A stretch of DNA of 62,115 nucleotides, from assembly GCA_012842395.1 (NCBI GenBank), contig DUSX01000018.1, positions 1-62,115 of the forward strand, in the 5' to 3' direction. Both the position numbers and the translations under genes were made by a program. Below the pieces are notes generated by a model. It ran no database searches and was not told the origin of the DNA. It worked only from the letters and a program-made list of their open reading frames with translations. Positions within the stretch are counted from its first letter, which is position 1; each line of letters begins with the position of its first letter. Origin of the DNA: Bacillota bacterium (GTDB taxonomy: Bacteria > Bacillota > SHA-98 > UBA4971). Shown here in pieces: positions 1-62,115 of this stretch.

Positions 1-94
1 CATCAGCATGACACTCGACCGGTACTCGCATGTGACGCCTACCATGCAAGAAAATGCCGCCCAAGTCATGGGCGACATTCTCCACACGCGCTGA
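1..94 (+). CDS. Tyrosine recombinase/integrase, C-terminal fragment (5' cut by window edge)
   Basis: Reading from base 2, the last 30 codons end at TGA 92-94. They contain the motif LDRYSHVT, which is the catalytic-tyrosine segment of phage-type tyrosine integrases (family knowledge), followed by a short helical tail. Only this end is visible, so completeness and subfamily cannot be judged. The gene runs toward the 3' end of a tRNA-Leu gene 70 bases away, the usual position of an integrase beside its attachment site. It is probably the terminal gene of an integrated element lying to the left of the window. Confidence 0.75.
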   Translation, partial: ISMTLDRYSHVTPTMQENAAQVMGDILHTR

Positions 95-112
95 TTAGCA
101 ACTGATTAGCAA
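91..112. repeat. Perfect tandem 11-bp direct repeat after the integrase
   Basis: CTGATTAGCAA occurs twice back to back (91-101 and 102-112). The first copy contains the integrase stop codon. Short direct repeats beside an integrase gene are often arm-type binding sites, but this role is inferred from position only. Confidence 0.6.
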
Positions 113-164
113 GTGCCTCCCTGGAGTTCTCCAAACCCGCGCCAGATAAGGATCTGTACATAGT

Positions 165-252
165 TGGTGCCGAAGGGGGGAATCGAACCCCCATGGAGGG
201 TCACTCCGCGCGATTTTGAGTCGCGTGCGTCTGCCAGTTCCGCCACTTCGGC
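165..252 (-). tRNA. tRNA-Leu (anticodon CAA)
   Basis: The reverse strand folds as a class II tRNA. The acceptor stem is GCCGAAG/CTTCGGC, followed by the discriminator A and an encoded CCA (complement of 165-167). The anticodon stem is CGCGA/TCGCG with loop CTCAAAA, giving anticodon CAA. There is a long variable arm and a T-loop GGTTCGATTCC. The 3' end faces the integrase fragment, so this gene is the probable attachment site of the neighbouring element. Confidence 0.95.
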
Positions 253-470
253 ACCTAAACTTGCTCTTTGTGTGGTTGTCTCCGGAGGGTTTCCCGGCAC
301 GCCTGCTTAAGATCGCCGCCCCTGGACCTTCGCCTACCCCGGATTATACACCATCACTTGGCCTCGGGGCAAGTGGGGCCCCGGGCTCTCAGTCTTCCGG
401 TTCATCGATCTCCTGCCCCGCTAGGTTTCACGCGGATGCCAGTCTCCCCGTCTCCTGTGTGGCCGGTGGG

Positions 471-962
471 TTACTCGCGCGGGGTCTGGACTTCGGACAG
501 GTAAGCCCGGCGGCGCTCGATGCGCTCCAATTCCTTGAGTTTGTTAGCGAACCATGCCGTGTGAATGTCCTCGTCGATGAGGTTGGACCAGAGGGTTTCG
601 AAGAGGTCACGGTCGTGGCCCACCTTGAGGATGAGGTCCTTATAATCACGCATGGCTTTCTCCTCAAGGGAGATGTCCAGCTTCAGCAGTTCGATGAGGC
701 CGGCGGCACCTGACGCTTTGCCCACGACCATCCCCAACGCCGACGCCAGCACCTCGCCCATGAGGGTTGGAGCGCCGCCCAGACGAGTTATGGTCGCGCC
801 GATGTTGTCGACATGTCCCTGTTCGATGGCGGCCACTCGCTCAAGGACCTTGCGGCTATACATGTCCGGCGCAGCCTTGCTCTGTTCCGTGTACAACCTG
901 ACCTGCTGAGCTTCAAGGGAATAAAACCAGTTGAGCCGCACTATGAGCGCCTTCGTCTCCAC
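471..962 (-). CDS. Ferritin-like (rubrerythrin-type) four-helix protein
   Basis: This is a soluble protein of about 163 residues with no signal peptide. The pattern of carboxylates and histidines fits a di-iron four-helix bundle: a Glu in helix 1 (SLEAQQ), an ExxH in helix 2 (EQGH), a Glu in helix 3 (LEEKAM) and a second ExxH in helix 4 (EDIH). Members of this fold bind iron or manganese and act in oxidative-stress protection or metal handling; the substrate here is unknown. I chose the GTG at 962-960, preceded by GAGGTG. The frame stays open upstream to 1229, but that extension is low-complexity and looks non-coding. It stands alone, pointing toward the tRNA. Confidence 0.65.
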   Translation of the reverse strand: METKALIVRLNWFYSLEAQQVRLYTEQSKAAPDMYSRKVLERVAAIEQGHVDNIGATITRLGGAPTLMGEVLASALGMVVGKASGAAGLIELLKLDISLEEKAMRDYKDLILKVGHDRDLFETLWSNLIDEDIHTAWFANKLKELERIERRRAYLSEVQTPRE

Positions 963-2240
963 GCTCGACCGACACCTCGCGTTGCAGGCTCGCCGATCCC
1001 TAGCTAGTATTGGCATCCCAGGCCCACCATATGACCGAGGGTTCCCCCCGGGGACTCGTTGGTCGCGTATTCTTGCGCTGAGGCCCGGCACATTCGTCCT
1101 AGGCCGGTGGTGATTTGGGCGGGCGGCCACCCGACGACGAGCGTCACGCACTTGAGGCGGCGCCCGTCCCGCCGCTTGACTTTCTCCGAGCTCCTCGTTC
1201 CGTATGCCGCGCATACTCCGAGTGCACACTACTTTTGTGCAGTCGGACGCCCACCGGCGTTATCATTTTGCGTGGCCTGGAGCGGGGCGCGGCGGGCGGC
1301 CCGCGGTCGCGCGTTGCCCTCGGGCGGTGTCGTCGTCCGCGATCGTCGGGCACGCCGTCGTCCCCCACCGCCGTCTCACGTCGCGATCGCTCGGCGCGTT
1401 TCCGCGGCGCCACTACCGAGTCTCGTTACGATATTCGTGAATTCTGGTGGAATCCTGGCGCCGGTAGCAGGAATTGCGCGCTCGCTGGCGAACAGAAAAA
1501 CGCTGGAAGGCCTAGCCATAATCGTCTAGCTTGGCTTGAGTGCGCGTCCATCGCTCCGCGCCACAAGAGGATGACCTCCAAGTTGAGCTTAGGTTCGCAA
1601 AACTCGCACAACGGGTGCGCCGTCAGCAGTCGGTGGTGTATCGCCCGGGTGGGCGCTACGTTCCCGAGGATATCACCGTAGTCTGAAGCATTGCGGGGTC
1701 TGAAGCTTGAGCCTTTGACACCGCCACCGCGGTTTGCCGGCGCCGGTCTCGCGGTTCCTCGGCGCCGGCGGGGACGCGCCTTCCGAAACCCGGGAGCCTT
1801 TACAGAGCTTGCTTGTGTCTACATGGACATGGGCGTGCGCCGCCGGACCGGGCTCCGCGGCGCTGCGTTGCCAGCCGTTCTGAAGTCCACGCTTACCTAC
1901 GCACACGGCGCTGTGAGCTTTCGCCACCGCCTTTATCTTGAGGGGTCGAAAGGGCGTCGAATACGTCAAAGGTGTGGGGTTGCCGGGACTTGCACGGCGA
2001 ACGGCGGACGGCGAACAGCGGACGGGGCGCCGTGAGCTCAAGCGGGGAGCTCAAGTCGGGAGCTCGACTTCACCAGCCCGCGGGTCACGTGCCAAGGTCG
2101 AACGAGCCGCGCCGCAAGCGGCCGCCGCGCCGTCCGGGGGAGCCGACACCGGCAACGCTAGCCGGAGAACGCCCGCCCGCCGCAAGACACCGTGGCGTGG
2201 GCTCGGGGCGGCCTACGTAGTTTAGACAGGTTACGCGATT
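963..2240. other. 1.28-kb region without a convincing gene
   Basis: Several frames stay open because of high GC, but none has a good ribosome site, recognisable motifs or a normal residue composition. The right part (1976-2160) is a degenerate copy of the dispersed repeat family described elsewhere. I could not recognise RNase P, SRP, 6S or tmRNA landmarks. Confidence 0.5.
1976..2160 (+). repeat. Dispersed nested-inverted repeat, degenerate copy
   Basis: It starts with GGGGTTGCCGGGACTTGCAC and ends with CACCGGCAACGCT (2147-2159), matching the inner arms AGGGTTGCCGGTG and CACCGGCAACCCT of the family. The right core (CGAACGAGCCGCGCCGCAAG) is also recognisable. The middle has diverged and contains short GAGCTC and GGCGAAC repeats. 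Confidence 0.6.
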
Positions 2241-2252
2241 GGAGGAGTGGTA

Positions 2253-3317
2253 ATGGCGACACGGGATCTGGCTGACTTTCTGGCCGGTCTAGTCTCTGAG
2301 GCCGGTGTCTCGGGCCACGAGCGCGAGGTTGCCGAGGTCGCGAAGGCGCAGATGTCCGGGCTCTTTGACGAGGCCCGCCACGATGCCCTCGGGAACCTCA
2401 TCCTGCTCAAGCGAGGTATGGGGCGCGCTCCCCACCCTCGCGTGATGCTGGCCGCTCACATGGATGAGATCGGCCTCATGGTTACCAAGATCGAAGAGGA
2501 GGGATGCTTGCGCGTCACCGAGGTCGGCGGCATCGACAGACGGATCCTTCCCGGCCTCGAGGTGGTCGTTCACGGCCGGCGCGACCTCCCCGGAGTGGTG
2601 GGGGCGAAGCCGCCGCACGTGCAGGAGCCCGACGAGCGGAAGAAATCCGTGAAGTGGGAGGACCTTTTCATCGATGTCGCCCTGACCGCCGACGAAGCCC
2701 GCGAGCTCGTGCAGGTTGGCGACACGGCCACTTTCGCGACGCATCCGAGCCGGCTCAAGGGGCAACTCATGGCTGGCAAGGCCATGGACGATAGGGCGGG
2801 CGTGGCCGTCATGTTCGAGTGCCTTAAGGTGCTCGCCGACGCGCGCCACCACGCTGACGTTTATTGCGTCGCGACCGTCCAAGAGGAAGTCGGCCTGCGT
2901 GGCGCGATCACGAGCACGTACGGGATCGTCCCCGACATCGGCATAGCGGTCGACGTGGGGCACGGCGACATGCTCGGAGTGCCCGAATACGACACGCTTA
3001 CCCTCGGTAAAGGCCCGGCGATAGCCTTCGGACCGCAGGTCCACCCGGCTGTCTTCGCCAGGCTGAAAGAGATCGCCGACGACCTGGACATCGGCGTGCA
3101 GGTAGAGCCCAGCCCGTATCCGGGAGGCACCGACGCATTCGCGATTCAGGTCACCCGGGGCGGCATCCCGTCGGCCCTGATTTCCATCCCGCTGCGCTAC
3201 ATGCACACAGCTGTGGAAACCGTGTCGCTCGCCGACATCAAGAAGGCAGGGAGACTGCTGGCGGAGTTCGTCGTGCGGCTCGACAAGAAGTTTGTGGAGG
3301 GATTGACATGCTTCTAA
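2253..3317 (+). CDS. M42 family metallo-aminopeptidase 1
   Basis: This cytoplasmic zinc aminopeptidase of the M42 (glutamyl aminopeptidase/CelM, TET-forming) family has 354 residues, normal for the family. Expected metal and catalytic positions are visible: AAHMDEIG (His69), MDDRAG (Asp179), the QEEVG pair (Glu211/Glu212), the Asp of VDVGHG (Asp234) and RYMHT (His318). A PDZ-like insertion lies at about residues 75-165. The ATG at 2253 sits five bases after GGAGGAG; the GTG at 2247 overlaps that ribosome site and is less likely. It is the first gene of a three-gene M42 operon and overlaps the next by 10 bases. M42 enzymes trim short peptides; this context suggests peptide scavenging. Confidence 0.93.
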   Translation: MATRDLADFLAGLVSEAGVSGHEREVAEVAKAQMSGLFDEARHDALGNLILLKRGMGRAPHPRVMLAAHMDEIGLMVTKIEEEGCLRVTEVGGIDRRILPGLEVVVHGRRDLPGVVGAKPPHVQEPDERKKSVKWEDLFIDVALTADEARELVQVGDTATFATHPSRLKGQLMAGKAMDDRAGVAVMFECLKVLADARHHADVYCVATVQEEVGLRGAITSTYGIVPDIGIAVDVGHGDMLGVPEYDTLTLGKGPAIAFGPQVHPAVFARLKEIADDLDIGVQVEPSPYPGGTDAFAIQVTRGGIPSALISIPLRYMHTAVETVSLADIKKAGRLLAEFVVRLDKKFVEGLTCF

Positions 3318-4342
3318 AAGCCCTCACCGAGGCTTTCGGCGTGCCAGGGCAGGAACACGAGGTCCGCGACATCCTGCGTGATCATGTGCGACCTCACTGC
3401 GACGAGGTCGAGACCGACTCCATCGGGAACCTCATCGCCATAAAGCGCGGTGCCTCGAAAGACGGTCCGAAGGTCATGCTCGCCGCCCACATGGACGAGA
3501 TAGGATTGATGGTTACTTACATAGAGAAGTCCGGCGTGCTGCGGTTCTACCCTGTGGGCGGGATCGACCCACGGGTTCTAGTGTCCAAGCAGGTCCTCGT
3601 TGGGAGGGACCGCATTCCGGGGGTCATCGGAGCGAAGCCTATCCATCTCCAGAAGCGCGATGAATCTGAGAAGCCGTTCGAGCTGGAAGGCCTATACATA
3701 GACATCGGCGCGAAGGACAAGGACGAAGCGGAGAAGCTCGTCAAGCTCGGAGACGGAGTCATCTTCGCGACGCAGTACGCAGAGATCGGGTCCGGCCGCG
3801 CCAAGGCCAAGGCCTTCGACGATCGGGTCGGGTGCGCCGTGATCGCGGAGCTTCTCGCGAAGGACCGGCGTTGGGGTTTCACGCTGCAGGCCGTGTTCAC
3901 CGTCCAAGAGGAGGTGGGGGCGCGCGGTGCGCAGGTGGCCGCGTACGCGCTCGAGCCCGACCTAGCCGTCGCGCTCGAGGGCACGACGGCGTCCGACGTC
4001 CCCGGGTCGAAGGAGCATCTGTATTCCACGCGACTCGGCAAGGGCCCTGCTCTCACGCACACCGACGCGAGCCTCCTGGCGGACATGCGCATCGTACGGC
4101 GCCTCATGGAGGTCGCGGAGGCGCGGGGCATCCCGTTCCAGCTGAGGGAGCTTGCGGTTGGCGGCACCGACGCCGGCAGGATCCATCTCATCCGCGAAGG
4201 TATCCCGGCTGGGGTGGTGTCGGTCCCCACTAGGTACATACACTCGCCGGTTTCCATCATCGACAAGCAGGACTTCGAGCATACGCTCATGCTCATGGAA
4301 GCGTTCTTGGACAGCATTGACGAGAGGGGGCTGCCGTGTTGA
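3308..4342 (+). CDS. M42 family metallo-aminopeptidase 2
   Basis: This second M42 paralogue has 344 residues. It keeps AAHMDEIG (His61), FDDRVG, QEEVGARGA, GGTDA and RYIHS, so all metal ligands and the general base are in place. In place of the usual Asp in the aVDV motif it reads VALEGTT, that is, Glu as the ligand, a known variation between M42 subgroups that alters specificity. The ATG at 3308 lies inside the end of the previous gene, with GTGGAGGG just upstream, so translation is probably coupled. It overlaps gene 3 by a few bases. Adjacent paralogues raise the possibility of mixed TET particles, which is inference. Confidence 0.93.
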   Translation: MLLKALTEAFGVPGQEHEVRDILRDHVRPHCDEVETDSIGNLIAIKRGASKDGPKVMLAAHMDEIGLMVTYIEKSGVLRFYPVGGIDPRVLVSKQVLVGRDRIPGVIGAKPIHLQKRDESEKPFELEGLYIDIGAKDKDEAEKLVKLGDGVIFATQYAEIGSGRAKAKAFDDRVGCAVIAELLAKDRRWGFTLQAVFTVQEEVGARGAQVAAYALEPDLAVALEGTTASDVPGSKEHLYSTRLGKGPALTHTDASLLADMRIVRRLMEVAEARGIPFQLRELAVGGTDAGRIHLIREGIPAGVVSVPTRYIHSPVSIIDKQDFEHTLMLMEAFLDSIDERGLPC

Positions 4343-5346
4343 AAGAACTTCTGAAGAAGCTGGCCGAGGCGTACGGCCCGGCAGGCAATGAGGGTCCCGT
4401 GCGTGAGATCCTCCGCAAAGAGGTGGAGGGCCTTGCCGACGAGGTCAAGGTGGATGCCCTTGGAAACCTCATCGCGGCGAGGAGGGGCCCGGGGCCGCGC
4501 GTGCTGCTGGCAGCGCACATGGACGAGGTCGGAGTCATCGCGACCCACATCGACGAGAAAGGGTTCGTGAGGTTCTCGAACGTAGGGGGAGTCTCACCAT
4601 ACACGCTCCTCGGCGAGAGGGTCGTGTTCGAGAACGGCACGGTGGGGACGTTCGGCACCGAGAAGCTCGATGACATCAAAGACCTCAAGTTCGCCAAGAT
4701 GTTCATCGACATCGGCGCGACCGACGACAAGTCCGCGAAGGAGAAGGTCTCCGTCGGCGACATCGCCGGCTTCCAGCGTGACGCGCGCTTGGATCTCGGT
4801 GGACGCGTCATCGCCAAGTCCCTTGACGATCGGTCGGGGTGCGCCGTGCTCGTCCAGGTGCTGAGGGAACTCAAGGGAAGAGACATCCCGAACCAGGTTT
4901 ACGTGGTCTTCTCCGTGCAGGAGGAGGTGGGGACGCGCGGAGCCAAGACGGCGGCGTACGGCGTGAACCCAGACATCGGCATAGCCGTGGACGTGACGGG
5001 GACGGGTGACACACCCGAGGCGTACCCGATGGACGTCAGCCTTGGCAAGGGGCCCGCGATAAAGGTGAAGGACTCGTCGGTGATCACTCATCCGCGGCTT
5101 CGCCAGTTGATGGTGGATGCGGCGAGAGAGAAGGGGATCCCTTACCAGCTCGAGGTGCTCGAGCGTGGCGGCACTGATGCGGGGCCGATACATCTTACGC
5201 GCGAGGGTGTTCCGTCGGGAGCCATTTCCATACCCACGAGGTACATCCACACACCGTCGGAGATGGCAGACCTCTCTGATATCGAGAACGCCGTCAAACT
5301 CATCGTGGCTCTGCTTGAGAAACCGCTGGGTGAAAAGCTGCTCTAG
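4336..5346 (+). CDS. M42 family metallo-aminopeptidase 3
   Basis: This third M42 paralogue has 336 residues and ends the operon. Motifs are AAHMDEVG, LDDRSG, QEEVGTRGA, AVDVTGTGD, GGTDAGP and RYIHT, all compatible with an active dinuclear enzyme. The start is GTG 4336, overlapping the previous stop, with GAGAGGGGG upstream; TTG 4339 is an alternative. It differs enough from the other two copies to suggest separate substrate preference rather than recent duplication. No terminator with a T-run is seen after its stop. Confidence 0.92.
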   Translation: MLKELLKKLAEAYGPAGNEGPVREILRKEVEGLADEVKVDALGNLIAARRGPGPRVLLAAHMDEVGVIATHIDEKGFVRFSNVGGVSPYTLLGERVVFENGTVGTFGTEKLDDIKDLKFAKMFIDIGATDDKSAKEKVSVGDIAGFQRDARLDLGGRVIAKSLDDRSGCAVLVQVLRELKGRDIPNQVYVVFSVQEEVGTRGAKTAAYGVNPDIGIAVDVTGTGDTPEAYPMDVSLGKGPAIKVKDSSVITHPRLRQLMVDAAREKGIPYQLEVLERGGTDAGPIHLTREGVPSGAISIPTRYIHTPSEMADLSDIENAVKLIVALLEKPLGEKLL

Positions 5347-5740
5347 ACGCGGCACCAGGGTGTCACCGGTGATTGCCAGTCGTTGTCCGTCGCGCGCGTA
5401 GATACGCTCAGTAGGTGCGATCAAATCCGGCTGCTCTGATCCGGCTGCTCTGGCGGGCGGCCGGATTTTCGCGTCTCTCAGTCTCTCAGGTGAACGCTGG
5501 GCCCCGTAACCGCGGCGACTCCGGGACCCCGAACGTCTCCTGCTTCATGATCGGCGCCATTCCAAGACTCGATGGCTTCGAGCTGGAGCGGTGGCAACTC
5601 GCGGTGTCGCAACCGGGCGCACCGTGGGCCAACAGGGTCTACGTGCTGGAGATTATGAATATACTGTTGCCGGTAACAGGGGGTGAACCGCCTGTAGCGT
5701 CATCTCAGGCGGGTCAGAAGAGTGGGAGGGACTCTCCAGA
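5347..5740. other. Intergenic region with a 14-bp tandem duplication
   Basis: No gene is seen. ATCCGGCTGCTCTG is perfectly duplicated in tandem at 5425-5438 and 5439-5452. A TATACT (5660-5665) could be a -10 box for the downstream L,D-transpeptidase, but no good -35 is present. Confidence 0.4.
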
Positions 5741-7255
5741 GTGCGTCGTGGAACGTTTGTGCTGTGGCTGTGCGTGGCGCTCGGTATCGCGCCTTTTCTG
5801 TTCACGGGGGGGACGGAGGCTGCCGGCTCGCTGGCGCGGGCTTTGGCGTCAGGCTCCGTCCCCGCTTCTTCTTCACGCCAGGCAGTCTCCCGGTGCTTGG
5901 CCCGGGTCCATGTCCCGGTTTCGATGACGGATGAGGTTCCCTGCCCCGCTTCGGCCTCAGATTCGCTGCGGGTTTCGGCTTCAACTTCGGCTTCGGCCTG
6001 CGCTTTCGTTTCAGCGCGGGGCGCGACTGTGACGGCCGCGGATGTGTGGGCCGGGGGGAGCGCCGCCCTCGCTGTGAGCGTGCAGCCCACCGCGTGTGAC
6101 GGCACCGCCGTTCACGGCGGTGCGGCGCGGAACGACGATGCGGGCGGCGGGACGCACGGAACCGGTCAGGAAAGCGGCGAGCAATCGGGTTCGCGCTATC
6201 GGATAGTGATCAACATCCCGGCATACAGGCTCTCGCTGTTCCGCGGCGATGAGCTGGCAAAGGATTACCCGATAGCCGTGGGGAAGGCCGTTTCGCCGAG
6301 CCGCATCGGGAGGTGCGCCATCGTTCACAAGGCCGAGAATCCCACGTGGTTCCCCCCGGACGGGGGCCCGCCAGTGCCTCCCGGGCCCAACAACCCGGTC
6401 GGATCGCGTTGGATGGGTTTGAGCTGGCCTGGGTACGGTATCCACGGGACGAACAATCCCGCGTCCATCGGGAAGGCGGTGAGCCTGGGTTGTATCCGCA
6501 TGCGTGATGAGGACGCGCGGGAGCTGTACGATATCGTGCCCATTGGCACGGAGGTCGAGTTCGTGTATAGAACGATCGAGGTTAGCCCCGGGAACGAATG
6601 GCCAGGATTCCTCGGCGCACGCATCACGGTCCATCCCGATGTTTACAAGCGCGGCACGAACACCTTTCAGAACGCCGTCGCGGCCCTGGAAGCTGCGATG
6701 CCCCAGCCTGCGCCCAATGTGGACGAAGAGACTCTCAGGGCGATCGTCGCTGCGGCCAGAGGAAAGCCGGAGCCTGTGCCCTGGATCCCGCGCGTCGAGG
6801 TGGACGGACGGGCCCTTGGGGCGAAGGCGGCTCGCATTGACGCGTCCGGCAATGTGCTGGTATCAGTGCGTTCCGTAGCTGACGCGCTGCGGTTCTACGT
6901 TCACTGGGACCCGGCGCGGCGCCTGGCCGTGATCGGCGGGGTGCTCCCCGTGCCATGCGTCGTGGAGTCGGGAACGGCCTACGTGTCCGTCCGCGACCTG
7001 CAGCGGGTCCTCTTCACGATGCTCGTCCATTGGGACCCGCAAAGCCTCGTGCTGGCAATTGACACGCGTCCTCAGCCTTCGTCTTCGGCCCTGTCTTCGT
7101 CTTCGTCTTCGTCCATTGTCGCGCCCTCGCTCCTATTCGCGTCTCCATCCGAAACAGGGTGTGGAGGCGCGCCCGCGCCCCCACCCCACGTCTCGGTCCT
7201 CGCCTTCCCGCGGGCGGAGACAGGCGCGCCGCCATCGCTGCCATCGGCCGGGTAG
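5741..7255 (+). CDS. Secreted L,D-transpeptidase (YkuD) with copper-amine-oxidase-like C-terminal domain
   Basis: The 504-residue product has a signal peptide (residues 1-28, hydrophobic run LWLCVALGIAPFLF). A Ser/Ala-rich low-complexity stretch (about 45-100) follows. The YkuD catalytic domain (about 145-285) has YGIHGT (His235) and SLGCIRM (Cys251), the catalytic pair that makes L,D-crosslinks or attaches proteins in peptidoglycan. Residues 340-430 resemble the copper amine oxidase N-terminal-like wall-associated domain (VSVRSVADAL and a second similar repeat). The tail is a Ser-rich linker encoded by TCTTCG repeats. The start is GTG 5741, behind GGGAGGG. It acts outside the cytoplasmic membrane on the cell wall. 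Confidence 0.88.
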   Translation: MRRGTFVLWLCVALGIAPFLFTGGTEAAGSLARALASGSVPASSSRQAVSRCLARVHVPVSMTDEVPCPASASDSLRVSASTSASACAFVSARGATVTAADVWAGGSAALAVSVQPTACDGTAVHGGAARNDDAGGGTHGTGQESGEQSGSRYRIVINIPAYRLSLFRGDELAKDYPIAVGKAVSPSRIGRCAIVHKAENPTWFPPDGGPPVPPGPNNPVGSRWMGLSWPGYGIHGTNNPASIGKAVSLGCIRMRDEDARELYDIVPIGTEVEFVYRTIEVSPGNEWPGFLGARITVHPDVYKRGTNTFQNAVAALEAAMPQPAPNVDEETLRAIVAAARGKPEPVPWIPRVEVDGRALGAKAARIDASGNVLVSVRSVADALRFYVHWDPARRLAVIGGVLPVPCVVESGTAYVSVRDLQRVLFTMLVHWDPQSLVLAIDTRPQPSSSALSSSSSSSIVAPSLLFASPSETGCGGAPAPPPHVSVLAFPRAETGAPPSLPSAG

Positions 7256-7601
7256 CCCGGCCTCTGCCTCAACCCGCGCGGTGACGGTCGTGCCCGCGCC
7301 CGTGCCCGTTCACATCGCCGCCCGCGCGTGCCCTGCGCTCCGCCGAACGAGTATGGAGACGGCGCCGGACCAACATTCACCGAAAACACCGCTAGATGCC
7401 GACAAGTCCATCAATTACATAAAGGTGTGCGGCGTGTTGCGTTGAATGTCAACCTAGAGCAGGCGATCCGTAGCAGGGAGTTTTCCGACGTTAGCCGGCA
7501 TTGCCCGGCATCGTGATCATTCGGTCGTTCGCCTTTGAGCCGTCACCGATACTCGTGGCGTAATCCACATGGTGTAATCCATGCGAGGAGGGGGCACATC
7601 C
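7256..7601. other. Intergenic region before the SLH gene
   Basis: No gene is recognised. The ribosome site GAGGAGGGGG (7584-7593) for the downstream TTG start is its only clear signal. A short imperfect palindrome TTGAATGTCAA lies at about 7442-7452. Confidence 0.35.
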
Positions 7602-8927
7602 TTGAGATCTGCTCAGAATGGACTCGTTGTGACACGGCCGCGTGCCGTCGCACGTCTTGCTGTTGTAGCGCTTGCGGGAGTCGAGATGCTTGCGATGGTC
7701 GCAGTAACGCTCGTGGTGACGTCGTTGCTCGCGCCGGTGTGCGCGCTGGCCGCACCGTCGACCGCGGCTCCGACGACCGCCGCGACCGCGGCGCACGGCG
7801 CCTCGGGGGGCGCGGCCGACCGTTTGAAGGACATCGAGCTTTCGTGGGCGCACGACGCCATCGCGTCCCTGATTGATGAGGGCATCATATCCGGCTACCC
7901 GGACGGAACCTTCAAGCCTGAGAATCCTGTCACGCGCGCGGAGTTCGCGAAGATAGTAGCAAGGGCTTTTGCCATCCGTCCCACCGGCGAGCCAAGGTTC
8001 AGCGACATCAAGAACAACTGGGCGCAGGCGTACATCACGGCTCTCACCGAGGCCGGCATCGTCTCAGGCTACCCAGACGGCACGTTCAAGCCGGACAGGC
8101 ACATTACGCGCGCGGAGATGGTGACGATGCTCGTGCGCGTGGTGAAACTCGCGGACAAGATGGATTCGCTCGACCAGCCCGAGCCCAGCTTCACCGACAT
8201 CACCCCGGGCCACTGGGCGTTCCGGGCTGTTGAGACCGCGCACGCTCTCGGCATCCTTCCCGTCCATTTCGGCGTGGTGTTTGAGCCTGATACTGCTACT
8301 ACGAGAGCTGAGACCGCATGGATGGTGAAGTCCCTTATAGACATCAAGATCACCCAAGGCAAGCTGGCCGGCGTGGACACACAGCAGGGCACGCTCACGG
8401 TGACCACCCCCGGCGGGAGCGAGCAGACCGTGACCTGCGGCCTTGACACGCAGATATACAGGAACAGCGTGGCGACCAGCCTGGACAAGCTCCTGCGAGG
8501 CGACGACGTCTACGTGGTGTCCGACGCGGCGGGCGAACCCAAGTTCATCAAGGCGAGCGGCCTCGTTACAAAGGACGACGTGACAGCGAAAGTAAGCATT
8601 CTCTCCAAGGGCACACTCGCACCATCGGACGTGGAAGCGCTCGCCCGGGGCGACTGGAACGCGGTCAAGCAAGGCCTGCAACCGAGGCTCATCGAACGGC
8701 TCACGGAGACCGGCCTGACTGAGGAAGAGGCGACGAGCCTGGTCAGCCAAAACTGGACCCAGCTCGGTGATCTCGCGAAAAAGCGCCTTGCCGACGCGCT
8801 CTCGGCCGAACTCGGGATATCGTCGGACCTCGTAGCGGCCCTGCTCAGTCAAGATTGGAAGCTTGCCAAAACCTATGGGGAGATCGAGGTGGCCCAGTAC
8901 TTGCTGGGGCGAATACTTAACCTCTAG
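7602..8927 (+). CDS. S-layer-homology (SLH) domain surface protein
   Basis: This is an exported protein of about 442 residues. A signal peptide (about residues 12-50) is followed by three SLH modules (about 70-120, 130-180 and 195-245). Each has the W/A...GI-SGYPDGTFKP...TRAE pattern; the third is divergent (VVFEPDTATTRAE). SLH triplets bind pyruvylated wall polymers and anchor proteins to peptidoglycan. The C-terminal 190 residues form a small beta-rich part followed by helices with repeated TEEEATSLVSQNW-like segments, which I do not recognise. There is no barrel or other catalytic domain. I prefer TTG 7602, eight bases after GGAGGGGG; the ATG at 7581 would put the ribosome site inside the gene. 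Confidence 0.88.
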   Translation: MRSAQNGLVVTRPRAVARLAVVALAGVEMLAMVAVTLVVTSLLAPVCALAAPSTAAPTTAATAAHGASGGAADRLKDIELSWAHDAIASLIDEGIISGYPDGTFKPENPVTRAEFAKIVARAFAIRPTGEPRFSDIKNNWAQAYITALTEAGIVSGYPDGTFKPDRHITRAEMVTMLVRVVKLADKMDSLDQPEPSFTDITPGHWAFRAVETAHALGILPVHFGVVFEPDTATTRAETAWMVKSLIDIKITQGKLAGVDTQQGTLTVTTPGGSEQTVTCGLDTQIYRNSVATSLDKLLRGDDVYVVSDAAGEPKFIKASGLVTKDDVTAKVSILSKGTLAPSDVEALARGDWNAVKQGLQPRLIERLTETGLTEEEATSLVSQNWTQLGDLAKKRLADALSAELGISSDLVAALLSQDWKLAKTYGEIEVAQYLLGRILNL

Positions 8928-9444
8928 ACCTCTAGGCTTATGGCTGACTTGCGGCGAACATAGGGTGCGGCCGGCCGCGCGCATTGGCTTGCGATGCCCC
9001 GCGGCCGGCCGGCTGGTCGGCCACACGCACACGACACGCACACACCGTTTTTCGCGTCCTCGCGCGTTCCTCATTCATCGTCCAGGTCACGCCTCTCCGG
9101 AACTGGTCTCGTCCCACACGCGCCCCCTGATGACTTGTAACGTATATGCATAACCACGCCTTATCCGCGAGGTCTCCACGTCGTAGGCCCTCACCAAGCA
9201 GCCCTCGCGAAGCGTGCCTTGTGAGGCATCGTCTTTTCACGCCACGAGTTGGCCTCCACCCGATGCGCTGCTCCCCGCCAGGCAGAGGCCGTTGCGCTCG
9301 CGGCGAGCCTCGCTCTTTCTTTAGCGCTTTCTTTCGTCGCTGTTCTGCAGGAATCCAGCGGCATATGAGGAAGAAACTGATGATGCTTGCCCGGCGGGGC
9401 GCATACTAAATCCCGGCAGGTCCAGGCCGAGCGGGGGCACGAAG
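8928..9444. other. 517-bp intergenic region before polA
   Basis: Nothing is convincing. A 14-codon frame (9365-9409) precedes polA but has no ribosome site. GGCCGGCCG-type palindromes occur near 8969 and 9002. Confidence 0.35.
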
Positions 9445-12369
9445 ATGACGCGCAAGAAGCTTGTGATAATCGACGGCAACAGCCTTGCGAACCGCGCTTT
9501 CTACGCCATTCAAGCCGACCTCAGCACCCGGACCGGCGAACGCACGAACGCCGTGTACGGTTTCGCCAACATGCTGCTCCGGCTTCTCGAGGAAGAGAAG
9601 CCGGATTACCTTGCTGTAGCCTTCGACAGGGCGGCGCCCACGTTTCGCCACCTCGAGTTCGAGGGATACAAAGCTACGCGCAAGGGCATGCCGGACGAAC
9701 TTGCGTCCCAGATACCCCTCATCAAAGAGCTCGTCGAGGCGTTTCGTGTCCCCGTGCTCGAGATCGATGGTTATGAGGCTGATGACATCATCGGCACGGT
9801 TACGAGGAAAGCCGAGGAGGCCGGCTGCGAGTCTCTAATCGTGACCGGGGATAGGGACACGCTCCAGCTCGTCTCGCCTCTTACACGCGCCGTGATCACG
9901 AGAAAGGGCATCAGCGAAATGGAGACGTTCGACGAGGCCGCGGTGAGGGAACGGTTCGGCATCGCCCCGGGTCAGGTGCCGGACCTCAAGGGGCTCGCGG
10001 GCGACGCGTCCGACAACATCCCGGGCGTGCCGGGCATTGGTGAGAAGACCGCCGTGAAGCTCATCCAGACTTTCGGCGGGGTCGAGGAGGTCCTTCGCAA
10101 CGTCGATAGCGTGGAGCCCGCCCGGGCGCGGGAGCTCATCCGTAACCATGCGGAGCAAGCCCAGCTTTCTAAGAGGCTGGCCATAATAGACCGCGATGTG
10201 CCCATCGACTTCGACCTCGACGCGTGTCGCTTGGAGGAGCCGGACTACGCAAGGCTTGCGGATCTCTTCAGGCGTCTCGAGTTCCGCAGCCTGCTCAGGC
10301 GGCTCGAGGCGAGGATGGGCCCCGGCCCGGGGAAGCCCGAGCCGGCCACACCCCGGTCCGGCACGCCGCCCTCTCGGCCAAGTGTGCCGCCCGAGCCTGT
10401 CGCAGGAAGCTTGTTCGGCGCAGAAGAGGTTGGCCCGGACGTTGTCCGGGATGAAGCGCGCCGAGGGCGGCCGCCCGCCGCGCCGGATGAGGGTGTTTTC
10501 GGCGAACCTACGGTCGTCACGGCCGAGGCGAGCGGGCGTGGGGCGCGTTGCGCGATAGTCGCCGATCTGGACGCCGTGCGCGATCTTGCACGCGAGCTCG
10601 GGGCCGCGAAAGACTTCACTTTCGATGTGGTGGCCGACGGCCCTCACCCCATGCGCGCGGCACTCGTGGGCGTGGCGTTCGCCTTGCCGGACGGAAGGGC
10701 TTTCTACGTTCCGTTCGCACACTCATACCTCGGGGCGCCGGCGGTTCCGGAGAGGGCTGCTCTCGACATCCTCGGGCCGGTCTTTGAGGACGACGCCATC
10801 TCCAAAGTGTGCCACGATGCCAAACCGAAGATGATCCATTTGCGCAGGAGAGGCGTCAAGCTAGAGGGCCTCTACTTCGACACCATGATCGGCGCCTACC
10901 TCGTCAACCCCGAGCGAAAGAGCGACCTCGAGCACGTCATCCGCGAGCAGCTCGGAGAGGATGTGTACGGGGTGGACGCGCTCTACTCGGCAGCGGGGCG
11001 CGGCGGGCTCCCGAGGACCGTCGCCGAAGCACGCGCCGAGGCCGTGGGTGATGCTGTCTGCGAGGGTCTTGCTCGACTCCCGCGCCTTCGCGAGGTCATC
11101 ACGAAGAAGCTCATGGATTTCGGCATGCAGAAGCTGTTCTGTTCCGTGGAGATGCCCTTGGTCACCGTGCTTGCGGACATGGAGATGACGGGCGTCGCTG
11201 TGGACCCGGAACGCCTGCGTGACCTTTCGCGGGATATGGCGTTGCGTATGGCCGGGCTCGAGCGTGAGATATACGAGCTTGCTGGCGAGGAGTTCAACAT
11301 CAACTCCCCGAAGCAACTCGGGCACATCCTTTTCGAGAAGCTCGGCTTGCCCGCTGCCAAGAAGACCAAAACAGGCTATTCCACCGACGCCGAGGTGCTC
11401 GAGGAGCTCTCGTCCCACCACCGTATCGCCGCGAAGATCGTGGAGTACAGGGAGATAGCCAAGCTCAAGGGGACTTACGCTGACGCGCTCGCATCCCTCA
11501 TCAATCCTGAGACCGGGCGCATTCACACCACCTTCAACCAGACGGTGACGGCCACGGGCAGGCTCTCTAGCAGCGATCCCAACCTTCAGAACATACCCAT
11601 CCGCAAGGAGGAAGGGCGACGCATCCGAGCGGTCTTCGTCCCGGGCAAGGCGAATAGTCTGATACTAAGCGCGGACTACTCCCAGATCGAGCTCAGAGTA
11701 CTAGCCCATTTCTCGCGCGATAGAGCGCTCGTGGAGTCGTTCAGGCGCGACGAAGACATTCACGCGCGCACGGCGGCCTCGGTCTTCGGGGTGGACATCC
11801 GTGACGTGACCCCTGAGATGAGAAGCAGGGCCAAGGCGGTGAACTTCGGCATAGTCTATGGTATCAGCGATTTCGGCCTCGCAAAGGGCTTGGGGATATC
11901 GCGGAAGGAGGCCGCCCTCTTCATAGACACGTATTTCCGACACTACAGCGGAGTGAAGAAGTACTTGGACGAGGTCGTGGAGGCAGCGCGACGCGACGGC
12001 TACGTCACGACCCTTCTCAACAGACGGCGATACTTGCCCGACCTCAACAGCAAGAACGTGCCCGCGAGGAAGTTCGCGGAGAGGACCGCGATGAATACAC
12101 CCATCCAGGGGACTGCGGCTGACATCATAAAGCTCGCCATGGTGAGCGTCCACCGCGAGCTCGGACGGCGTGGCCTTGCAAGCAAGATGATCCTGCAGGT
12201 CCACGACGAGCTCGTGTTCGAAGTGCCTGAAAGCGAAATCGAGGAGGTCGCCACGCTGGCCAGGAGGACGATGGAGGAAGCTGTGGTCCTCGATGTGCCC
12301 TTGAGGGCGGATGTGAAAGCCGGGCCCAACTGGCTCGATCTCAAGGCTCTGCCGGCGACAAATGTTTGA
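9445..12369 (+). CDS. polA: DNA polymerase I
   Basis: This is a full-length family A polymerase of 974 residues. Residues 1-290 form the 5'-3' exonuclease/FEN domain (VIIDGNSL, DGYEADDIIG, TGDRD, GLAGDASDNIPG). About 290-370 is a Pro/Gly-rich linker. About 375-570 is a 3'-5' exonuclease fold whose acidic residues are partly lost (the DxE position reads DVV), so proofreading is probably absent, as in many Bacillota. About 600-970 is the polymerase, with motif A DYSQIELR (Asp744), motif B around KAVNFGIVYG and motif C QVHDELVFE (Asp921). It works in Okazaki-fragment processing and excision repair. ATG 9445 follows a GGGGGC stretch; the gene is monocistronic. Confidence 0.98.
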   Translation: MTRKKLVIIDGNSLANRAFYAIQADLSTRTGERTNAVYGFANMLLRLLEEEKPDYLAVAFDRAAPTFRHLEFEGYKATRKGMPDELASQIPLIKELVEAFRVPVLEIDGYEADDIIGTVTRKAEEAGCESLIVTGDRDTLQLVSPLTRAVITRKGISEMETFDEAAVRERFGIAPGQVPDLKGLAGDASDNIPGVPGIGEKTAVKLIQTFGGVEEVLRNVDSVEPARARELIRNHAEQAQLSKRLAIIDRDVPIDFDLDACRLEEPDYARLADLFRRLEFRSLLRRLEARMGPGPGKPEPATPRSGTPPSRPSVPPEPVAGSLFGAEEVGPDVVRDEARRGRPPAAPDEGVFGEPTVVTAEASGRGARCAIVADLDAVRDLARELGAAKDFTFDVVADGPHPMRAALVGVAFALPDGRAFYVPFAHSYLGAPAVPERAALDILGPVFEDDAISKVCHDAKPKMIHLRRRGVKLEGLYFDTMIGAYLVNPERKSDLEHVIREQLGEDVYGVDALYSAAGRGGLPRTVAEARAEAVGDAVCEGLARLPRLREVITKKLMDFGMQKLFCSVEMPLVTVLADMEMTGVAVDPERLRDLSRDMALRMAGLEREIYELAGEEFNINSPKQLGHILFEKLGLPAAKKTKTGYSTDAEVLEELSSHHRIAAKIVEYREIAKLKGTYADALASLINPETGRIHTTFNQTVTATGRLSSSDPNLQNIPIRKEEGRRIRAVFVPGKANSLILSADYSQIELRVLAHFSRDRALVESFRRDEDIHARTAASVFGVDIRDVTPEMRSRAKAVNFGIVYGISDFGLAKGLGISRKEAALFIDTYFRHYSGVKKYLDEVVEAARRDGYVTTLLNRRRYLPDLNSKNVPARKFAERTAMNTPIQGTAADIIKLAMVSVHRELGRRGLASKMILQVHDELVFEVPESEIEEVATLARRTMEEAVVLDVPLRADVKAGPNWLDLKALPATNV

Positions 12370-12444
12370 ATTGGCCTTAAGGTGCAGAAGGAGAATCTGC
12401 CATCGTGTAGAATAATAGGGGCGTGGTGGGGCCGCAAGAAACGG

Positions 12445-12471
12445 TTGACATCGTGGAATGGCCCTTATAGT
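12445..12471 (+). promoter_or_regulatory. Candidate sigma-A promoter for the porin-like gene
   Basis: A perfect -35 TTGACA (12445-12450) is followed by TATAGT (12466-12471, 15-bp spacer) or TAGTAT (12468-12473, 17-bp spacer). It would give a leader of about 260 bases. Confidence 0.5.
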
Positions 12472-12513
12472 ATTGGAAAAGAAGACAGGCGTCCGATCAT
12501 CCTGCAATCAAGT

Positions 12514-12567
12514 TTAGCCACGTAGCCAGAAAGGAGGTGACACCCCAAAGGTTAGCTACGCGGCTAA
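12514..12567 (+). promoter_or_regulatory. Inverted repeat presenting a full Shine-Dalgarno sequence in its loop
   Basis: Arms TTAGCCACGTAGC (12514-12526) and GCTACGCGGCTAA (12555-12567) pair over 12 of 13 positions. The 28-base loop holds AAAGGAGGTGA, an extended complement of the 16S rRNA 3' end, but no sensible start codon or reading frame follows. It may be a leader structure that holds ribosomes or regulates stability; function unknown. Confidence 0.5.
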
Positions 12568-12740
12568 GTGAACGAATATAGGCGCATACAACGCAGCTTC
12601 GTCGCACCACACTCCGGAATAACGGATGCAGCGGAGACCCTCGGGGAACGCGGAGGTCATGAGGAAACAAGGTGACTCATGGCTCAGGGTTTCCCCCGGC
12701 GTCTCAAGAAGACACAAATCAACCGTAAGGGGGAGAGAAA

Positions 12741-14672
12741 ATGAGGAAGAGCCTAGGAATTGTGCTCGCCGTTCTCCTGGTTGCGGCCATGACCGTTCCG
12801 GCCATGGGCGCGACGCTCAGTGTGAGCGGCAAGTACGTCGGCGCTGTGACGTACGACGGCGGCGTGATAACGTCGGTGAACGACGGCGGTGGCTCGGCCG
12901 ACGGCATCGACCTAGCAACGCTGTCTACCCTGTATCTGACCATCGACTTTGCTGAGGGCGAGACCATGTCCGCTCACATCCCGTTGATGTTCTACGCGGA
13001 CGGCGGCGCAGTCAAGGTGGATCAGGACGATGACTACCTGATCGTGTACAAAGGCACGCCGTTCACGCTCAGCCTGACGGATGGCACGGAGGGCGACTAC
13101 GCCTTTGCGAGCTTCGGCGATCCGCTCGGCCTGGTGAAGTACGTCAAGACCGAGGTCGACCCGATAACCTCGATACCAACTCACACTTTGAAGGTTACGG
13201 GCGCGCCGTTCGGCGTCGGGTTCACGGGATACGCGATAACCCAGTCGTACGCCGACGGGAACAACCCCAGGTACGCGTTGGGCCGCGCCACCTACGAGCT
13301 CCCCGGTGGGTACACCGTCGGGGCGATCGCGGCCGGCAAGGGCTCTGACGGAGGGTCAGCGATTGCAAACATCGAGGCGGACATCACGGGCCCGCTCCCG
13401 ATCTCTGAGGGCGCGAAACTCACAGCGGCCGTTGCTGCCTCGCTCGAGAGGCCTTATGTGGCCCCGAACCGTGACGGCAAGTGGGGCAGTGCCGCCCCGG
13501 CATTCGAGCTCAACCTGAGCGGCATCGCGCTCAGCAGGTTCTCGCTTAGCGGCAACGTGCGCGCGGTGTCCCGCAACTTCGTAGCGGTCGCGCCTGGGCC
13601 GTCGTCCAGCCCGAGCGATGCGAATACTTACAAGAACTGGCGTCAGGTGCAAGGCGAGGCTTCCACGACCGTCGACCTCAAGGGCCAGGCCATTAAGCTG
13701 ACGCTTGGCGACGACTTCCGGACCAGGTACGACGGGGACATCAACGCCACAGACAAGAGGGCGTTCAACAAGGTGTACGGCAGCGCCGAGTTCCGTCCGA
13801 TCGAGCCCTTGAAGGTCACGGTCGGAGGGTACTACCAGGATTACCTGGCGAAGGACGCCCCGATTGCCGACGATAACAGGAAGAACGTGTATGGCAAGGC
13901 CGAGTACAAGCCATTCGATTACCTCACGGTGAATGGCGAGCTTCAGTGGATGGGCGCGAATATCGCGAAGGCCATTACCGACGACGACGGTAACCTCGTG
14001 GGCTACGACGACAGGTCAGGGTCCGGCTTCCTCGTCAAGGCGTCCGCTGAGGCAACTCCGATCGAAGGCGTGTCAGTGACAGCTAGCACGAAGTACGAGT
14101 CCGGTGGGTACGATTTCATCGACAATGGCACTGTGGTTGACAACCACACGCGCCTCGATTACGAGGTCTACGCCGAGGCGAAGCAGACCTTCGTGCCTGG
14201 CGTGGTGAAGCAAGTCGACACGACCCTCGCCGGCCTGGCGAGAGCCTCGTACCAGGGCATGGATGGCGCTGGGACGACGTACGTCGCATACGCCGACGCG
14301 AACGTTGCCATCAACGACGCGTTCTCGAACAGGCTGGCTCTTGTGACAGGCAACAGCTCGGAGTCCGAGGACATCAATAAGCATGACTACACAACGCTCG
14401 TGTACGACAAGCTGACGTGGACCCTGTCCCCCAACAGCACGCTGTCGGTTGCCTACACCTACGACGCGACCAACAGCAAAGGTTCGTTCAGCGGGTCGTA
14501 CAAGGTCGCGCTAGGCAAGAGCACCGTGACGCTGAGCTACGGCAAGAGCGGGTTGAAGTGGTACAGCTGCTTCGACGACTTCGACGACGGGAAGCCGTGG
14601 GCGTGGCTCTGCAACGCGAACGTCAGCCCGGATCATGATTACCTCAAGCTCAGCGTGAGCATCCCGTTCTAG
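12741..14672 (+). CDS. Putative outer-membrane beta-barrel (porin-like) protein
   Basis: The 643-residue product has a clear signal peptide (MRKS, then a hydrophobic run to AMGA-T at residues 23-24). The rest is almost entirely alternating polar/apolar strands rich in Gly, Asp, Thr and Tyr, with no transmembrane helix. It ends KLSVSIPF: a terminal amphipathic strand with C-terminal Phe, the signature recognised by BamA in diderm bacteria. No SLH domain is attached, unlike OmpM-type porins. Specificity cannot be told. The ATG follows AAGGGGGAG, and a strong terminator closes the unit, so it is monocistronic and probably abundant. An S-layer-like surface protein is the alternative. Confidence 0.7.
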   Translation: MRKSLGIVLAVLLVAAMTVPAMGATLSVSGKYVGAVTYDGGVITSVNDGGGSADGIDLATLSTLYLTIDFAEGETMSAHIPLMFYADGGAVKVDQDDDYLIVYKGTPFTLSLTDGTEGDYAFASFGDPLGLVKYVKTEVDPITSIPTHTLKVTGAPFGVGFTGYAITQSYADGNNPRYALGRATYELPGGYTVGAIAAGKGSDGGSAIANIEADITGPLPISEGAKLTAAVAASLERPYVAPNRDGKWGSAAPAFELNLSGIALSRFSLSGNVRAVSRNFVAVAPGPSSSPSDANTYKNWRQVQGEASTTVDLKGQAIKLTLGDDFRTRYDGDINATDKRAFNKVYGSAEFRPIEPLKVTVGGYYQDYLAKDAPIADDNRKNVYGKAEYKPFDYLTVNGELQWMGANIAKAITDDDGNLVGYDDRSGSGFLVKASAEATPIEGVSVTASTKYESGGYDFIDNGTVVDNHTRLDYEVYAEAKQTFVPGVVKQVDTTLAGLARASYQGMDGAGTTYVAYADANVAINDAFSNRLALVTGNSSESEDINKHDYTTLVYDKLTWTLSPNSTLSVAYTYDATNSKGSFSGSYKVALGKSTVTLSYGKSGLKWYSCFDDFDDGKPWAWLCNANVSPDHDYLKLSVSIPF

Positions 14673-14711
14673 AACGGGCCGTGTCACCCCGCGAAAATGC
14701 GGGCAAAACAG

Positions 14712-14743
14712 GGGGCTCCCGGACGCGTCCGGGAGCCCCTTCT
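14712..14743 (+). terminator. Intrinsic terminator after the porin-like gene
   Basis: A perfect 28-base palindrome (14712-14739; GGGGCTCCCGGAC pairing with its complement) is followed by TTCT. It lies 40 bases after the stop codon and is the clearest terminator in the window. Confidence 0.85.
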
Positions 14744-14879
14744 AGTTGAGTTGCACCCCCTCCGCGTGGGAATGTCCCTGTCCACGCGGGACGCGTCCGG
14801 AGGTACGTGCACCACTCGCCCTCGCCTGCCGTAGGGTAGACATCGGGACCTGCGAAAACGGCAGGAGGGCGATGTCTCG

Positions 14880-15827
14880 GTGCTGGCGATGCTGCTATTC
14901 GCGGTGGCCGTGAGCGTCGACGGGCTCGCGGCGGGCTTTGCGGAAGGGCTGCGGGGCATAAGGGTGCCGCTGGGCTCTCTCCTAGTGATGAACGTGGTGT
15001 CCGCCGTGGTCGTGTTCTTGTCCATAGGGAGCGGTCGTGCGACGGCCGCGTTCTTTACCCCCGTTGTGGGCAGACTCATGGGTGGAGGCCTGCTCATAGT
15101 GCTTGGGGCATGGATGTTGTTGCGCGGGCGAGGGCACACAACGCGCGTGCGAGGGCTGGGGCGCGGGCCTTCGGCGGTTCACCCGAATGCAGGGCTGGCA
15201 AGGAACAAGAAGCCTGCGTCGGGCGTCTGGGCGACACCTTCAGAGGCGGAGGCGCCAGCAGGGCGACTGGCATTCAGGTGCCCGAAGGGCGTAGATCACT
15301 TGAGCTTTGCACCGCACAGTGAGCGCGGCACGAACGACTGCACTCACGCACCCCTTGAAGAGGTGCCGCAGCGCGGCAGCGCGGCTCCAGGCAGCGACGT
15401 GACATGCGACAAAGAAGGAGAGGCACCGGATGAGGCACCGGACGCGGGCGCGCGCGCGCCCGGAAGCCGTAAGGCGTACCGTCCTCCGCGGTGGCTGGCG
15501 CGGTTCGCGAGCTCCCTCGCGGTCGTGCCCGGCCTTCTCGACGAGCCCGCCCGTGCGGATCTAGATTCCTCCGGCACCCTTACTCCAGGCGAGGCCCTCC
15601 TTCTCGGCCTCGCTCTCGCCGTGGACGCGCTTGCCGTGGGATTCGGGGCGGGCCTGGCCGGGCTTTCGGCCACGCTGACGCCCCTTGTGGCGAGCGCGAC
15701 GCAGACCGTATTCGTGGGCCTCGGGGTATGCATCGGACGACGAGTCAAGGAGAGTGTCCTTGCCCCGGGCCTTGAGAAAGCTCCCGGCGGCATCCTCATT
15801 CTGCTCGGCCTCATGAGGCTGAGGTAA
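14880..15827 (+). CDS. ytaF: YtaF-like sporulation membrane protein (MntP-like fold) with long central insertion
   Basis: The N-terminal half has about three transmembrane helices (VAVSVDGLAAGFAEGLRG, LLVMNVVSAVVVFLSIGSG, GGLLIVLGAWMLL). The C-terminal half repeats the pattern (LALAVDALAVGFGAGLAG and a last GGILILLGLMRLR). The duplicated xVDxLAxG motif is typical of the MntP/YtaF family; YtaF is linked to sporulation in Bacillus. Usual length is about 210 residues. This one has 315, because about 120 hydrophilic, low-complexity residues separate the halves. GTG 14880 follows AGGAGGG by ten bases. Mn2+ or other cation export is a possible activity by homology. Confidence 0.75.
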   Translation: MLAMLLFAVAVSVDGLAAGFAEGLRGIRVPLGSLLVMNVVSAVVVFLSIGSGRATAAFFTPVVGRLMGGGLLIVLGAWMLLRGRGHTTRVRGLGRGPSAVHPNAGLARNKKPASGVWATPSEAEAPAGRLAFRCPKGVDHLSFAPHSERGTNDCTHAPLEEVPQRGSAAPGSDVTCDKEGEAPDEAPDAGARAPGSRKAYRPPRWLARFASSLAVVPGLLDEPARADLDSSGTLTPGEALLLGLALAVDALAVGFGAGLAGLSATLTPLVASATQTVFVGLGVCIGRRVKESVLAPGLEKAPGGILILLGLMRLR

Positions 15828-16046
15828 CCAGCCGTCGCCGGTCGATGGGTCGTCGCGCGGCGGACGCGGCCGTGTGGAGACCTTCTGCATTGATGGGCGG
15901 CGCGTGGTGGCAAGCGCTGCGCACAGTCCCAGGGACTCTCTTCGCATCTCGCGCCGCCTGTGGGGAGGAATTCCCGGATCTACCTCGAATGTTTCTTCAT
16001 CGCGTGCCTGCTGCGAGCAAGGTTGAGGTGCCTGGAGGCCTCGGCA

Positions 16047-16649
16047 ATGGTCATCGGCATAACGGGCGGTATTGCGAGCGGTAAGAGCCTCGTCGCTTCC
16101 GAGCTGGCGCGGCGGGGGGCGTTCGTGATCGATGTAGACCAAGTGGCGCGGGCGCTCGTCCAGCCCGGCGAGCCGGCGCTCGAGGAGGTAATCCGGGAGT
16201 TCGGGGCGCGTTTCCGTCGCGAGGACGGCACCCTGGACCGCAGAGCCCTTGGCAGGCTGGTGTTCAGCGATGCCGACGCCCTCGCGCGCCTAAACGAGAT
16301 AATGTTTCCGCGGCTCCGTGCGGCCACCGAGAAGCAGGTTCGGGAGGCGGTCGATCGCGGCTACTCCATGATCGTTGTGGACGCGGCGGTGCTGTACGAG
16401 GCGGGCCTGGACGCGCTGGTCGACCGGGTCATCTGCGTGACGGCTGACGAGTCAGTGCGCGTGAGGCGTGCCATGGCGCGCAGCGGCCTCTCTCGCCCCG
16501 AAGCGCTCGACCGCGTGAAGGCTCAGGTGGGGTTGGAAGAGCAGGCTCGCCGCGCGGACTTCGTGGTCGAGAACAACGGCTCGCCGGACGACGTGGCGCG
16601 CCAGGTGGACCTGATCCTCGAGAGATTGCGGAGAGAGTGTCAGAGATAG
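16047..16649 (+). CDS. coaE: Dephospho-CoA kinase
   Basis: This 200-residue cytoplasmic kinase catalyses the last step of coenzyme A synthesis (ATP + dephospho-CoA). The P-loop GITGGIASGKS lies at residues 4-14. The substrate-binding DxD-like motif VIDVDQVAR, the LID-region Arg residues (RVRRAMARSG) and the terminal NNGSPDD segment are all present. ATG 16047 has GGAGGCC upstream; a longer in-frame extension to 15960 has no similarity. It lies between ytaF and a lytic transglycosylase, each with its own ribosome site. Confidence 0.95.
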   Translation: MVIGITGGIASGKSLVASELARRGAFVIDVDQVARALVQPGEPALEEVIREFGARFRREDGTLDRRALGRLVFSDADALARLNEIMFPRLRAATEKQVREAVDRGYSMIVVDAAVLYEAGLDALVDRVICVTADESVRVRRAMARSGLSRPEALDRVKAQVGLEEQARRADFVVENNGSPDDVARQVDLILERLRRECQR

Positions 16650-16655
16650 CGCGAG

Positions 16656-16704
16656 ATTGCCGCACGACGGGGCGTGGAGAATTCGCCCGCGCGCTTCGCG
16701 GGCG
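16656..16704 (+). repeat. Fragment of the dispersed repeat plus an 8-bp hairpin
   Basis: Bases 16656-16686 match the left core of the family (CGCACGACGGGGCGTGGAGA, then ATTCGCC). It runs directly into a perfect hairpin CGCCCGCG/CGCGGGCG (16684-16691, 16697-16704) just after coaE. No T-run follows, so a terminator role is uncertain. The next 240 bases to the transglycosylase hold no recognisable gene. Confidence 0.55.
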
Positions 16705-16946
16705 CGTCACATTGCGCCGTCGCGGCCGCCGTGCCGCTGTGCCGAGATGCCGACGTCCCGCCGCGCGCCCCTCGTCGCGGCGCGCCGGAAGGGAAGCCTG
16801 CGCCCGTCCTCGCGGGCCTCGCGTGCGCGTGAGCGAGGGGCGTGTGCCCGCTCGCCCGCTCGTCACGTTGTTGCGGGCGGCACGAATGTACCGCCGCCGC
16901 GACGTATATCGAATAATAGCGAACGCATCCACGGGATGGTGAAAGC

Positions 16947-17552
16947 GTGGCAGTCATAAGTCTCCGCCATGCGGCGCGCTGGGCCCTGGTTGTTACGGGC
17001 GCGGTCCTCGCTGCCTACCTTTTCTTGCACTCCAAGTGGTATCTAGAGCGGGCGTATCCGACTCCATACAGGGATCTCGTCACGCAGTACTGCGCTGAGC
17101 ACAATGTGGACCCGTTCCTCGTGACGGCGCTCATGCGAGTGGAGAGCCGTTTCAGGCCGTACGTGGTGTCGGAGAAGGGCGCGCGCGGTCTCATGCAGGT
17201 GATGCCTGATACCGGCAGGTGGGTTGCCGAGGAACTCGGGATCGACGGGTTCGACCCGGAGATGCTGCATGATCCCAGGGTGAACCTCCGCATAGGGACG
17301 TGGTACCTCGCATCGCTCGAGCGGGAGTTCGGAGGCAACACGGTGCTTGTGCTCGCCGCGTACAACGCAGGGCGCGGCAATGTGCGGAAGTGGCTGGACA
17401 CATCGCGCTGGACCGGAAGTACAGAAGAGATAGAGGACATCCCGTTTCCTGAGACGCGGGAGTATGTGAGGAAGGTCCTCAGGCTGTACGACGCGTACGT
17501 CCGAGCCTACGACGGTCAATGGATTGGGTCCCGGCCGGAAAGTAGCAGCTAG
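16947..17552 (+). CDS. Membrane-anchored lytic transglycosylase (Slt/GH23)
   Basis: The 201-residue protein has an N-terminal membrane anchor (about residues 8-28) and one SLT domain (about 45-165). Motifs are LMRVESRF with catalytic Glu66, GARGLMQVMPDTG, NLRIGTWYL and LAAYNAGRGNV, the standard goose-lysozyme-like set. It cleaves glycan strands of peptidoglycan outside the membrane, leaving 1,6-anhydro ends. In spore-formers such short Slt proteins often sit beside coaE and polA, as here. The start is GTG 16947, with a weak ribosome site. Confidence 0.92.
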   Translation: MAVISLRHAARWALVVTGAVLAAYLFLHSKWYLERAYPTPYRDLVTQYCAEHNVDPFLVTALMRVESRFRPYVVSEKGARGLMQVMPDTGRWVAEELGIDGFDPEMLHDPRVNLRIGTWYLASLEREFGGNTVLVLAAYNAGRGNVRKWLDTSRWTGSTEEIEDIPFPETREYVRKVLRLYDAYVRAYDGQWIGSRPESSS

Positions 17553-17635
17553 CCCGTGCCGCAAGAAAGCGGCTGACAGCCGGCGGGACCCGCAGGGCAC
17601 GAGCGCGAGAGCGCAAGAACGCAAGGGCTAGCCCG

Positions 17636-17664
17636 TTCCATTCGGTGGGCGTCCGTGGTATAAT
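17636..17664 (+). promoter_or_regulatory. Extended -10 promoter upstream of nicotinate phosphoribosyltransferase
   Basis: A weak -35 TTCCAT (17636-17641) and a consensus TATAAT (17659-17664) are separated by 17 bp. The TGG immediately before it forms an extended -10. Transcription would give a leader of about 280 bases. Confidence 0.6.
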
Positions 17665-17670
17665 CTTGCA

Positions 17671-17952
17671 TGACTTGGGATCGTCTTCATGCCTGTGCCG
17701 TGCTTGTCCGGCAAAGCGCGCCGTGCGGTCGCGGAGTGGCGGCATGGCGGCGGTCGTGGCATGACGAACCGACGTGCCGCACAGGCCCAAGCCAGCGCGG
17801 CAAGAAGACAAGAGTGGTCGCGGGCCGCGGCGGCGGGCCGGTCCATGCCGGCGAGGCCACGCGAGGCCACGTGACCGGCTGGCCGCGGTCGGCCGACCCT
17901 GGGCCGGCCGCAGCGTCGGTGATGACCGGTGACGAAAGGAGAACAACTTAGC
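17671..17952 (+). other. Long GC-rich untranslated leader
   Basis: No gene is convincing. Inverted arms GCCTGTGC (17691-17698) and GCACAGGC (17779-17786) could close a large stem. The ribosome site AAAGGAGA precedes the ATG at 17953. I do not recognise a riboswitch class. Confidence 0.35.
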
Positions 17953-19041
17953 ATGCCTGAGAAGTCGAGTGGTTGCATATCCGCTTTCGACACCCCGAGC
18001 GAGGTCCGCGAGATCACAAGCCTTGAGGACGTCCGCGGCTTCCGCGTGGACCCCAAGAAGCGCTTCTACTCCGCCCAGCACGATGAGATCCGGATGGGCC
18101 TCACTACCGATATCTACTTTATCAGAACGCGCGAGATCCTGGACAAGCTGCATCTCGGCCGCACGCCTGTGGTGGGCGAGATCTTTCCGCGCAAGGCGGG
18201 CATATTCGCAGGCGTCGGCGAAGTGCTTCACCTCCTCGAGGGGAAACAGGTCAAGGTGTGGGCTCTCCCTGAGGGGTGCGAGTTCGCCCCGAAGGACGTG
18301 GTGATGCGCATAGAAGGGCCCTATGAGGAGTTCGGCATGTTTGAGACGCCGATCTTGGGGTTCCTGGCGAGCTCCAGCGGGTGGGCCACCGCCGCGCGCC
18401 AGGTCAAGGAGGCCGCTGATGGCAGGCAGGTTATATGCTTCGGCGCAAGGCATGTCCATCCGGCGGTCGCGCCCGTCATGGAGCGGGCTGCCGTGATTGG
18501 CGGCGTGGACGGGGCGAGCTGCATACTCGCGGCGAAGCTGCTCGGCCGTGAGCCCTCGGGCACCGTGCCCCACGCCGTCTTCCTCATTGTAGGGGATACC
18601 GTGAAGGTCGCCAAGGCCTACGACGAGTTCATGCCGCCCGACGCTGCGCGGATCATCCTCGTCGATACGTTCAAGGACGAGGCCGAGGAAGCCCTTCGGG
18701 TGGCGGACGCGCTAGGCAAGCGTCTCGCTGGGATCCGCCTGGACACCCCGGGTGAGCGAGGCGGTGTTACCGCCGATCTCGTCGCCGAAGTGCGTGCGCG
18801 TCTTGACCAGGCAGGGTACAACCACGTGAAGATCCTGGTGTCCGGCGGGCTCTACCCAGAGAAGATACGGGAGCTCGCGGCCGCCGGGGCTCATGCGTTC
18901 GGGGTGGGCAGCTTTATCTCGCAGGCACCGCCCATCGATATGACCCTCGATCTCAAAGAGGTTGCAGGGAAACCCATTGCCAAGAGGGGAAGGATACCGG
19001 GCAGGATCCCCAACGAAAAGCTGGAGCTGGTCATGGGGTGA
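17953..19041 (+). CDS. pncB: Nicotinate phosphoribosyltransferase
   Basis: This 362-residue enzyme of the NAPRTase/QPRTase fold makes nicotinate mononucleotide from nicotinate and PRPP for NAD salvage. Visible landmarks include TDIYFIRTREIL near the N terminus, GIFAGVGEVL, FGARHVHPAVAP, a GGVDGAS segment after the catalytic His region, GIRLDTPGERGG and the phosphate-binding SGGLYPEKIRELA...GVGSFIS. The ATG has AAAGGAGA 12 bases upstream. It belongs to the shorter archaeal/Firmicute-type branch, so sequence alone does not fully exclude quinolinate use. Monocistronic, with its own promoter. Confidence 0.88.
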   Translation: MPEKSSGCISAFDTPSEVREITSLEDVRGFRVDPKKRFYSAQHDEIRMGLTTDIYFIRTREILDKLHLGRTPVVGEIFPRKAGIFAGVGEVLHLLEGKQVKVWALPEGCEFAPKDVVMRIEGPYEEFGMFETPILGFLASSSGWATAARQVKEAADGRQVICFGARHVHPAVAPVMERAAVIGGVDGASCILAAKLLGREPSGTVPHAVFLIVGDTVKVAKAYDEFMPPDAARIILVDTFKDEAEEALRVADALGKRLAGIRLDTPGERGGVTADLVAEVRARLDQAGYNHVKILVSGGLYPEKIRELAAAGAHAFGVGSFISQAPPIDMTLDLKEVAGKPIAKRGRIPGRIPNEKLELVMG

Positions 19042-19109
19042 ACCCGAGTCAGCTTCGCGTGGCGGCGCCTGGTGCTGGTTCTGGTGCCGCGCCGGGCTGC
19101 GTTGGGACC

Positions 19110-19317
19110 GCTGTTCTTGAGCTGTGTTCTTGAGGTGTCAAGGATGTTAGGGTTGCCGGTGCTTGCACGACGGGGCGTCGAGAATTTGGCGTGCCAACGC
19201 GCCAAATTCGAACGAGGCGCGCCGCAAGCGCGCTGTCCCCGGAGGGCAACACCGGCAACCCTGGACAGAACTTGCCCGCTGAAAAGCAGCGCAAATTCGT
19301 GGCGATCTGCCTAGTCA
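19110..19317 (+). repeat. Dispersed nested-inverted repeat, well-preserved core
   Basis: The inner arms are perfect: AGGGTTGCCGGTG (19149-19161) and CACCGGCAACCCT (19250-19262). The core includes a perfect hairpin GAATTTGGCG/CGCCAAATTC. The right outer arm (about 19280-19317, AAAAGCAGCGCAAATTCGTG) is present; the left outer arm is degenerate. It lies between pncB and oppD, about 50 bases before the oppD start. Confidence 0.85.
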
Positions 19318-19370
19318 TGAGAACGGGTAGAACGTGAGAAGCGTAGAGCGTAGGAAGGGGTTGCTAGGTC

Positions 19371-20354
19371 ATGGGCGAGACGCTCTTGGAAGTAAGAGAT
19401 CTCAAGACGTACTTCTACACCGAGGACGGGGTGGTCCCGGCGGTCGACGGGGTGTCGTTCTCGGTTGATAAAGGCGAGACCATCGGCATCGTGGGGGAGA
19501 GCGGATGCGGCAAGAGCGTCACGTCTCTCTCGGTGATGCGGCTCATCCCGAACCCGCCGGGGAAGATAGTCGGCGGTGAGATAATCTTCGAGGGGAAGAA
19601 CATCCTCGAGAAGAGCGAGGCTGAGATGAGGCACATCCGCGGGAACGAGATCTCCATGATATTCCAAGAGCCCATGACGAGTTTGAACCCGGTGTTCACC
19701 GTGGGCGACCAAATCATGGAGGCCATAATGCTTCACCAGAAGGTGGGGAAGAAAGAGGCCCGCAAGAAAACCATCGAGATGCTGAGGCTTGTGGGCATTC
19801 CGTCCGCGGAGAAGCGGGTGGATGAGTATCCGCATCAGATGAGCGGCGGGATGAGGCAGAGGGTCATGATAGCAATGGCACTGTCGTGCAACCCGAAGCT
19901 CCTCATCGCCGATGAGCCCACCACCGCCCTGGACGTGACGATACAGGCGCAGATCCTTGACCTTATGCTCAAGCTCAAGGAGGACCTCGGAACAGCGATC
20001 ATGCTCATCACCCACGACCTCGGGGTAGTGGCCGAGACGGTGAACAAGGTCGTGGTAATGTATGCCGGCAAGATCGTCGAGAGCGCGGACGTGGTGAGCA
20101 TCTTCAAGAAGCCGGAACATCCTTATACCCTCGGGCTTCTGGGGTCGATCCCGAAGGTCAACGAGGACCGCGAAAGGCTGCAGGTGATCGAGGGCGTCGT
20201 TCCGAACCCGTTCAACATGCCTACGGGGTGCAGGTTCCATCCCAGGTGCAGCTTTGTTCGGGACATCTGTAAGGAAGAGGAGCCTGAACTGGTCGATGTC
20301 GAGGCCGGTCACCAGGTCAGGTGCTGGAGGTTCCTCGGCTACCACAAGAACTAG
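19371..20354 (+). CDS. oppD: Oligopeptide/dipeptide ABC transporter ATPase, D-type
   Basis: The 327-residue cytoplasmic ATPase has Walker [10 protein letters not shown]-loop [11 protein letters not shown], signature MSGGMRQR, Walker [13 protein letters not shown] and the switch His in LITHDLG. The C-terminal oligopeptide extension contains CRFHPRC and two further Cys, which in this family bind a [4Fe-4S] cluster. It pairs with the next gene. No permease or solute-binding gene lies beside it, so the partners must be elsewhere. ATG 19371 follows AAGGGG. Confidence 0.92.
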
Positions 20355-20391
20355 TCGACGAGCTCGGGGCTGGAGGAGGCAAGACAGCGTC

Positions 20392-21393
20392 ATGGCAGAG
20401 GTGCTTCTTGAAGTAAAGGACCTGGTGAAACACTTCCCGATAACAAAGGGCATAGTGCTCTCCAGAAAGGTCGGCGCGGTAAAGGCCGTGGACGGGGTGA
20501 GCTTTCACATAAACCGGGGGGAGACCTTGGGCCTCGTCGGTGAGAGCGGCTGCGGCAAGTCAACGACGGGCAGGCTCATCCTGAGGCTCATCGAGGCCAC
20601 CTCGGGCGAGATAATCTTCGAAGGCAAGAACATCCTCAAGCTCGGGCGCGAGGAGATGCGCGAGCTCCGCAAGGACATGCAGATAATATTCCAGGACCCA
20701 TACGCGTCGTTGAACCCCAGGATGACCGTGGGGGACATCATCGGGGAGCCCATGGAGATCCACAGGATAGCGCGGGGCAGGGAGAAAGACAGGAGAGTGC
20801 GCGAGCTTCTCGAGGTTGTGGGCCTGTCGCCGTTCCACGCCCGGAGATACCCTCACGAGTTCTCTGGAGGGCAGCGGCAGAGGATCGGGGTCGCGCGGGC
20901 GCTCGCGGTGAATCCCAAGCTCATCATCTGCGACGAGCCCGTGTCGGCGCTTGACGTGTCCATCCAGGCGCAAGTCATCAACCTGCTGCAGGACCTGCAG
21001 CGCGAGTTCGGGCTCACGTACCTTTTCATTGCGCACGACCTCAGCGTCGTGAAGCACATATCCGACAGGGTTGCCGTGATGTATCTCGGCAAGATAGTGG
21101 AGCTCGCGGCGAAGCACGAGCTGTACAACAACCCGCAGCATCCGTACACCGAGGCGCTTCTTTCCGCGGTACCGATACCGGATCCGACCAAGAAGAAACA
21201 GCGCATAATCCTGGAGGGAGACGTGCCGAGCCCGATAAACCCGCCGAGCGGGTGCAGGTTCCATACGCGGTGCAGGTATGCGCAGGACATCTGCTCCGTC
21301 GAGGATCCGCCGTTCGTCGACATTGGGGACAGCCATTTCGTCGCGTGCCACTTCAGAAAATCCTTGGGGAACAGGAAGGCTGCAGTGCACTAA
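20392..21393 (+). CDS. oppF: Oligopeptide/dipeptide ABC transporter ATPase, F-type
   Basis: The 333-residue ATPase has Walker [11 protein letters not shown]-loop [11 protein letters not shown], signature FSGGQRQR, Walker [13 protein letters not shown] and the switch His in FIAHDLS. The C-terminal extension has the CRFHTRC cluster motif. ATG 20392 is preceded by GGAGGAGG. It is 37 bases behind oppD and surely co-transcribed. Together the two energise import of peptides (or nickel/other oligomers); substrate is not decidable from the ATPases. Confidence 0.92.
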
Positions 21394-21479
21394 GTTCGGC
21401 TTGATCGCACGGGCTCACGGGTTCAGGTTCACAAGCTCGCGGGCCAGTCGCCCAGCGGGCCGACGGGCCGGATCATGTG

Positions 21480-21508
21480 TTGACATTTCGGGTCCGTCGC
21501 CTTATAAT
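21480..21508 (+). promoter_or_regulatory. Consensus sigma-A promoter for tRNA-Leu
   Basis: TTGACA (21480-21485) and TATAAT (21503-21508) are both perfect, with a 17-bp spacer. The tRNA begins 37 bases after the -10 box. Confidence 0.92.
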
Positions 21509-21544
21509 CGTTCACGTAGATAGCTTAACGCGTTTGAAGTTTGT

Positions 21545-21630
21545 GCCCGGGTGGCGGAAATGGCAGACGCGCACGTTTGAGGGGCGTGTGGGTAACCCCC
21601 GTACGAGTTCAAGTCTCGTCCCGGGCACCA
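21545..21630 (+). tRNA. tRNA-Leu (anticodon GAG)
   Basis: The class II tRNA has acceptor stem GCCCGGG/CCCGGGC, discriminator A and encoded CCA (628-630). Anticodon stem CACGT/GCGTG encloses loop TTGAGGG, giving GAG. There is a long variable arm and T-loop GTTCAAGTC. It is isolated, without other tRNAs. Confidence 0.96.
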
Positions 21631-21880
21631 GTCGAAATGTATGCGGCGGCGCAGCGAAAGCGGCTGAGGTCGCCGTCTGTTTTTGTGTACAGCACCTCAC
21701 GTCGTTCAAGTCCGGCCGCCCGGGCGCTTGCGCGTTTCCCCTTCCTGTCATTTCCTTACTCCACATCACCGTTTCTAGCAGGATATTCAAAGTTACACAG
21801 CGAAATAGCGGATAGACATGCGCCTTCCGGGTTCGTGCGGCACAGAGCAACGCACGAGGCCCGGGAGGCGAACGCATCAT

Positions 21881-23392
21881 ATGAGGGAAAAGGATGATCG
21901 TTCCATCATGAAAACCGGAGCCAAGCTGCGCACGAGGCCGCGCCGAAGGGGGGACGTTTCCATAGGTGCCATCACGGGCGGGTTCACCGTCCTGGCCCTC
22001 TGCGTCGTTTTGGCGCTGGAGCTGGCCGCACCCTCGGCGGAGGCGACGGCGCCCGGCGGCACGCCCGTCACCAGTACCCGGTACGAGGGGGTGAAGGCGG
22101 CGCCCGGTCGGGTAGTAGTGCGGGGCGAGGGGAGCCCACTTCTGTATATCGGTGGGACCCTCGGCATAACGGCCGAGGTGTTCGTCGGCGACATCCCCTC
22201 CGGGCCGGACGATTCGGACGATTCGGAGACAACTGGGGCTTCCGGGTCGGGCAACAGCAGCGCGCGCGAGGACGACGGCGGCCTTCCTGACGGGTCCGGC
22301 CTCGGCTTGACCGGCGTGTCCGGCGACGACTTTCTCGCGCCCAGGCCGTCCAGCGTCACCCTCCCTGGAATCAGGCAAGACCTCAGCCTAATCGTCGACG
22401 CGAGGTTCGGCGACGCGGTGCAGGCGTTCACCCGCCTCTCGACGCAGGGGGTCTGGGGCGTGAGCAGCCCGAGCGATGCAAGTCCCTGGATGCCGGCGGT
22501 CGCCCGGCCTCTCTTGGTCGATGAGGCTTGGGCCCGATATGCAGGGAAGGGGTTTCAGGTGTCCGCCGGGAAGCGTCGGTTCTCGCTCGGGCCGATCGGT
22601 CTGCTCGGCAGGACCGACCTGGAGGCGCCCGAGGGAGTTTATGCGGATGCCAGCGTCGGAGGGCTGGGGATCACAGGGATCTGGGCGAGGTTGAGCTCGG
22701 GCTACTACTACAACAGCTCGTTCGTTACGCGCGCCGACGACCTCCTGGCCTTGAGAGTCGAGAAGGCGTGGCGCGACGTCTCCGTAGCGTGGAATTACCT
22801 TGCGAGCGGCCTTGGAGATGAGTCGGGCTGCTCGGTGGATGTCCTTGCGAACGCCCTCGGGTGCGGCATCGCAGGCGAGGTCGCGTTCTTCAGATCGAGT
22901 TCCACGCTTTATCCAGAGTTCCGCACCGACGGATGGGTGCCCGCCGTGGTGGTGAAGGTCGAGCCCGTCAACACGCCGGTTCACAGGCTGACCCTATCGT
23001 ACGGCAGGATCGCGCGCGCGTTCGCCCCGTACTACTCGAGCGTGGCCTCGCGGTCCGGTGGCCAGGGGATCCCCTTCGACCAGAACACCGAGGGCGTCTC
23101 CGCAGGCTATGATAGGCGGCTCTCCGGCGATACCGAGCTGAACGTTCGTGCCACGTGGCTGCGGTTCCTGGACGAGGCGGCGGCACACAGCGCGGTGTCG
23201 GCGTCAGGAGATGATGGGCAGGACGTCACAGGTCTCGCACAAGCGGACATAACGCCCACCGTGACCGCGTCGGTGGAGGTAACCCGGGAGCTCGGCACGA
23301 ACACGAGCGCTCACGCGGGCTACGAGCATTGGTGGATGGAAGGCGGCAGGAGCTACGGGAGGCTCACAGCGGGTCTTGCCGTGAGCTTCTAG
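21881..23392 (+). CDS. Putative outer-membrane beta-barrel protein
   Basis: The product of about 503 residues has a positively charged N-region, a hydrophobic export segment (ITGGFTVLALCVVLALELAA) and cleavage near PSAEA. A Ser/Asp-rich linker (about 105-145) is followed by about 330 residues of amphipathic strands with many Tyr, Gly and Val. Sequences such as FQVSAGKRRFSLGPIGLLGR and YNSSFVTRADDLLALR resemble barrel and turn segments. It ends GRLTAGLAVSF, a terminal strand with C-terminal Phe. Function unknown. ATG 21881 follows GGGAGG; ATG 21908 is an alternative start. Confidence 0.6.
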   Translation: MREKDDRSIMKTGAKLRTRPRRRGDVSIGAITGGFTVLALCVVLALELAAPSAEATAPGGTPVTSTRYEGVKAAPGRVVVRGEGSPLLYIGGTLGITAEVFVGDIPSGPDDSDDSETTGASGSGNSSAREDDGGLPDGSGLGLTGVSGDDFLAPRPSSVTLPGIRQDLSLIVDARFGDAVQAFTRLSTQGVWGVSSPSDASPWMPAVARPLLVDEAWARYAGKGFQVSAGKRRFSLGPIGLLGRTDLEAPEGVYADASVGGLGITGIWARLSSGYYYNSSFVTRADDLLALRVEKAWRDVSVAWNYLASGLGDESGCSVDVLANALGCGIAGEVAFFRSSSTLYPEFRTDGWVPAVVVKVEPVNTPVHRLTLSYGRIARAFAPYYSSVASRSGGQGIPFDQNTEGVSAGYDRRLSGDTELNVRATWLRFLDEAAAHSAVSASGDDGQDVTGLAQADITPTVTASVEVTRELGTNTSAHAGYEHWWMEGGRSYGRLTAGLAVSF

Positions 23393-23781
23393 GGCGGTTG
23401 GTCCGCCGTGGTCCGCGGTTGTGCGGCGGCGCAGTGCTTTGCCTCTCGCGTGTCGCTGCTTGCGGCCGGTCGCCCCTGGCGTGTGTGTGGTGCGTCGGGG
23501 GACGTGCGACGCGGGCCCGCACCGTCGCTGCCACTGTTTTGTGTCCGTTCGCTTCGAGACGGCGGGACGCGGCTCGCGGTCGCGGCGGCCTCCTCGAGCA
23601 TGGCCACGCCGACGCCGTGCGACACCGCTCAGAAAGCTACAAGCCGCCCGGTGCGAAGGGGACGGGCCGAAACGAAAGAACGAAAGAAGGGAAGAGAAGG
23701 CAGGACGGCGCGAGCTGGGCAGGGGCGGCGGATCGGCAGCCGAAAGATCTAGGGCTAGAACCAAGGAGGGGCGAGACACGA
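23393..23781. other. Intergenic region before the amidase
   Basis: No gene or recognised RNA is seen. AAGGAGGGG (23763-23771) at its end is the ribosome site that decides the amidase start. Confidence 0.35.
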
Positions 23782-24462
23782 GTGAAAGCACGGAGAATCA
23801 AGAACACGATGAGAACGATGGGAACTATGCGAACTATGCTTTGGTGTACGGTCATGGCGGCCACCATTTTGGTGGCGGCATCACCCGCAGCGCTGGCGCG
23901 GGGCGGGCTGGAAGGAGTCAAGATCTTCATTGATCCCGGCCACGGCGGGCCGGAGCCGGGCGCTATCGGTCCATCCGGGCTTCGCGAATCCGATGTGAAC
24001 CTAAGGGTGGCGACGGCCCTCCGAAACTGCCTGGTGGAGTACGGCGGGGCAACCGTTATGATGTCGCGTACGGGCGACGTCGACGTGAGCCTTGCTGGCA
24101 GGACCGCGGCTGCTAACCAGTGGGGAGCGGACAGGTTCATCTCCGTGCACCACAACGCCTCGTACAACCAGAGCTATAATGCGACGGAAACATACGCGTA
24201 TACCTATGCGGGTGCGACCGCGCTCGACCTGCGCGACAAAGTCCACGCAAGTATGGTGTCAGGCCTTGGGCTTCCTGACGGGGGAGTCCATACAGCCAAC
24301 TTCTATGTGCTCCGAACCGCGTGGATGCCTGCGATCCTTACAGAGGCGTCATACATAAGCAATCCCTACCAGGAAGCCCGCCTGAAAGACATGGGCTACA
24401 CCTGGCGCGAGGGGTATTACATCTACCTCGGCATCGCCAATCATTTCGGCGTTGCTCCTTAG
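23782..24462 (+). CDS. Secreted N-acetylmuramoyl-L-alanine amidase (Amidase_3)
   Basis: The 226-residue exported zinc amidase cleaves the bond between N-acetylmuramic acid and L-alanine in peptidoglycan. The signal peptide spans about residues 1-40 (ending SPAALA). The zinc ligands His54 (IDPGHGG), Glu69 (LRESDV) and His123 (SVHHNA) and the catalytic Glu188 (TEASYISN) are all present. There is no extra wall-binding domain. GTG 23782 lies ten bases after AAGGAGGGG. A longer frame to 23329 is open but unlikely to be translated. It stands alone. Confidence 0.93.
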   Translation: MKARRIKNTMRTMGTMRTMLWCTVMAATILVAASPAALARGGLEGVKIFIDPGHGGPEPGAIGPSGLRESDVNLRVATALRNCLVEYGGATVMMSRTGDVDVSLAGRTAAANQWGADRFISVHHNASYNQSYNATETYAYTYAGATALDLRDKVHASMVSGLGLPDGGVHTANFYVLRTAWMPAILTEASYISNPYQEARLKDMGYTWREGYYIYLGIANHFGVAP

Positions 24463-24958
24463 CCCATTTTCACATTTCGCATTAGGAGCGCGGCCGAATC
24501 GAGAGATGACCTATAAAGGGCCGATTGCGGAGTTCCTCCGACTGTCTTGCAGCACGCGACCGTTGCGCCCTCTAGCTTGGAAGATGTTTCTATTGCGGAG
24601 AGCTGATTTAGTGACTTAGAACGGCATCTGGCAGCAGACGCCCTCAGTAAGCTCCCAACAGGGTGTCCGGTTCTGCGGGCAGACGGAGACGGCTAGGCTT
24701 CCAAGCCGGATTTCATGGCGTCCCGCTGCGTCCCGCTGGGGTTGAGAACGTGCCTGGGGCCCGCGTCCCTCCCCGGCGGGCCGCGTTGCACGCGACGCCC
24801 GGGGGCCCGTGCGTTGGCCCATGTCTTCATGTCACGATGCCTTCGTCTCTCACGTCCTCACTTTCATGTCTTCGGCGGAACCTGCCTTCCCCGAGTCCGG
24901 GCCCCCCTGGGGCCTGGGGCCCCGCGAAATCACGCTCCACGTGTCACATAGATCCCTC
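24463..24958. other. Intergenic region after the amidase
   Basis: I see no gene, tRNA or clear terminator in this stretch of about 500 bases. Confidence 0.35.
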
Positions 24959-24988
24959 TTGCCTGATTAGGATCTCATGTGCTACTAT
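24959..24988 (+). promoter_or_regulatory. Candidate promoter of the truncated GNAT gene
   Basis: TTGCCT (24959-24964), 18-bp spacer, TACTAT (24983-24988), 42 bases before the GNAT start. Confidence 0.5.
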
Positions 24989-25030
24989 TAGCGCAACATG
25001 CCAGAAGGCGTCCGGGGAGGGCGATGGCCG

Positions 25031-25370
25031 ATGTTGTGTGGCGAGAGGATCGTGCTTCGCGAGTTCAGACGCGAGGACCAGGAGGCGATTCAACGCTGGG
25101 TGAACAACGAGAAGATAAGCCGCTACCTCTCCTTTCCGGTTTTCCCTCAAACCGCGGACGAGACCGCCGACTTCGTCGATAGGCAGCTCCGCAGATCTGG
25201 CGGCGCCGACGAGGGGGTCTTTGTGATGGCGATGAAGGACGACCCTAAGCTCGAGTATGTAGGGTCCGTCGGGCTTCACAAGATCGACTACAGGAACCGC
25301 CACTGCGAGCTGGGCATCGTCATAGGTCGCGAGGACCTCCTCGGGAAAGGCATAGGCAGTGACAAGCGAA
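25031..25370 (+). pseudogene. Truncated GNAT acetyltransferase (RimJ/RimL-like)
   Basis: From ATG 25031, nine bases after GGGGAGGG, the protein begins as a typical RimJ/RimL-type N-acetyltransferase: GERIVLREFRRED, then ETADFVDRQL, EYVGSVGLHKID and the acetyl-CoA-binding start LGIVIGREDLLGKGIGS. Similarity stops there at about residue 113. The rest of the CoA-binding loop and the C-terminal helix-strand unit are missing. The frame continues open to 25780 but overlaps the next gene in another frame and has GC-shadow composition. A 9-bp hairpin (25389-25407) marks the break. Probably a deletion remnant. Confidence 0.65.
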
Positions 25371-25437
25371 GGTCAGCGTGCGGCCATGCGGGACGCCAGG
25401 CGTCCCGTGGCATCGGAAAGCGAGGAAGAATGTTCTT

Positions 25438-25467
25438 TTGCTCGTTGCCTGGTCTCCCCGCTATAAT
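25438..25467 (+). promoter_or_regulatory. Candidate promoter of the GH13 gene
   Basis: TTGCTC (25438-25443), 18-bp spacer, consensus TATAAT (25462-25467). It lies inside the decayed GNAT region and about 55 bases before the TTG start. Confidence 0.6.
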
Positions 25468-25530
25468 GGAAATGCCGGATGCGGACTATGCCTTGACGGT
25501 CCGGCCCGTGTGGTGGGGGGAGGCAGGAAG

Positions 25531-27204
25531 TTGGGCGAGGTTGTGGGAGAGCTGGGCCCCGCGCGCGCAAGCCGTGGGGTCAAGTTTCGTTACTTCAACC
25601 CGCGCGCTTCGCGGGCCTACATTGCGGGCGAGTTCAACAACTGGCGCGCGGCTGATTGCGAGATGCACAGGCACCCGTGCGGGGTGTGGGAGGTTGTCGT
25701 GCCGCTGGGCGAGGGCGCGCACGAGTACAAGTTCGTCGTCGACGGAGAATGGACGCGCGATCCGCACAATCCGTGCATGATGCTGAACGAGCACGGCACG
25801 GTGAACTCCGTCGTAGAGGTAGCGCCGGACGGCGAGGTGCGCACGCCGGCCCCGCAGGGGGAGGCGTCAGGATTCGGCAGATTCAGGGCGGTTACGAGTC
25901 CTGACTGGGCTCGCGATGCCGTGATATACGAAGTATTCCCGCGTGTCTTCAGCGAGGACGGAACCCTTGAGGGCGTCACAAGGCGGATCCCGCAGATTGC
26001 AGATCTCGGCGCCACGTGCGTCTGGCTCATGCCCATTCACGACATAGGGAGAGACGGGCGAAAGGGAAGCTTGGGTAGTCCCTATGCGATTTACGATTAT
26101 CTCAGCATCCATCCAAGCCTTGGAACAGACGCCGATCTTTACGAGCTGGTAAGAACGGCGCACCACCACGGCCTTCGCGTCATCATGGACTTCGTGGCGA
26201 ATCACAGCGCACGGGATTGTCCTCTCACGGTGACGCACCCCGAGTGGTACCGCAGAGACGCGCACGGGAACATACAGTGTGCCGGCTTCGGCTGGGACGA
26301 CGTGGTCGCGTTCGACTACTCCAGCGCCGCCCTGCGGGACTACATGATTGGCGTCATGCGCCACTATGTCGAGAAGTTCGACATCGACGGCTACCGGTGT
26401 GATGTGGCGGCGCTCGTGCCGACGGACTTCTGGCGGGCCGCGAGGCGCGTGTTGAAGTCGGTCAAGCCCGATGTGCTCTTGCTGGCGGAGTCGCACGAGC
26501 CAGCTCACAACGCCGCCGCGTTCGACGTCACTTACGAGGAGACTCTCCCCAAGATCCTGGCGCAGGTTCTGTCGGGCGCGCTTCCGGCCAAGGCGGTCAG
26601 GGACATGATCGAAAACGACCGGCGCTCGTTCCCCATGGGCTCGCTGAGGCTCCGCTATCTCGAGAACCACGATCAGCTGCGGGCCGTCCGCGCCCTCGGG
26701 CGGAGGGGTTACGAGGTCGCGGCCACTCTCTTGTTCACCCTCGACGGGATTCCCCTCATCTATAACGGCCAGGAGATAGGCGAGGAGGAGAGGCCCTCCC
26801 TTTTCGATCCGTTCAAGATCCGCTGGCAGGCCGGGGACCCTGTTGTGAGCGCTATGTACAGGGAGCTCTGCCGCATGAGGCGCGAGACGCCAGCCCTGAG
26901 GCGCGGGTCTTTGACTTTCTTGGACGTGAGCAGGGATGATGCGGCCCTGGCCTTCTACAGAGAGCACGGCAGCAGCCGCGTTTTGGTGGTGCTGAATTTC
27001 GCAGGCGACGTGGTGCGCGCGAGGCTGGCCGCCCCTGGCGGCCGTCTGCCGGGGGTAGACCGCGACGCCGTATACAGCTTGGATGCTCTAAGAGGCCCGG
27101 CGTCACCTTGCCCGCCGAACGTCCGCGGCGGGGACCTCGCATCGCTCGAGCTCACACTGGAGCCATACGGCGCGAAGGTCCTAGCGGTCAAGGATGCTAA
27201 CTGA
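25531..27204 (+). CDS. Intracellular GH13 alpha-amylase/neopullulanase-type enzyme with N-terminal CBM48-like domain
   Basis: The 557-residue enzyme has no signal peptide. Residues about 15-105 are a glycogen-binding E-set domain (YIAGEFNNW, YKFVVDGEW). The GH13 barrel follows, with region I DFVANHS, region II GYRCDVAAL (nucleophile Asp291), region III LLLAESHE (acid/base Glu320) and region IV YLENHD (Asp381). It acts on alpha-glucans or maltodextrins in the cytoplasm; exact specificity (maltogenic amylase, cyclomaltodextrinase, neopullulanase) cannot be fixed. TTG 25531 has GGGGGGAGG eight bases upstream. Its stop codon lies at the first bases of a dispersed repeat. Confidence 0.88.
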   Translation: MGEVVGELGPARASRGVKFRYFNPRASRAYIAGEFNNWRAADCEMHRHPCGVWEVVVPLGEGAHEYKFVVDGEWTRDPHNPCMMLNEHGTVNSVVEVAPDGEVRTPAPQGEASGFGRFRAVTSPDWARDAVIYEVFPRVFSEDGTLEGVTRRIPQIADLGATCVWLMPIHDIGRDGRKGSLGSPYAIYDYLSIHPSLGTDADLYELVRTAHHHGLRVIMDFVANHSARDCPLTVTHPEWYRRDAHGNIQCAGFGWDDVVAFDYSSAALRDYMIGVMRHYVEKFDIDGYRCDVAALVPTDFWRAARRVLKSVKPDVLLLAESHEPAHNAAAFDVTYEETLPKILAQVLSGALPAKAVRDMIENDRRSFPMGSLRLRYLENHDQLRAVRALGRRGYEVAATLLFTLDGIPLIYNGQEIGEEERPSLFDPFKIRWQAGDPVVSAMYRELCRMRRETPALRRGSLTFLDVSRDDAALAFYREHGSSRVLVVLNFAGDVVRARLAAPGGRLPGVDRDAVYSLDALRGPASPCPPNVRGGDLASLELTLEPYGAKVLAVKDAN

Positions 27205-27412
27205 GTATGGCGCCATAGGTTTTCGCCTCCTTTCCCGACCGCGCCAGGGTTGCCGGTGCTTGCACGACGGGGCGTGGAGAATTCGGCTATCTTGCGCGCC
27301 GAATTCGAACGAGGCGCGCCGCAAGTGCGCCCGTCCCCGGAGGGCAACACCGACAAGCCTGGGCAGCACCCCTCCGCCGAAAAGTAGCGCGAACTTTTGG
27401 CGACATACTTAG
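27201..27412 (+). repeat. Dispersed nested-inverted repeat, near-complete reference copy
   Basis: The left outer arm starts CTGAGTATGGCGCCATAGG (27201-27219), and the right outer arm ends GGCGACATACTTAG (27399-27412). The two are imperfect inverted repeats of about 37 bp. Inner arms are AGGGTTGCCGGTG (27246-27258) and CACCGACAAGCCT (27348-27360, two changes). The core carries GAATTCGG and CCGAATTC hairpin arms. The TGA stop of the GH13 gene is 27202-27204, inside the left arm. Confidence 0.88.
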
Positions 27413-27481
27413 ACAGCCGAAGCCCTGCAGGCAAGTCCGAGAGTGGCACGGCCGCGCCCTCGCCGCACACAAAATCCACCG

Positions 27482-27529
27482 TTGACACCCACCGTCATTG
27501 TGTCTATACTGTGTATAGACGATATACAC
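27482..27529 (+). promoter_or_regulatory. gntR promoter with overlapping palindromic operators
   Basis: TTGACA (27482-27487), 17-bp spacer, TATACT (27505-27510). A perfect palindrome GTCTATAC-TGT-GTATAGAC (27502-27520) covers the -10 box. A second, GTGTATA-5-TATACAC (27511-27517, 27523-27529), lies over the start point. This arrangement is typical of autorepression by YtrA-type GntR proteins. Confidence 0.85.
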
Positions 27530-27542
27530 AGGGCGTGACACG

Positions 27543-27953
27543 GTGCACATCAGCATCTCATACAACAACCCCGTGCCCTTGTACAAGCAGATAGTGGACC
27601 AGATCAGGGAGAAGGTGCTCTCCGGCGAGCTCGCTCCTGGCGAGAGCTTACCGTCCATCCGGCAGCTCGCAGAGGAGGCCGGGACAAGCGTGATAACAAC
27701 GAAAAGGGCCTACTCGGAGCTTGAGGCGGAGGGGATAATCGTGACGCGGGCAGGGCTGGGGTCGTTCGTGGCTCACCTCGATGCCGCGCGCGCTAAGGCC
27801 ATCCGGATGCGGTCCCTCCGCCAGCGACTCGCAGACATCGTGGCCGACGCGAGGGGAAGCGGTGTGACCGATGAGGAGCTCTTGAGACTTCTCAGGGAGG
27901 CGATGGAGTGTGGCGGTGACGGTAGCAGGGACGGCGGCGACGGTGGCGACTGA
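27543..27953 (+). CDS. GntR-family repressor, YtrA subfamily
   Basis: The 136-residue regulator has a winged helix at residues about 8-75 (PLYKQIVDQIREKVLSGELA, PSIRQLAEEAG, TTKRAYSELEAEGII and a GLGSFVA wing end) and a short C-terminal dimerisation helix, as in YtrA. It has no ligand-binding domain. It is the first gene of an operon with an ABC ATPase and permease, the standard YtrA arrangement. The GTG start at 27543 lies just after the palindromic promoter, so it probably represses its own operon. Confidence 0.93.
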   Translation: MHISISYNNPVPLYKQIVDQIREKVLSGELAPGESLPSIRQLAEEAGTSVITTKRAYSELEAEGIIVTRAGLGSFVAHLDAARAKAIRMRSLRQRLADIVADARGSGVTDEELLRLLREAMECGGDGSRDGGDGGD

Positions 27954-28950
27954 GGCGGCCGCGGTCAAGGGCGCCAGGGAGCTCGCAGAGGCGCCTGCGC
28001 TCATGCTGTCAGCGGTCGGCAAGAGGTACCCCAAGTTCGAGCTCAAGGACGTGTCTTTCGTGTTGCCGAGAGGGTACATCATGGGGTTCATCGGGCCCAA
28101 CGGCGCCGGAAAGAGCACGACCATCAAGATAGTGATGAATATGGTGCGGAAGTCTCGCGGGACCGTCAAGGTGCTCGGCCTCGATCATGTGGCCTTTGAG
28201 ACCGAAGTGAAGAGGCACGTGGGTTATCTGGGCGAGGAACCTCATTTCTACGAGGAGGTCTCTCCTGCGTGGCTCGGCGGCTTCGTCGGCAAGTACTATC
28301 CCACATGGGACGCGGGGTTTTACAGGGCGACCCTGCGACGTTTCGGGATAGAACCCTCGAAGCCCGTGAAGGCTCTCTCAAAAGGCATGAAGGTGAAGCT
28401 CGGATTGGCGCTCGCCCTCTCGCACAAGCCGGAGCTCCTGATACTCGACGAGCCGACCAGCGGGCTCGACCCGGTGGTCCGCCACGACGTCCTGGCGGAA
28501 CTCATGTCCGTCATCCAGGACGAGAAACGGAGCGTGTTCTTCTCGACCCACATCACCCAGGACGTGGAGAAGGTCGCGGACTACGTTACGTTCATCAATG
28601 AGGGACGGGTCGTCATCTCCGACGTGAAAGACGATGTGCTTGCCCGGTGGAAGAAGGTTTCGTTTCCCCTTCCGCTGCCGCCCTACGCAAGGGGCGCGTC
28701 CGACCCGGCTCGCATCGAGCTGGGCTTGGCTGAGGCGAGGGAGAGAGTGGAGCGGGCCATGAGGGGCGCCCTCGGGAAGGCCTTCGCCTCGCACAAGATC
28801 GACGGCCTCACCTTCACCGGCATCACTCGGGCCTTTTCGGGGGATGTGGAAAGGGAGATCTCTCAGCTGGCTGAAACAAGGCCGCGCGTCATTCCTGTTT
28901 CGCTCGACGAGATCCTGGTTGCGATCGTGAGGGGGAGTGAAACATGCTAG
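27910..28950 (+). CDS. ABC transporter ATPase (YtrB/BcrA-like)
   Basis: The 346-residue ATPase has Walker A GPNGAGKS, Walker B LLILDEPTSGLD and the switch His in FFSTHITQD. The signature reads ALSKGMKVKL, the K-G-M variant common in YtrB-type exporters. The GTG start overlaps gntR by 44 bases with GGGAGG upstream. About 25 alanine-rich residues precede the ATPase domain. A C-terminal extension of about 100 residues follows it. It energises the permease encoded next. Confidence 0.9.
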   Translation: MAVTVAGTAATVATEAAAVKGARELAEAPALMLSAVGKRYPKFELKDVSFVLPRGYIMGFIGPNGAGKSTTIKIVMNMVRKSRGTVKVLGLDHVAFETEVKRHVGYLGEEPHFYEEVSPAWLGGFVGKYYPTWDAGFYRATLRRFGIEPSKPVKALSKGMKVKLGLALALSHKPELLILDEPTSGLDPVVRHDVLAELMSVIQDEKRSVFFSTHITQDVEKVADYVTFINEGRVVISDVKDDVLARWKKVSFPLPLPPYARGASDPARIELGLAEARERVERAMRGALGKAFASHKIDGLTFTGITRAFSGDVEREISQLAETRPRVIPVSLDEILVAIVRGSETC

Positions 28951-29645
28951 ACCTCGTGTGGAAGGACATCATCCAAGGCAGGAGAGCGCTTGCTTTCTAC
29001 CTTGCCGTCGGCGCAGCCATCGCGCTGGGTCTCACGTTCGCAATGAGCGACGTCGGTGCGGTAGTCGCTCTCCAGATGACCCTCTCGGTCTACGGGTTCG
29101 CCGTCAAGTCGACCTACGATGACGACAAGCACGGGGCGCTTCTCTTTCTGAAGGGGTTGCCTCTCTCCGACGCCGCCATAGTCGTGAGCAAGTTTGTGTC
29201 CACGTTCGTGGTGGCTGTAGGCTTCGCGGTCTTCTCCTGGGGGCTTTGCGTCGTCGCCGAAGGGTTTCTCGGACCGAGCCTCCGGCTCGGAGCCGCGGCT
29301 GGGGCGCCGCAGGGCCTTTCAGGACTGGCCTGGCAGATACTTCTCTCGGTCGCGGCGTTCTTCGGGGCGCTCCTGGTGGTCATGGCTGTGTACCTAGCGA
29401 TGTTCTTCTGTCTGGGATACGCGAGGGCGGCCGCGTACAACCGCGTCGTCATGCTGGGCTTGTTTGCCGTGATCATGGCAGCGTCGGCGGTCTTTCAGCG
29501 GGCGCGCGTGCAACCGCCCGAGTGGGCGCAAGCTCTGGGACGGTCCTGGGCAGCGCCGCTCCTGGCGGTGTGCGCTGGGCTCGCGGTGTACGCCGCGGGT
29601 TGCGCCGCGTCGCTGTGGTGGGTGCGGAGGCGGGACTGGTCCTAG
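28944..29645 (+). CDS. ABC-2 type permease
   Basis: The 233-residue membrane protein has about six hydrophobic helices (ALAFYLAVGAAIALGLTFAM, FVSTFVVAVGFAVFSWGLC, ILLSVAAFFGALLVVMAVYL, VVMLGLFAVIMAASAVF and a last LLAVCAGLAVYAAGCAAS). The cytoplasmic segment STYDDDKHGALLFLKGLPLS matches the ABC-2 family of the YtrC/YtrD type. It overlaps the ATPase gene by seven bases. Such systems are often induced by wall-active compounds; cargo here is unknown. Confidence 0.85.
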   Translation: MLDLVWKDIIQGRRALAFYLAVGAAIALGLTFAMSDVGAVVALQMTLSVYGFAVKSTYDDDKHGALLFLKGLPLSDAAIVVSKFVSTFVVAVGFAVFSWGLCVVAEGFLGPSLRLGAAAGAPQGLSGLAWQILLSVAAFFGALLVVMAVYLAMFFCLGYARAAAYNRVVMLGLFAVIMAASAVFQRARVQPPEWAQALGRSWAAPLLAVCAGLAVYAAGCAASLWWVRRRDWS

Positions 29646-29844
29646 CGCCCGGGCCCGGACGCCGTGAACCTGTCATCGTGGGAGCGAGACGGCGGCACCC
29701 GTGGCTGGGGCCCAGGGCCAAGCCGCGCGGTCGCTCGCCCTGAACCAAACCGCCACGTGCCTTGGCGGGTGCATGGCGAGCCGCACGGGGCGGGCCGGAC
29801 GGGGCAGGATGGCGACCGGACGGCGACAGGGTGGCGACGGATTG

Positions 29845-30795
29845 TTATAGCGGCAGCCAACGTCCTAGCAGTGCCCCGGCGATGAGCCCGGCGCCCGTAA
29901 GGATGTAGGTCTTGACCGTGCCCGCGTTGGCTGGGACCAGCTCGGCCGTGCAATCGTATGCGCGCCAGCAGACCTTGGCGGCGCGGTAGGCCTCTGCGCT
30001 TCCCGCAAGGCCCAGGACCGCCCACGGGTTCCGCAGGTACACCGCCACGCCGATGAGTGCCGCCTCGGCAAGGCCCAGGAGCCACGCATATACCACCCTG
30101 GCCCTGGCCTTGCCCATGCGCACCACGAGGTTGCGTTTATTGGCTCGCCTATCGGCCTCGAAGTCGGGAAACTCGTTGATCCAGAGAACGCTCGCGATGA
30201 GGATCCCGATGGGGACGCCGATGGCAACCGGCCTTACTGAAAGCTCCCCAGTCTGCACCACGTAGGTGCCCAGCGAAAGGAGCGGGCCGAAGGTCACTCC
30301 CACCACGAGTTCTCCGAGGCCACGGTAGCAGAAGGAGAAGGGCGGCGCGCTGTAGGCGAGGGCTAGGAATCCGCCGAGTGCGGCGATCCAGAGGGCGTGC
30401 CAAGTCCGGAAGAGGACGATGGGTAGGCCTGCGAGGGCCGCCAATGCGAAGCTCCCCACGGCGATCCAGATGGCGTCTCGCTCTCTGAGCAGGCCGCCGG
30501 TTATGGTCTTCTTGCCTCCGGAGAACGGGGTCGCGTCCTCCGGCGCCACGAACCTGTCGGCGCCCGAGCGCCAGTCCACCACCTCATTTACGGCGTTCTT
30601 GCCAACCTCAACCGCATAGATTCCGACGAGCGTAAGGAGGAACCATCCTATTGCGAACGAGCCCGTGTCCGCGTAAGCGAGGGCACCCGCAGCGAACATG
30701 GGGACAGTGGATGCGACCCATATCTTCGGGTCAGCCAGCTGGATGAGCCCGCGCAAGCGCCGCGAGGCAGATGACGAAGGCACTGGAGACAACAT
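29845..30795 (-). CDS. UbiA-family prenyltransferase (MenA-like)
   Basis: The 316-residue integral membrane enzyme has about eight helices and both Asp-rich motifs: NEVVDWRSGAD (first NxxxD) and NEFPDFEADR (second NxxxDxxxD). These bind the magnesium-diphosphate of the prenyl donor. MenA-type enzymes prenylate 1,4-dihydroxy-2-naphthoate. No other menaquinone gene is nearby, so the acceptor is uncertain. ATG 30795 has GGGAGGAAAG upstream. It is transcribed opposite to its neighbours. The 200 bases between it and the permease hold no gene. Confidence 0.85.
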   Translation of the reverse strand: MLSPVPSSSASRRLRGLIQLADPKIWVASTVPMFAAGALAYADTGSFAIGWFLLTLVGIYAVEVGKNAVNEVVDWRSGADRFVAPEDATPFSGGKKTITGGLLRERDAIWIAVGSFALAALAGLPIVLFRTWHALWIAALGGFLALAYSAPPFSFCYRGLGELVVGVTFGPLLSLGTYVVQTGELSVRPVAIGVPIGILIASVLWINEFPDFEADRRANKRNLVVRMGKARARVVYAWLLGLAEAALIGVAVYLRNPWAVLGLAGSAEAYRAAKVCWRAYDCTAELVPANAGTVKTYILTGAGLIAGALLGRWLPL

Positions 30796-31075
30796 GAACG
30801 CTTTCCTCCCTGAAGGACAGCCCGACCACGTGCTACCGCGCCACCCGCCACCGATGCGGCTCTTCTGACCACGGCGCCCTGCCGGCAACCGACGTCGCTG
30901 CGTCCTACATCGGTCCGGTGAGCGGGCCGGGGCAGGGCCAGCATAGGCGGCCCTGTAGCCTCGAACGCGGCCGGGAGCTCTTCTTATGCAACGACTTCGG
31001 GATAATTATAGCCTCGGGAGACCAGGTACACAACGCCTGCTTAGGCGTTTCCGCCGGAAATTCGGGCCGATGGCT

Positions 31076-31116
31076 TTCGCAGTGCATGGAGCTGATGCTA
31101 TAATGTTCCGTGGAAC
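31076..31116 (+). promoter_or_regulatory. scfA promoter with palindrome at the start point
   Basis: TTCGCA (31076-31081), 17-bp spacer, consensus TATAAT (31099-31104) preceded by TGC (extended -10). GTTCC-GT-GGAAC (31105-31116) follows at once, covering the likely start site; it may be an operator or a 5' hairpin. Confidence 0.7.
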
Positions 31117-31199
31117 GCCCCGGGTCTATCATAGATATCCGGCCCAGGAGAAACCTGGGAGCTGACCCAAAAGCTCTACATAAAGGAGACGTGGTGGTT

Positions 31200-31364
31200 G
31201 TGGCGCGGAAAATTACGATGAAGCACATTCGCACGGTAAGTGAGGGCTCGACGAAGGCCGGGCTTGGCATGGGCGGCTGCAAGGAATGCCAGGCCTCGTG
31301 CCAGTCGGCGTGCAAGACCTCGTGCACCGTCGGTAATCAGGTATGCCGGCAGCGCGAGAAGTGA
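31200..31364 (+). CDS. scfA: SCIFF ranthipeptide precursor
   Basis: This small peptide of about 54 residues has the core KECQASCQSACKTSCTVGNQ with six Cys in the last 25 residues, the hallmark of the SCIFF (six cysteines in forty-five residues) family of Clostridia. The leader MKHIRTVSEG matches the conserved start of that family. GTG 31200 (or 31194) lies about ten bases after AAAGGAG; ATG 31218 would give the classical 48-residue form. The downstream radical-SAM enzyme is expected to form thioether links from Cys to other residues. Biological role of SCIFF is not established. Confidence 0.95.
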   Translation: MARKITMKHIRTVSEGSTKAGLGMGGCKECQASCQSACKTSCTVGNQVCRQREK

Positions 31365-31513
31365 GCCTCCGAAGGTCCGAGCGAGAGCCCGCCGCCCGGC
31401 TGTGTGGGGCGTGGGAGCAGAGTCGAGAGGCGGTGCGGCGATCGGAGGATGGCCGGCCGGCCGACCGCCCTGTGGCTTCGGCGAGCGGAGAAGTGGGGGG
31501 CTCTCAGCCCGGG

Positions 31514-32923
31514 ATGCCCTGCCCACGGTGCCTGTCTGGGGCGCGCAAGGACGCCAACTGGCATGTGTTCTCGGTGCTCGGGGTCAACCTTCTTCTCGAT
31601 GTGAAAACAGGCGGCCTTCACGAGCTTGATGCCGTGGCCTACGATGTGGCCGATGCCTACCAGGGCCATGGGTCAAGAGAGGAGGTCGTCCGTAGGTTGG
31701 CGGCCATTCACGGCGAGGAGGCGGTTGGCGAAGCTTACGACGAGATCGACGAGATGGTGTTCTCTGGCAGGCTCTCTTCTCCCTTCGCGCCAGACGAGCC
31801 GTACGAGCCTTCGGGCGAGGTGCTCGTCAAGGCCCTCTGCCTGCATGTGGCGCACGACTGTAACCTCAGATGCCGGTACTGCTTCGGCAAGACCGGAAAC
31901 TTCGGCATGACGCGGGAACTCATGCCTGAGCGCGTCGCCCGGGCGGCGATAGACTTCCTCCTCGCCCGGTCTGGCAAACGCCGCAATCTCAACGTGGACT
32001 TCTTCGGCGGCGAACCGCTCCTCAACTTCGGTGTGGTGAAGTCCACGGTCGAGTACGGCCGGGCCAGGGCGGAGCGGCTTGGCAAGCACATTGACTTCAC
32101 CCTTACTACTAACGCGGTTCTGCTCGATGATAACGTGGCCCGTTTCCTCACCGAAAACGACATGCTCGTAGTGCTCAGCCTGGACGGCCGCAAAGAGACA
32201 CACGACCGGATGCGGGTCGCGCCTGGGGGCTGCGGCAGCTATGATGTGGTGGCGCCCCACGTGCGGCGGTTCGTTGAGAGCCGGGCGCCCGGGTCGTACT
32301 TCGTCCGCGGGACGTACACCAGGGCGAACCTGGACTTCGCGTCCGACGTCATGCACCTTGCGGACATCGGTTGCGAGAGCATATCGGTAGAGCCCGTGGT
32401 TGGCGGACGGGACGCGTCTTACGGCATCCGCGCGAGCGACCTCGACGCCATCGGCCGAGAATACGAGCGCCTAGCCGCGCTCTTCCTTGAGCGGCACGCC
32501 CAGGGAAGGGGGTTCTCGTTCTACCATTTCAACGTGGATCTCGAGGGCGGCCCGTGTCTTGCGCGGCGCCTTGCGGGCTGCGGCGCGGGCGTGGACTACC
32601 TCGCTGTGGCGCCCGACGGGAACGTGTACCCGTGCCATCAGTTCGTGGGGCAACCTGAGTTCCTCATGGGTGACGTGTTCGACGGCGAAATGGATGAGGC
32701 GCTCGTGGAGAGGTTCCGTGGTGCGCACGTGTACACGAAGCGCGGCTGCGCCGAGTGCTGGGCGCGGTTCATCTGCAGCGGCGGGTGCCACGCTAATGCC
32801 TACTTTTCGTCGGGGGACATCCTCATCCCAGAACCCGTGGCGTGTGCGATCCAGAAGAAGCGCATCGAGTGTGCCTTGGCCGTGCAGGCTCTGCTGCGCG
32901 ACACACGCGATGCCGCTTCGTGA
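31514..32923 (+). CDS. scfB: Radical SAM/SPASM SCIFF maturase
   Basis: The 469-residue enzyme begins with the family's peptide-recognition part (NWHVFSVLGVNLLLDVKTGG). The radical-SAM motif CNLRCRYC binds the SAM-cleaving [4Fe-4S] cluster. The FFGGEPLLNF segment is conserved. The C-terminal SPASM region is rich in Cys (YPCHQF, GCAECWARFICSGGC, ACAIQ) for two auxiliary clusters. It installs thioether bonds in the scfA product. ATG 31514 is chosen because an upstream extension (to 31343) overlaps scfA and looks like GC-shadow. It is 150 bases after scfA, in the same transcript. Confidence 0.94.
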   Translation: MPCPRCLSGARKDANWHVFSVLGVNLLLDVKTGGLHELDAVAYDVADAYQGHGSREEVVRRLAAIHGEEAVGEAYDEIDEMVFSGRLSSPFAPDEPYEPSGEVLVKALCLHVAHDCNLRCRYCFGKTGNFGMTRELMPERVARAAIDFLLARSGKRRNLNVDFFGGEPLLNFGVVKSTVEYGRARAERLGKHIDFTLTTNAVLLDDNVARFLTENDMLVVLSLDGRKETHDRMRVAPGGCGSYDVVAPHVRRFVESRAPGSYFVRGTYTRANLDFASDVMHLADIGCESISVEPVVGGRDASYGIRASDLDAIGREYERLAALFLERHAQGRGFSFYHFNVDLEGGPCLARRLAGCGAGVDYLAVAPDGNVYPCHQFVGQPEFLMGDVFDGEMDEALVERFRGAHVYTKRGCAECWARFICSGGCHANAYFSSGDILIPEPVACAIQKKRIECALAVQALLRDTRDAAS

Positions 32924-32943
32924 TCCAGCAGCCGCGCCGCGCC

Positions 32944-32973
32944 TTGTTTCGTTCTGCCATCTCGTGGTATCAT
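32944..32973 (+). promoter_or_regulatory. Candidate promoter of the MNT-HEPN pair
   Basis: TTGTTT (32944-32949), 18-bp spacer, TATCAT (32968-32973) with TGG directly before it (extended -10). Confidence 0.5.
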
Positions 32974-32997
32974 TAGGTGCGGAAGCGGGTGGTCGAA

Positions 32998-33360
32998 ATG
33001 CGTCGCCACAGGGATCCCAGCGGGATGACGCCGCTAAAGAAGAAGGACAGGGACGCCCTGGATGACTTCGTAAAGCGGCTTCGAGAAAGCCCCCTTAGAG
33101 AGGGAATACGAGACATCAGACTCTTCGGCTCCAAGCTGCGGGGGGACGATACGCCTGATTCGGATATAGACGTGCTCGTCATTGTGTCGAGGCTCGATCG
33201 AGGCGTGAAGGAAGCGGTCATCGATGTAGCCTTTGACGTCAACTTGCGTCATGATGTGTACATTTCTCCTCGGGTCATCCCAGAACACGTGTTCCGCGAT
33301 CGCATCTGGAAGCTCACGCCGTTCATCCAGACTCTAGAACGCGAGGGCGTGTCCTTATGA
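32998..33360 (+). CDS. MNT-domain minimal nucleotidyltransferase (antitoxin-type)
   Basis: The 120-residue protein has the nucleotidyltransferase signature LFGSKLRGDDTPDSDIDVLV (GSxxxG...SDxD) and a following acidic strand. This is typical of MntA-like antitoxins that AMPylate and silence a partner HEPN RNase (family knowledge). ATG 32998 is about 20 bases after the predicted transcription start; GTG 32977 is less likely for that reason. It overlaps the HEPN gene by four bases (ATGA). Confidence 0.85.
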   Translation: MRRHRDPSGMTPLKKKDRDALDDFVKRLRESPLREGIRDIRLFGSKLRGDDTPDSDIDVLVIVSRLDRGVKEAVIDVAFDVNLRHDVYISPRVIPEHVFRDRIWKLTPFIQTLEREGVSL

Positions 33361-33772
33361 GGCCTGAGTTACGCATCCTGGCAAAGTACCGGATGGAGCG
33401 CGCGAAGGAGTCCTTTGAGGAGGGCTCGACGCTGCTCGAGACCGGCGGTCTCACCGGGGCGGTGAACCCTTCTACTATGCAGCGTTCTATGCGGCAAGGG
33501 CGCTCCTGGCACTCAAGCAAGTGGACTCGTCCAAACACAGCGGAGTGATATCCCTCTTTCAGCGTCATTTCGTCAAAGACCGTCTGATCGACGCACAAGT
33601 TGCCAGGGTTCTGCCGTCTGCGTTCGAGAAGCGGCAGGACACTGACTACGAGGACTTCGTCACCGTGACGCCAGCTGAGGTCAGCTCACTCAAGGAGGAC
33701 GTTCGAAGGTTCATTGACGAGTGTGAGCACCTTCTCAACAAGCTGGTAGTGGACGATGAAGGGCTGACCTAG
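33357..33772 (+). pseudogene. HEPN-domain protein interrupted by a frameshift
   Basis: The first frame (33357-about 33472) gives MRPELRILAKYRMERAKES...LTGAVN. The second frame (from about 33473 to 33772) gives FYYAAFYAARALLALKQV, then SSKHSGVISLFQRHF and a helical tail to HLLNKLV. Together they form one normal HEPN protein of about 138 residues. One base appears to be missing at the CCC run near 33470, just before the conserved YYAxFYAARALL helix. A stop in the first frame at 33546-33548 would give a useless 63-residue product. A sequencing error or a real inactivating mutation are both possible. Confidence 0.75.
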
Positions 33773-33883
33773 GGATCCTCTCCAAGACCTGTCGCTCCTC
33801 AATGGATACGAGCCAAACGCCTGACGCGCTAACACGCCGCCCAGCCGGGCGCGCAGGGTGCCCTTGACATGGTCAGGAGGCGC

Positions 33884-33925
33884 TTCGGAGTGTGCTCCGA
33901 AACGCCCGGGCGAGGTGCCCGGGCG
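33884..33925. terminator. Two adjacent hairpins between convergent genes
   Basis: TTCGGAG-TGTG-CTCCGAA (33884-33901) is followed directly by CGCCCGGGC-5-GCCCGGGCG (33903-33925). Both are perfect. They lie between the converging HEPN and CcdA-like genes; no T-run is present, so a bidirectional terminator is plausible, not proven. Confidence 0.5.
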
Positions 33926-33944
33926 CCCCGGCACGACGCCACAC

Positions 33945-35216
33945 CTACGTCACCAGGCCCAGCATCCTGAGAAACTCCAGGCTAAGATAACTCCCCAGGC
34001 AAACCAGGACCAGTGCGATGGCGGCCTTTACTGTCGCAGCGTGGCGTCGCGTGAAAGCCGCCAAGCGCTCCGATGTAGTGCCGAGATATGCAAGGGTGAC
34101 CACGCACAGCATCGGCATTATGAACGCCAGGTTGTACAGGATCAGCATGGCAGCAGGCCGTCCCGAATCGGCGCCCGCCTGCACCATGTACGCGATAGTA
34201 GGCAGGTACACCTGACCCGTGCATACGAACTCCGTGGTTGCGACGACCGCCCCTGTCAGCATGGCGGCCCACGCAAGACGAGGCGAGGATACCGCGTGCC
34301 GGATCGCGGCGTGGGCGAGCTTGGTGAAGCGCGGCGGGAGCCTCAACTTCACATTGGAGGGAGAGCCCGAGCGCATTTGCAGCAAGTCATACATCGTCGC
34401 GGCTGCTAGCGCGAAGCACATCACAGCCGCCGCCAAATACACCGCCCTGTGAACGAAGGGCATGCCTCGGGAGGCGTGCATGACCCTAAGCAGCCCGAAA
34501 CCCGCCGCGACATACGTTGCGAAGACCCCTCCTGCGAACGAAACACCGGTCGTGAGGATTTGGAACCTGTTCTTCCCTGCGAACGTCAGGTACGATACGA
34601 GGAAGACTAGAATTGCGAAGGCGCACGGGTTAATCCCGTCTATGAACCCGGCGGCGGCGACGATGGCGACAGTGAGCATGGAGCCTTCCCTCCTCAGAGC
34701 ACCCTCTGCCGCCCCGATCTCGTCGTCTCCGACATCGAGAGGCGCCCCCTGGAGGTCGCGCCCGTCAACTAGCCTCAGCAGGTGCTCAAGGGTGATGTCA
34801 CGTGAGGCGAGGTAGCGCTGCCCAAGGAACACCGCGGGCACAGTACGCCCGGAGTCGGCCGGGACGCCCGCGGCGTAGCAGAACGCCCGGAGCAAGACCT
34901 GGTTTGCGGGGAACACCACGTCGTGTTCGACAACCGAAACTTGCGGCCTCAGGGCCACGAGCCGGGCGACTTGCAGCCTCGCGATCTCACAACTCGGGCA
35001 GGCCGAGCTGTAAAAGAGGTGAACCTGGACGCGCACGCTGCTGTCGATGCGACCTCGCTGCTCAAGGGCCGCGCCATTGCCGTGGGTGGCCCCTGAACGC
35101 GCGGAGATCATCCACGCGCCGATCGCCGGTACGAGCAAAGCCAGCGCAACGGCCAGCAGCACGACGCCGGACTCTCTCGGCCAACTTGAATGGCGCCCGC
35201 CTTCCCCGGTCACCAT
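33945..35216 (-). CDS. Fusion of thioredoxin-like and CcdA/DsbD-like membrane domains
   Basis: The protein has about 423 residues. An N-terminal anchor (VVLLAVALALLVPAIGAW) precedes a small thioredoxin-like domain with LFYSSACPSCE (CxxC) at about residues 65-150. Then come about six to seven membrane helices of the CcdA/DsbD electron-transfer type, with the paired-Cys regions GINPCAFAI and EFVCTGQVYLP. It probably carries electrons across the membrane to the thioredoxin-like domain to keep exported thiols reduced. The third Met (35216) has GGGAG at good spacing; 35231 is the longest start. It is the only gene here transcribed leftward. Confidence 0.8.
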   Translation of the reverse strand: MVTGEGGRHSSWPRESGVVLLAVALALLVPAIGAWMISARSGATHGNGAALEQRGRIDSSVRVQVHLFYSSACPSCEIARLQVARLVALRPQVSVVEHDVVFPANQVLLRAFCYAAGVPADSGRTVPAVFLGQRYLASRDITLEHLLRLVDGRDLQGAPLDVGDDEIGAAEGALRREGSMLTVAIVAAAGFIDGINPCAFAILVFLVSYLTFAGKNRFQILTTGVSFAGGVFATYVAAGFGLLRVMHASRGMPFVHRAVYLAAAVMCFALAAATMYDLLQMRSGSPSNVKLRLPPRFTKLAHAAIRHAVSSPRLAWAAMLTGAVVATTEFVCTGQVYLPTIAYMVQAGADSGRPAAMLILYNLAFIMPMLCVVTLAYLGTTSERLAAFTRRHAATVKAAIALVLVCLGSYLSLEFLRMLGLVT

Positions 35217-35812
35217 GCACATCGCTCCCATTCAACACGCTGCCAGTCCTCAGCCCTAAGCTCCCGTCTCTCACTAGGCTCTCACTAAACAGGCTCTCAC
35301 CAAGTATGGGGCCACAAGTTTTCGTCTCCTTTCTTGACGGCGTCAGGGTTGCCGGTGCTTGCACAAGGCGTGTCAAAACGCGGCCACCGGTTTGACCGGC
35401 CGGATTCTGGCGAAGCGCGCCCCGCTCGGGGCGCCATCTCCGAGTGAGTGTAACACCGCCATCCCGCCAGCTGCTGGACACAAGGCAAGAACCAACGTAC
35501 GAGGCTGTTGACATTTCCTCCATTGCAGCAACACGGCTCAGCTGAATCGCGCAAGACCATCGCCATGCCCGGCCAAACTGGTAGGCACTGGGGAAGTCCA
35601 ACGGTCTTACGCATCCTCACCTAGTTTATGTGGCCGCCGCTTACCCCAAGACGCTTCCCGCGTTCGGTGCAATCGTTTCCTGGCGAAAACCCTCCATTGT
35701 CGGAAGGATCTCTTCAATGAGAGTTGAATAGATGACGTACCCGTTAAGTCATGCTAAACACCCCCCGAACCTGACGGCTCGTGCACGGACCAGCTCGAGC
35801 CATCCCGGGGAG
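35217..35812. other. Region between divergent genes holding one repeat copy
   Basis: It contains a divergent dispersed repeat (35301-35475) and no convincing gene. TTGACA occurs at 35508-35513 but has no matching -10 box. Confidence 0.4.
35301..35475 (+). repeat. Dispersed nested-inverted repeat, divergent core
   Basis: The left outer arm (CAAGTATGGGGCCACAAG, then TTTTCGTCTCCTTTC) and left inner arm AGGGTTGCCGGTG (35345-35357) are good. The core has changed, with GACCGGCC and CGGGGCGCC palindromes, and the right side is degenerate. Confidence 0.7.
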
Positions 35813-37129
35813 ATGCCAGGGGGACCGCACTTGGACCATGTGAAGCATCTTCGGTGTATGACGTGTGGCGCGGTCGTGGAGAGCGACGTCGACGGACGCG
35901 GGGCGCTCACATGCCCGTCCTGCGGCAGCCTAGGCATTCTCGACGTGGTGTACGATTACGATGCCATTACGCGCAGGATAGGCGGAGACAAAGGGCGTGA
36001 TGCCGGCCGCGAGGCCTTTGGCGCCACCGGCGAAGGCTCCATGTGGCGCTACTTGCCGTTCCTGCCGGTCGACCCGGCCTGGGAAAGGCCGCCGCTTCGC
36101 GTGGGGTGGACACCGCTCTATGATGCGCGTCAGCTTGCCCGCGCCCTCGACGCGCGCTCCGTGTTCGTCAAGGACGAGGGGGTAAACCCGACGGCATCGC
36201 TCAAAGACCGGGCCTCGGCTATCGCAGCCGTCCGCGCGAAGGCGGCCGGCCGGCGCGTCGTTGCCTGCGCGTCCACGGGCAACGCCGCCTCGTCGCTCGC
36301 AGGGTGCGCTGCGTCGATGGGCCTCCGGTCGTGCATCTTCGTGCCAAGGCGGGCTCCCCGCGGCAAACTCATGCAGCTGCTCATGTACGGTGCCACGGTC
36401 GTCTCCGTGGACGGGTCCTATCACGACGCGTTCTCGCTTTCGGCGACCGCGATCGACAAGTGGGGCTGGTACAACCGCAATGCTGCGATCAACCCATACC
36501 TCGTCGAAGGCAAGAAGACCGTGAGCTTCGAGATATGCGAGCAGCTCGAGTGGCAACTCCCCGATTGGGTCGCGGTCGCAGTCGGCGACGGGTGCACCAT
36601 AGCCGGTGTGTACAAGGGCTTCCATGACTTTCGGATGACGGGCCTCATAACGCGAATTCCGCGTATTCTCGGCGTCCAGGCCGCCGGATGCCAGCCCATC
36701 GTGGAGGCGTTCAAGTCGGGCGCAGACCGCGTCCGGGCGTGGCCCGAGAACACGCTGGCCGACAGCATAGCGGTGGGGGTACCTCGCAACCCGACGAAGG
36801 CCCTGCGCGCGGTGGGCCTGTCCGGCGGTCACATGATCGCCGTGACTGACGAGGAGATCCTTCGCGCCATGAGATTGCTCGGCTCGACGACCGGCGTGTT
36901 CGCCGAGCCGGCCGGAGCTGCGAGCCTCGCCGGCCTTATCGCCGCTTTCGACAGTGGCGTCATAGACCGCTCGGAGAAGGTTGTCGTGATCGCCACCGGC
37001 AACGGGCTCAAAGACATCGCCAATGCCGAGAGGGCAGCGCCGCCTCCCATCGAGGTCGGCCCGGGCATGGGCGAGTTGGAACGGGCACTTGGGGCGCGCG
37101 CAGGTGACCTTCTGACGCAGGAGGAATGA
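35813..37129 (+). CDS. Threonine-synthase-like fold-type-II PLP enzyme
   Basis: The protein of about 438 residues begins with a zinc-ribbon-like pair (CMTCG and CPSCG). The PLP domain follows, with lysine motif NPTASLKDRAS, ASTGNAASSLAG and the Ser/Gly phosphate-binding region VIATGNGLKD. These match threonine synthase (ThrC). No homoserine kinase or other threonine gene is near. It is translationally coupled to a cupin regulator and stands at the head of a ureide-catabolic cluster, so an ammonia-lyase role is possible. Start codon uncertain: ATG 35813 or TTG 35831 (after AGGGGGA). Confidence 0.8.
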   Translation: MPGGPHLDHVKHLRCMTCGAVVESDVDGRGALTCPSCGSLGILDVVYDYDAITRRIGGDKGRDAGREAFGATGEGSMWRYLPFLPVDPAWERPPLRVGWTPLYDARQLARALDARSVFVKDEGVNPTASLKDRASAIAAVRAKAAGRRVVACASTGNAASSLAGCAASMGLRSCIFVPRRAPRGKLMQLLMYGATVVSVDGSYHDAFSLSATAIDKWGWYNRNAAINPYLVEGKKTVSFEICEQLEWQLPDWVAVAVGDGCTIAGVYKGFHDFRMTGLITRIPRILGVQAAGCQPIVEAFKSGADRVRAWPENTLADSIAVGVPRNPTKALRAVGLSGGHMIAVTDEEILRAMRLLGSTTGVFAEPAGAASLAGLIAAFDSGVIDRSEKVVVIATGNGLKDIANAERAAPPPIEVGPGMGELERALGARAGDLLTQEE

Positions 37130-37668
37130 TGTTGCTAGGTAAGAAGATCCGAGAGAAGCGCCGCGAACAGGGGAAGAGCCTGAGCGAACTCGCCGCGCTC
37201 ACCGGGCTCACAGCGAGTTTTCTGAGCCAGGTGGAAAGAGACGTGGCTGAGCCGTCCATTACATCGCTCCGCAAGATCGCTGAGGCGCTCGACGTCCCGA
37301 TATTCTACTTTCTCCTCGATTCGGACGGTTACAGCCCCGTGGTGAGGAAGGACAGCCGGAAGACGCTGAAGTTTCCCCGGTCCCACTTGGCGTTCGAACT
37401 CCTGTCGCCCGACCTTAACAGGCAGATGGAGGTCATGATGGCGACGCTCAAGCCCGGCACTTCAACCTGCGAGGAGCCCCTGGCTCACCCTGGCGAGGAA
37501 TGCACCGTGGTGCTACAAGGGGCCATGGACATACAAGTGGGCGACGAGCGCTACCACCTTGAGGAAGGCGACAGCATCTACTACTATTGCGCTATTCCGC
37601 ACAAGATCACGAGCGTCGGCAACAAGGACCTCGTTTTCATCTCCGCGATCACGCCGCCGGAGTTCTGA
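37129..37668 (+). CDS. XRE-cupin transcriptional regulator
   Basis: The 179-residue protein has an N-terminal helix-turn-helix (residues about 5-60: IREKRREQGKSLSELAALTG, SFLSQVERD, PSITSLRKIAEALD). A C-terminal cupin domain (about 100-175) includes HPGEECTVVLQG and LEEGDSIYYY, with PHKI near the end. Such regulators sense small metabolites through the cupin and often control the adjacent catabolic operon. It starts within the stop of the PLP gene; ATG 37129 has AGGAGG at five bases, ATG 37126 at two. Likely local regulator of the cluster that follows (inference). Confidence 0.88.
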   Translation: MLLGKKIREKRREQGKSLSELAALTGLTASFLSQVERDVAEPSITSLRKIAEALDVPIFYFLLDSDGYSPVVRKDSRKTLKFPRSHLAFELLSPDLNRQMEVMMATLKPGTSTCEEPLAHPGEECTVVLQGAMDIQVGDERYHLEEGDSIYYYCAIPHKITSVGNKDLVFISAITPPEF

Positions 37669-37767
37669 CGGGCTCCGCGTTTCTGGAGCCGCAGTGGCGG
37701 GCGGGGAGCGGGCGGTCGGCCCGGTCCGGACGGACCGTGGCCCTCGGTGGTGGCCGAGAGAACTGGG

Positions 37768-37988
37768 GACTAAGTATGGTACCGTAGGTTTTCGCCTCTT
37801 TTCTCGGGAGCGCTGGGGCTCCCGGTGCTCGCACGACTGGACCTGGGGGATTTGGCCATACCGCGTGCCGAATTCGAACGGGTGCGCCACAAGCGCGGTG
37901 TCCGCCCCCGAGGGGCAAGGCCGGTAGCCTTAGGCAGCACGTGCGTGCGGAAAAACAGCGCGAATTCCTGGCGGTCCACTTGGTCATC
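37768..37988 (+). repeat. Dispersed nested-inverted repeat, long copy
   Basis: The left outer arm is GACTAAGTATGGTACCGTAG (37768-37787), then TTTTCGCCTC. The right outer arm includes AAAAACAGCGCGAATTCCTG and ends CCACTTGGTC (37977-37986). These arms are clear inverted repeats. Inner arms are worn (CTCCCGGTG, GCCGGTAGCCT). It ends 18 bases before the carbamate kinase start and holds no gene. Confidence 0.82.
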
Positions 37989-38005
37989 CGGGAGGAGAGG
38001 GCAAC

Positions 38006-38941
38006 ATGCGGACGACGATCGTTGTGGCGCTTGGAGGCAACGCCATTCTGAAGCCCGGCGAGAAGGGCACCGCCGAGCAGCAGATGAACAACGTCCGATC
38101 CACGTGCCGGAACATAGTTCAGCTTCTGAAGAGAGGCTACAGGGTGGTCATCACGCACGGCAACGGTCCGCAGGTCGGCAACATCCTCATCCAGAACCAC
38201 AGCGCGCGCGACATCGTTCCGGCGATGCCGCTCGATGTATGCGGGGCTGAAAGCCAGGGTCTCATCGGCTACATGATCCAGCAGGCCATGCACAACGAGA
38301 TCGCCCGCGAGGGCATGCGGGCCTCGGTGGTCACGGTACTCACACAAGTGGTGGTGGACCCCGCTGATCCCGCGTTCGCGAATCCGACAAAACCGATCGG
38401 CCCGTTCTACTCGGAGGAAGAGGCGAAGCGCTTCATGGCGGAGCGGGGCGAGGTGTGGAAGGAAGACGCCGGCCGCGGTTGGCGCAAGGTGGTCCCATCG
38501 CCACTCCCCGTTCAGATATTCGAGAGGCGTGCTATCGAGAGCCTCCTCGATCGGGGAGAGGTGGTCATCGCCGCGGGCGGCGGGGGTATTCCCGTTATCA
38601 AAGAAGGTGACGCGCTGCGTGGGGTGGAGGCGGTTATCGATAAAGATCTCGCCAGCGCCAAGCTGGGAACGGACATTGGCGCGGACGTGCTGCTCATTCT
38701 GACTGATGTGGAGAAGGTCGCGCTCAACTACCGCACCCCGGCGCAGGTCTTTCTCGACAACATGACCGTCGAGGAAGCCAGGCGCTACATGGCCGAGGGA
38801 CACTTCAAGGCGGGGAGCATGGGTCCCAAGGTGCAGGCGTCCATAGACTTCGCTTCGTCGGGCGGGCTTGCGATAATCACCTCCCTCGACAAGTGCCTGG
38901 AGGCGCTCGACGGCCGGAGCGGCACGAGGATATCACGCTGA
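38006..38941 (+). CDS. arcC: Carbamate kinase
   Basis: The 311-residue enzyme of the amino-acid-kinase fold starts VVALGGNAIL and contains THGNGPQVGN, AGGGGIPVI, AVIDKDLASA, LILTDVEKV and GSMGPKVQA, the complete carbamate kinase set. It makes ATP from carbamoyl phosphate and ADP, releasing CO2 and ammonia. With the YgeW-type transferase, hydantoinase and YgeY downstream, it is the probable ATP-yielding step of ureide fermentation (E. coli YqeA position). ATG 38006 follows GGGAGGAGAGG. Confidence 0.95.
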   Translation: MRTTIVVALGGNAILKPGEKGTAEQQMNNVRSTCRNIVQLLKRGYRVVITHGNGPQVGNILIQNHSARDIVPAMPLDVCGAESQGLIGYMIQQAMHNEIAREGMRASVVTVLTQVVVDPADPAFANPTKPIGPFYSEEEAKRFMAERGEVWKEDAGRGWRKVVPSPLPVQIFERRAIESLLDRGEVVIAAGGGGIPVIKEGDALRGVEAVIDKDLASAKLGTDIGADVLLILTDVEKVALNYRTPAQVFLDNMTVEEARRYMAEGHFKAGSMGPKVQASIDFASSGGLAIITSLDKCLEALDGRSGTRISR

Positions 38942-39010
38942 ACCGCGCGCTGACCCGCTGTTGAATGTGCGTCCGGCGAAAGACGGAGGTGCGGGGGGAG
39001 GGGAGTCGGC

Positions 39011-40399
39011 ATGGACTTCCTCATCGTTGGTGGGCTTGTGGTGACCGCTAGAGGGGAGTTCCGCGCGGATGTGGCCGTAGACGGGGGTAAGGTCTCCGCG
39101 GTGGGCGAAGGTTTGCCCAGAACGCCCGAGGCCGTGGTCCTGGACGCGTCAGGCAGTTACGTGCTCCCCGGGGTCATAGACGCGCACACCCATTTCGCAC
39201 TTCGTTCGCGCGGGACGGTCACTGCGGATGACTTCGCGTCGGGCATGCGTTCGGCGGCGTGCGGAGGCGTCACCTGTGTCATCGACTTCGCCGACCAGGT
39301 GGCGGGCACCTCGATGCCGGTCGCCGCCCGGGCGCGCATAGACGAGGCGGCAGCCGTTGCGTCGGTCGACTTCGCCCTTCACATGACCGTCACGAACGTG
39401 CCGACGGACATCGAGGCCGAGGCCACGGCGCTCGCGGGGATGGGCGTCGGGGCGATCAAGCTCTTCACGACTTACCGTGCCGCGGGTTACCTTCTTGATG
39501 ACGCGGACTTCCTCGCTGTGTGCAAGGCGGCGAGGAACGCCGGCCTCCTCGTGACGGTTCACGCCGAGGACAACGACACCGTGGAGGCGCTCGAATCCGC
39601 GCTTCGGGCGCAGGGCAGGACATCGCCCGCGCATCATGCCGAGTCGCGCCCGCCGGAGGCAGAGGCGACGGCCATAAGAAAAGTGGCCGCGAGCCTCGGC
39701 GCACTCGGGATCCCCGTGTACTTCGTTCACGTATCGAGCGCTGCTGGTCTCGAGGCGGTCCGTGAGGCCCGGCGACTGGGACACACGGTATACGTGGAGA
39801 CATGCCCCCATTACCTCCTGCTGACGTCCGAGCGGTACTCGGGCGACATGGCACGCGAGTTTGTCATGACACCGCCGCTCCGGGAAGCGGCGGATGTAGC
39901 CGCGCTTTGGGACGCCGTCCTTGGCGGCGAGATCGACGTCATCGCCACAGATCACTGCGCTTTCACGCGCGAGCAAAAGGCTCTCGGGGAGACGTGCTTC
40001 GATGTCCTTCCGGGGATCCCCGGGGTCGAGACATTGCTGCCCCTTGTTCATCACGAGGGAGTCGTGCGCCGTGGCATGAGCCTGCGCGACATGGTGAGGA
40101 TGCTTTCATACAACCCCGCCAGGCTGTTCGGGCTGTTTCCAAGGAAAGGGACTATTGCCCCGGGCTCTGACGCGGACATCGTGATATTCGATCCTGGGTG
40201 CATCCGCACGATCAGCGGGTCGGAGCTTCACTCAAGGTCAGGATACACGCCGTACGAGGGGATGAGAGTACAGGGCTGGCCCAGGATGGCTATGGTTCGA
40301 GGCAAGGTCGTGTGCAGGAACGATCAGTTCGTCGGGGCTCCCGGCTGGGGCCGGTTCGTTGCGGCAGCGCCCAGCGGGCGAACGGCGGAGGAGGGATGA
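39011..40399 (+). CDS. hyuA: Dihydropyrimidinase/hydantoinase (YgeZ-type)
   Basis: The 462-residue amidohydrolase has the binuclear metal site: DAHTHF (two His), GAIKLFTTY (lysine that is carboxylated), TVHAED, YFVHVSS and IATDHC (Asp). It opens hydantoin or dihydropyrimidine rings to carbamoyl-amino acids. Order next to a carbamate kinase and ygeY/ygeW parallels the E. coli ygeW-yqeA region. ATG 39011 follows GGGGGGAGGGG. Its stop overlaps the start of ygeY, so the two are coupled. Confidence 0.9.
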   Translation: MDFLIVGGLVVTARGEFRADVAVDGGKVSAVGEGLPRTPEAVVLDASGSYVLPGVIDAHTHFALRSRGTVTADDFASGMRSAACGGVTCVIDFADQVAGTSMPVAARARIDEAAAVASVDFALHMTVTNVPTDIEAEATALAGMGVGAIKLFTTYRAAGYLLDDADFLAVCKAARNAGLLVTVHAEDNDTVEALESALRAQGRTSPAHHAESRPPEAEATAIRKVAASLGALGIPVYFVHVSSAAGLEAVREARRLGHTVYVETCPHYLLLTSERYSGDMAREFVMTPPLREAADVAALWDAVLGGEIDVIATDHCAFTREQKALGETCFDVLPGIPGVETLLPLVHHEGVVRRGMSLRDMVRMLSYNPARLFGLFPRKGTIAPGSDADIVIFDPGCIRTISGSELHSRSGYTPYEGMRVQGWPRMAMVRGKVVCRNDQFVGAPGWGRFVAAAPSGRTAEEG

Positions 40400-41634
40400 G
40401 TTTGGGCGGCGTTGGCACGGACAGGGAACAAGCTACTAGGATAAGGAAGGCTGTGGAGGGATACGCGGAGAACATCATCACGTTTCTTCGAGAACTGATC
40501 GCGATACCGAGCACTAGCACGAACGAAGGCGAGTGTATCCGCCGGATCCGGCTTGAGATGGAGAGGGCCGGGTTCGATGTCGTGAGGGTGGACGCTGTCG
40601 GTAACGTCATCGGCACGATGGGGTCGGGGCCGCGCAAGATCCTGTATGACTCCCACATCGATACTGTGGGCGTGGGGGATCGCGCCGCGTGGAAGTGGGA
40701 CCCCTTCCAGGGCAAGTACGAAAACGGCATCATATACGGGCGTGGTGCGTCCGACAACAAGGCTGCCATTGCCTGCATGGTGTGGGGCGCCCGCGTCATG
40801 AAAGACCTGGGTCTTCTTCCCGACGACGTGACCCTGCACGTTGCTGGAATCGTGCAGGAAGAGGATTGCGACGGGTGGGCCGTCCACGAGATGATCACCA
40901 CTCAGGGGATTCAGCCCGAGTGCGTGCTGCTTGGCGAGTGCACTAATCTGCAGATAAACCGCGGGCATCGCGGCCGATGCGAGATCAAGGTGACCACCAA
41001 GGGCGTGTCGTGCCACGCGAGCGCTCCCTCTCGCGGGGTTAACGCCATCTACAAGATGATGCCGATAGTGGCGGGCATCGAGGAACTCAACGGCAGGCTC
41101 AAGAACGATCCGTTCCTCGGGCGCGGGACCATCGCCGTAACGTCGATCGAGTGCAAGACCGGCTCGCTCAACGTCGTGCCCGATGAGTGCACGATCTACG
41201 TTGACAGGCGGATGACGGTGGGGGAGACTACCGAGTCATCCATCGAAGAGATCCGGTCCCTCCCGGGAGCCGAAGATGCGGAGGTGAGTCTGCTCACGTA
41301 CGATTCGCCGAGCTACACAGGATACAGGCGGACATGGGAGAAGTATTTCCCAACGTGGGTTCTGGACGAGGACCATCCCCTTGTGGAGGCGGGCGTGAAG
41401 TGCGCCGAGTCCCTTTTCGGAGAAAGGCCCCGCACAAGCAAGTGGGTGTTCTCGACAGACGGTACCGCCACCATGGGTAGGCTCGGTATCCCGACGATCG
41501 GGTTCGGGCCTGGCGAGGAACGGCACTCTCACTCGGTGGACGATCAGGTGAGCGTGGAACATCTCGTCAGGTCGGCCATGTTTTATGCTTTGTTTCCGAG
41601 GGTGTACAGGCATGTAGCCGAGCGATCCTTCTAG
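40396..41634 (+). CDS. ygeY: YgeY-type M20 metallohydrolase
   Basis: The 412-residue member of the M20 peptidase/deacetylase family has ILYDSHIDTVG (metal His/Asp), GRGASDNKAA (bridging Asp), GIVQEEDCDG (general base and metal Glu) and the terminal His in HSHSVDDQ. It matches the YgeY group, found in clusters for selenium-linked molybdenum hydroxylases and purine breakdown, and probably removes an acyl or carbamoyl group. The start ATG is in the previous stop (ATGA) with GGAGGAGGG. The stop codon TAG lies at the first bases of a dispersed repeat. Confidence 0.92.
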   Translation: MSLGGVGTDREQATRIRKAVEGYAENIITFLRELIAIPSTSTNEGECIRRIRLEMERAGFDVVRVDAVGNVIGTMGSGPRKILYDSHIDTVGVGDRAAWKWDPFQGKYENGIIYGRGASDNKAAIACMVWGARVMKDLGLLPDDVTLHVAGIVQEEDCDGWAVHEMITTQGIQPECVLLGECTNLQINRGHRGRCEIKVTTKGVSCHASAPSRGVNAIYKMMPIVAGIEELNGRLKNDPFLGRGTIAVTSIECKTGSLNVVPDECTIYVDRRMTVGETTESSIEEIRSLPGAEDAEVSLLTYDSPSYTGYRRTWEKYFPTWVLDEDHPLVEAGVKCAESLFGERPRTSKWVFSTDGTATMGRLGIPTIGFGPGEERHSHSVDDQVSVEHLVRSAMFYALFPRVYRHVAERSF

Positions 41635-41770
41635 GTGCGGCGCCTGAGGTCTCCGTATCCTTTCTTGAGGGTGCCAGGGTTGCCGGTGCTTGCCCGACGT
41701 GGGGCTGGGGCATGGATTTGGCGTGCGGCGCGCGCCGAAAAGGCGCGACGTTGCGGGATTCCAATGAGGA
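41631..41770 (+). repeat. Dispersed repeat, left half and part of core
   Basis: It begins CTAGGTGCGGCGCCTGAGG (left outer arm, containing the ygeY stop), then CCTTTCTTGAGGGTGCC and the perfect inner arm AGGGTTGCCGGTG (41676-41688). Right arms are missing; the remainder decays before ygeW. Confidence 0.8.
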
Positions 41771-41846
41771 AGCCTTCTGAAGAAGGACCGTCCTGACCAG
41801 ATCGCTCCGTTGGAAGGGGCAAACAGCAGGAGAGGAGGAATACACA

Positions 41847-42836
41847 GTGCATTCTTTATTGCGCGGCAAGCATTTCATCACCACGCAGGAGTGGACCAAG
41901 GAAGAGCTGGAGATGGTCCTGGACGTCGCCTGGGACCTCAAGAAGCTGTTCGCTATGGGGGTGCCCCATCGTTACCTACAGGACAAGACCCTTTTCATGA
42001 TGTTCTTCGAGCAGTCCACGAGGACCCGGAACTCCTTCGAGGCTGGCATGACGCAGCTCGGCGGGCATGCTCACGATCTCACCCCCGACAAGCTGCAGAT
42101 AAGCCACGGAGAGGCTGCGAAGGACACGGCGATGGTCCTCAGCAGGTATGGCCACGGCATCGCCATTCGAAACTGCTTCTTCGGAATAGGCAACAAGTAC
42201 ATACGCGAGGTCGCCAAGTGGTCGAGCGTCCCCGTGTTCAACATGCAGTGCGACCTATACCATCCGTGCCAGGCGCTCGGTGACCTCATGACGATAAGGG
42301 AGAAGTTCGGTGGGGAGCTCCGGGGACGCAAGTTCGTGATGTCGTGGGCTTACGCCCCGAGCTACATGAAGCCCATGTCGGTCCCGCAATCGCTCATCCT
42401 TCTCATGACCCGGTTCGGGATGGATGTGACTCTCGCCCACCCGCCCGAGTTCAGGCTGATGCCGGAGATCATGAAGCAGGCCGAGGAAAACGCCCGGCAG
42501 GCAGGAGTGAAATTCGAAGTGGTCCACGACATGGACGCGGCCTTCGAGGGGGCGCACGTAGTCTACCCGAAGAGCTGGGGAGCACTCATGACCACCCAGG
42601 ACAAGGATGAGTCAATGGCAATCGCCAAGAAGTACACAGACTGGATATGCGATGAGAGGCGCATGAAGCTCACGGCCCCGGACTCCATCTACATGCACTG
42701 CTTGCCGGCCGACCGTGGCTACGAGGTGACCGACGAGGTGATGGACGGGCCGCACTCGGTGGTCTTCGACGAGGCCGAGAACAGGCTGCACGTGCAGAAG
42801 GCGCTCCTTACGCTTTGCATGGGCGGGCGGCCATGA
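41847..42836 (+). CDS. ygeW: YgeW-type knotted carbamoyltransferase
   Basis: The 329-residue enzyme of the aspartate/ornithine carbamoyltransferase superfamily has the carbamoyl-phosphate loop STRTRNSFE and the HPCQALGD and HCLPADRG motifs. The longer segment around FVMSWAYAPSYMKPMSVPQS matches the knotted YgeW group. In ureide catabolism it would run phosphorolytically, giving carbamoyl phosphate for carbamate kinase. The natural substrate is not settled from sequence. GTG 41847 follows GGAGAGGAGG with a slightly long spacer. A repeat fragment lies downstream. Confidence 0.93.
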   Translation: MHSLLRGKHFITTQEWTKEELEMVLDVAWDLKKLFAMGVPHRYLQDKTLFMMFFEQSTRTRNSFEAGMTQLGGHAHDLTPDKLQISHGEAAKDTAMVLSRYGHGIAIRNCFFGIGNKYIREVAKWSSVPVFNMQCDLYHPCQALGDLMTIREKFGGELRGRKFVMSWAYAPSYMKPMSVPQSLILLMTRFGMDVTLAHPPEFRLMPEIMKQAEENARQAGVKFEVVHDMDAAFEGAHVVYPKSWGALMTTQDKDESMAIAKKYTDWICDERRMKLTAPDSIYMHCLPADRGYEVTDEVMDGPHSVVFDEAENRLHVQKALLTLCMGGRP

Positions 42837-42871
42837 GGGTGCCCGTGAGCGCTCGCACCTGACAGGTTCGA

Positions 42872-42926
42872 GCAGGGCGCAGCTCGTATGCTGAAAAACA
42901 GCGCGAGCTTCCGGCGATCTACCCAG
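42872..42926 (+). repeat. Dispersed repeat, right outer arm only
   Basis: CTGAAAAACAGCGCGAGCTT followed by CCGGCGATCTACCCAGG matches the right end of the family (compare 19280-19317). No left arm is present. Confidence 0.65.
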
Positions 42927-43004
42927 GCTCGGCCTGGTGCCCCGGGGGCGGCCACAAGGCCTGGCACTGCGTGGCAATGATTGATGAAGGGTCGGTGATG
43001 TCGA

Positions 43005-43649
43005 GTGGCGGGTGTGCGTTGTGATGCGGTGGGCCATCGCGATGATGCGGGGGATACCCGGGGGCCGGGGGAGAGGCCCGCTCTCGCGCCGAGGACGACG
43101 CTCGAGGTGAACGTGCGCGTGAACGGTCGCCTGGTCACGGCCGATATCCCCGCGACGCGGACCCTGCTCGAGTTTCTGCGTGATGACCTCGGCCTCACCG
43201 GCACGAAGGAAGGGTGCGGCAAGGGCGAGTGCGGCGCGTGCACGGTGCTCGTGGATGGGAGGCCTGTCAACTCCTGCCTTATGCTGGCATATCAGGCGGA
43301 CGGGAAGGACGTCGTGACCGTGGAAGGCCTCGAGCGCGACGGCAAGCTTCACCCGATCCAGGAGGCGTTCGTCGCCGAAGGCGCCGTGCAGTGCGGGTTC
43401 TGCATCCCGGGGATGATCATGTCAGCAAAAGCGTTACTGGATGCCGAGCCCTCGCCGACCAGGGACGAGATCAGGCGAGCGATATCAGGCAACCTCTGCA
43501 GGTGCACTGGATATGCCAAGATAGTGAAGGCGATCGAGAGGGCGGCGGCCGCGCTCCGGCCGACAGAGCGTGACGGGGAGCCTGGGAGCTCGGGTGCGCC
43601 CGGGGAGGAGAAGGGCGGCCGCGCCGAGGCCGACCCTGAGCTGAGGTGA
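43005..43649 (+). CDS. Molybdenum hydroxylase [2Fe-2S] subunit (set A)
   Basis: The 214-residue protein holds both iron-sulfur domains of xanthine dehydrogenase/CO dehydrogenase small subunits. A plant-ferredoxin domain has CGKGECGACTVLVDG and NSC. A helical domain has QCGFCIPGM and GNLCRCTGY. The first 34 residues lack similarity, so the true start may be GTG 43107; the tail after 190 is also low-complexity. It transfers electrons from the Mo site to the FAD subunit. It is coupled to mocA by a GTGA overlap. Confidence 0.9.
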   Translation: MAGVRCDAVGHRDDAGDTRGPGERPALAPRTTLEVNVRVNGRLVTADIPATRTLLEFLRDDLGLTGTKEGCGKGECGACTVLVDGRPVNSCLMLAYQADGKDVVTVEGLERDGKLHPIQEAFVAEGAVQCGFCIPGMIMSAKALLDAEPSPTRDEIRRAISGNLCRCTGYAKIVKAIERAAAALRPTERDGEPGSSGAPGEEKGGRAEADPELR

Positions 43650-44269
43650 GCTGCGGAGCGGTGATCCTGGCGGCGGGCGAGTCGCGAAGGATGGGGAAGC
43701 TCAAACAGACCCTACCCTGGGGCGACCGCACTGTGGTGGAAGCCGCGGTTGACGCAGCCCTCGGCGCGGCGGACGTTTGCGAGGTCGTGGTGGTGCTCGG
43801 ACACGAAGCCCGGTCTGTGGCGGCGGCGCTCGCGTCGCGTCCTCGGCCGAGGATGCGCTTGGTCGTGAACGCTGATTACCGCCTCGGCATGCTTTCGTCG
43901 GTCAAGACCGGGGTTCGCGCGCTATCTGATGAGATCGAGGCGTTCCTCATCGCTCCAGCAGACCAGCCTGGCATCTCTTGTGAGGATTATCGTCTCGTCG
44001 TGCAGGCGTACCGGAACGCACGGCCTCGTGTGGATGTGGTCATACCCACGTATCGCGGACGCGGCGGTCACCCGACCCTTTTCGCGACCGGCCTGAGGCA
44101 CGAGGTGCTGGACCTGCCGTATGACGGGCGCGGACTTCGCGACCTCATCGCGCGGCATGAGGACCGCGTTCTCCGGGCGGAGCTGGATAGGCCGGGGATG
44201 GTAGCGGACCTCGACACCGCGGGAGATTACGAGCGGGCTCTCGAGATGATGAAAACGCGGATGCACTGA
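43646..44269 (+). CDS. mocA: Molybdenum cofactor cytidylyltransferase
   Basis: The 207-residue nucleotidyltransferase has AVILAAGESRRMGKLKQ (nucleotide-binding loop), a PADQPGIS metal motif and GRGGHPTLF, typical of MocA/YgfJ. It converts Mo-molybdopterin to the cytosine dinucleotide form used by enzymes of the XdhD/CO-dehydrogenase type. Its place between a hydroxylase subunit and XdhC agrees. GTG 43646 overlaps the previous stop. Confidence 0.9.
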   Translation: MSCGAVILAAGESRRMGKLKQTLPWGDRTVVEAAVDAALGAADVCEVVVVLGHEARSVAAALASRPRPRMRLVVNADYRLGMLSSVKTGVRALSDEIEAFLIAPADQPGISCEDYRLVVQAYRNARPRVDVVIPTYRGRGGHPTLFATGLRHEVLDLPYDGRGLRDLIARHEDRVLRAELDRPGMVADLDTAGDYERALEMMKTRMH

Positions 44270-44314
44270 TGAATCTGCTGAGTAAAGCAGTGGGAAGGAG
44301 GGGACGAGCAACCA

Positions 44315-45214
44315 GTGAACACAGGACGCGCAAATGAACCGGAGAGCGGGCTAGAGGCTGAGCATGGGCCGGAGGCAGGGTCCGGCCTCCGGCCAGGCCC
44401 TCGCAGGTCCGCGTCGGGTGCCGGGCCCGCTGACGCTCTTGCCATTTACAAGGCGATAGCCCGCCTCATCGATGAGGGCGGTCGTGGGGCGCTCGCCACC
44501 GTGATCGCCACCGAGGGTTCGTCGCCCGGGCTTCCCGGCTTCAAGATGTTGGTCTTTCCGGGCGGGGCCACCCTTGGAACCGTGGGTGGAGGTGCGCTCG
44601 AAGCAAGGATCATCCGTGAGGCCGAGGATGCCCTGGCAAGCGGGAGGCCGAGGCTCGTCGAGGTGGAGCTCGCGCCAGGCACCCAGGATAACCTGGGAAT
44701 GATCTGCGGCGGCACGGCCACGGTGTACATCGAGCCCATCGTGCCGAGGCCGCGGGCCGTAGTGTTCGGCGCTGGACACGTAGGCGCGGCGGTAGCGCAC
44801 ATAGCTACCGTGGCGGGGTTCAGCGTCGTGGTTGTGGACGACCGGCCGGAGTTCGCCGACAGGGAAAAGCTCGTGGCCGATGAGGTCGTCGTGTCGGATC
44901 TTGGTGAGGCGGCCCGCGCGGTGCGGATGGACGCCGGAACGTACGTGGTCATCGTTACCCGGGGTCATGCCCACGACCGGAGGGTCCTGGCGGAGTGCCT
45001 GAGGCGCGATCCGCGGCCGTGTTATATCGGCATGATCGGGAGCCGGTCTAAGGTGCGTGCTACGTTCGATGCGCTCCTCGGCGAGGGCTTTTCTCAGGAG
45101 GATGTAGCGTGCGTGCATGCGCCGATAGGCCTAGATATAGGCGCGCAAACCGCGCAAGAGATCGCCGTGGCCATCGTCGCTCAAATGATCCAGGTCAAGA
45201 ACAACAAGCGCTGA
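44315..45214 (+). CDS. xdhC: XdhC/CoxI-family molybdenum cofactor chaperone
   Basis: The 299-residue protein has an N-terminal XdhC/CoxI domain (GRGALATVIATEGSSPGLPG, GTVGGGALE) and a C-terminal Rossmann-type domain (AVVFGAGHVGAAVAH, VVDDRPEFA, VIVTRGHAHD, YIGMIGSRSK). This family binds molybdenum cofactor, promotes its sulfuration and hands it to xanthine-dehydrogenase-type enzymes. The first 40 residues are low-complexity. GTG 44315 follows AAGGAGGGG by 12 bases. It is followed by a repeat with an inverted core. Confidence 0.9.
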   Translation: MNTGRANEPESGLEAEHGPEAGSGLRPGPRRSASGAGPADALAIYKAIARLIDEGGRGALATVIATEGSSPGLPGFKMLVFPGGATLGTVGGGALEARIIREAEDALASGRPRLVEVELAPGTQDNLGMICGGTATVYIEPIVPRPRAVVFGAGHVGAAVAHIATVAGFSVVVVDDRPEFADREKLVADEVVVSDLGEAARAVRMDAGTYVVIVTRGHAHDRRVLAECLRRDPRPCYIGMIGSRSKVRATFDALLGEGFSQEDVACVHAPIGLDIGAQTAQEIAVAIVAQMIQVKNNKR

Positions 45215-45237
45215 GCACGCTCGCTCGCCCCGGTAGG

Positions 45238-45448
45238 CTGAGCATGGGGCTATGAGTCTTCGTTTCTCTTTCTGAGGGGGCTAGGGTTGCCGGTGTTGCG
45301 CTCCGGGGACGGCGCGCTTGCGGCGCGCCTCGTTCGAATTCGGCGCGCGGGACGGCCGAATTCTCAACGCCCCGTCGCACAACCACCGGCAACCCTAGGC
45401 AGGACTTATGTGGTGCAACGCAGCGCGAGCTCGTCTCGTAAGGTAGGG
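45238..45448 (+). repeat. Dispersed repeat with its core in inverted orientation
   Basis: The left outer arm (CTGAGCATGGGGCTATGAG, then TCTTCGTTTCTCTTTCTGA) and right outer arm (GCAACGCAGCGCGAGCTCG) are in the usual order. The core between perfect 13-bp inner arms AGGGTTGCCGGTG (45283-45295) and CACCGGCAACCCT (45384-45396) reads as the reverse complement of the cores at 19162-19249 and 27259-27347. Confidence 0.9.
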
Positions 45449-45517
45449 ATCTACTCGGTAGGGATCGGTCTGGTCTGGGCCGGGCTGCGGAGTTTTGGCG
45501 AGGAGGCGGTCATCCGG

Positions 45518-46861
45518 ATGGGTGCTAGAGCCACGGTGAGGGAGCTTTCACCCGAGGTACGGAAAGGGGGCTTCGAGGAGGTCCAGGGCGGGCTCGCGAT
45601 TCACGAGGCCCTCGCTGAGGCGTCGAGGTGCCTTTTTTGTCACGACGCTCCGTGTGTTGCAGGATGCCCTGCCGGCGTGGATGTGCCGGGCTTCATCCGC
45701 AGGTTGAAGACGAAGAACTTCATCGGTGCGGCCCGGCTCATACGCGAGGCCAACGTGTTCGCGGGCATCTGCGCGAGGGTGTGCCCCGCCGAGGAGCTTT
45801 GTGAGAAGAGGTGTTCAAGCACGAACCTTTCCGAGCCGATAGCGATAGCCGCGCTTCAGCGGTTTGTCGCAGACGAGGAGATGAAGCGGGGGATCAGGCT
45901 ACCTAGTCCCGGCGCCCCAACCGGTAAAAGGGTTGCGGTGATCGGGTCCGGCCCTGCGGGCCTTGCGTGCGCCCACGAGCTCGCACGCCGGGGCCACGCG
46001 GTGACGATCTACGAGAGCGCGCAGAAACCAGGCGGGCTTCTCGTCCGCGGGATACCCCGGTACAGGCTCCCGCTCGCGGTGGCCGAGGCCGAGATAGCCG
46101 CGGTGCTCACGTCCCCTGCCATAGAAGTGAGACCCGGAGCTTGCGTGGGCAGGGACGTGTCCATAGACGACATCCGCAAGTCGTGCCACGCGGTTTTCCT
46201 CGCTCCCGGCCTGGGCTACCAGTCGTTGCTCGGGATTCCGGGAGAGGACCTTGTGGGCGTTCTTCCGGCCGGCGAGTTTCTGCAGATGACGGCCACTGGC
46301 GACCGCCCGCGCCTTTCCGGAAAAGTAGCGGTCATCGGCGGTGGGAACGTCGCGATGGACGCAGCGTGCTCGGCGTTACGCTGCGGCGCGGCGGAGGTTG
46401 TCGTGCTCTACCGGCGTTCGCGTGACGAGATGCCTGCCTGGAAAAGGGAGTACGAATTCGCCCTCGCGGAAGGCGTGAGGTTCGAGTTCCTCACGACCCC
46501 TGTGAGGTTCGTCGGACGAGATGGGCGTCTCGCGGGAATCGAGTGTGTCCGCACACGCCTAGGTGAGCCTGACTCGAGCGGGCGGAAAAGGCCGGAAATG
46601 ATTCCTGGCACCGGGCATATGATCGAGGTACACACCGCCATCGTGGCGGCGGGTCAAGCCCCGTGGCCAGGGATCGCTGGGCTTTTCGCCGGGCTTGCCC
46701 TTGACGGCGCCGGCGCCATCGTGGTGGGGAACGAGACCCGGATGACGTCGGTCGAAGGGGTATTTGCCGGGGGCGACGCTGTGAACGGCGGCGCCACCGT
46801 CGTGGAGGCCGTGGCCGAGGGGAAGCGGGCGGCGGAAGCCATCGATGGTTACCTGAGGTAA
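45518..46861 (+). CDS. preT: PreT-like NAD(P)H-dependent FAD oxidoreductase (GltD family)
   Basis: The 447-residue protein has an N-terminal two-[4Fe-4S] domain (CLFCHDAPCVAGCPAGVDV; GICARVCPAEELCEKRC). The GltD-type flavoprotein core has FAD motif VIGSGPAGLACAHELARRG, a second dinucleotide motif VIGGGNVAMDAACSALRCG and the final GGDAVNGGATVVEA. With PreA encoded 1.7 kb downstream it would form dihydropyrimidine dehydrogenase (PreTA). ATG 45518 follows AGGAGGCGG; the frame upstream lies in a repeat. GltD alone is an alternative, but no glutamate synthase large subunit is here. Confidence 0.85.
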   Translation: MGARATVRELSPEVRKGGFEEVQGGLAIHEALAEASRCLFCHDAPCVAGCPAGVDVPGFIRRLKTKNFIGAARLIREANVFAGICARVCPAEELCEKRCSSTNLSEPIAIAALQRFVADEEMKRGIRLPSPGAPTGKRVAVIGSGPAGLACAHELARRGHAVTIYESAQKPGGLLVRGIPRYRLPLAVAEAEIAAVLTSPAIEVRPGACVGRDVSIDDIRKSCHAVFLAPGLGYQSLLGIPGEDLVGVLPAGEFLQMTATGDRPRLSGKVAVIGGGNVAMDAACSALRCGAAEVVVLYRRSRDEMPAWKREYEFALAEGVRFEFLTTPVRFVGRDGRLAGIECVRTRLGEPDSSGRKRPEMIPGTGHMIEVHTAIVAAGQAPWPGIAGLFAGLALDGAGAIVVGNETRMTSVEGVFAGGDAVNGGATVVEAVAEGKRAAEAIDGYLR

Positions 46862-46907
46862 ACGGGGTCCCGGCGGAACTCGGGAACTCGGAGGTGAGGT
46901 TCAGGCG

Positions 46908-48470
46908 ATGGGCATCGGCTGGGTGGCCAGGCAAAAACGAACGCATCTCTTTTCTTCACTCGCCCGCTCTGGCGACGAAGCAACGGTCACGCGCTACGAC
47001 ATCTCGGTGCGGACCGATGTCGAACAAGGAAGGCTCGAGGCCACCGCTATCCTCGTCCTGAAGGCACTGGCGCCTGGCGTGACGAGGCACTGCTTCGTGC
47101 TGAACAAAGGGCTTGAAGTGAGCGCCGTGGTCGTGGACGGAAGGCGCTTGGAGACGCGTGAGACGGAGCTCGCGGACGCACCGGGGTTGAAGGCTGTGTG
47201 GGTCTACCTTCCGGAGTCTCTCGAAGAGGGACGGGAAGTGCGACTCACCTTCGTATACGGCGGCCGACCGGCGGGCGGCAGGTGGGCGAGCATAGAGGAA
47301 GGCGGGCTGCGCCTCTCGCGGAGGTCAGCATGGTATCCAGTAGGAGCGGGGTTTGATTCGTTCACGGCGAGGGTGTCGTGCGCGACGTTCCCGGGGATGC
47401 TGGGAGTGACCGACGGGGATCTCGTCTCATCGTCAGAGACGGAAGGCCAGGCTGTGTACGTCTGGGAGACGCGCGAGCCCATTTCCGGGCTTGCGCTCAC
47501 GGCCGGGAGGTTCACGCTCGAGCGTGCGACCCATAAGGGTCTTGAGCTCGACCTTTACTTGGGCCCCCGCCTCGCGGAGCGGGCCTCTGAGGTCATGGAG
47601 CTTTTCCGCAGGGTCATAGACGCGTACATATCGATGCTCGGCGAACCGGAAGCCCGGCGTTTTGCCGTGGTGCTCAGGCGCCAGTACCCAGGGGATGAGC
47701 ACCTCGTGCGACTCGTCGCGGCTCTTGCCCACGAGACTGCGCACATCTGGTGGGGCAGTCCGATCTCGGTCGGGTTCGGCGATACATGGTTTCACGAGGC
47801 GCTGGCGCGGGCGATGGCTTACGAGACGGTCGGGCGCGTTCTCGGGGATGAGGCACGCGCTGCGCTCATCCACGAGGAGATCGACAGGTATGCGGCCGAC
47901 TCCGCCGTCGGATCGGGCGGCGAGGAAAGCGTGCTGTCGTGGGCGAAGAGCCGGGTGCTCGACGCGCCGAGACACGTCTGCATCAGGTCAGCCTTGGTGT
48001 TGAGGCTGGTTCACCACACCCTCGGAAGCGAGGCCTTTTTCGAAACGCTCAGACGGCATGTGGCGATGTACAGGGCGAAGCCATCCGGCCTCGGAGAGTT
48101 CGTCAAGATCGCTGAGAGGGTGTCGGGAAAGCCCGTGGACGGGCTCATCAGGCAGTGGCTCGGCACAACCGCGAGTTTTGCGTATGAGATCCGTGGCGCG
48201 CGATGCTCTCCAAAGCCTGGGGGAGGCTTCGTCACGAAATTCTCGCTCGTGAACACGGGCGACGCCGTCGGTCCCGTCCAGGCTGACGTGCTCCTTGCGG
48301 GCGGTGAGTGGCAGACACGAGAGAAGGTCACGCTCACCGGCCGGGATCAGGTGCTCATGATATGCACCAAACATCCTGTTAGGTGCATCGTGCTTGATCC
48401 CGATGTATATCTTCCAAACCGGAGCTGGAAGCGGTGCAAGGTCAGCCTTGCTTCGGATATGACGCCGTAG
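46908..48470 (+). CDS. M1-like gluzincin metallopeptidase, cytoplasmic
   Basis: The 520-residue protein has no signal peptide. The N-terminal half is beta-rich, like the M1 aminopeptidase N-domain (YDISVRTDVEQGRLEATA). The zinc site is LAHETAHIWW (His275, Glu276, His279), with the third ligand Glu297 in WFHEALARAMAY, 17 residues after the HExxH. The usual GAMEN exopeptidase motif is absent, so it may not be an aminopeptidase. It sits between preT and preA, an odd partner. ATG follows GGAGGTGAGG. Its last codons (Met-Thr-Pro-stop) lie within a repeat arm. Confidence 0.78.
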   Translation: MGIGWVARQKRTHLFSSLARSGDEATVTRYDISVRTDVEQGRLEATAILVLKALAPGVTRHCFVLNKGLEVSAVVVDGRRLETRETELADAPGLKAVWVYLPESLEEGREVRLTFVYGGRPAGGRWASIEEGGLRLSRRSAWYPVGAGFDSFTARVSCATFPGMLGVTDGDLVSSSETEGQAVYVWETREPISGLALTAGRFTLERATHKGLELDLYLGPRLAERASEVMELFRRVIDAYISMLGEPEARRFAVVLRRQYPGDEHLVRLVAALAHETAHIWWGSPISVGFGDTWFHEALARAMAYETVGRVLGDEARAALIHEEIDRYAADSAVGSGGEESVLSWAKSRVLDAPRHVCIRSALVLRLVHHTLGSEAFFETLRRHVAMYRAKPSGLGEFVKIAERVSGKPVDGLIRQWLGTTASFAYEIRGARCSPKPGGGFVTKFSLVNTGDAVGPVQADVLLAGGEWQTREKVTLTGRDQVLMICTKHPVRCIVLDPDVYLPNRSWKRCKVSLASDMTP

Positions 48471-48545
48471 GTTCTCGCGTTTTTTGAGAGTGGCAAGGTG
48501 CCGGTGCTTGCGCTCAGGACAGCAATGGCGACCTTACGAGCTAAA
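48455..48545 (+). repeat. Dispersed repeat, left arm and inner arm remnant
   Basis: TATGACGCCGTAGGTTCTCGC (first 20 bases from 48459) matches the left outer arm and includes the last codons of the M1-like gene. GGTGCCGGTGCTTGCGCTC follows as a worn inner arm. The rest is lost before preA. Confidence 0.7.
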
Positions 48546-48577
48546 GCACAGATTCTGAAACAGGGGAGGGACCGGAG

Positions 48578-49783
48578 TTGGCAGACTTATCCATCGAGTT
48601 TTGTGGGGTGAGATTCCCAAATCCGTTTACGCTCGCCGCCGCACCCCCGACGGACAGCGCCGAGCTCGTGGCGCGGGCCTTCGAAGCCGGTTGGGGTGGT
48701 GCCATCCTCAAGACGACCTCGGTCGAGACGGAGGTTGTCGACCTCGTGTACCCGATGATGGCCGGGCTGGACTACGAGGAAAAGAAGCTCATGGGCCTGG
48801 AGAACATCGACCTCATCTCCGAGCGTCACATCGGAGAGGTCGAGCAGGACGTGAAGGCCCTGAAGAAGGAGTACCCCGACAGGGTGGTCGGCGCAAGCAT
48901 CATGGGCGCGAAAAAGGAGGACTGGCAGGAGCTCGTGCGAAGATTGGAGGCGGCCGGCGTGGACCTCATCGAGTGCAGCTTCTCGTGCCCGCACGGAATG
49001 CCGGAGAGGGGCATGGGCTCCACCATCGGCCAGGACCCGGAGCTCACAGAGCGGACCGCGCGTTGGGTGAAAGAGGCCGCGAAGCGCGTCCCGGTCGTCA
49101 TCAAGCTGACCCCACAGATTGCGGATATCACCGCGGCAGCCCGTGCCGTGAAGAGGTCGGGGGCTGACGGGGTCTGCGCCATCAACACCCTGAAGAGCCT
49201 CATCGGGATCGATCTCGACACGTTCGTTCCATATCCAAACGTGGACGGCTATTCAACCTTTGGCGGCTATTCAGGGCCCGCCATCAAGCCCGTTGCCCTC
49301 CGGTGTGTGGCTGAGATCGCCAAGGCCGTAGACATCCCGATTGCTGCGGTGGGTGGGATCAGCACGTGGAGGGACGCAGTGGAGTTCCTTTTGGTAGGGG
49401 CCACGAACATCCAGCTTTGCACGGCTGTGATGAGGCATGGCTTCAGGATCATCGAGGATCTTATCGACGGGCTCGATGTTTATCTAGAGGAAAAGGGCAT
49501 GAGCTCCGTTCGCGAGCTTGTTGGCAAATCCCTCCCATATATCGTTGAGCACTCACGGCTCTCACGCAAATACAAGGTGGTTGCGACCATCAATCACGAA
49601 GCCTGCATCAAAGACGACCTCTGCTACATCGCTTGCAGGGATGGCGGGCACCAGGCCATCGAGCTCGGCTCGGACCGTCTGCCCAGGGTGGACGAGAACA
49701 AGTGCAAAGGCTGCGGTATGTGCGCCGCGGTTTGCCCGGTTTACGAGTGCATACAGCTCAAGCCAAAGGTGGGAGTGGTGTGA
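48578..49783 (+). CDS. preA: PreA-like dihydropyrimidine dehydrogenase subunit
   Basis: The 401-residue protein has an FMN-binding barrel of the dihydroorotate dehydrogenase family (FPNPFTLAAAPPT, ECSFSCPHG, PVVIKLTPQ, AVGGIST). The C-terminal ferredoxin part has CIKDDLCYIAC and CKGCGMCAAVCPVYEC. This is the architecture of PreA and of the C-terminal half of mammalian DPD. It interconverts uracil/thymine and dihydropyrimidines with PreT. TTG 48578 follows GGGGAGGG by seven bases. It overlaps the FAD-subunit gene (GTGA). Confidence 0.9.
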   Translation: MADLSIEFCGVRFPNPFTLAAAPPTDSAELVARAFEAGWGGAILKTTSVETEVVDLVYPMMAGLDYEEKKLMGLENIDLISERHIGEVEQDVKALKKEYPDRVVGASIMGAKKEDWQELVRRLEAAGVDLIECSFSCPHGMPERGMGSTIGQDPELTERTARWVKEAAKRVPVVIKLTPQIADITAAARAVKRSGADGVCAINTLKSLIGIDLDTFVPYPNVDGYSTFGGYSGPAIKPVALRCVAEIAKAVDIPIAAVGGISTWRDAVEFLLVGATNIQLCTAVMRHGFRIIEDLIDGLDVYLEEKGMSSVRELVGKSLPYIVEHSRLSRKYKVVATINHEACIKDDLCYIACRDGGHQAIELGSDRLPRVDENKCKGCGMCAAVCPVYECIQLKPKVGVV

Positions 49784-50763
49784 GGCCATTTAGCGTCGTG
49801 GTCCCTGAGAGCGTGGATGAAGCTGTCGAGGCCCTTGCCAGGTGGGGGCCCGAGGCGCGCGTCATAGCAGGGGGGACCGACCTTGTCGTCGAGATGAAGG
49901 AGGAGAAGCGCGCCCCGGCGGTCCTGGTGGACATCAGCCGTCTCGAGGAGCTCCGTGGCGTGCGCGTCGAGGACGAGGGCGGCCGAGCGGCCTCGCGTGC
50001 GGACAAGCCCGGCGGGGCAGCGGCTGGTGGCGGCGTCGTGGTGTGGGTCGGCGCGCTCACGACTCATGCCGAGGTCGCGTCGTCTCCCACTGTGAGGGCG
50101 GCCGCCCCGTTGCTCGCTGACGCTTGCGCCCACGTGGGCTCGCCCCAAATAAGGGCGCGGGGAACCATTGGCGGCAACCTATGCACGGCTTCCCCGGCCG
50201 GGGACGTGATACCACCGCTTTTCGCGCTGGAGGCGTCGGTCGATGTGAAGGGCTCGGCGGGCGTTCGGACCATCGAGATAGAGTCGTTCTTCGTTGGCCC
50301 GAAGAAGTCGGCGCTCACTCCGGACGAGCTGGTGCTTGGAGTGAGGTTCCGCGCGCTTGGACAGGGGTATGTGTCGTTCTTCCGCAAGCTGGGTCAGAGA
50401 AGAGCGCTTGCCATATCCGTGGTGAGCGTGGCCTTTGTCGCGCGGCTCTTGTCTCCCGCGACGTTCGACGACCCGCGAGTGGCTTTCGGCGCGGTCGCGC
50501 CCACGGTCGTGAGGGCGCGCACGGTTGAGAGGGCGTTGGCCGGGAAGAAGCTTGATGTGGCTGCCGCAAGGCATATCTCGCGCCTCGCATTCCGCGACGT
50601 GATGCCCATAACCGACATAAGGGGATCTCTGGCTTACCGTCGCGAGATGGCATGTAACCTTCTTTACGAGGGTCTGTTACGCTTCACCGGTGAGCGCGAT
50701 GGTGAAGGCGAGGGCCGGGCCGGGGGCCGGGGCGGCGACGCCGAGGAGGTTGGGCAGGCATGA
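49780..50763 (+). CDS. Molybdenum hydroxylase FAD subunit (set A)
   Basis: The 327-residue FAD-binding protein of the CoxM/YgfM type has the two FAD loops VIAGGTDLVVEMK and RGTIGGNLCTASPAGD, then FFRKLGQRRALAIS in the C-terminal domain. A Gly/Ala-rich insertion lies at about residues 65-85. It passes electrons from the [2Fe-2S] subunit to an external acceptor. It is coupled at both ends, GTGA with preA and ATGA with the MoaD-like gene, so preA and this subunit are made together. Confidence 0.9.
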   Translation: MRPFSVVVPESVDEAVEALARWGPEARVIAGGTDLVVEMKEEKRAPAVLVDISRLEELRGVRVEDEGGRAASRADKPGGAAAGGGVVVWVGALTTHAEVASSPTVRAAAPLLADACAHVGSPQIRARGTIGGNLCTASPAGDVIPPLFALEASVDVKGSAGVRTIEIESFFVGPKKSALTPDELVLGVRFRALGQGYVSFFRKLGQRRALAISVVSVAFVARLLSPATFDDPRVAFGAVAPTVVRARTVERALAGKKLDVAAARHISRLAFRDVMPITDIRGSLAYRREMACNLLYEGLLRFTGERDGEGEGRAGGRGGDAEEVGQA

Positions 50764-50987
50764 AGGTTAACGTTGTCCTGTTCGGGACCATGCGCAAGTA
50801 TGCGAAGGAAGACAAGTTCCAGATGGAATTGGAGGAGGGTGCGAAGCTCTCCGACCTCTTTGACCGCCTCAAGATAGAGGACAGGGTGTACATCATCGTC
50901 CTCGTGAACGGACGGCGGGCGGACGAGGAGACTGTGCTCACGGAGGGCGCGAACGTGCACATTCTGACCCCGGTCGGGGGCGGGTGA
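50760..50987 (+). CDS. MoaD/ThiS-like sulfur-carrier protein
   Basis: The 75-residue ubiquitin-fold protein starts MKVNVVLFGTMRKYA and ends ILTPVGGG, with the terminal Gly-Gly needed for thiocarboxylate formation. It is overlapped with the FAD subunit gene and followed by the Mo subunit gene. In this place it could supply sulfur for molybdopterin synthesis or for the sulfido ligand of the hydroxylase (inference). No MoaE or MoeB partner is next to it. Confidence 0.85.
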   Translation: MKVNVVLFGTMRKYAKEDKFQMELEEGAKLSDLFDRLKIEDRVYIIVLVNGRRADEETVLTEGANVHILTPVGGG

Positions 50988-51078
50988 GCGCTTAAGACGA
51001 GACCAAGCATCGCCGCGCCACGGAGCATGGCGCAGTGCGTGTGCGCAAGATGCGTGTCGGTCGCGAGGAGGGAGCGCG

Positions 51079-53400
51079 TTGAGTGAGCAGAGGTGGGTCG
51101 GCGCCCGGGTTTCCCGGGTCGACGCGGCGGAGAAGGTCACTGGGAAACTCAAGTTCATGTCAGATCTCTCATTTCCGGACATGTTGTGGGGAGCTGTCCT
51201 GCGGAGCGCGTGCCCACACGCTCTCATAAAGAAGATAGATACCTCGAGGGCCGAAGCCATGGACGGCGTGGTGGTCGTCCTGACTCACAAGGACGTGCCC
51301 GGCCTCAACGGCTTTGGCATAGTCGTTCCCGACCAGCCCGTGCTCTGTTTTGACAAGGTGCGCTACATGGGTGACGCGATCGCGCTGGTGGCCGCGGTGT
51401 CTAGAGAGAAGGCGAGCGAGGCTCTGCGGGCCATCGACGTTGAGTACGAGCCCCTTCCGGTCGTAGACGATCCGGAGGAGGCCATGCTGGAGTCCTCTCC
51501 GAAGGTGCATGCCGGCGGCAACATCCACCACCACATCAAGGTGGAGAGAGGGGACGTGGACGCGGCGTTCCGGGAGGCCGCGGTGGTGGTCGAGAACACC
51601 TACTATACCCCCAGGCAAATGCACGCCTTCATGGAGACCGAGAGCGGCGTCGCTGTCATGGATGAGGAGGGCAACATCACCGTCTGGTGCGGAAGCCAGC
51701 ATCCCTTCAGGGATCAGCTCCAAATAGCGCGCGCCCTCGGCATGAATCCCAGGAAGATCCGCGTCGTGTCGACGCCTGCCGGCGGGGCATTCGGAGGCAA
51801 GGACGAGATAACGGTGCAGATATACCTCGCTCTCCTCGCCCTCCGGACGCGGCGTCCCGTGAAGATCGTGCTTTCGCGGGAGGAGTCGGTCATTGCCGGG
51901 ATCAAACGGCATCCTATGAAGATCCGCATGAAGACCGCGGCTGCCGCTGACGGGACGCTCCTGGCCAACGAGGTGCGCGTGGTCGCCGACACGGGCGCGT
52001 ACGCCTCGCTCGGCGGTCCCGTCGTGAACCTTGCCATCGAACACTCCTGCGGGCCCTACCGCATGCCCAACGTGAGGCTGGAAGGGTTCTGCGTCTATAC
52101 CAATAATGGCCTCGCGGGGGCGTTTCGAGGGTTCGGCGCGAACCAGGTGACGTTCGCGATTGAGACGCAGGTGGATATGCTCGCCGAACGCCTCGGCATC
52201 GACAGGCTCGAGTTCCGCCTCAAGAACGCTCTGCGCCGCGGAGATGTGGCGGCTCTCGGGCACGCGATGACGGCATCGGTCGGTGCGGCGGCCACCCTTG
52301 AGGCTGCGTCCAGGTGCGACCTCTGGGTGCGGCGCGAAGAATTGAAGACAGAGGCCTCGTCCCGTTACAAGAGGCGAGGCGTGGGGCTTGCGACCGAGCT
52401 TCACGGGTGCGGGCTGGGCCTGGGGCTTCCCGACTACGGTGCTGCCACCATAGAGCTTCTGCCCGACGGACGGTTCGCTGTGGGCGTGAGCTGCCCCGAG
52501 ATCGGCCAGGGCAACACCACGGCTTTCGCCCAGATGGCTGCGGACTGCCTCGGATGCTCCGTCGGAGACATCGTGGTGGTGTCGGGGGATTCAGGGCAGA
52601 CAATGGATTCCGGAACGTCCACTGCGTCTCGCTCGGTGTACACCGGCGGGAACGCCATTCGGACTGCATCTGCCAGGATGCGCGATGTCATTGCGGACAT
52701 AGCCGCCGAAGGGCTGGGCGTGCCGCGCGACGACATCGCTTTCGAGAGCGGGGGAGTGCGGGCCAAAACGAGCCGGCCGTGGGAAGGCGTGCCCGCTCGC
52801 GGCTTCCTCTCGTTCCGAGACATCGCGCGACTTGCGGAGGAAAGAGGCAGGAGGCTGAAGGCTGAGGGAGACTTCATCTGGCCAGTCGCTGACAAGGGCG
52901 TCGAGGGGCACTTCGGCCTGCCGCATCTCATCTACTCTTACATCACTCAGGTTGCGCTCGTAGAGGTGAATATGCTCACCGGAGAGGTCGACGTGCTCCG
53001 GGCCGTGTCCATCCCAGACCCGGGCAAGGCCATAAACCCTGCGGGCATTGAGGCGCAGTCCGAGGGGGGCGTGGTCATGGGGATGGGATACGCGTTGATG
53101 GAGGACACCGTGATCGAACAGGGGATCACGAAGACGCCCAACTTCTCGACGTACATTATCCCGACCTCCCTGGACGCGCCGGACATCGAGACCATAATCG
53201 TCGAGGAGCTTGAGCCGTCCGGGCCTTTTGGAGCCAAAGGAATCGGCGAGGCGGTATGTGTGCCCATCACGCCTGCCATCACAAACGCCATCCACGATGC
53301 CACCGGCATATGGGTGACGCGAATACCCGCGACCGCGGAGAGGGTGTACATGGCTCTCAAGAAACGGGACTCGGAGGTCGCAGGGGCTGCGGGCGCGTGA
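51079..53400 (+). CDS. Molybdenum hydroxylase large subunit (set A, XdhD/xanthine dehydrogenase-like)
   Basis: The 773-residue Mo-binding subunit has an N-terminal aldehyde-oxidase a/b hammerhead (SRVDAAEKVTGKLKFMSD). It also has the cofactor-binding motifs GGAFGGKDE, LAGAFRGFGANQ and IGQGNTTAFAQ, and the catalytic Glu724 in FGAKGIGE. The family hydroxylates purines or related N-heterocycles. Phe/Arg substrate residues suggest a purine, but xanthine versus nicotinate-type substrates cannot be separated safely. TTG 51079 is close behind GAGGAGGGAG. It forms a trimeric enzyme with the set A FAD and [2Fe-2S] subunits. Confidence 0.92.
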   Translation: MSEQRWVGARVSRVDAAEKVTGKLKFMSDLSFPDMLWGAVLRSACPHALIKKIDTSRAEAMDGVVVVLTHKDVPGLNGFGIVVPDQPVLCFDKVRYMGDAIALVAAVSREKASEALRAIDVEYEPLPVVDDPEEAMLESSPKVHAGGNIHHHIKVERGDVDAAFREAAVVVENTYYTPRQMHAFMETESGVAVMDEEGNITVWCGSQHPFRDQLQIARALGMNPRKIRVVSTPAGGAFGGKDEITVQIYLALLALRTRRPVKIVLSREESVIAGIKRHPMKIRMKTAAAADGTLLANEVRVVADTGAYASLGGPVVNLAIEHSCGPYRMPNVRLEGFCVYTNNGLAGAFRGFGANQVTFAIETQVDMLAERLGIDRLEFRLKNALRRGDVAALGHAMTASVGAAATLEAASRCDLWVRREELKTEASSRYKRRGVGLATELHGCGLGLGLPDYGAATIELLPDGRFAVGVSCPEIGQGNTTAFAQMAADCLGCSVGDIVVVSGDSGQTMDSGTSTASRSVYTGGNAIRTASARMRDVIADIAAEGLGVPRDDIAFESGGVRAKTSRPWEGVPARGFLSFRDIARLAEERGRRLKAEGDFIWPVADKGVEGHFGLPHLIYSYITQVALVEVNMLTGEVDVLRAVSIPDPGKAINPAGIEAQSEGGVVMGMGYALMEDTVIEQGITKTPNFSTYIIPTSLDAPDIETIIVEELEPSGPFGAKGIGEAVCVPITPAITNAIHDATGIWVTRIPATAERVYMALKKRDSEVAGAAGA

Positions 53401-53485
53401 GGGCATACGGCGCTGCGCCGGCTGGCCGCACACGACGCGAGGGCGCGGCGCGTGGCGCCGGAGATTGAAAGGGGGCTTAAGGCAC

Positions 53486-55861
53486 GTGGGCAATGCTGGA
53501 GGCGGAGACCCGGTCGCCAGGGATAGCCTGCAGGATGAATTCAGCATAGTGCACCACCGGGCGAGGCGCGTGGACGCGGTGGAGAAGGTGACCGGCAGGG
53601 CGAAATTCGCGGCGGATCTGTACTTCGACGGCATGCTTCACGCGCGTGTGCTGCGGGCGAAGTTCCCCCACGCCAGGATCGTGCGGATCGACGCGAGTGA
53701 GGCATCGAGGGTTCCGGGAGTCATTGCCGTCATCACGCACGAGGACATCCCTGGCGTCAAGACCTTCGGACCGGTGCGGCAGGACATGCCCGTGTTCGCC
53801 TTCGACAAGACACGTTACTTGGGCGACGGCGTGGCGATGGCCGTGGCGACCACCGTGGAGGCGGCCGAGCAGGCCTGTGAGCTGGTCCGCGTCGAGTACC
53901 AGGAGCTTCCCGCCGTTTTTTCGCCGGAGGAAGCCATGGCGGAGGGCGCACCGATCCTGCACGATGACGCGCCTGGGAACGTCGTGAACCACCATGTGGT
54001 GCGTAAAGGTGACGTGGACGCCGGGTTCGCCGCGTCGGACGTCGTCGTGGAGCGCGAGTACCGCACCCAGTTCATCGAGCACGCGTACATCGAGCCCGAG
54101 GCCGCAGTGGCGGTCCCGAACCCGGCCGAGGGGTCGGTCACGGTATATGGGTCGATCCAGAACCCTTTCACTGCGAGGCGCGTCGTGGCGCAGGTCCTCG
54201 GGGTGAGCCTGAACAGGGTCCGGATCGTCCAGTGTGCCATGGGAGGGTCGTTCGGAGGCAAGGATGACGTCATGTCCTGCATGTGCGCGCGGGCGGCGCT
54301 GGCGGCCCTCAAGACGGGCAGGCCCGTGAAGATCGTGAACACCCGCGAGGAGTCCATCGTGGAGGGATACAAGCGACACCCATATTTGCTCAGGTACAAG
54401 GTGGGGGCAACGAGAGATGGCAGGCTCCTTGCCATGGAGATACGCATCCTCGCAGATGCGGGAGCCTACGCTTCAATGACGCCTTTTGTGACGTGGCGCT
54501 CGGTGGTACAGGCGACCGGACCTTACGAGGTTCCCAACGTCAAGACGGACGTGTACGGCGTATACACCAACAATACGTATACCGGCGCCATGAGGGGGTT
54601 CGGGAGCCCACAGATCATCTTTGCTCACGAGTCCTTGATGGACGAGCTCGCGGCGGAACTCGACATGGATCCGCTGGATCTGCGCCTCCGGAACGGCTTC
54701 CGGCAGGGGTCGGTCACGGCCACCGGCCAGGCGCTGGACGACCACGCGGTAAGCCTTGTGGAAGTGATGGAGAAGGCCTCGGAGGCCATCGGATACCGCG
54801 AGAAGAGGCGGGCATATGCTGAGGCTGCGCGGCGGGAGAGAGCAAGGAAGGTCCGCGGGGTCGGGCTTGCCGCGAGCTACCGCGGCGTCAGCCTGGGCGG
54901 GGAGGGCGTGGATGCGACGGGAGCCATCGTCTCCGTGCAGCAGGACGGCAGCGTGTACGTGTATGCGGGCCTAGCCGAGAACGGCCAGGGGCTCCGCACG
55001 ATATTCAGCCAGATCGCTGCGGAGGAGCTCGGGTGCAACTTGGAGGACGTGGTGTTCATGGACACCGATACCTCGCTCATCCCCGACGGCGGCCCTACGG
55101 TGGCGTCGCGGAGCACGGTCATGGGCGGCTCCGCAGTGCGCGACGCCGCCCGGAAGGTCCGGGAAACGCTCCTGGGTGTGGCTGGGGAGATGCTCGGGAC
55201 GTCCTCCGACGCGCTGCGGTCGTCGAGAGGCAGGATATTCGTGTCCGGCGATCCTGCGCGTGGCTTGAGCTTTAGAGAGGTGGCGCAGGCAGCGTACAAT
55301 CGCGGGGAGCTCATGGCGGCCTTCGGGTGGCACAAGGGCCCGAAGGTCTCCTGGGACGAGGAGCACGGCCAAGGAAGGGCGTACTTCACGTATGTGTATG
55401 CCTGCCAGGCGGCTGAGGTCGAGGTGGACACCGAGACAGGCAAGGTCAGGGTGCTGAAGGTGGCAGCCGCGCACGACGTTGGCAGGGCCATCAACCCCGC
55501 GACCGTGGAGGGACAGATATACGGCGGCGTGGCCATGGGGATGGGATACGGCCTACTGGAAGAGGTGGAAATGTCGGGTGGCGTCACGAGGACGCAGAAC
55601 TTCGACGAGTACCTCATCGCCACGTCCCTGGACGTGCCAGAGGTCATCCCGATACTGGTGGAGAACCCCGATTCGTACGGCCCGTATGGCGCGAAAACCG
55701 TCGGGGAGCCTACGTGCGAGCTTCTCGCGCCGGCCATTGCGAACGCTGTGGCGCATGCGACGGGCAGGCGAGTGCGGGAGCTTCCGCTCGACCTGGAGAG
55801 GGTGTTGCTGGGGCGGTCGCTCAGGGCGGCGCGCGGTAAGAGGGGAAGTGAGATGTCATGA
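53486..55861 (+). CDS. Molybdenum hydroxylase large subunit (set B)
   Basis: This second Mo subunit has 791 residues. It keeps the hammerhead (RRVDAVEKVTGRAKFAAD), GGSFGGKDD, TGAMRGFGSPQ, ENGQGLRTIF and the catalytic Glu741 in YGAKTVGEPT. It has clearly diverged from set A, so a different substrate is likely. GTG 53486 has AAAGGGGG ten bases upstream; TTG 53465 would overlap that site. The ATGA overlap with the set B FAD gene shows a tight operon. Confidence 0.92.
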   Translation: MGNAGGGDPVARDSLQDEFSIVHHRARRVDAVEKVTGRAKFAADLYFDGMLHARVLRAKFPHARIVRIDASEASRVPGVIAVITHEDIPGVKTFGPVRQDMPVFAFDKTRYLGDGVAMAVATTVEAAEQACELVRVEYQELPAVFSPEEAMAEGAPILHDDAPGNVVNHHVVRKGDVDAGFAASDVVVEREYRTQFIEHAYIEPEAAVAVPNPAEGSVTVYGSIQNPFTARRVVAQVLGVSLNRVRIVQCAMGGSFGGKDDVMSCMCARAALAALKTGRPVKIVNTREESIVEGYKRHPYLLRYKVGATRDGRLLAMEIRILADAGAYASMTPFVTWRSVVQATGPYEVPNVKTDVYGVYTNNTYTGAMRGFGSPQIIFAHESLMDELAAELDMDPLDLRLRNGFRQGSVTATGQALDDHAVSLVEVMEKASEAIGYREKRRAYAEAARRERARKVRGVGLAASYRGVSLGGEGVDATGAIVSVQQDGSVYVYAGLAENGQGLRTIFSQIAAEELGCNLEDVVFMDTDTSLIPDGGPTVASRSTVMGGSAVRDAARKVRETLLGVAGEMLGTSSDALRSSRGRIFVSGDPARGLSFREVAQAAYNRGELMAAFGWHKGPKVSWDEEHGQGRAYFTYVYACQAAEVEVDTETGKVRVLKVAAAHDVGRAINPATVEGQIYGGVAMGMGYGLLEEVEMSGGVTRTQNFDEYLIATSLDVPEVIPILVENPDSYGPYGAKTVGEPTCELLAPAIANAVAHATGRRVRELPLDLERVLLGRSLRAARGKRGSEMS

Positions 55862-56745
55862 GGCTCCCGAAGGTCGGCTATGTGGTGCCGGAGACCTTGG
55901 AAGAGGCCAGCGGGTTTTTGCGGGAACATGCCGGGCAGGCCATGGTCGTCGCGGGCGGCACGGATGTCTTGGTCCAGCTCAGGCGGCAGGCCTGGCGCCG
56001 GGAACGGACTGCTCTCCGGTGGCTCGTGGATATCTCGCGAATCCCAGGGCTTTCGGGGGTATGGACCAGCGCCGGCACCATCACCATCGGGGCGCTCACG
56101 GTGCACGAGGAGGTGGCCCGAAACCCTGTCGTTCGGAAGGGTGCGCGGCTCTTGTCCGAAGCGTGCGCAAGCGTGGGCTCGCCACAGATCCGTGCGCGCG
56201 GGACCCTCGGCGGGAACATAATGAATGCCTCACCTGCGGCCGACACCATTCCCGCGCTCGTGGCTCTTTCCGCGAGGGTCCGGCTTGCGGACGTGGGAAG
56301 CACCCGCGACATCTTCATCACTGACTTGTTCGACGGACCTTACAGAAACCGCGCCCTGCCGGGGGAGGTTCTCACGGACGTGTATTTCGACGCCCTTCCC
56401 CCGAGGTCCGGGTGTGCCTTTGTGAAGCTAGGGCGCCGCGAGGCGCTGGCGATCGCGCGCTTGAGCTGCGCTGCTGTCATCGAACGCGACGACGCTGGGC
56501 GCGTGCTGCGGGCCACGATCGTTCCGGGCGCGTGCCTGCCGATGCCCGCGCGGGTTCCGTCGGCTGAAGAGATCTTGGTGGGCACGATCCCCGACGAAAC
56601 CGTCGTTGCCGCCGCGGCACGCGAGGTTGCGCAGGAAATGGTGAGGAAGACTGGGGTCCGCTGGTCAACTGACTACAAGAGGCCCGCCCTTGAGGCTCTT
56701 GCTAGGCGCGCCATATGGCAGGCTTTGGGGGTGAACGTGGAGTGA
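55858..56745 (+). CDS. Molybdenum hydroxylase FAD subunit (set B)
   Basis: The 295-residue CoxM/YgfM-type flavoprotein has FAD loops VVAGGTDVLVQLR and RGTLGGNIMNASPAAD, and CAFVKLGRREALAIA in the C-terminal part. It lacks the Gly-rich insertion of the set A subunit. Its end overlaps the set B [2Fe-2S] gene, giving the order Mo-FAD-FeS, whereas set A is scattered (FeS, 6 kb, FAD, Mo). Confidence 0.92.
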   Translation: MRLPKVGYVVPETLEEASGFLREHAGQAMVVAGGTDVLVQLRRQAWRRERTALRWLVDISRIPGLSGVWTSAGTITIGALTVHEEVARNPVVRKGARLLSEACASVGSPQIRARGTLGGNIMNASPAADTIPALVALSARVRLADVGSTRDIFITDLFDGPYRNRALPGEVLTDVYFDALPPRSGCAFVKLGRREALAIARLSCAAVIERDDAGRVLRATIVPGACLPMPARVPSAEEILVGTIPDETVVAAAAREVAQEMVRKTGVRWSTDYKRPALEALARRAIWQALGVNVE

Positions 56746-57284
56746 AGACAGTAGAACCGGGGACGAGCGTGACCATATCGTTCAGGGTCAACGGTCGCGG
56801 GGTCGAGGTCGAGGTTTCGCCGGAGGACAGGCTCATAGACGTGCTCCGCGATCGCCTGCGGCTCACCGGCACCAAGGAAGGATGCGGCATCGGTGAGTGC
56901 GGTGCTTGCACGGTGCTTCTTGACGGAAAGCCCGCGAACTCATGCCTAGTTCCCGCTCTTCAAGTGGAGGGCCGCGAAGTCGAGACGGTGGAGGGGCTCG
57001 CGAGGAACGGCAAGCTTCATCCGCTCCAGGAAGCCTTCGTCGAGCACGCCGCGGTGCAGTGTGGGTTCTGCACGCCGGGGATGCTCATGTCAGCGGTCGC
57101 GCTCCTACGCGAGAATCCCGAGCCTACCAGGGAGGAGATCGCCCGTGCCATCTCAGGCAACCTCTGCAGATGCACGGGGTACCACCAGATCATCTCCGCG
57201 ATAGAGGACGCAGCCACCAGGATGAAGGCGCCGGAGGCGCGAGGCCAGGGCGGAGAGCTTCAGCCGAGCGATTCGGCAGACTGA
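56742..57284 (+). CDS. Molybdenum hydroxylase [2Fe-2S] subunit (set B)
   Basis: The 180-residue protein has a ferredoxin domain (CGIGECGACTVLLDG, then NSC) and an all-helical domain (QCGFCTPGM, GNLCRCTGY), the normal two clusters. GTG 56742 overlaps the previous stop; ATG 56715 is an alternative. The last 20 residues are low-complexity. It completes a three-subunit set B enzyme. Confidence 0.92.
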   Translation: MKTVEPGTSVTISFRVNGRGVEVEVSPEDRLIDVLRDRLRLTGTKEGCGIGECGACTVLLDGKPANSCLVPALQVEGREVETVEGLARNGKLHPLQEAFVEHAAVQCGFCTPGMLMSAVALLRENPEPTREEIARAISGNLCRCTGYHQIISAIEDAATRMKAPEARGQGGELQPSDSAD

Positions 57285-57309
57285 ACCCACCGGAAGGAGG
57301 CACGGAACC

Positions 57310-58638
57310 ATGCTCATCATCGGAGGAGGCCGTCTTCTCACCTTCGACGTCCAGGGGCGTGTGCTGGAGGACGGCGCGGTCGCTATCGAAGGCGGCATCA
57401 TCCGAGATGTCGGCCGCACGAGCGAAGTGAGACGACGCTACCCGGACGCCGAGTTCATCGATGCCGGGGGCCGTGTGATCATGCCCGGGATGATCAACGC
57501 CCACATGCACCTATACAGCACGTTTGCGCGGGGAATGGCGCTCAAGGACGCGCCGCCCCGCACATTCATCCAGATCTTGGAGCGTCTGTGGTGGAGGCTG
57601 GACAAGGCTTTGGGGCCGGAGGACGTATACGTGAGCGCCCTGGTTCCGCTCATCGACTGCATCCGTTGCGGGACTACCACTATCCTTGATCATCACGCCA
57701 GCCCGATGGCGGTCGCGGGCAGCCTCGACCAGATAGCGCGCGCGGTGGGCGAGGCGGGGATCAGAGCGTGCCTTGCGTACGAGGTCTCCGACAGGGACGG
57801 CGTGGACATCGCTGACCAGGGCATCCGTGAGAACGTGAGGTTGGTCGAGAGGTGCAGGCGCGAACGGGGCGAACACCTCGCCGCATCGTTCGGGCTCCAC
57901 GCGCAAATCACCTTGTCCGATGCGACGCTGGCGAAATGCCGCGAGGCAGCCGAGGGGCTCGATGTCGGGTTCCACGTGCACGTGGCTGAGGGACGGGAGG
58001 ACGTCGAGGACGCGCTTGCGAAGTCGGGCAAGCGGGTCGTGGAGCGTCTGGACGCCTTCGGCATCCTCGGTCCGAAGACCATCGCCGCTCATTGCGTTCA
58101 TATCACCGAGGCCGAGATGGAGATCTTGCGCGAGCGGGACGTGAACGTGGTGCACAATCCCGAGTCGAACATGGGTAACGCCGTCGGTGTGGCGCCCGTC
58201 CTGCGGATGATGGCTAGAGGCGTTAGAGTCGGTCTCGGCACCGACGGCTACACCGCCGACATGTTCGAGTCGGTCAAGGTCGCTAACACGCTCCACAAAC
58301 TCGCCGAGAAAAACCCCAGCGCTGCGTGGAGCGAGGTCCCGGCGATGGCGTTCGGGAACAACCGCGAGATCGCTCGCAGGGTTTTCGGGCTTAAGCTGGG
58401 CGTGCTCGAACCGGGCGCTGCCGGTGACGTGATAGTCGTGGACTACCGTCCACCGACGCCGCTCGACCCCGGCAACTACTACAGCCACATCCTCTTCGGC
58501 ATGAGCGGCGGGCTCGTAGATACCACGGTGGTGGCTGGGCGTGTGCTCATGCGCGGCCGTAAGCTTTTGGGGCTCGGCGAGGAGAGGATCACTGCCCGCT
58601 CGCGGGAGCTTGCGAGAAGGGTGTGGGAGAGGTTTTGA
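57310..58638 (+). CDS. ssnA: SsnA-type amidohydrolase
   Basis: The 442-residue member of the guanine/cytosine-deaminase-like amidohydrolase family has metal ligands in NAHMHLY, HVHVAEG and AAHCVHI and an Asp in LGTDGYTAD. It matches SsnA, a protein constantly linked with selenium-type molybdenum hydroxylases and anaerobic purine breakdown. It should deaminate or open a purine-derived ring. ATG 57310 follows GGAAGGAGG. It is the last gene of the set B operon before the PLP enzyme. Confidence 0.92.
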   Translation: MLIIGGGRLLTFDVQGRVLEDGAVAIEGGIIRDVGRTSEVRRRYPDAEFIDAGGRVIMPGMINAHMHLYSTFARGMALKDAPPRTFIQILERLWWRLDKALGPEDVYVSALVPLIDCIRCGTTTILDHHASPMAVAGSLDQIARAVGEAGIRACLAYEVSDRDGVDIADQGIRENVRLVERCRRERGEHLAASFGLHAQITLSDATLAKCREAAEGLDVGFHVHVAEGREDVEDALAKSGKRVVERLDAFGILGPKTIAAHCVHITEAEMEILRERDVNVVHNPESNMGNAVGVAPVLRMMARGVRVGLGTDGYTADMFESVKVANTLHKLAEKNPSAAWSEVPAMAFGNNREIARRVFGLKLGVLEPGAAGDVIVVDYRPPTPLDPGNYYSHILFGMSGGLVDTTVVAGRVLMRGRKLLGLGEERITARSRELARRVWERF

Positions 58639-58665
58639 CCGAAAGGTCGGAAAGGTGAGGGAGTT

Positions 58666-60057
58666 ATGACACGCAAGCTGGTGTACGGCCCCACGTTCGA
58701 GGAGATGCTCCACCCCGAGCGCATCGACCCGAACGTGAGGGAGAGGGCGCTCAAGGCGTTTCAGGAGGACGTGCTCGATCCGGTCAACCTGTACAACATC
58801 ACGTGGAAAGGGCCGGACAACAAAGTGAGGTACTTCGTGGTGCCGAAGGCGCTGACGGGGGTGGAGCCGAACATCATCCTCCTTTACGGCAAAGACTTTC
58901 CTACGGGCAGCCACAAGGTGGGGGCGACTTACTCCGTGGCCGTGGAGAAGCAGCTCCGCGGGGAGATCCGGCCGGGTGAACACACGCTGGTCTGGCCTTC
59001 TACAGGCAACTACGGGATCGGCGGTGCCTGGGTGGGGCCGAGGATGGGGTACGATTCTCTCGTCATTCTGCCTGAGCAGATGAGCGCCGAGCGGTTTGAG
59101 AGGATAGCGTATTACGGCGCGCGTGCCATTGCGACACCGGGGTGTGAGAGCAACGTCAAGGAAATCTATGACAAGTGTAAGGAATTGGTTAAGGCAGACC
59201 CAGACCGGGTGCGTGTCCTGAACCAATTCGAGGAGATGGGCAACTACCGGTTTCACTACTATGTGACCGGCAACAGCGTGGTCGAGGCCGTTCAGGAGCT
59301 CGGCCGAAAGGGCATAGGAAACGGCAGAACGGCGGCGTTCGTGTCGGCGATGGGTTCGGCGGGGACCATCGCAGCCGGCGACCGCCTGAAAGAGGTGTTT
59401 TACGAGACACGCATCGTGGGACTGGAGCCTATCCAGTGTCCCACGCTTTCTTACAACGGGTACGGCGCCCACGACATCCAGGGCATCGGCGACAAGCACG
59501 TCACGTGGATCCACAACGTCAACAACATGGATGCCATGATGTGCATCGACGACTTGGAGTGCAAGAAAGGGCTTCAGCTTCTGACCGACCCGGTGGGGCT
59601 CGAGTATCTCGCAGGCGATGTGGGAATCGACCAGGAGGCCGTGCAAACGCTCTCGCGCATCATCGGGATCTCGGGGGTGTGCAATATCCTGGGCGCGATC
59701 AAGACCGCCAAGTTCTACGAATTCGGCCCGAACGACAACATCGTCACGGTGGCCACGGACGCGATAGACAGGTACGAATCAGTGATGGGGGCACTATCCG
59801 AAGCTTACGGCGCGATGGACCGCGTGAAGGCGGCATGTCGTCACGAGGCCATATTCCTTTCCGCCAAGCTCGACCACATAATCGAGGGGACGGTAGAAAA
59901 CCGAAAGCGCTGGCACAACCTGAAGTATTACACCTGGGTGGAGCAACAGGGCAAGACAGTCGAGGAACTCAATGCGCAGAAGAGCCAGGAATACTGGGTG
60001 GCACAGCGTGCCAAGGTGGCCGAGATCGATGCGATGATCCGTGCTGCCCGCGCGTGA
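58666..60057 (+). CDS. Fold-type-II PLP-dependent enzyme of the catabolic cluster
   Basis: The 463-residue protein belongs to the cysteine synthase/threonine dehydratase fold. The PLP lysine is probably in FPTGSHKVGA; the substrate loop is WPSTGNYGIGG, and AMGSAGTIAAG resembles the phosphate-binding Gly loop. An extra C-terminal helical part of about 80 residues (YYTWVEQQGKTVEELNAQKS) is unlike standard lyases. It lies 27 bases after ssnA, in the operon. It might take the place of the diaminopropionate ammonia-lyase YgeX, which is missing; this is inference. ATG 58666 follows AAAGGTGAGGG. Confidence 0.8.
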   Translation: MTRKLVYGPTFEEMLHPERIDPNVRERALKAFQEDVLDPVNLYNITWKGPDNKVRYFVVPKALTGVEPNIILLYGKDFPTGSHKVGATYSVAVEKQLRGEIRPGEHTLVWPSTGNYGIGGAWVGPRMGYDSLVILPEQMSAERFERIAYYGARAIATPGCESNVKEIYDKCKELVKADPDRVRVLNQFEEMGNYRFHYYVTGNSVVEAVQELGRKGIGNGRTAAFVSAMGSAGTIAAGDRLKEVFYETRIVGLEPIQCPTLSYNGYGAHDIQGIGDKHVTWIHNVNNMDAMMCIDDLECKKGLQLLTDPVGLEYLAGDVGIDQEAVQTLSRIIGISGVCNILGAIKTAKFYEFGPNDNIVTVATDAIDRYESVMGALSEAYGAMDRVKAACRHEAIFLSAKLDHIIEGTVENRKRWHNLKYYTWVEQQGKTVEELNAQKSQEYWVAQRAKVAEIDAMIRAARA

Positions 60058-60161
60058 GCGCGGGCCGGTGGGCGGACGCCGGGGTAGGCCGGGGTAGGGA
60101 GGAGTGCCGAGGATTTCGACGAATATTCATAAGACACCAACTATAGCGTGCCAAGGCGTTA
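60058..60161 (+). other. Upstream part of the hydrogenase leader region
   Basis: A TATAGC (60142-60147) might be a -10 box for the riboswitch transcript, but no good -35 is seen. With the aptamer and repeat fragment below, the whole gap to the hydrogenase is 400 bases. Confidence 0.3.
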
Positions 60162-60234
60162 CTCTCATATAGACCTGATAATCGTGGGTTCAGGCGTTTC
60201 TACCAGGAGGCCGCAACCAACCTGGCTATGAGAG
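60162..60234 (+). promoter_or_regulatory. Purine riboswitch aptamer (guanine type)
   Basis: P1 pairs CTCTCATA (60162-60169) with TATGAGAG (60227-60234), perfectly. J1/2 keeps the U (60170). P2 pairs CCTGA (60174-60178) with TCAGG (60190-60194). L2 contains TAAT...GTGG, and L3 reads CCGCAAC for loop-loop contact. J2/3 is GTTTCTACC (60196-60204), identical to the family consensus. The specificity base before TATG is C (60226), predicting guanine or hypoxanthine, not adenine. Variations: L2 is two bases longer, P3 (60204-60224) has two central mismatches, and G replaces A at the base before the specificity C. Confidence 0.87.
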
Positions 60235-60297
60235 GGCGTCCGGGGATCGTTCGCTCGATCTCGGGGCCCCCGAGCCGGCTGGGGCGGCCTCCTTGGC

Positions 60298-60385
60298 GAG
60301 TCGAGAATTCTGCCAGCCGCCAGCCTGCGCGCCGAATTCGGACGGGGCGCGCCGGGCACCGGCTGACCCCGGGTCCCCGGTGACA
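60298..60385 (+). repeat. Dispersed repeat, core fragment in the riboswitch leader
   Basis: GAGTCGAGAATTCTGCC, then GCGCGCCGAATTCGGACG and GGCGCGCCGG match the core of the family (compare 19178-19230). Arms are lost. It lies between the aptamer and the hydrogenase ribosome site. Confidence 0.6.
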
Positions 60386-60457
60386 GCGGCGAGCGGGCGC
60401 CGGAACGCGGACTGAAGGGACCCACCGCGAGAGAATGGGCGATCGGAGGTGAGGGGC

Positions 60458-62115
60458 GTGCTGGAGATCTTGGTGGATGGTCGGGCGTGCAGCGTGCCCG
60501 AAGGAACGAGCATCCTGGAGGCCGCGAGGCGCGCCGGAGTAGCGGTGCCGACGCTGTGCCACCACCCATGGACCGATCAGGGTGCGCGGTGTGGAGTGTG
60601 CGTGGTCGAGGTGGAGGGCAGGGACGATTTGGTGACCGCGTGCGACCATGCTGTGGAGCCGGGAATGGTCATTCGTACCGCGGCGGACAGGGTGGTGGCA
60701 AGACGCCGCGAGGTGGTGACGTTCCTCCTAGCGCAGCATCCTGCGGAGTGCCTAGTGTGTGAGCGCAGGAGATACTGCGAGCTCAAGACGCTCGGCGACG
60801 AGCTCGGCGTGCGCGTCCGCAGGCTTCGCATGAGGCGGCGGAAGCTTGCGGTGGACAGGACGGGCCGAGCGATAGTCCGCGATCCGAACAAGTGTGTCAT
60901 GTGCGGAAGGTGCGTTGCGGCGTGCATGAGGATGCACGGCATGACCCCCTATGAGTCGTTGGCCGCAGAGGTCGGGGAGGCCCGTGGCGTCATGGAGAGG
61001 ACCGGGCCGCGCGGGATCCTGAGCGAGGAGTGGGTGAGGTGTCGTTCGCTTGCATTCGAGGACGCGGCGGCGGCGACGCGGTGCGTGGAATGCGGGCAGT
61101 GCGTGGCAGCGTGCCCCACCGGAGCACTCTCGGAGAGGTCGGACCTGGTCAAGGTCAGGCGCCGGCTTGCGGACCGCAGGACCCTCATGGTAGCTCAGAC
61201 AGCGCCCGCGCTCCGGACCACCTTCGGAGAAGCATGGGGCAGGCCGCCGGGGACGGTCGCGACGGCGCTCATGGTGGCCGCGCTACGGAAGTTGGGGTTC
61301 GACAGGGTATTTGATACGGCGTTCGGGGCGGACCTCACGGCGGTTGAGGAAGCGCACGAGTTAAGGCAACGCCTTGAGTCGGGCGGCAAGCTACCCATGT
61401 TCACCTCGTGTTGTCCCGCATGGGTGAGGTTCGTGGAGACCGAGTATCCCGGACTTGTCGGACACCTTTCAACGTGCAAGTCGCCTCACATGATGGCCGG
61501 GGCAGTTGCGAAAGCGGTGATCCATGAGGCCGAGGGCGTGTCCCCGGAGGATGTGTTCGTCGTGTCCGTGATGCCGTGCACGGCGAAGAAATTCGAGGTC
61601 GCAAGGACGGAAGGGCACGGCCCGCAAGGGCTTGGACCGCTCGGGGCGTCGGACGACGGCCGGGGCCATGGAGGCGCGGCGGCCCGGGGCGCACTGCGCG
61701 ACGTCGACGCGGTGCTCACCACGCGCGAGCTCATCCGGCTGGTTCAGTCGGTTGAGATCGACGTGGACTCGCTGGAGGAGAGCGCGTTCGATGGGCCTCT
61801 TGGGAGCGCGAGCGGCGCCGGGACCATATTCGGCACTACGGGTGGGGTCATGGAGGCGGCGCTCCGGACGCTCGCAGACGAGCTCGCGGCGAGGCTCGAA
61901 AGGCTCGAAGCGGACGGAGACGGGAGCGTCGCGAGCGGACCTCCCGGTCCAGGGGTGGCTGAGGCGACGGTGGCCATCGGCCACCTCGAGTTGCGTGTCG
62001 CTGTGGTGCAGGGGCTTGCGGCAGCAAGGCAGATACTGGACGACGTACGGGCGGGAGGACGGCCGTACGACTTCGTGGAGGTGATGGCCTGCCCCGGCGG
62101 CTGCGTAGGTGGAGG
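60458..62115 (+). CDS. Large [FeFe]-hydrogenase (HydA-type), 3' end cut by window
   Basis: The 552 visible residues carry a ferredoxin-like [2Fe-2S] domain (TLCHHPW, RCGVC, TACDHA), a His-ligated cluster motif HPAECLVCERRRYC and two [4Fe-4S] motifs (CVMCGRCVAAC, CVECGQCVAACP). The H-cluster motifs are L1 FTSCCPAWV (Cys318), L2 VMPCTAKK (Cys374) and L3 EVMACPGGCVGG (Cys545, Cys549), where the window ends. This is a group A multi-cluster enzyme, as in NADH-linked bifurcating or soluble hydrogenases. A Gly-rich insertion lies after L2. GTG 60458 follows GGAGGTGAGGGG. A purine aptamer sits in its leader. Confidence 0.93.
   Translation, partial: MLEILVDGRACSVPEGTSILEAARRAGVAVPTLCHHPWTDQGARCGVCVVEVEGRDDLVTACDHAVEPGMVIRTAADRVVARRREVVTFLLAQHPAECLVCERRRYCELKTLGDELGVRVRRLRMRRRKLAVDRTGRAIVRDPNKCVMCGRCVAACMRMHGMTPYESLAAEVGEARGVMERTGPRGILSEEWVRCRSLAFEDAAAATRCVECGQCVAACPTGALSERSDLVKVRRRLADRRTLMVAQTAPALRTTFGEAWGRPPGTVATALMVAALRKLGFDRVFDTAFGADLTAVEEAHELRQRLESGGKLPMFTSCCPAWVRFVETEYPGLVGHLSTCKSPHMMAGAVAKAVIHEAEGVSPEDVFVVSVMPCTAKKFEVARTEGHGPQGLGPLGASDDGRGHGGAAARGALRDVDAVLTTRELIRLVQSVEIDVDSLEESAFDGPLGSASGAGTIFGTTGGVMEAALRTLADELAARLERLEADGDGSVASGPPGPGVAEATVAIGHLELRVAVVQGLAAARQILDDVRAGGRPYDFVEVMACPGGCVGG

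Follow-up and report, generated by a model that had tools for sequence, protein, structure and literature searches.

A guanine-class riboswitch before an [FeFe]-hydrogenase and amidohydrolase operon, a probable ON switch acting through a P3-sequestering hairpin

The guanine riboswitches described so far act mostly as OFF switches for purine synthesis and uptake. The original prediction placed a purine riboswitch in the leader of an [FeFe]-hydrogenase gene within the 62,115-nucleotide stretch of DNA analysed here (the window; its source genome is called G000), which raises the question of which genes the switch serves, what it senses and in which direction it acts. With cmscan and the whole Rfam library, the purine riboswitch model RF00167 was detected at 60145-60248 of the forward strand with 45.6 bits, above the gathering score of 37 bits (E=2.1e-4), and a search of the 3.14 Mb genome gave this match alone (E=2.4e-6). 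The gene that follows encodes a group A [FeFe]-hydrogenase, which confirms the predicted arrangement. The aptamer core runs exactly from P1 to P1 at 60162-60234, as had been proposed, in the cmscan alignment, in the alignment of relatives and in the pair counts. On the forward strand, it consists of a perfect 8-bp P1 (60162-60169 with 60227-60234), P2 (60174-60178/60190-60194), J2/3 (60196-60203, GUUUCUAC, then C54), P3 (60204-60210/60218-60224) and J3/1 (60225-60226, G73 and C74). The invariant J2/3 and the guanine-specific C (C74, position 60226) had both been recognised correctly.

The hydrogenase gene hydA starts with GTG at 60458 of the forward strand and continues through the last position of the window (62115) to contig position 62443, so that its end lies outside the window. 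Its product matches TIGR02512 (432 bits, cut-off 405.95 bits), contains PF02906 and PF02256 (the Fe_hyd_lg_C and SSU domains) and has HydA1 of electron-bifurcating hydrogenases and CpI as its nearest solved relatives. It is followed by genes for a HydN/AorA-like ferredoxin, a tungsten aldehyde ferredoxin oxidoreductase (AOR), an amidohydrolase, MoeB and a DMT-family transporter, separated in G000 by at most 14 nt or overlapping. The order hydA-hydN-AOR-amidohydrolase-moeB-DMT was identical in all six genus genomes (6/6), and the expectation that the same leader precedes orthologous hydrogenases was borne out in each of them. As at least seven further loci in the G000 genome match the [FeFe]-hydrogenase catalytic domain, the switch concerns no more than the part of hydrogen metabolism that this operon carries. 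In the sister genus, the aptamer directly precedes the amidohydrolase gene, which is followed by moeB, with no hydA-hydN-AOR in between; four genomes of this genus (G006, G007, G008 and G010) have neither the switch nor an amidohydrolase ortholog, and in G012 the contig of the ortholog ends 61 nt upstream of the gene. The unit under control is a compact operon, and the constant partner of the switch is the amidohydrolase gene, whereas the hydrogenase gene had been taken for the controlled one. The purine-catabolic cluster at whose end the switch had been placed does not belong to the conserved unit: its ssnA and PALP genes lie upstream of the switch in the window and were not found beside it in G001 and G002, and control tied to this cluster was discarded because the cluster is not conserved next to the switch. 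A tRNA gene match near the start of the window (168-252, reverse strand, RF00005, 55.6 bits) is unrelated to the switch.

The amidohydrolase scores above the cut-off of NF005557 (5'-deoxyadenosine deaminase; 664.6 versus 522 bits) and below that of guanine deaminase (TIGR02967; 251 versus 375 bits), and its gene neighbours point to a deaminase of purine bases or nucleosides. In G000 (contig 64728-66221), it carries a low-complexity insertion near the N-terminus at residues ~41-98, which the orthologs of the sister genus and others lack. With a threshold of E<=1e-130, 73 of 398 Bacillota genomes contained orthologs, and 34 orthologs outside the own family, in genomes with purine riboswitches, were considered further. 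A same-strand purine riboswitch was located 73-5364 nt upstream of 23 of these 34 orthologs, as against a chance expectation of ~0.1, a rough estimate that assumes some three switches in a 3 Mb genome; the 23 span eight families and include close relatives, ten coming from one family. The common order in the 11 of the 23 cases that were inspected is the switch, xanthine dehydrogenase-type subunits, often an AzgA-like permease (a reading of the sequence, with no NCBIfam match) and then the amidohydrolase, after which some of the eleven appear, again as read from the sequence, to have an adenine-deaminase-like gene. ABC-transporter genes precede the amidohydrolase in G100. In G018 (L084:4054-4153) and G166 (L094), a guanine-type switch with U73 and GUGUCUAC as J2/3 stands before an XDH-permease-amidohydrolase operon, and its terminator pairs with nearly the whole of P3 and L3.

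These gene orders bear on the possibility that purine control is meant for the amidohydrolase only and that hydA, hydN and AOR came to lie between the switch and its target as passengers. In the sister genus, and at a distance of 73-126 nt in G037, G137, G228 and G239, the switch is immediately followed by the amidohydrolase, as such an insertion would lead one to expect. However, G127, which belongs to a different family, also has the group hydA-hydN-AOR-amidohydrolase, with a break inside AOR where two contigs end, and its genome yielded no purine riboswitch; the grouping of the four genes is therefore independent of the switch. Passengers are accordingly an unlikely explanation, if one that retains some weight, and we favour control of the operon as a unit.

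The letters of the aptamer were compared with the criteria for guanine-I, guanine-II and xanthine-II given in PMC9295807. The pocket letters U22, U47, U49, C50, U51, A52 and C74 are all present. The adenine class, which needs U74, was rejected, as C74 is found in 8/8 relatives; xanthine-II needs U51G and insertions in J2/3 and J3/1, while here U51 is kept and insertions are absent; guanine-II needs a 1-nt insertion in J2/3 and changes in J3/1, while here both junctions have the standard length. By U22, U51, C74 and the absence of junction insertions, the aptamer is a canonical guanine-type (guanine-I) aptamer, and its predicted ligand is most likely guanine, possibly hypoxanthine. It deviates by a 9-nt L2, by two central P3 mismatches (in 8/8 relatives) and by G73 in place of A73. 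The prediction had noted matching L2 and L3 loops, had taken L2 as 7 nt long and had missed the mismatches and G73. Together with the closest NCBIfam name of the amidohydrolase, 5'-deoxyadenosine deaminase, the unusual G73 and 9-nt L2 could hint that another purine is sensed (xanthine, uric acid, 2'-deoxyguanosine or a deoxynucleoside), which would suit the deaminase and the purine cluster, and three re-tuned classes are known (PMC9295807). As G73 is common elsewhere (seen by eye in ~8/30 other Bacillota aptamers), it does not mark a new ligand class, and A73G was dismissed as a sign of a new ligand; with the specificity letters and junctions unchanged, a different ligand appears improbable.

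Exactly one RF00167 match spanning 104 nt was present in each of the six genus genomes examined (G000-G005), with the ligand-pocket letters kept in all of them, and in two of the seven sister-genus genomes examined (G009 and G011). When a DNA pattern for this aptamer sub-type was run over genome contigs of 84,980 species, matches were found only in members of this bacterial family. In the alignment of eight relatives, the P1-to-P1 core is nearly invariant and the flanks are divergent, and the P1/P2/P3 cells are paired in 81.8% compared with 24.7-52.6% when slid, a value that comes from eight near-identical sequences. Covariation, which the prediction had expected in relatives, is limited to P1, which stays paired with two of its pairs changed on both sides; it is weak (54/500 shuffles equal it) and is not strong evidence, because the sequences of the eight relatives are too similar.

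Upstream of the leader, a SigH-type promoter-like element, GGAGGAGTG-N11-GACGAATAT, was identified at 60098-60126 of the forward strand as a relaxed match to the consensus RNAGGAWWW-N11-RNNGAATWW (PMC8510167). Since the same element at the same spacing was seen by eye in G001, G002, G003, G005 and G009, the leader is probably transcribed from its own promoter. The relaxed pattern RNAGGA-N14-RNNGAATWW gave 39 matches in the G000 genome versus 1 for the reversed control, which suggests a wide use of SigH-type promoters in this genome. A first SigH-like pattern with a fixed AGGATTNTCG had given 0 matches in the genome, because AGGAGTG is found there; the consensus form did match. No sigma-70 promoter was found on the forward strand before the leader.

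The original prediction saw no T-rich terminator and suggested that control could act on translation or through a less usual platform. A scan for terminator-like sites in the window's own sequence indeed detected none, but an arm complementary to the 5' strand of P3 had been overlooked, and in most relatives a U run follows it. This arm lies some 35-60 nt after the aptamer. In the window, the anti-P3 arm GCGGCCTCCTTGG (60284-60296), the 3' arm of a putative terminator, can pair with CCAGGAGGCCGC (60203-60214), which comprises C53 and the 5' strand of P3 into L3; between them a P4 hairpin (60235-60269) can form in both states, in free as well as in aptamer-forced folds (all on the forward strand). 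The energy of the P3/anti-P3 duplex was reached by 0/1000 shuffles for G000 and G005 and by 12-34/1000 for G001-G004, while the arm duplex alone was no better than shuffles in G009 and G011 (368/1000 and 240/1000). When the RNA was cut just after the anti-P3 arm, the alternative hairpin was the minimum-energy fold in all eight genomes (8/8), 4.5-16.8 kcal/mol below the aptamer fold with the energies of the ligand and of the loop-loop contact left out. A U-rich stretch follows the hairpin in G001-G004, G009 and G011 and is absent in G000 and G005.

The same pairing was met outside the family. Eleven amidohydrolase-linked switches from elsewhere were folded, and most place the P3 arm in a hairpin that is followed by a U run, for example GCAACCGTAATTG...CAATTACGGTTGC-ATTTTT in G018. 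The arm also matches the downstream region of its own lineage better than those of others, 0/20000 permutations among 12 representatives being as good, so that the alternative pairing is conserved and co-varies between lineages; G037, G239 and G100 are exceptions in this single-arm test. Because of the alternative pairing, the U runs in most relatives and the matching of arms within lineages, the leader is most likely an ON switch working like pbuE, a platform other than those first proposed. For G000, the final step of termination is inferred, as the U run is missing in G000 and G005, and for the same reason we describe the leader as working like pbuE and not as a proven intrinsic-terminator switch. 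The 5' strand of P3 holds a perfect ribosome-binding-site-like AGGAGG (60205-60210) in all genus members, which is probably a by-product of the P3/anti-P3 pairing.

The missing U run could also mean that in the G000 species an intact aptamer heads a switch that is decayed or works only in part, its operon being largely constitutive. This is improbable: in G000 and G005, the two genomes concerned, the pocket and both hairpin arms are kept and the duplexes are the strongest of the genus against shuffles, and a GC-rich hairpin could still act via Rho or pausing. Least probable is a translational OFF switch, in which the ligand would free the CCUCC of the anti-P3 arm for pairing with GGAGG, the hydA ribosome-binding site, as this site precedes hydA throughout the genus, the anti-arm resembles an anti-Shine-Dalgarno sequence owing to the AGGAGG in P3 and G000 has no U run, but the computed accessibility of the site changes without a consistent direction (up in G000 and G009, down in G004 and G005), so that its occlusion was dropped as a mode of control, the spacing between aptamer and gene differs by hundreds of bases and most relatives have U runs behind the hairpin.

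Taken together, we propose with a probability of roughly 0.7 that a SigH-transcribed leader with a guanine-class aptamer exerts pbuE-type ON control over the operon by means of a P3-sequestering hairpin and thereby induces a deaminase together with a redox module. With purine bound, P1, the junction and P3 would be locked, and hydA-hydN-AOR-amidohydrolase-moeB-transporter would be transcribed. Without ligand, 60284-60296 would invade the aptamer and pair with 60203-60214, and the resulting long hairpin over P4 would stop transcription; the conserved mismatches in P3 may ease this strand exchange. An excess of purine would thus induce the putative purine or nucleoside deaminase along with AOR, ferredoxin and hydrogenase. 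AOR might then oxidise an aldehyde or another substrate and reduce ferredoxin, from which the hydrogenase would release H2 as a means of electron disposal; the reverse direction, an H2-driven reduction, is possible for this module. That purine supply gates hydrogen production, as originally suggested, is plausible on this model.

The family of the aptamer and the type of platform are already known; their combination and their target were not found in the open-licence literature searched. In these papers, no purine or guanine riboswitch was found with a hydrogenase, guanine deaminase or xanthine dehydrogenase, apart from the variants of PMC9295807, and none was found that deals with a hydrogenase target or with the amidohydrolase regulon. 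With chances somewhat short of even, guanine-class ON riboswitches that are widespread in the Bacillota may induce operons for the degradation of purines (with xanthine dehydrogenase, permease, amidohydrolase and adenine deaminase) and may in this lineage have captured an [FeFe]-hydrogenase/AOR module, in which case an excess of purine would directly increase hydrogen production. If this is true, the guanine aptamer is used in the opposite sense across several Bacillota families, for the induction of purine breakdown, and purine supply is tied to hydrogen metabolism in one lineage; a deaminase of unsettled substrate would moreover be connected with purine bases, and its assignment could then be tested.

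Among known systems, the aptamer is closest to the guanine-I riboswitch (RF00167) of xpt and guaA leaders, with which it shares the three-way junction, GUUUCUAC in J2/3, U22, U51, C74 and the letters of L2 and L3. The four guanine riboswitches of C. difficile are all OFF switches before biosynthesis, salvage and transport genes (PMC11477304), whereas the one described here is predicted to be an ON switch before a deaminase/hydrogenase operon. Xanthine-II and guanine-II of Paenibacillus are guanine-class relatives that are predicted to be ON switches, and xanthine-II adjoins purine-degradation genes including xanthine dehydrogenase (PMC9295807); unlike these, the G000 aptamer has neither U51G nor insertions in J2/3 or J3/1. 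In the adenine riboswitch of B. subtilis pbuE, an ON switch, the terminator that forms without ligand displaces P1 and P3, P4 is a toehold hairpin and strand exchange was reported to be easier with a mismatch near L3 (PMC7707468). The leader of G000 differs from pbuE in having C74 instead of U74, in its target genes and in the missing U run, but resembles it in the downstream arm that pairs with P3 in place of the aptamer, in the P4 hairpin and in the mismatches of P3.
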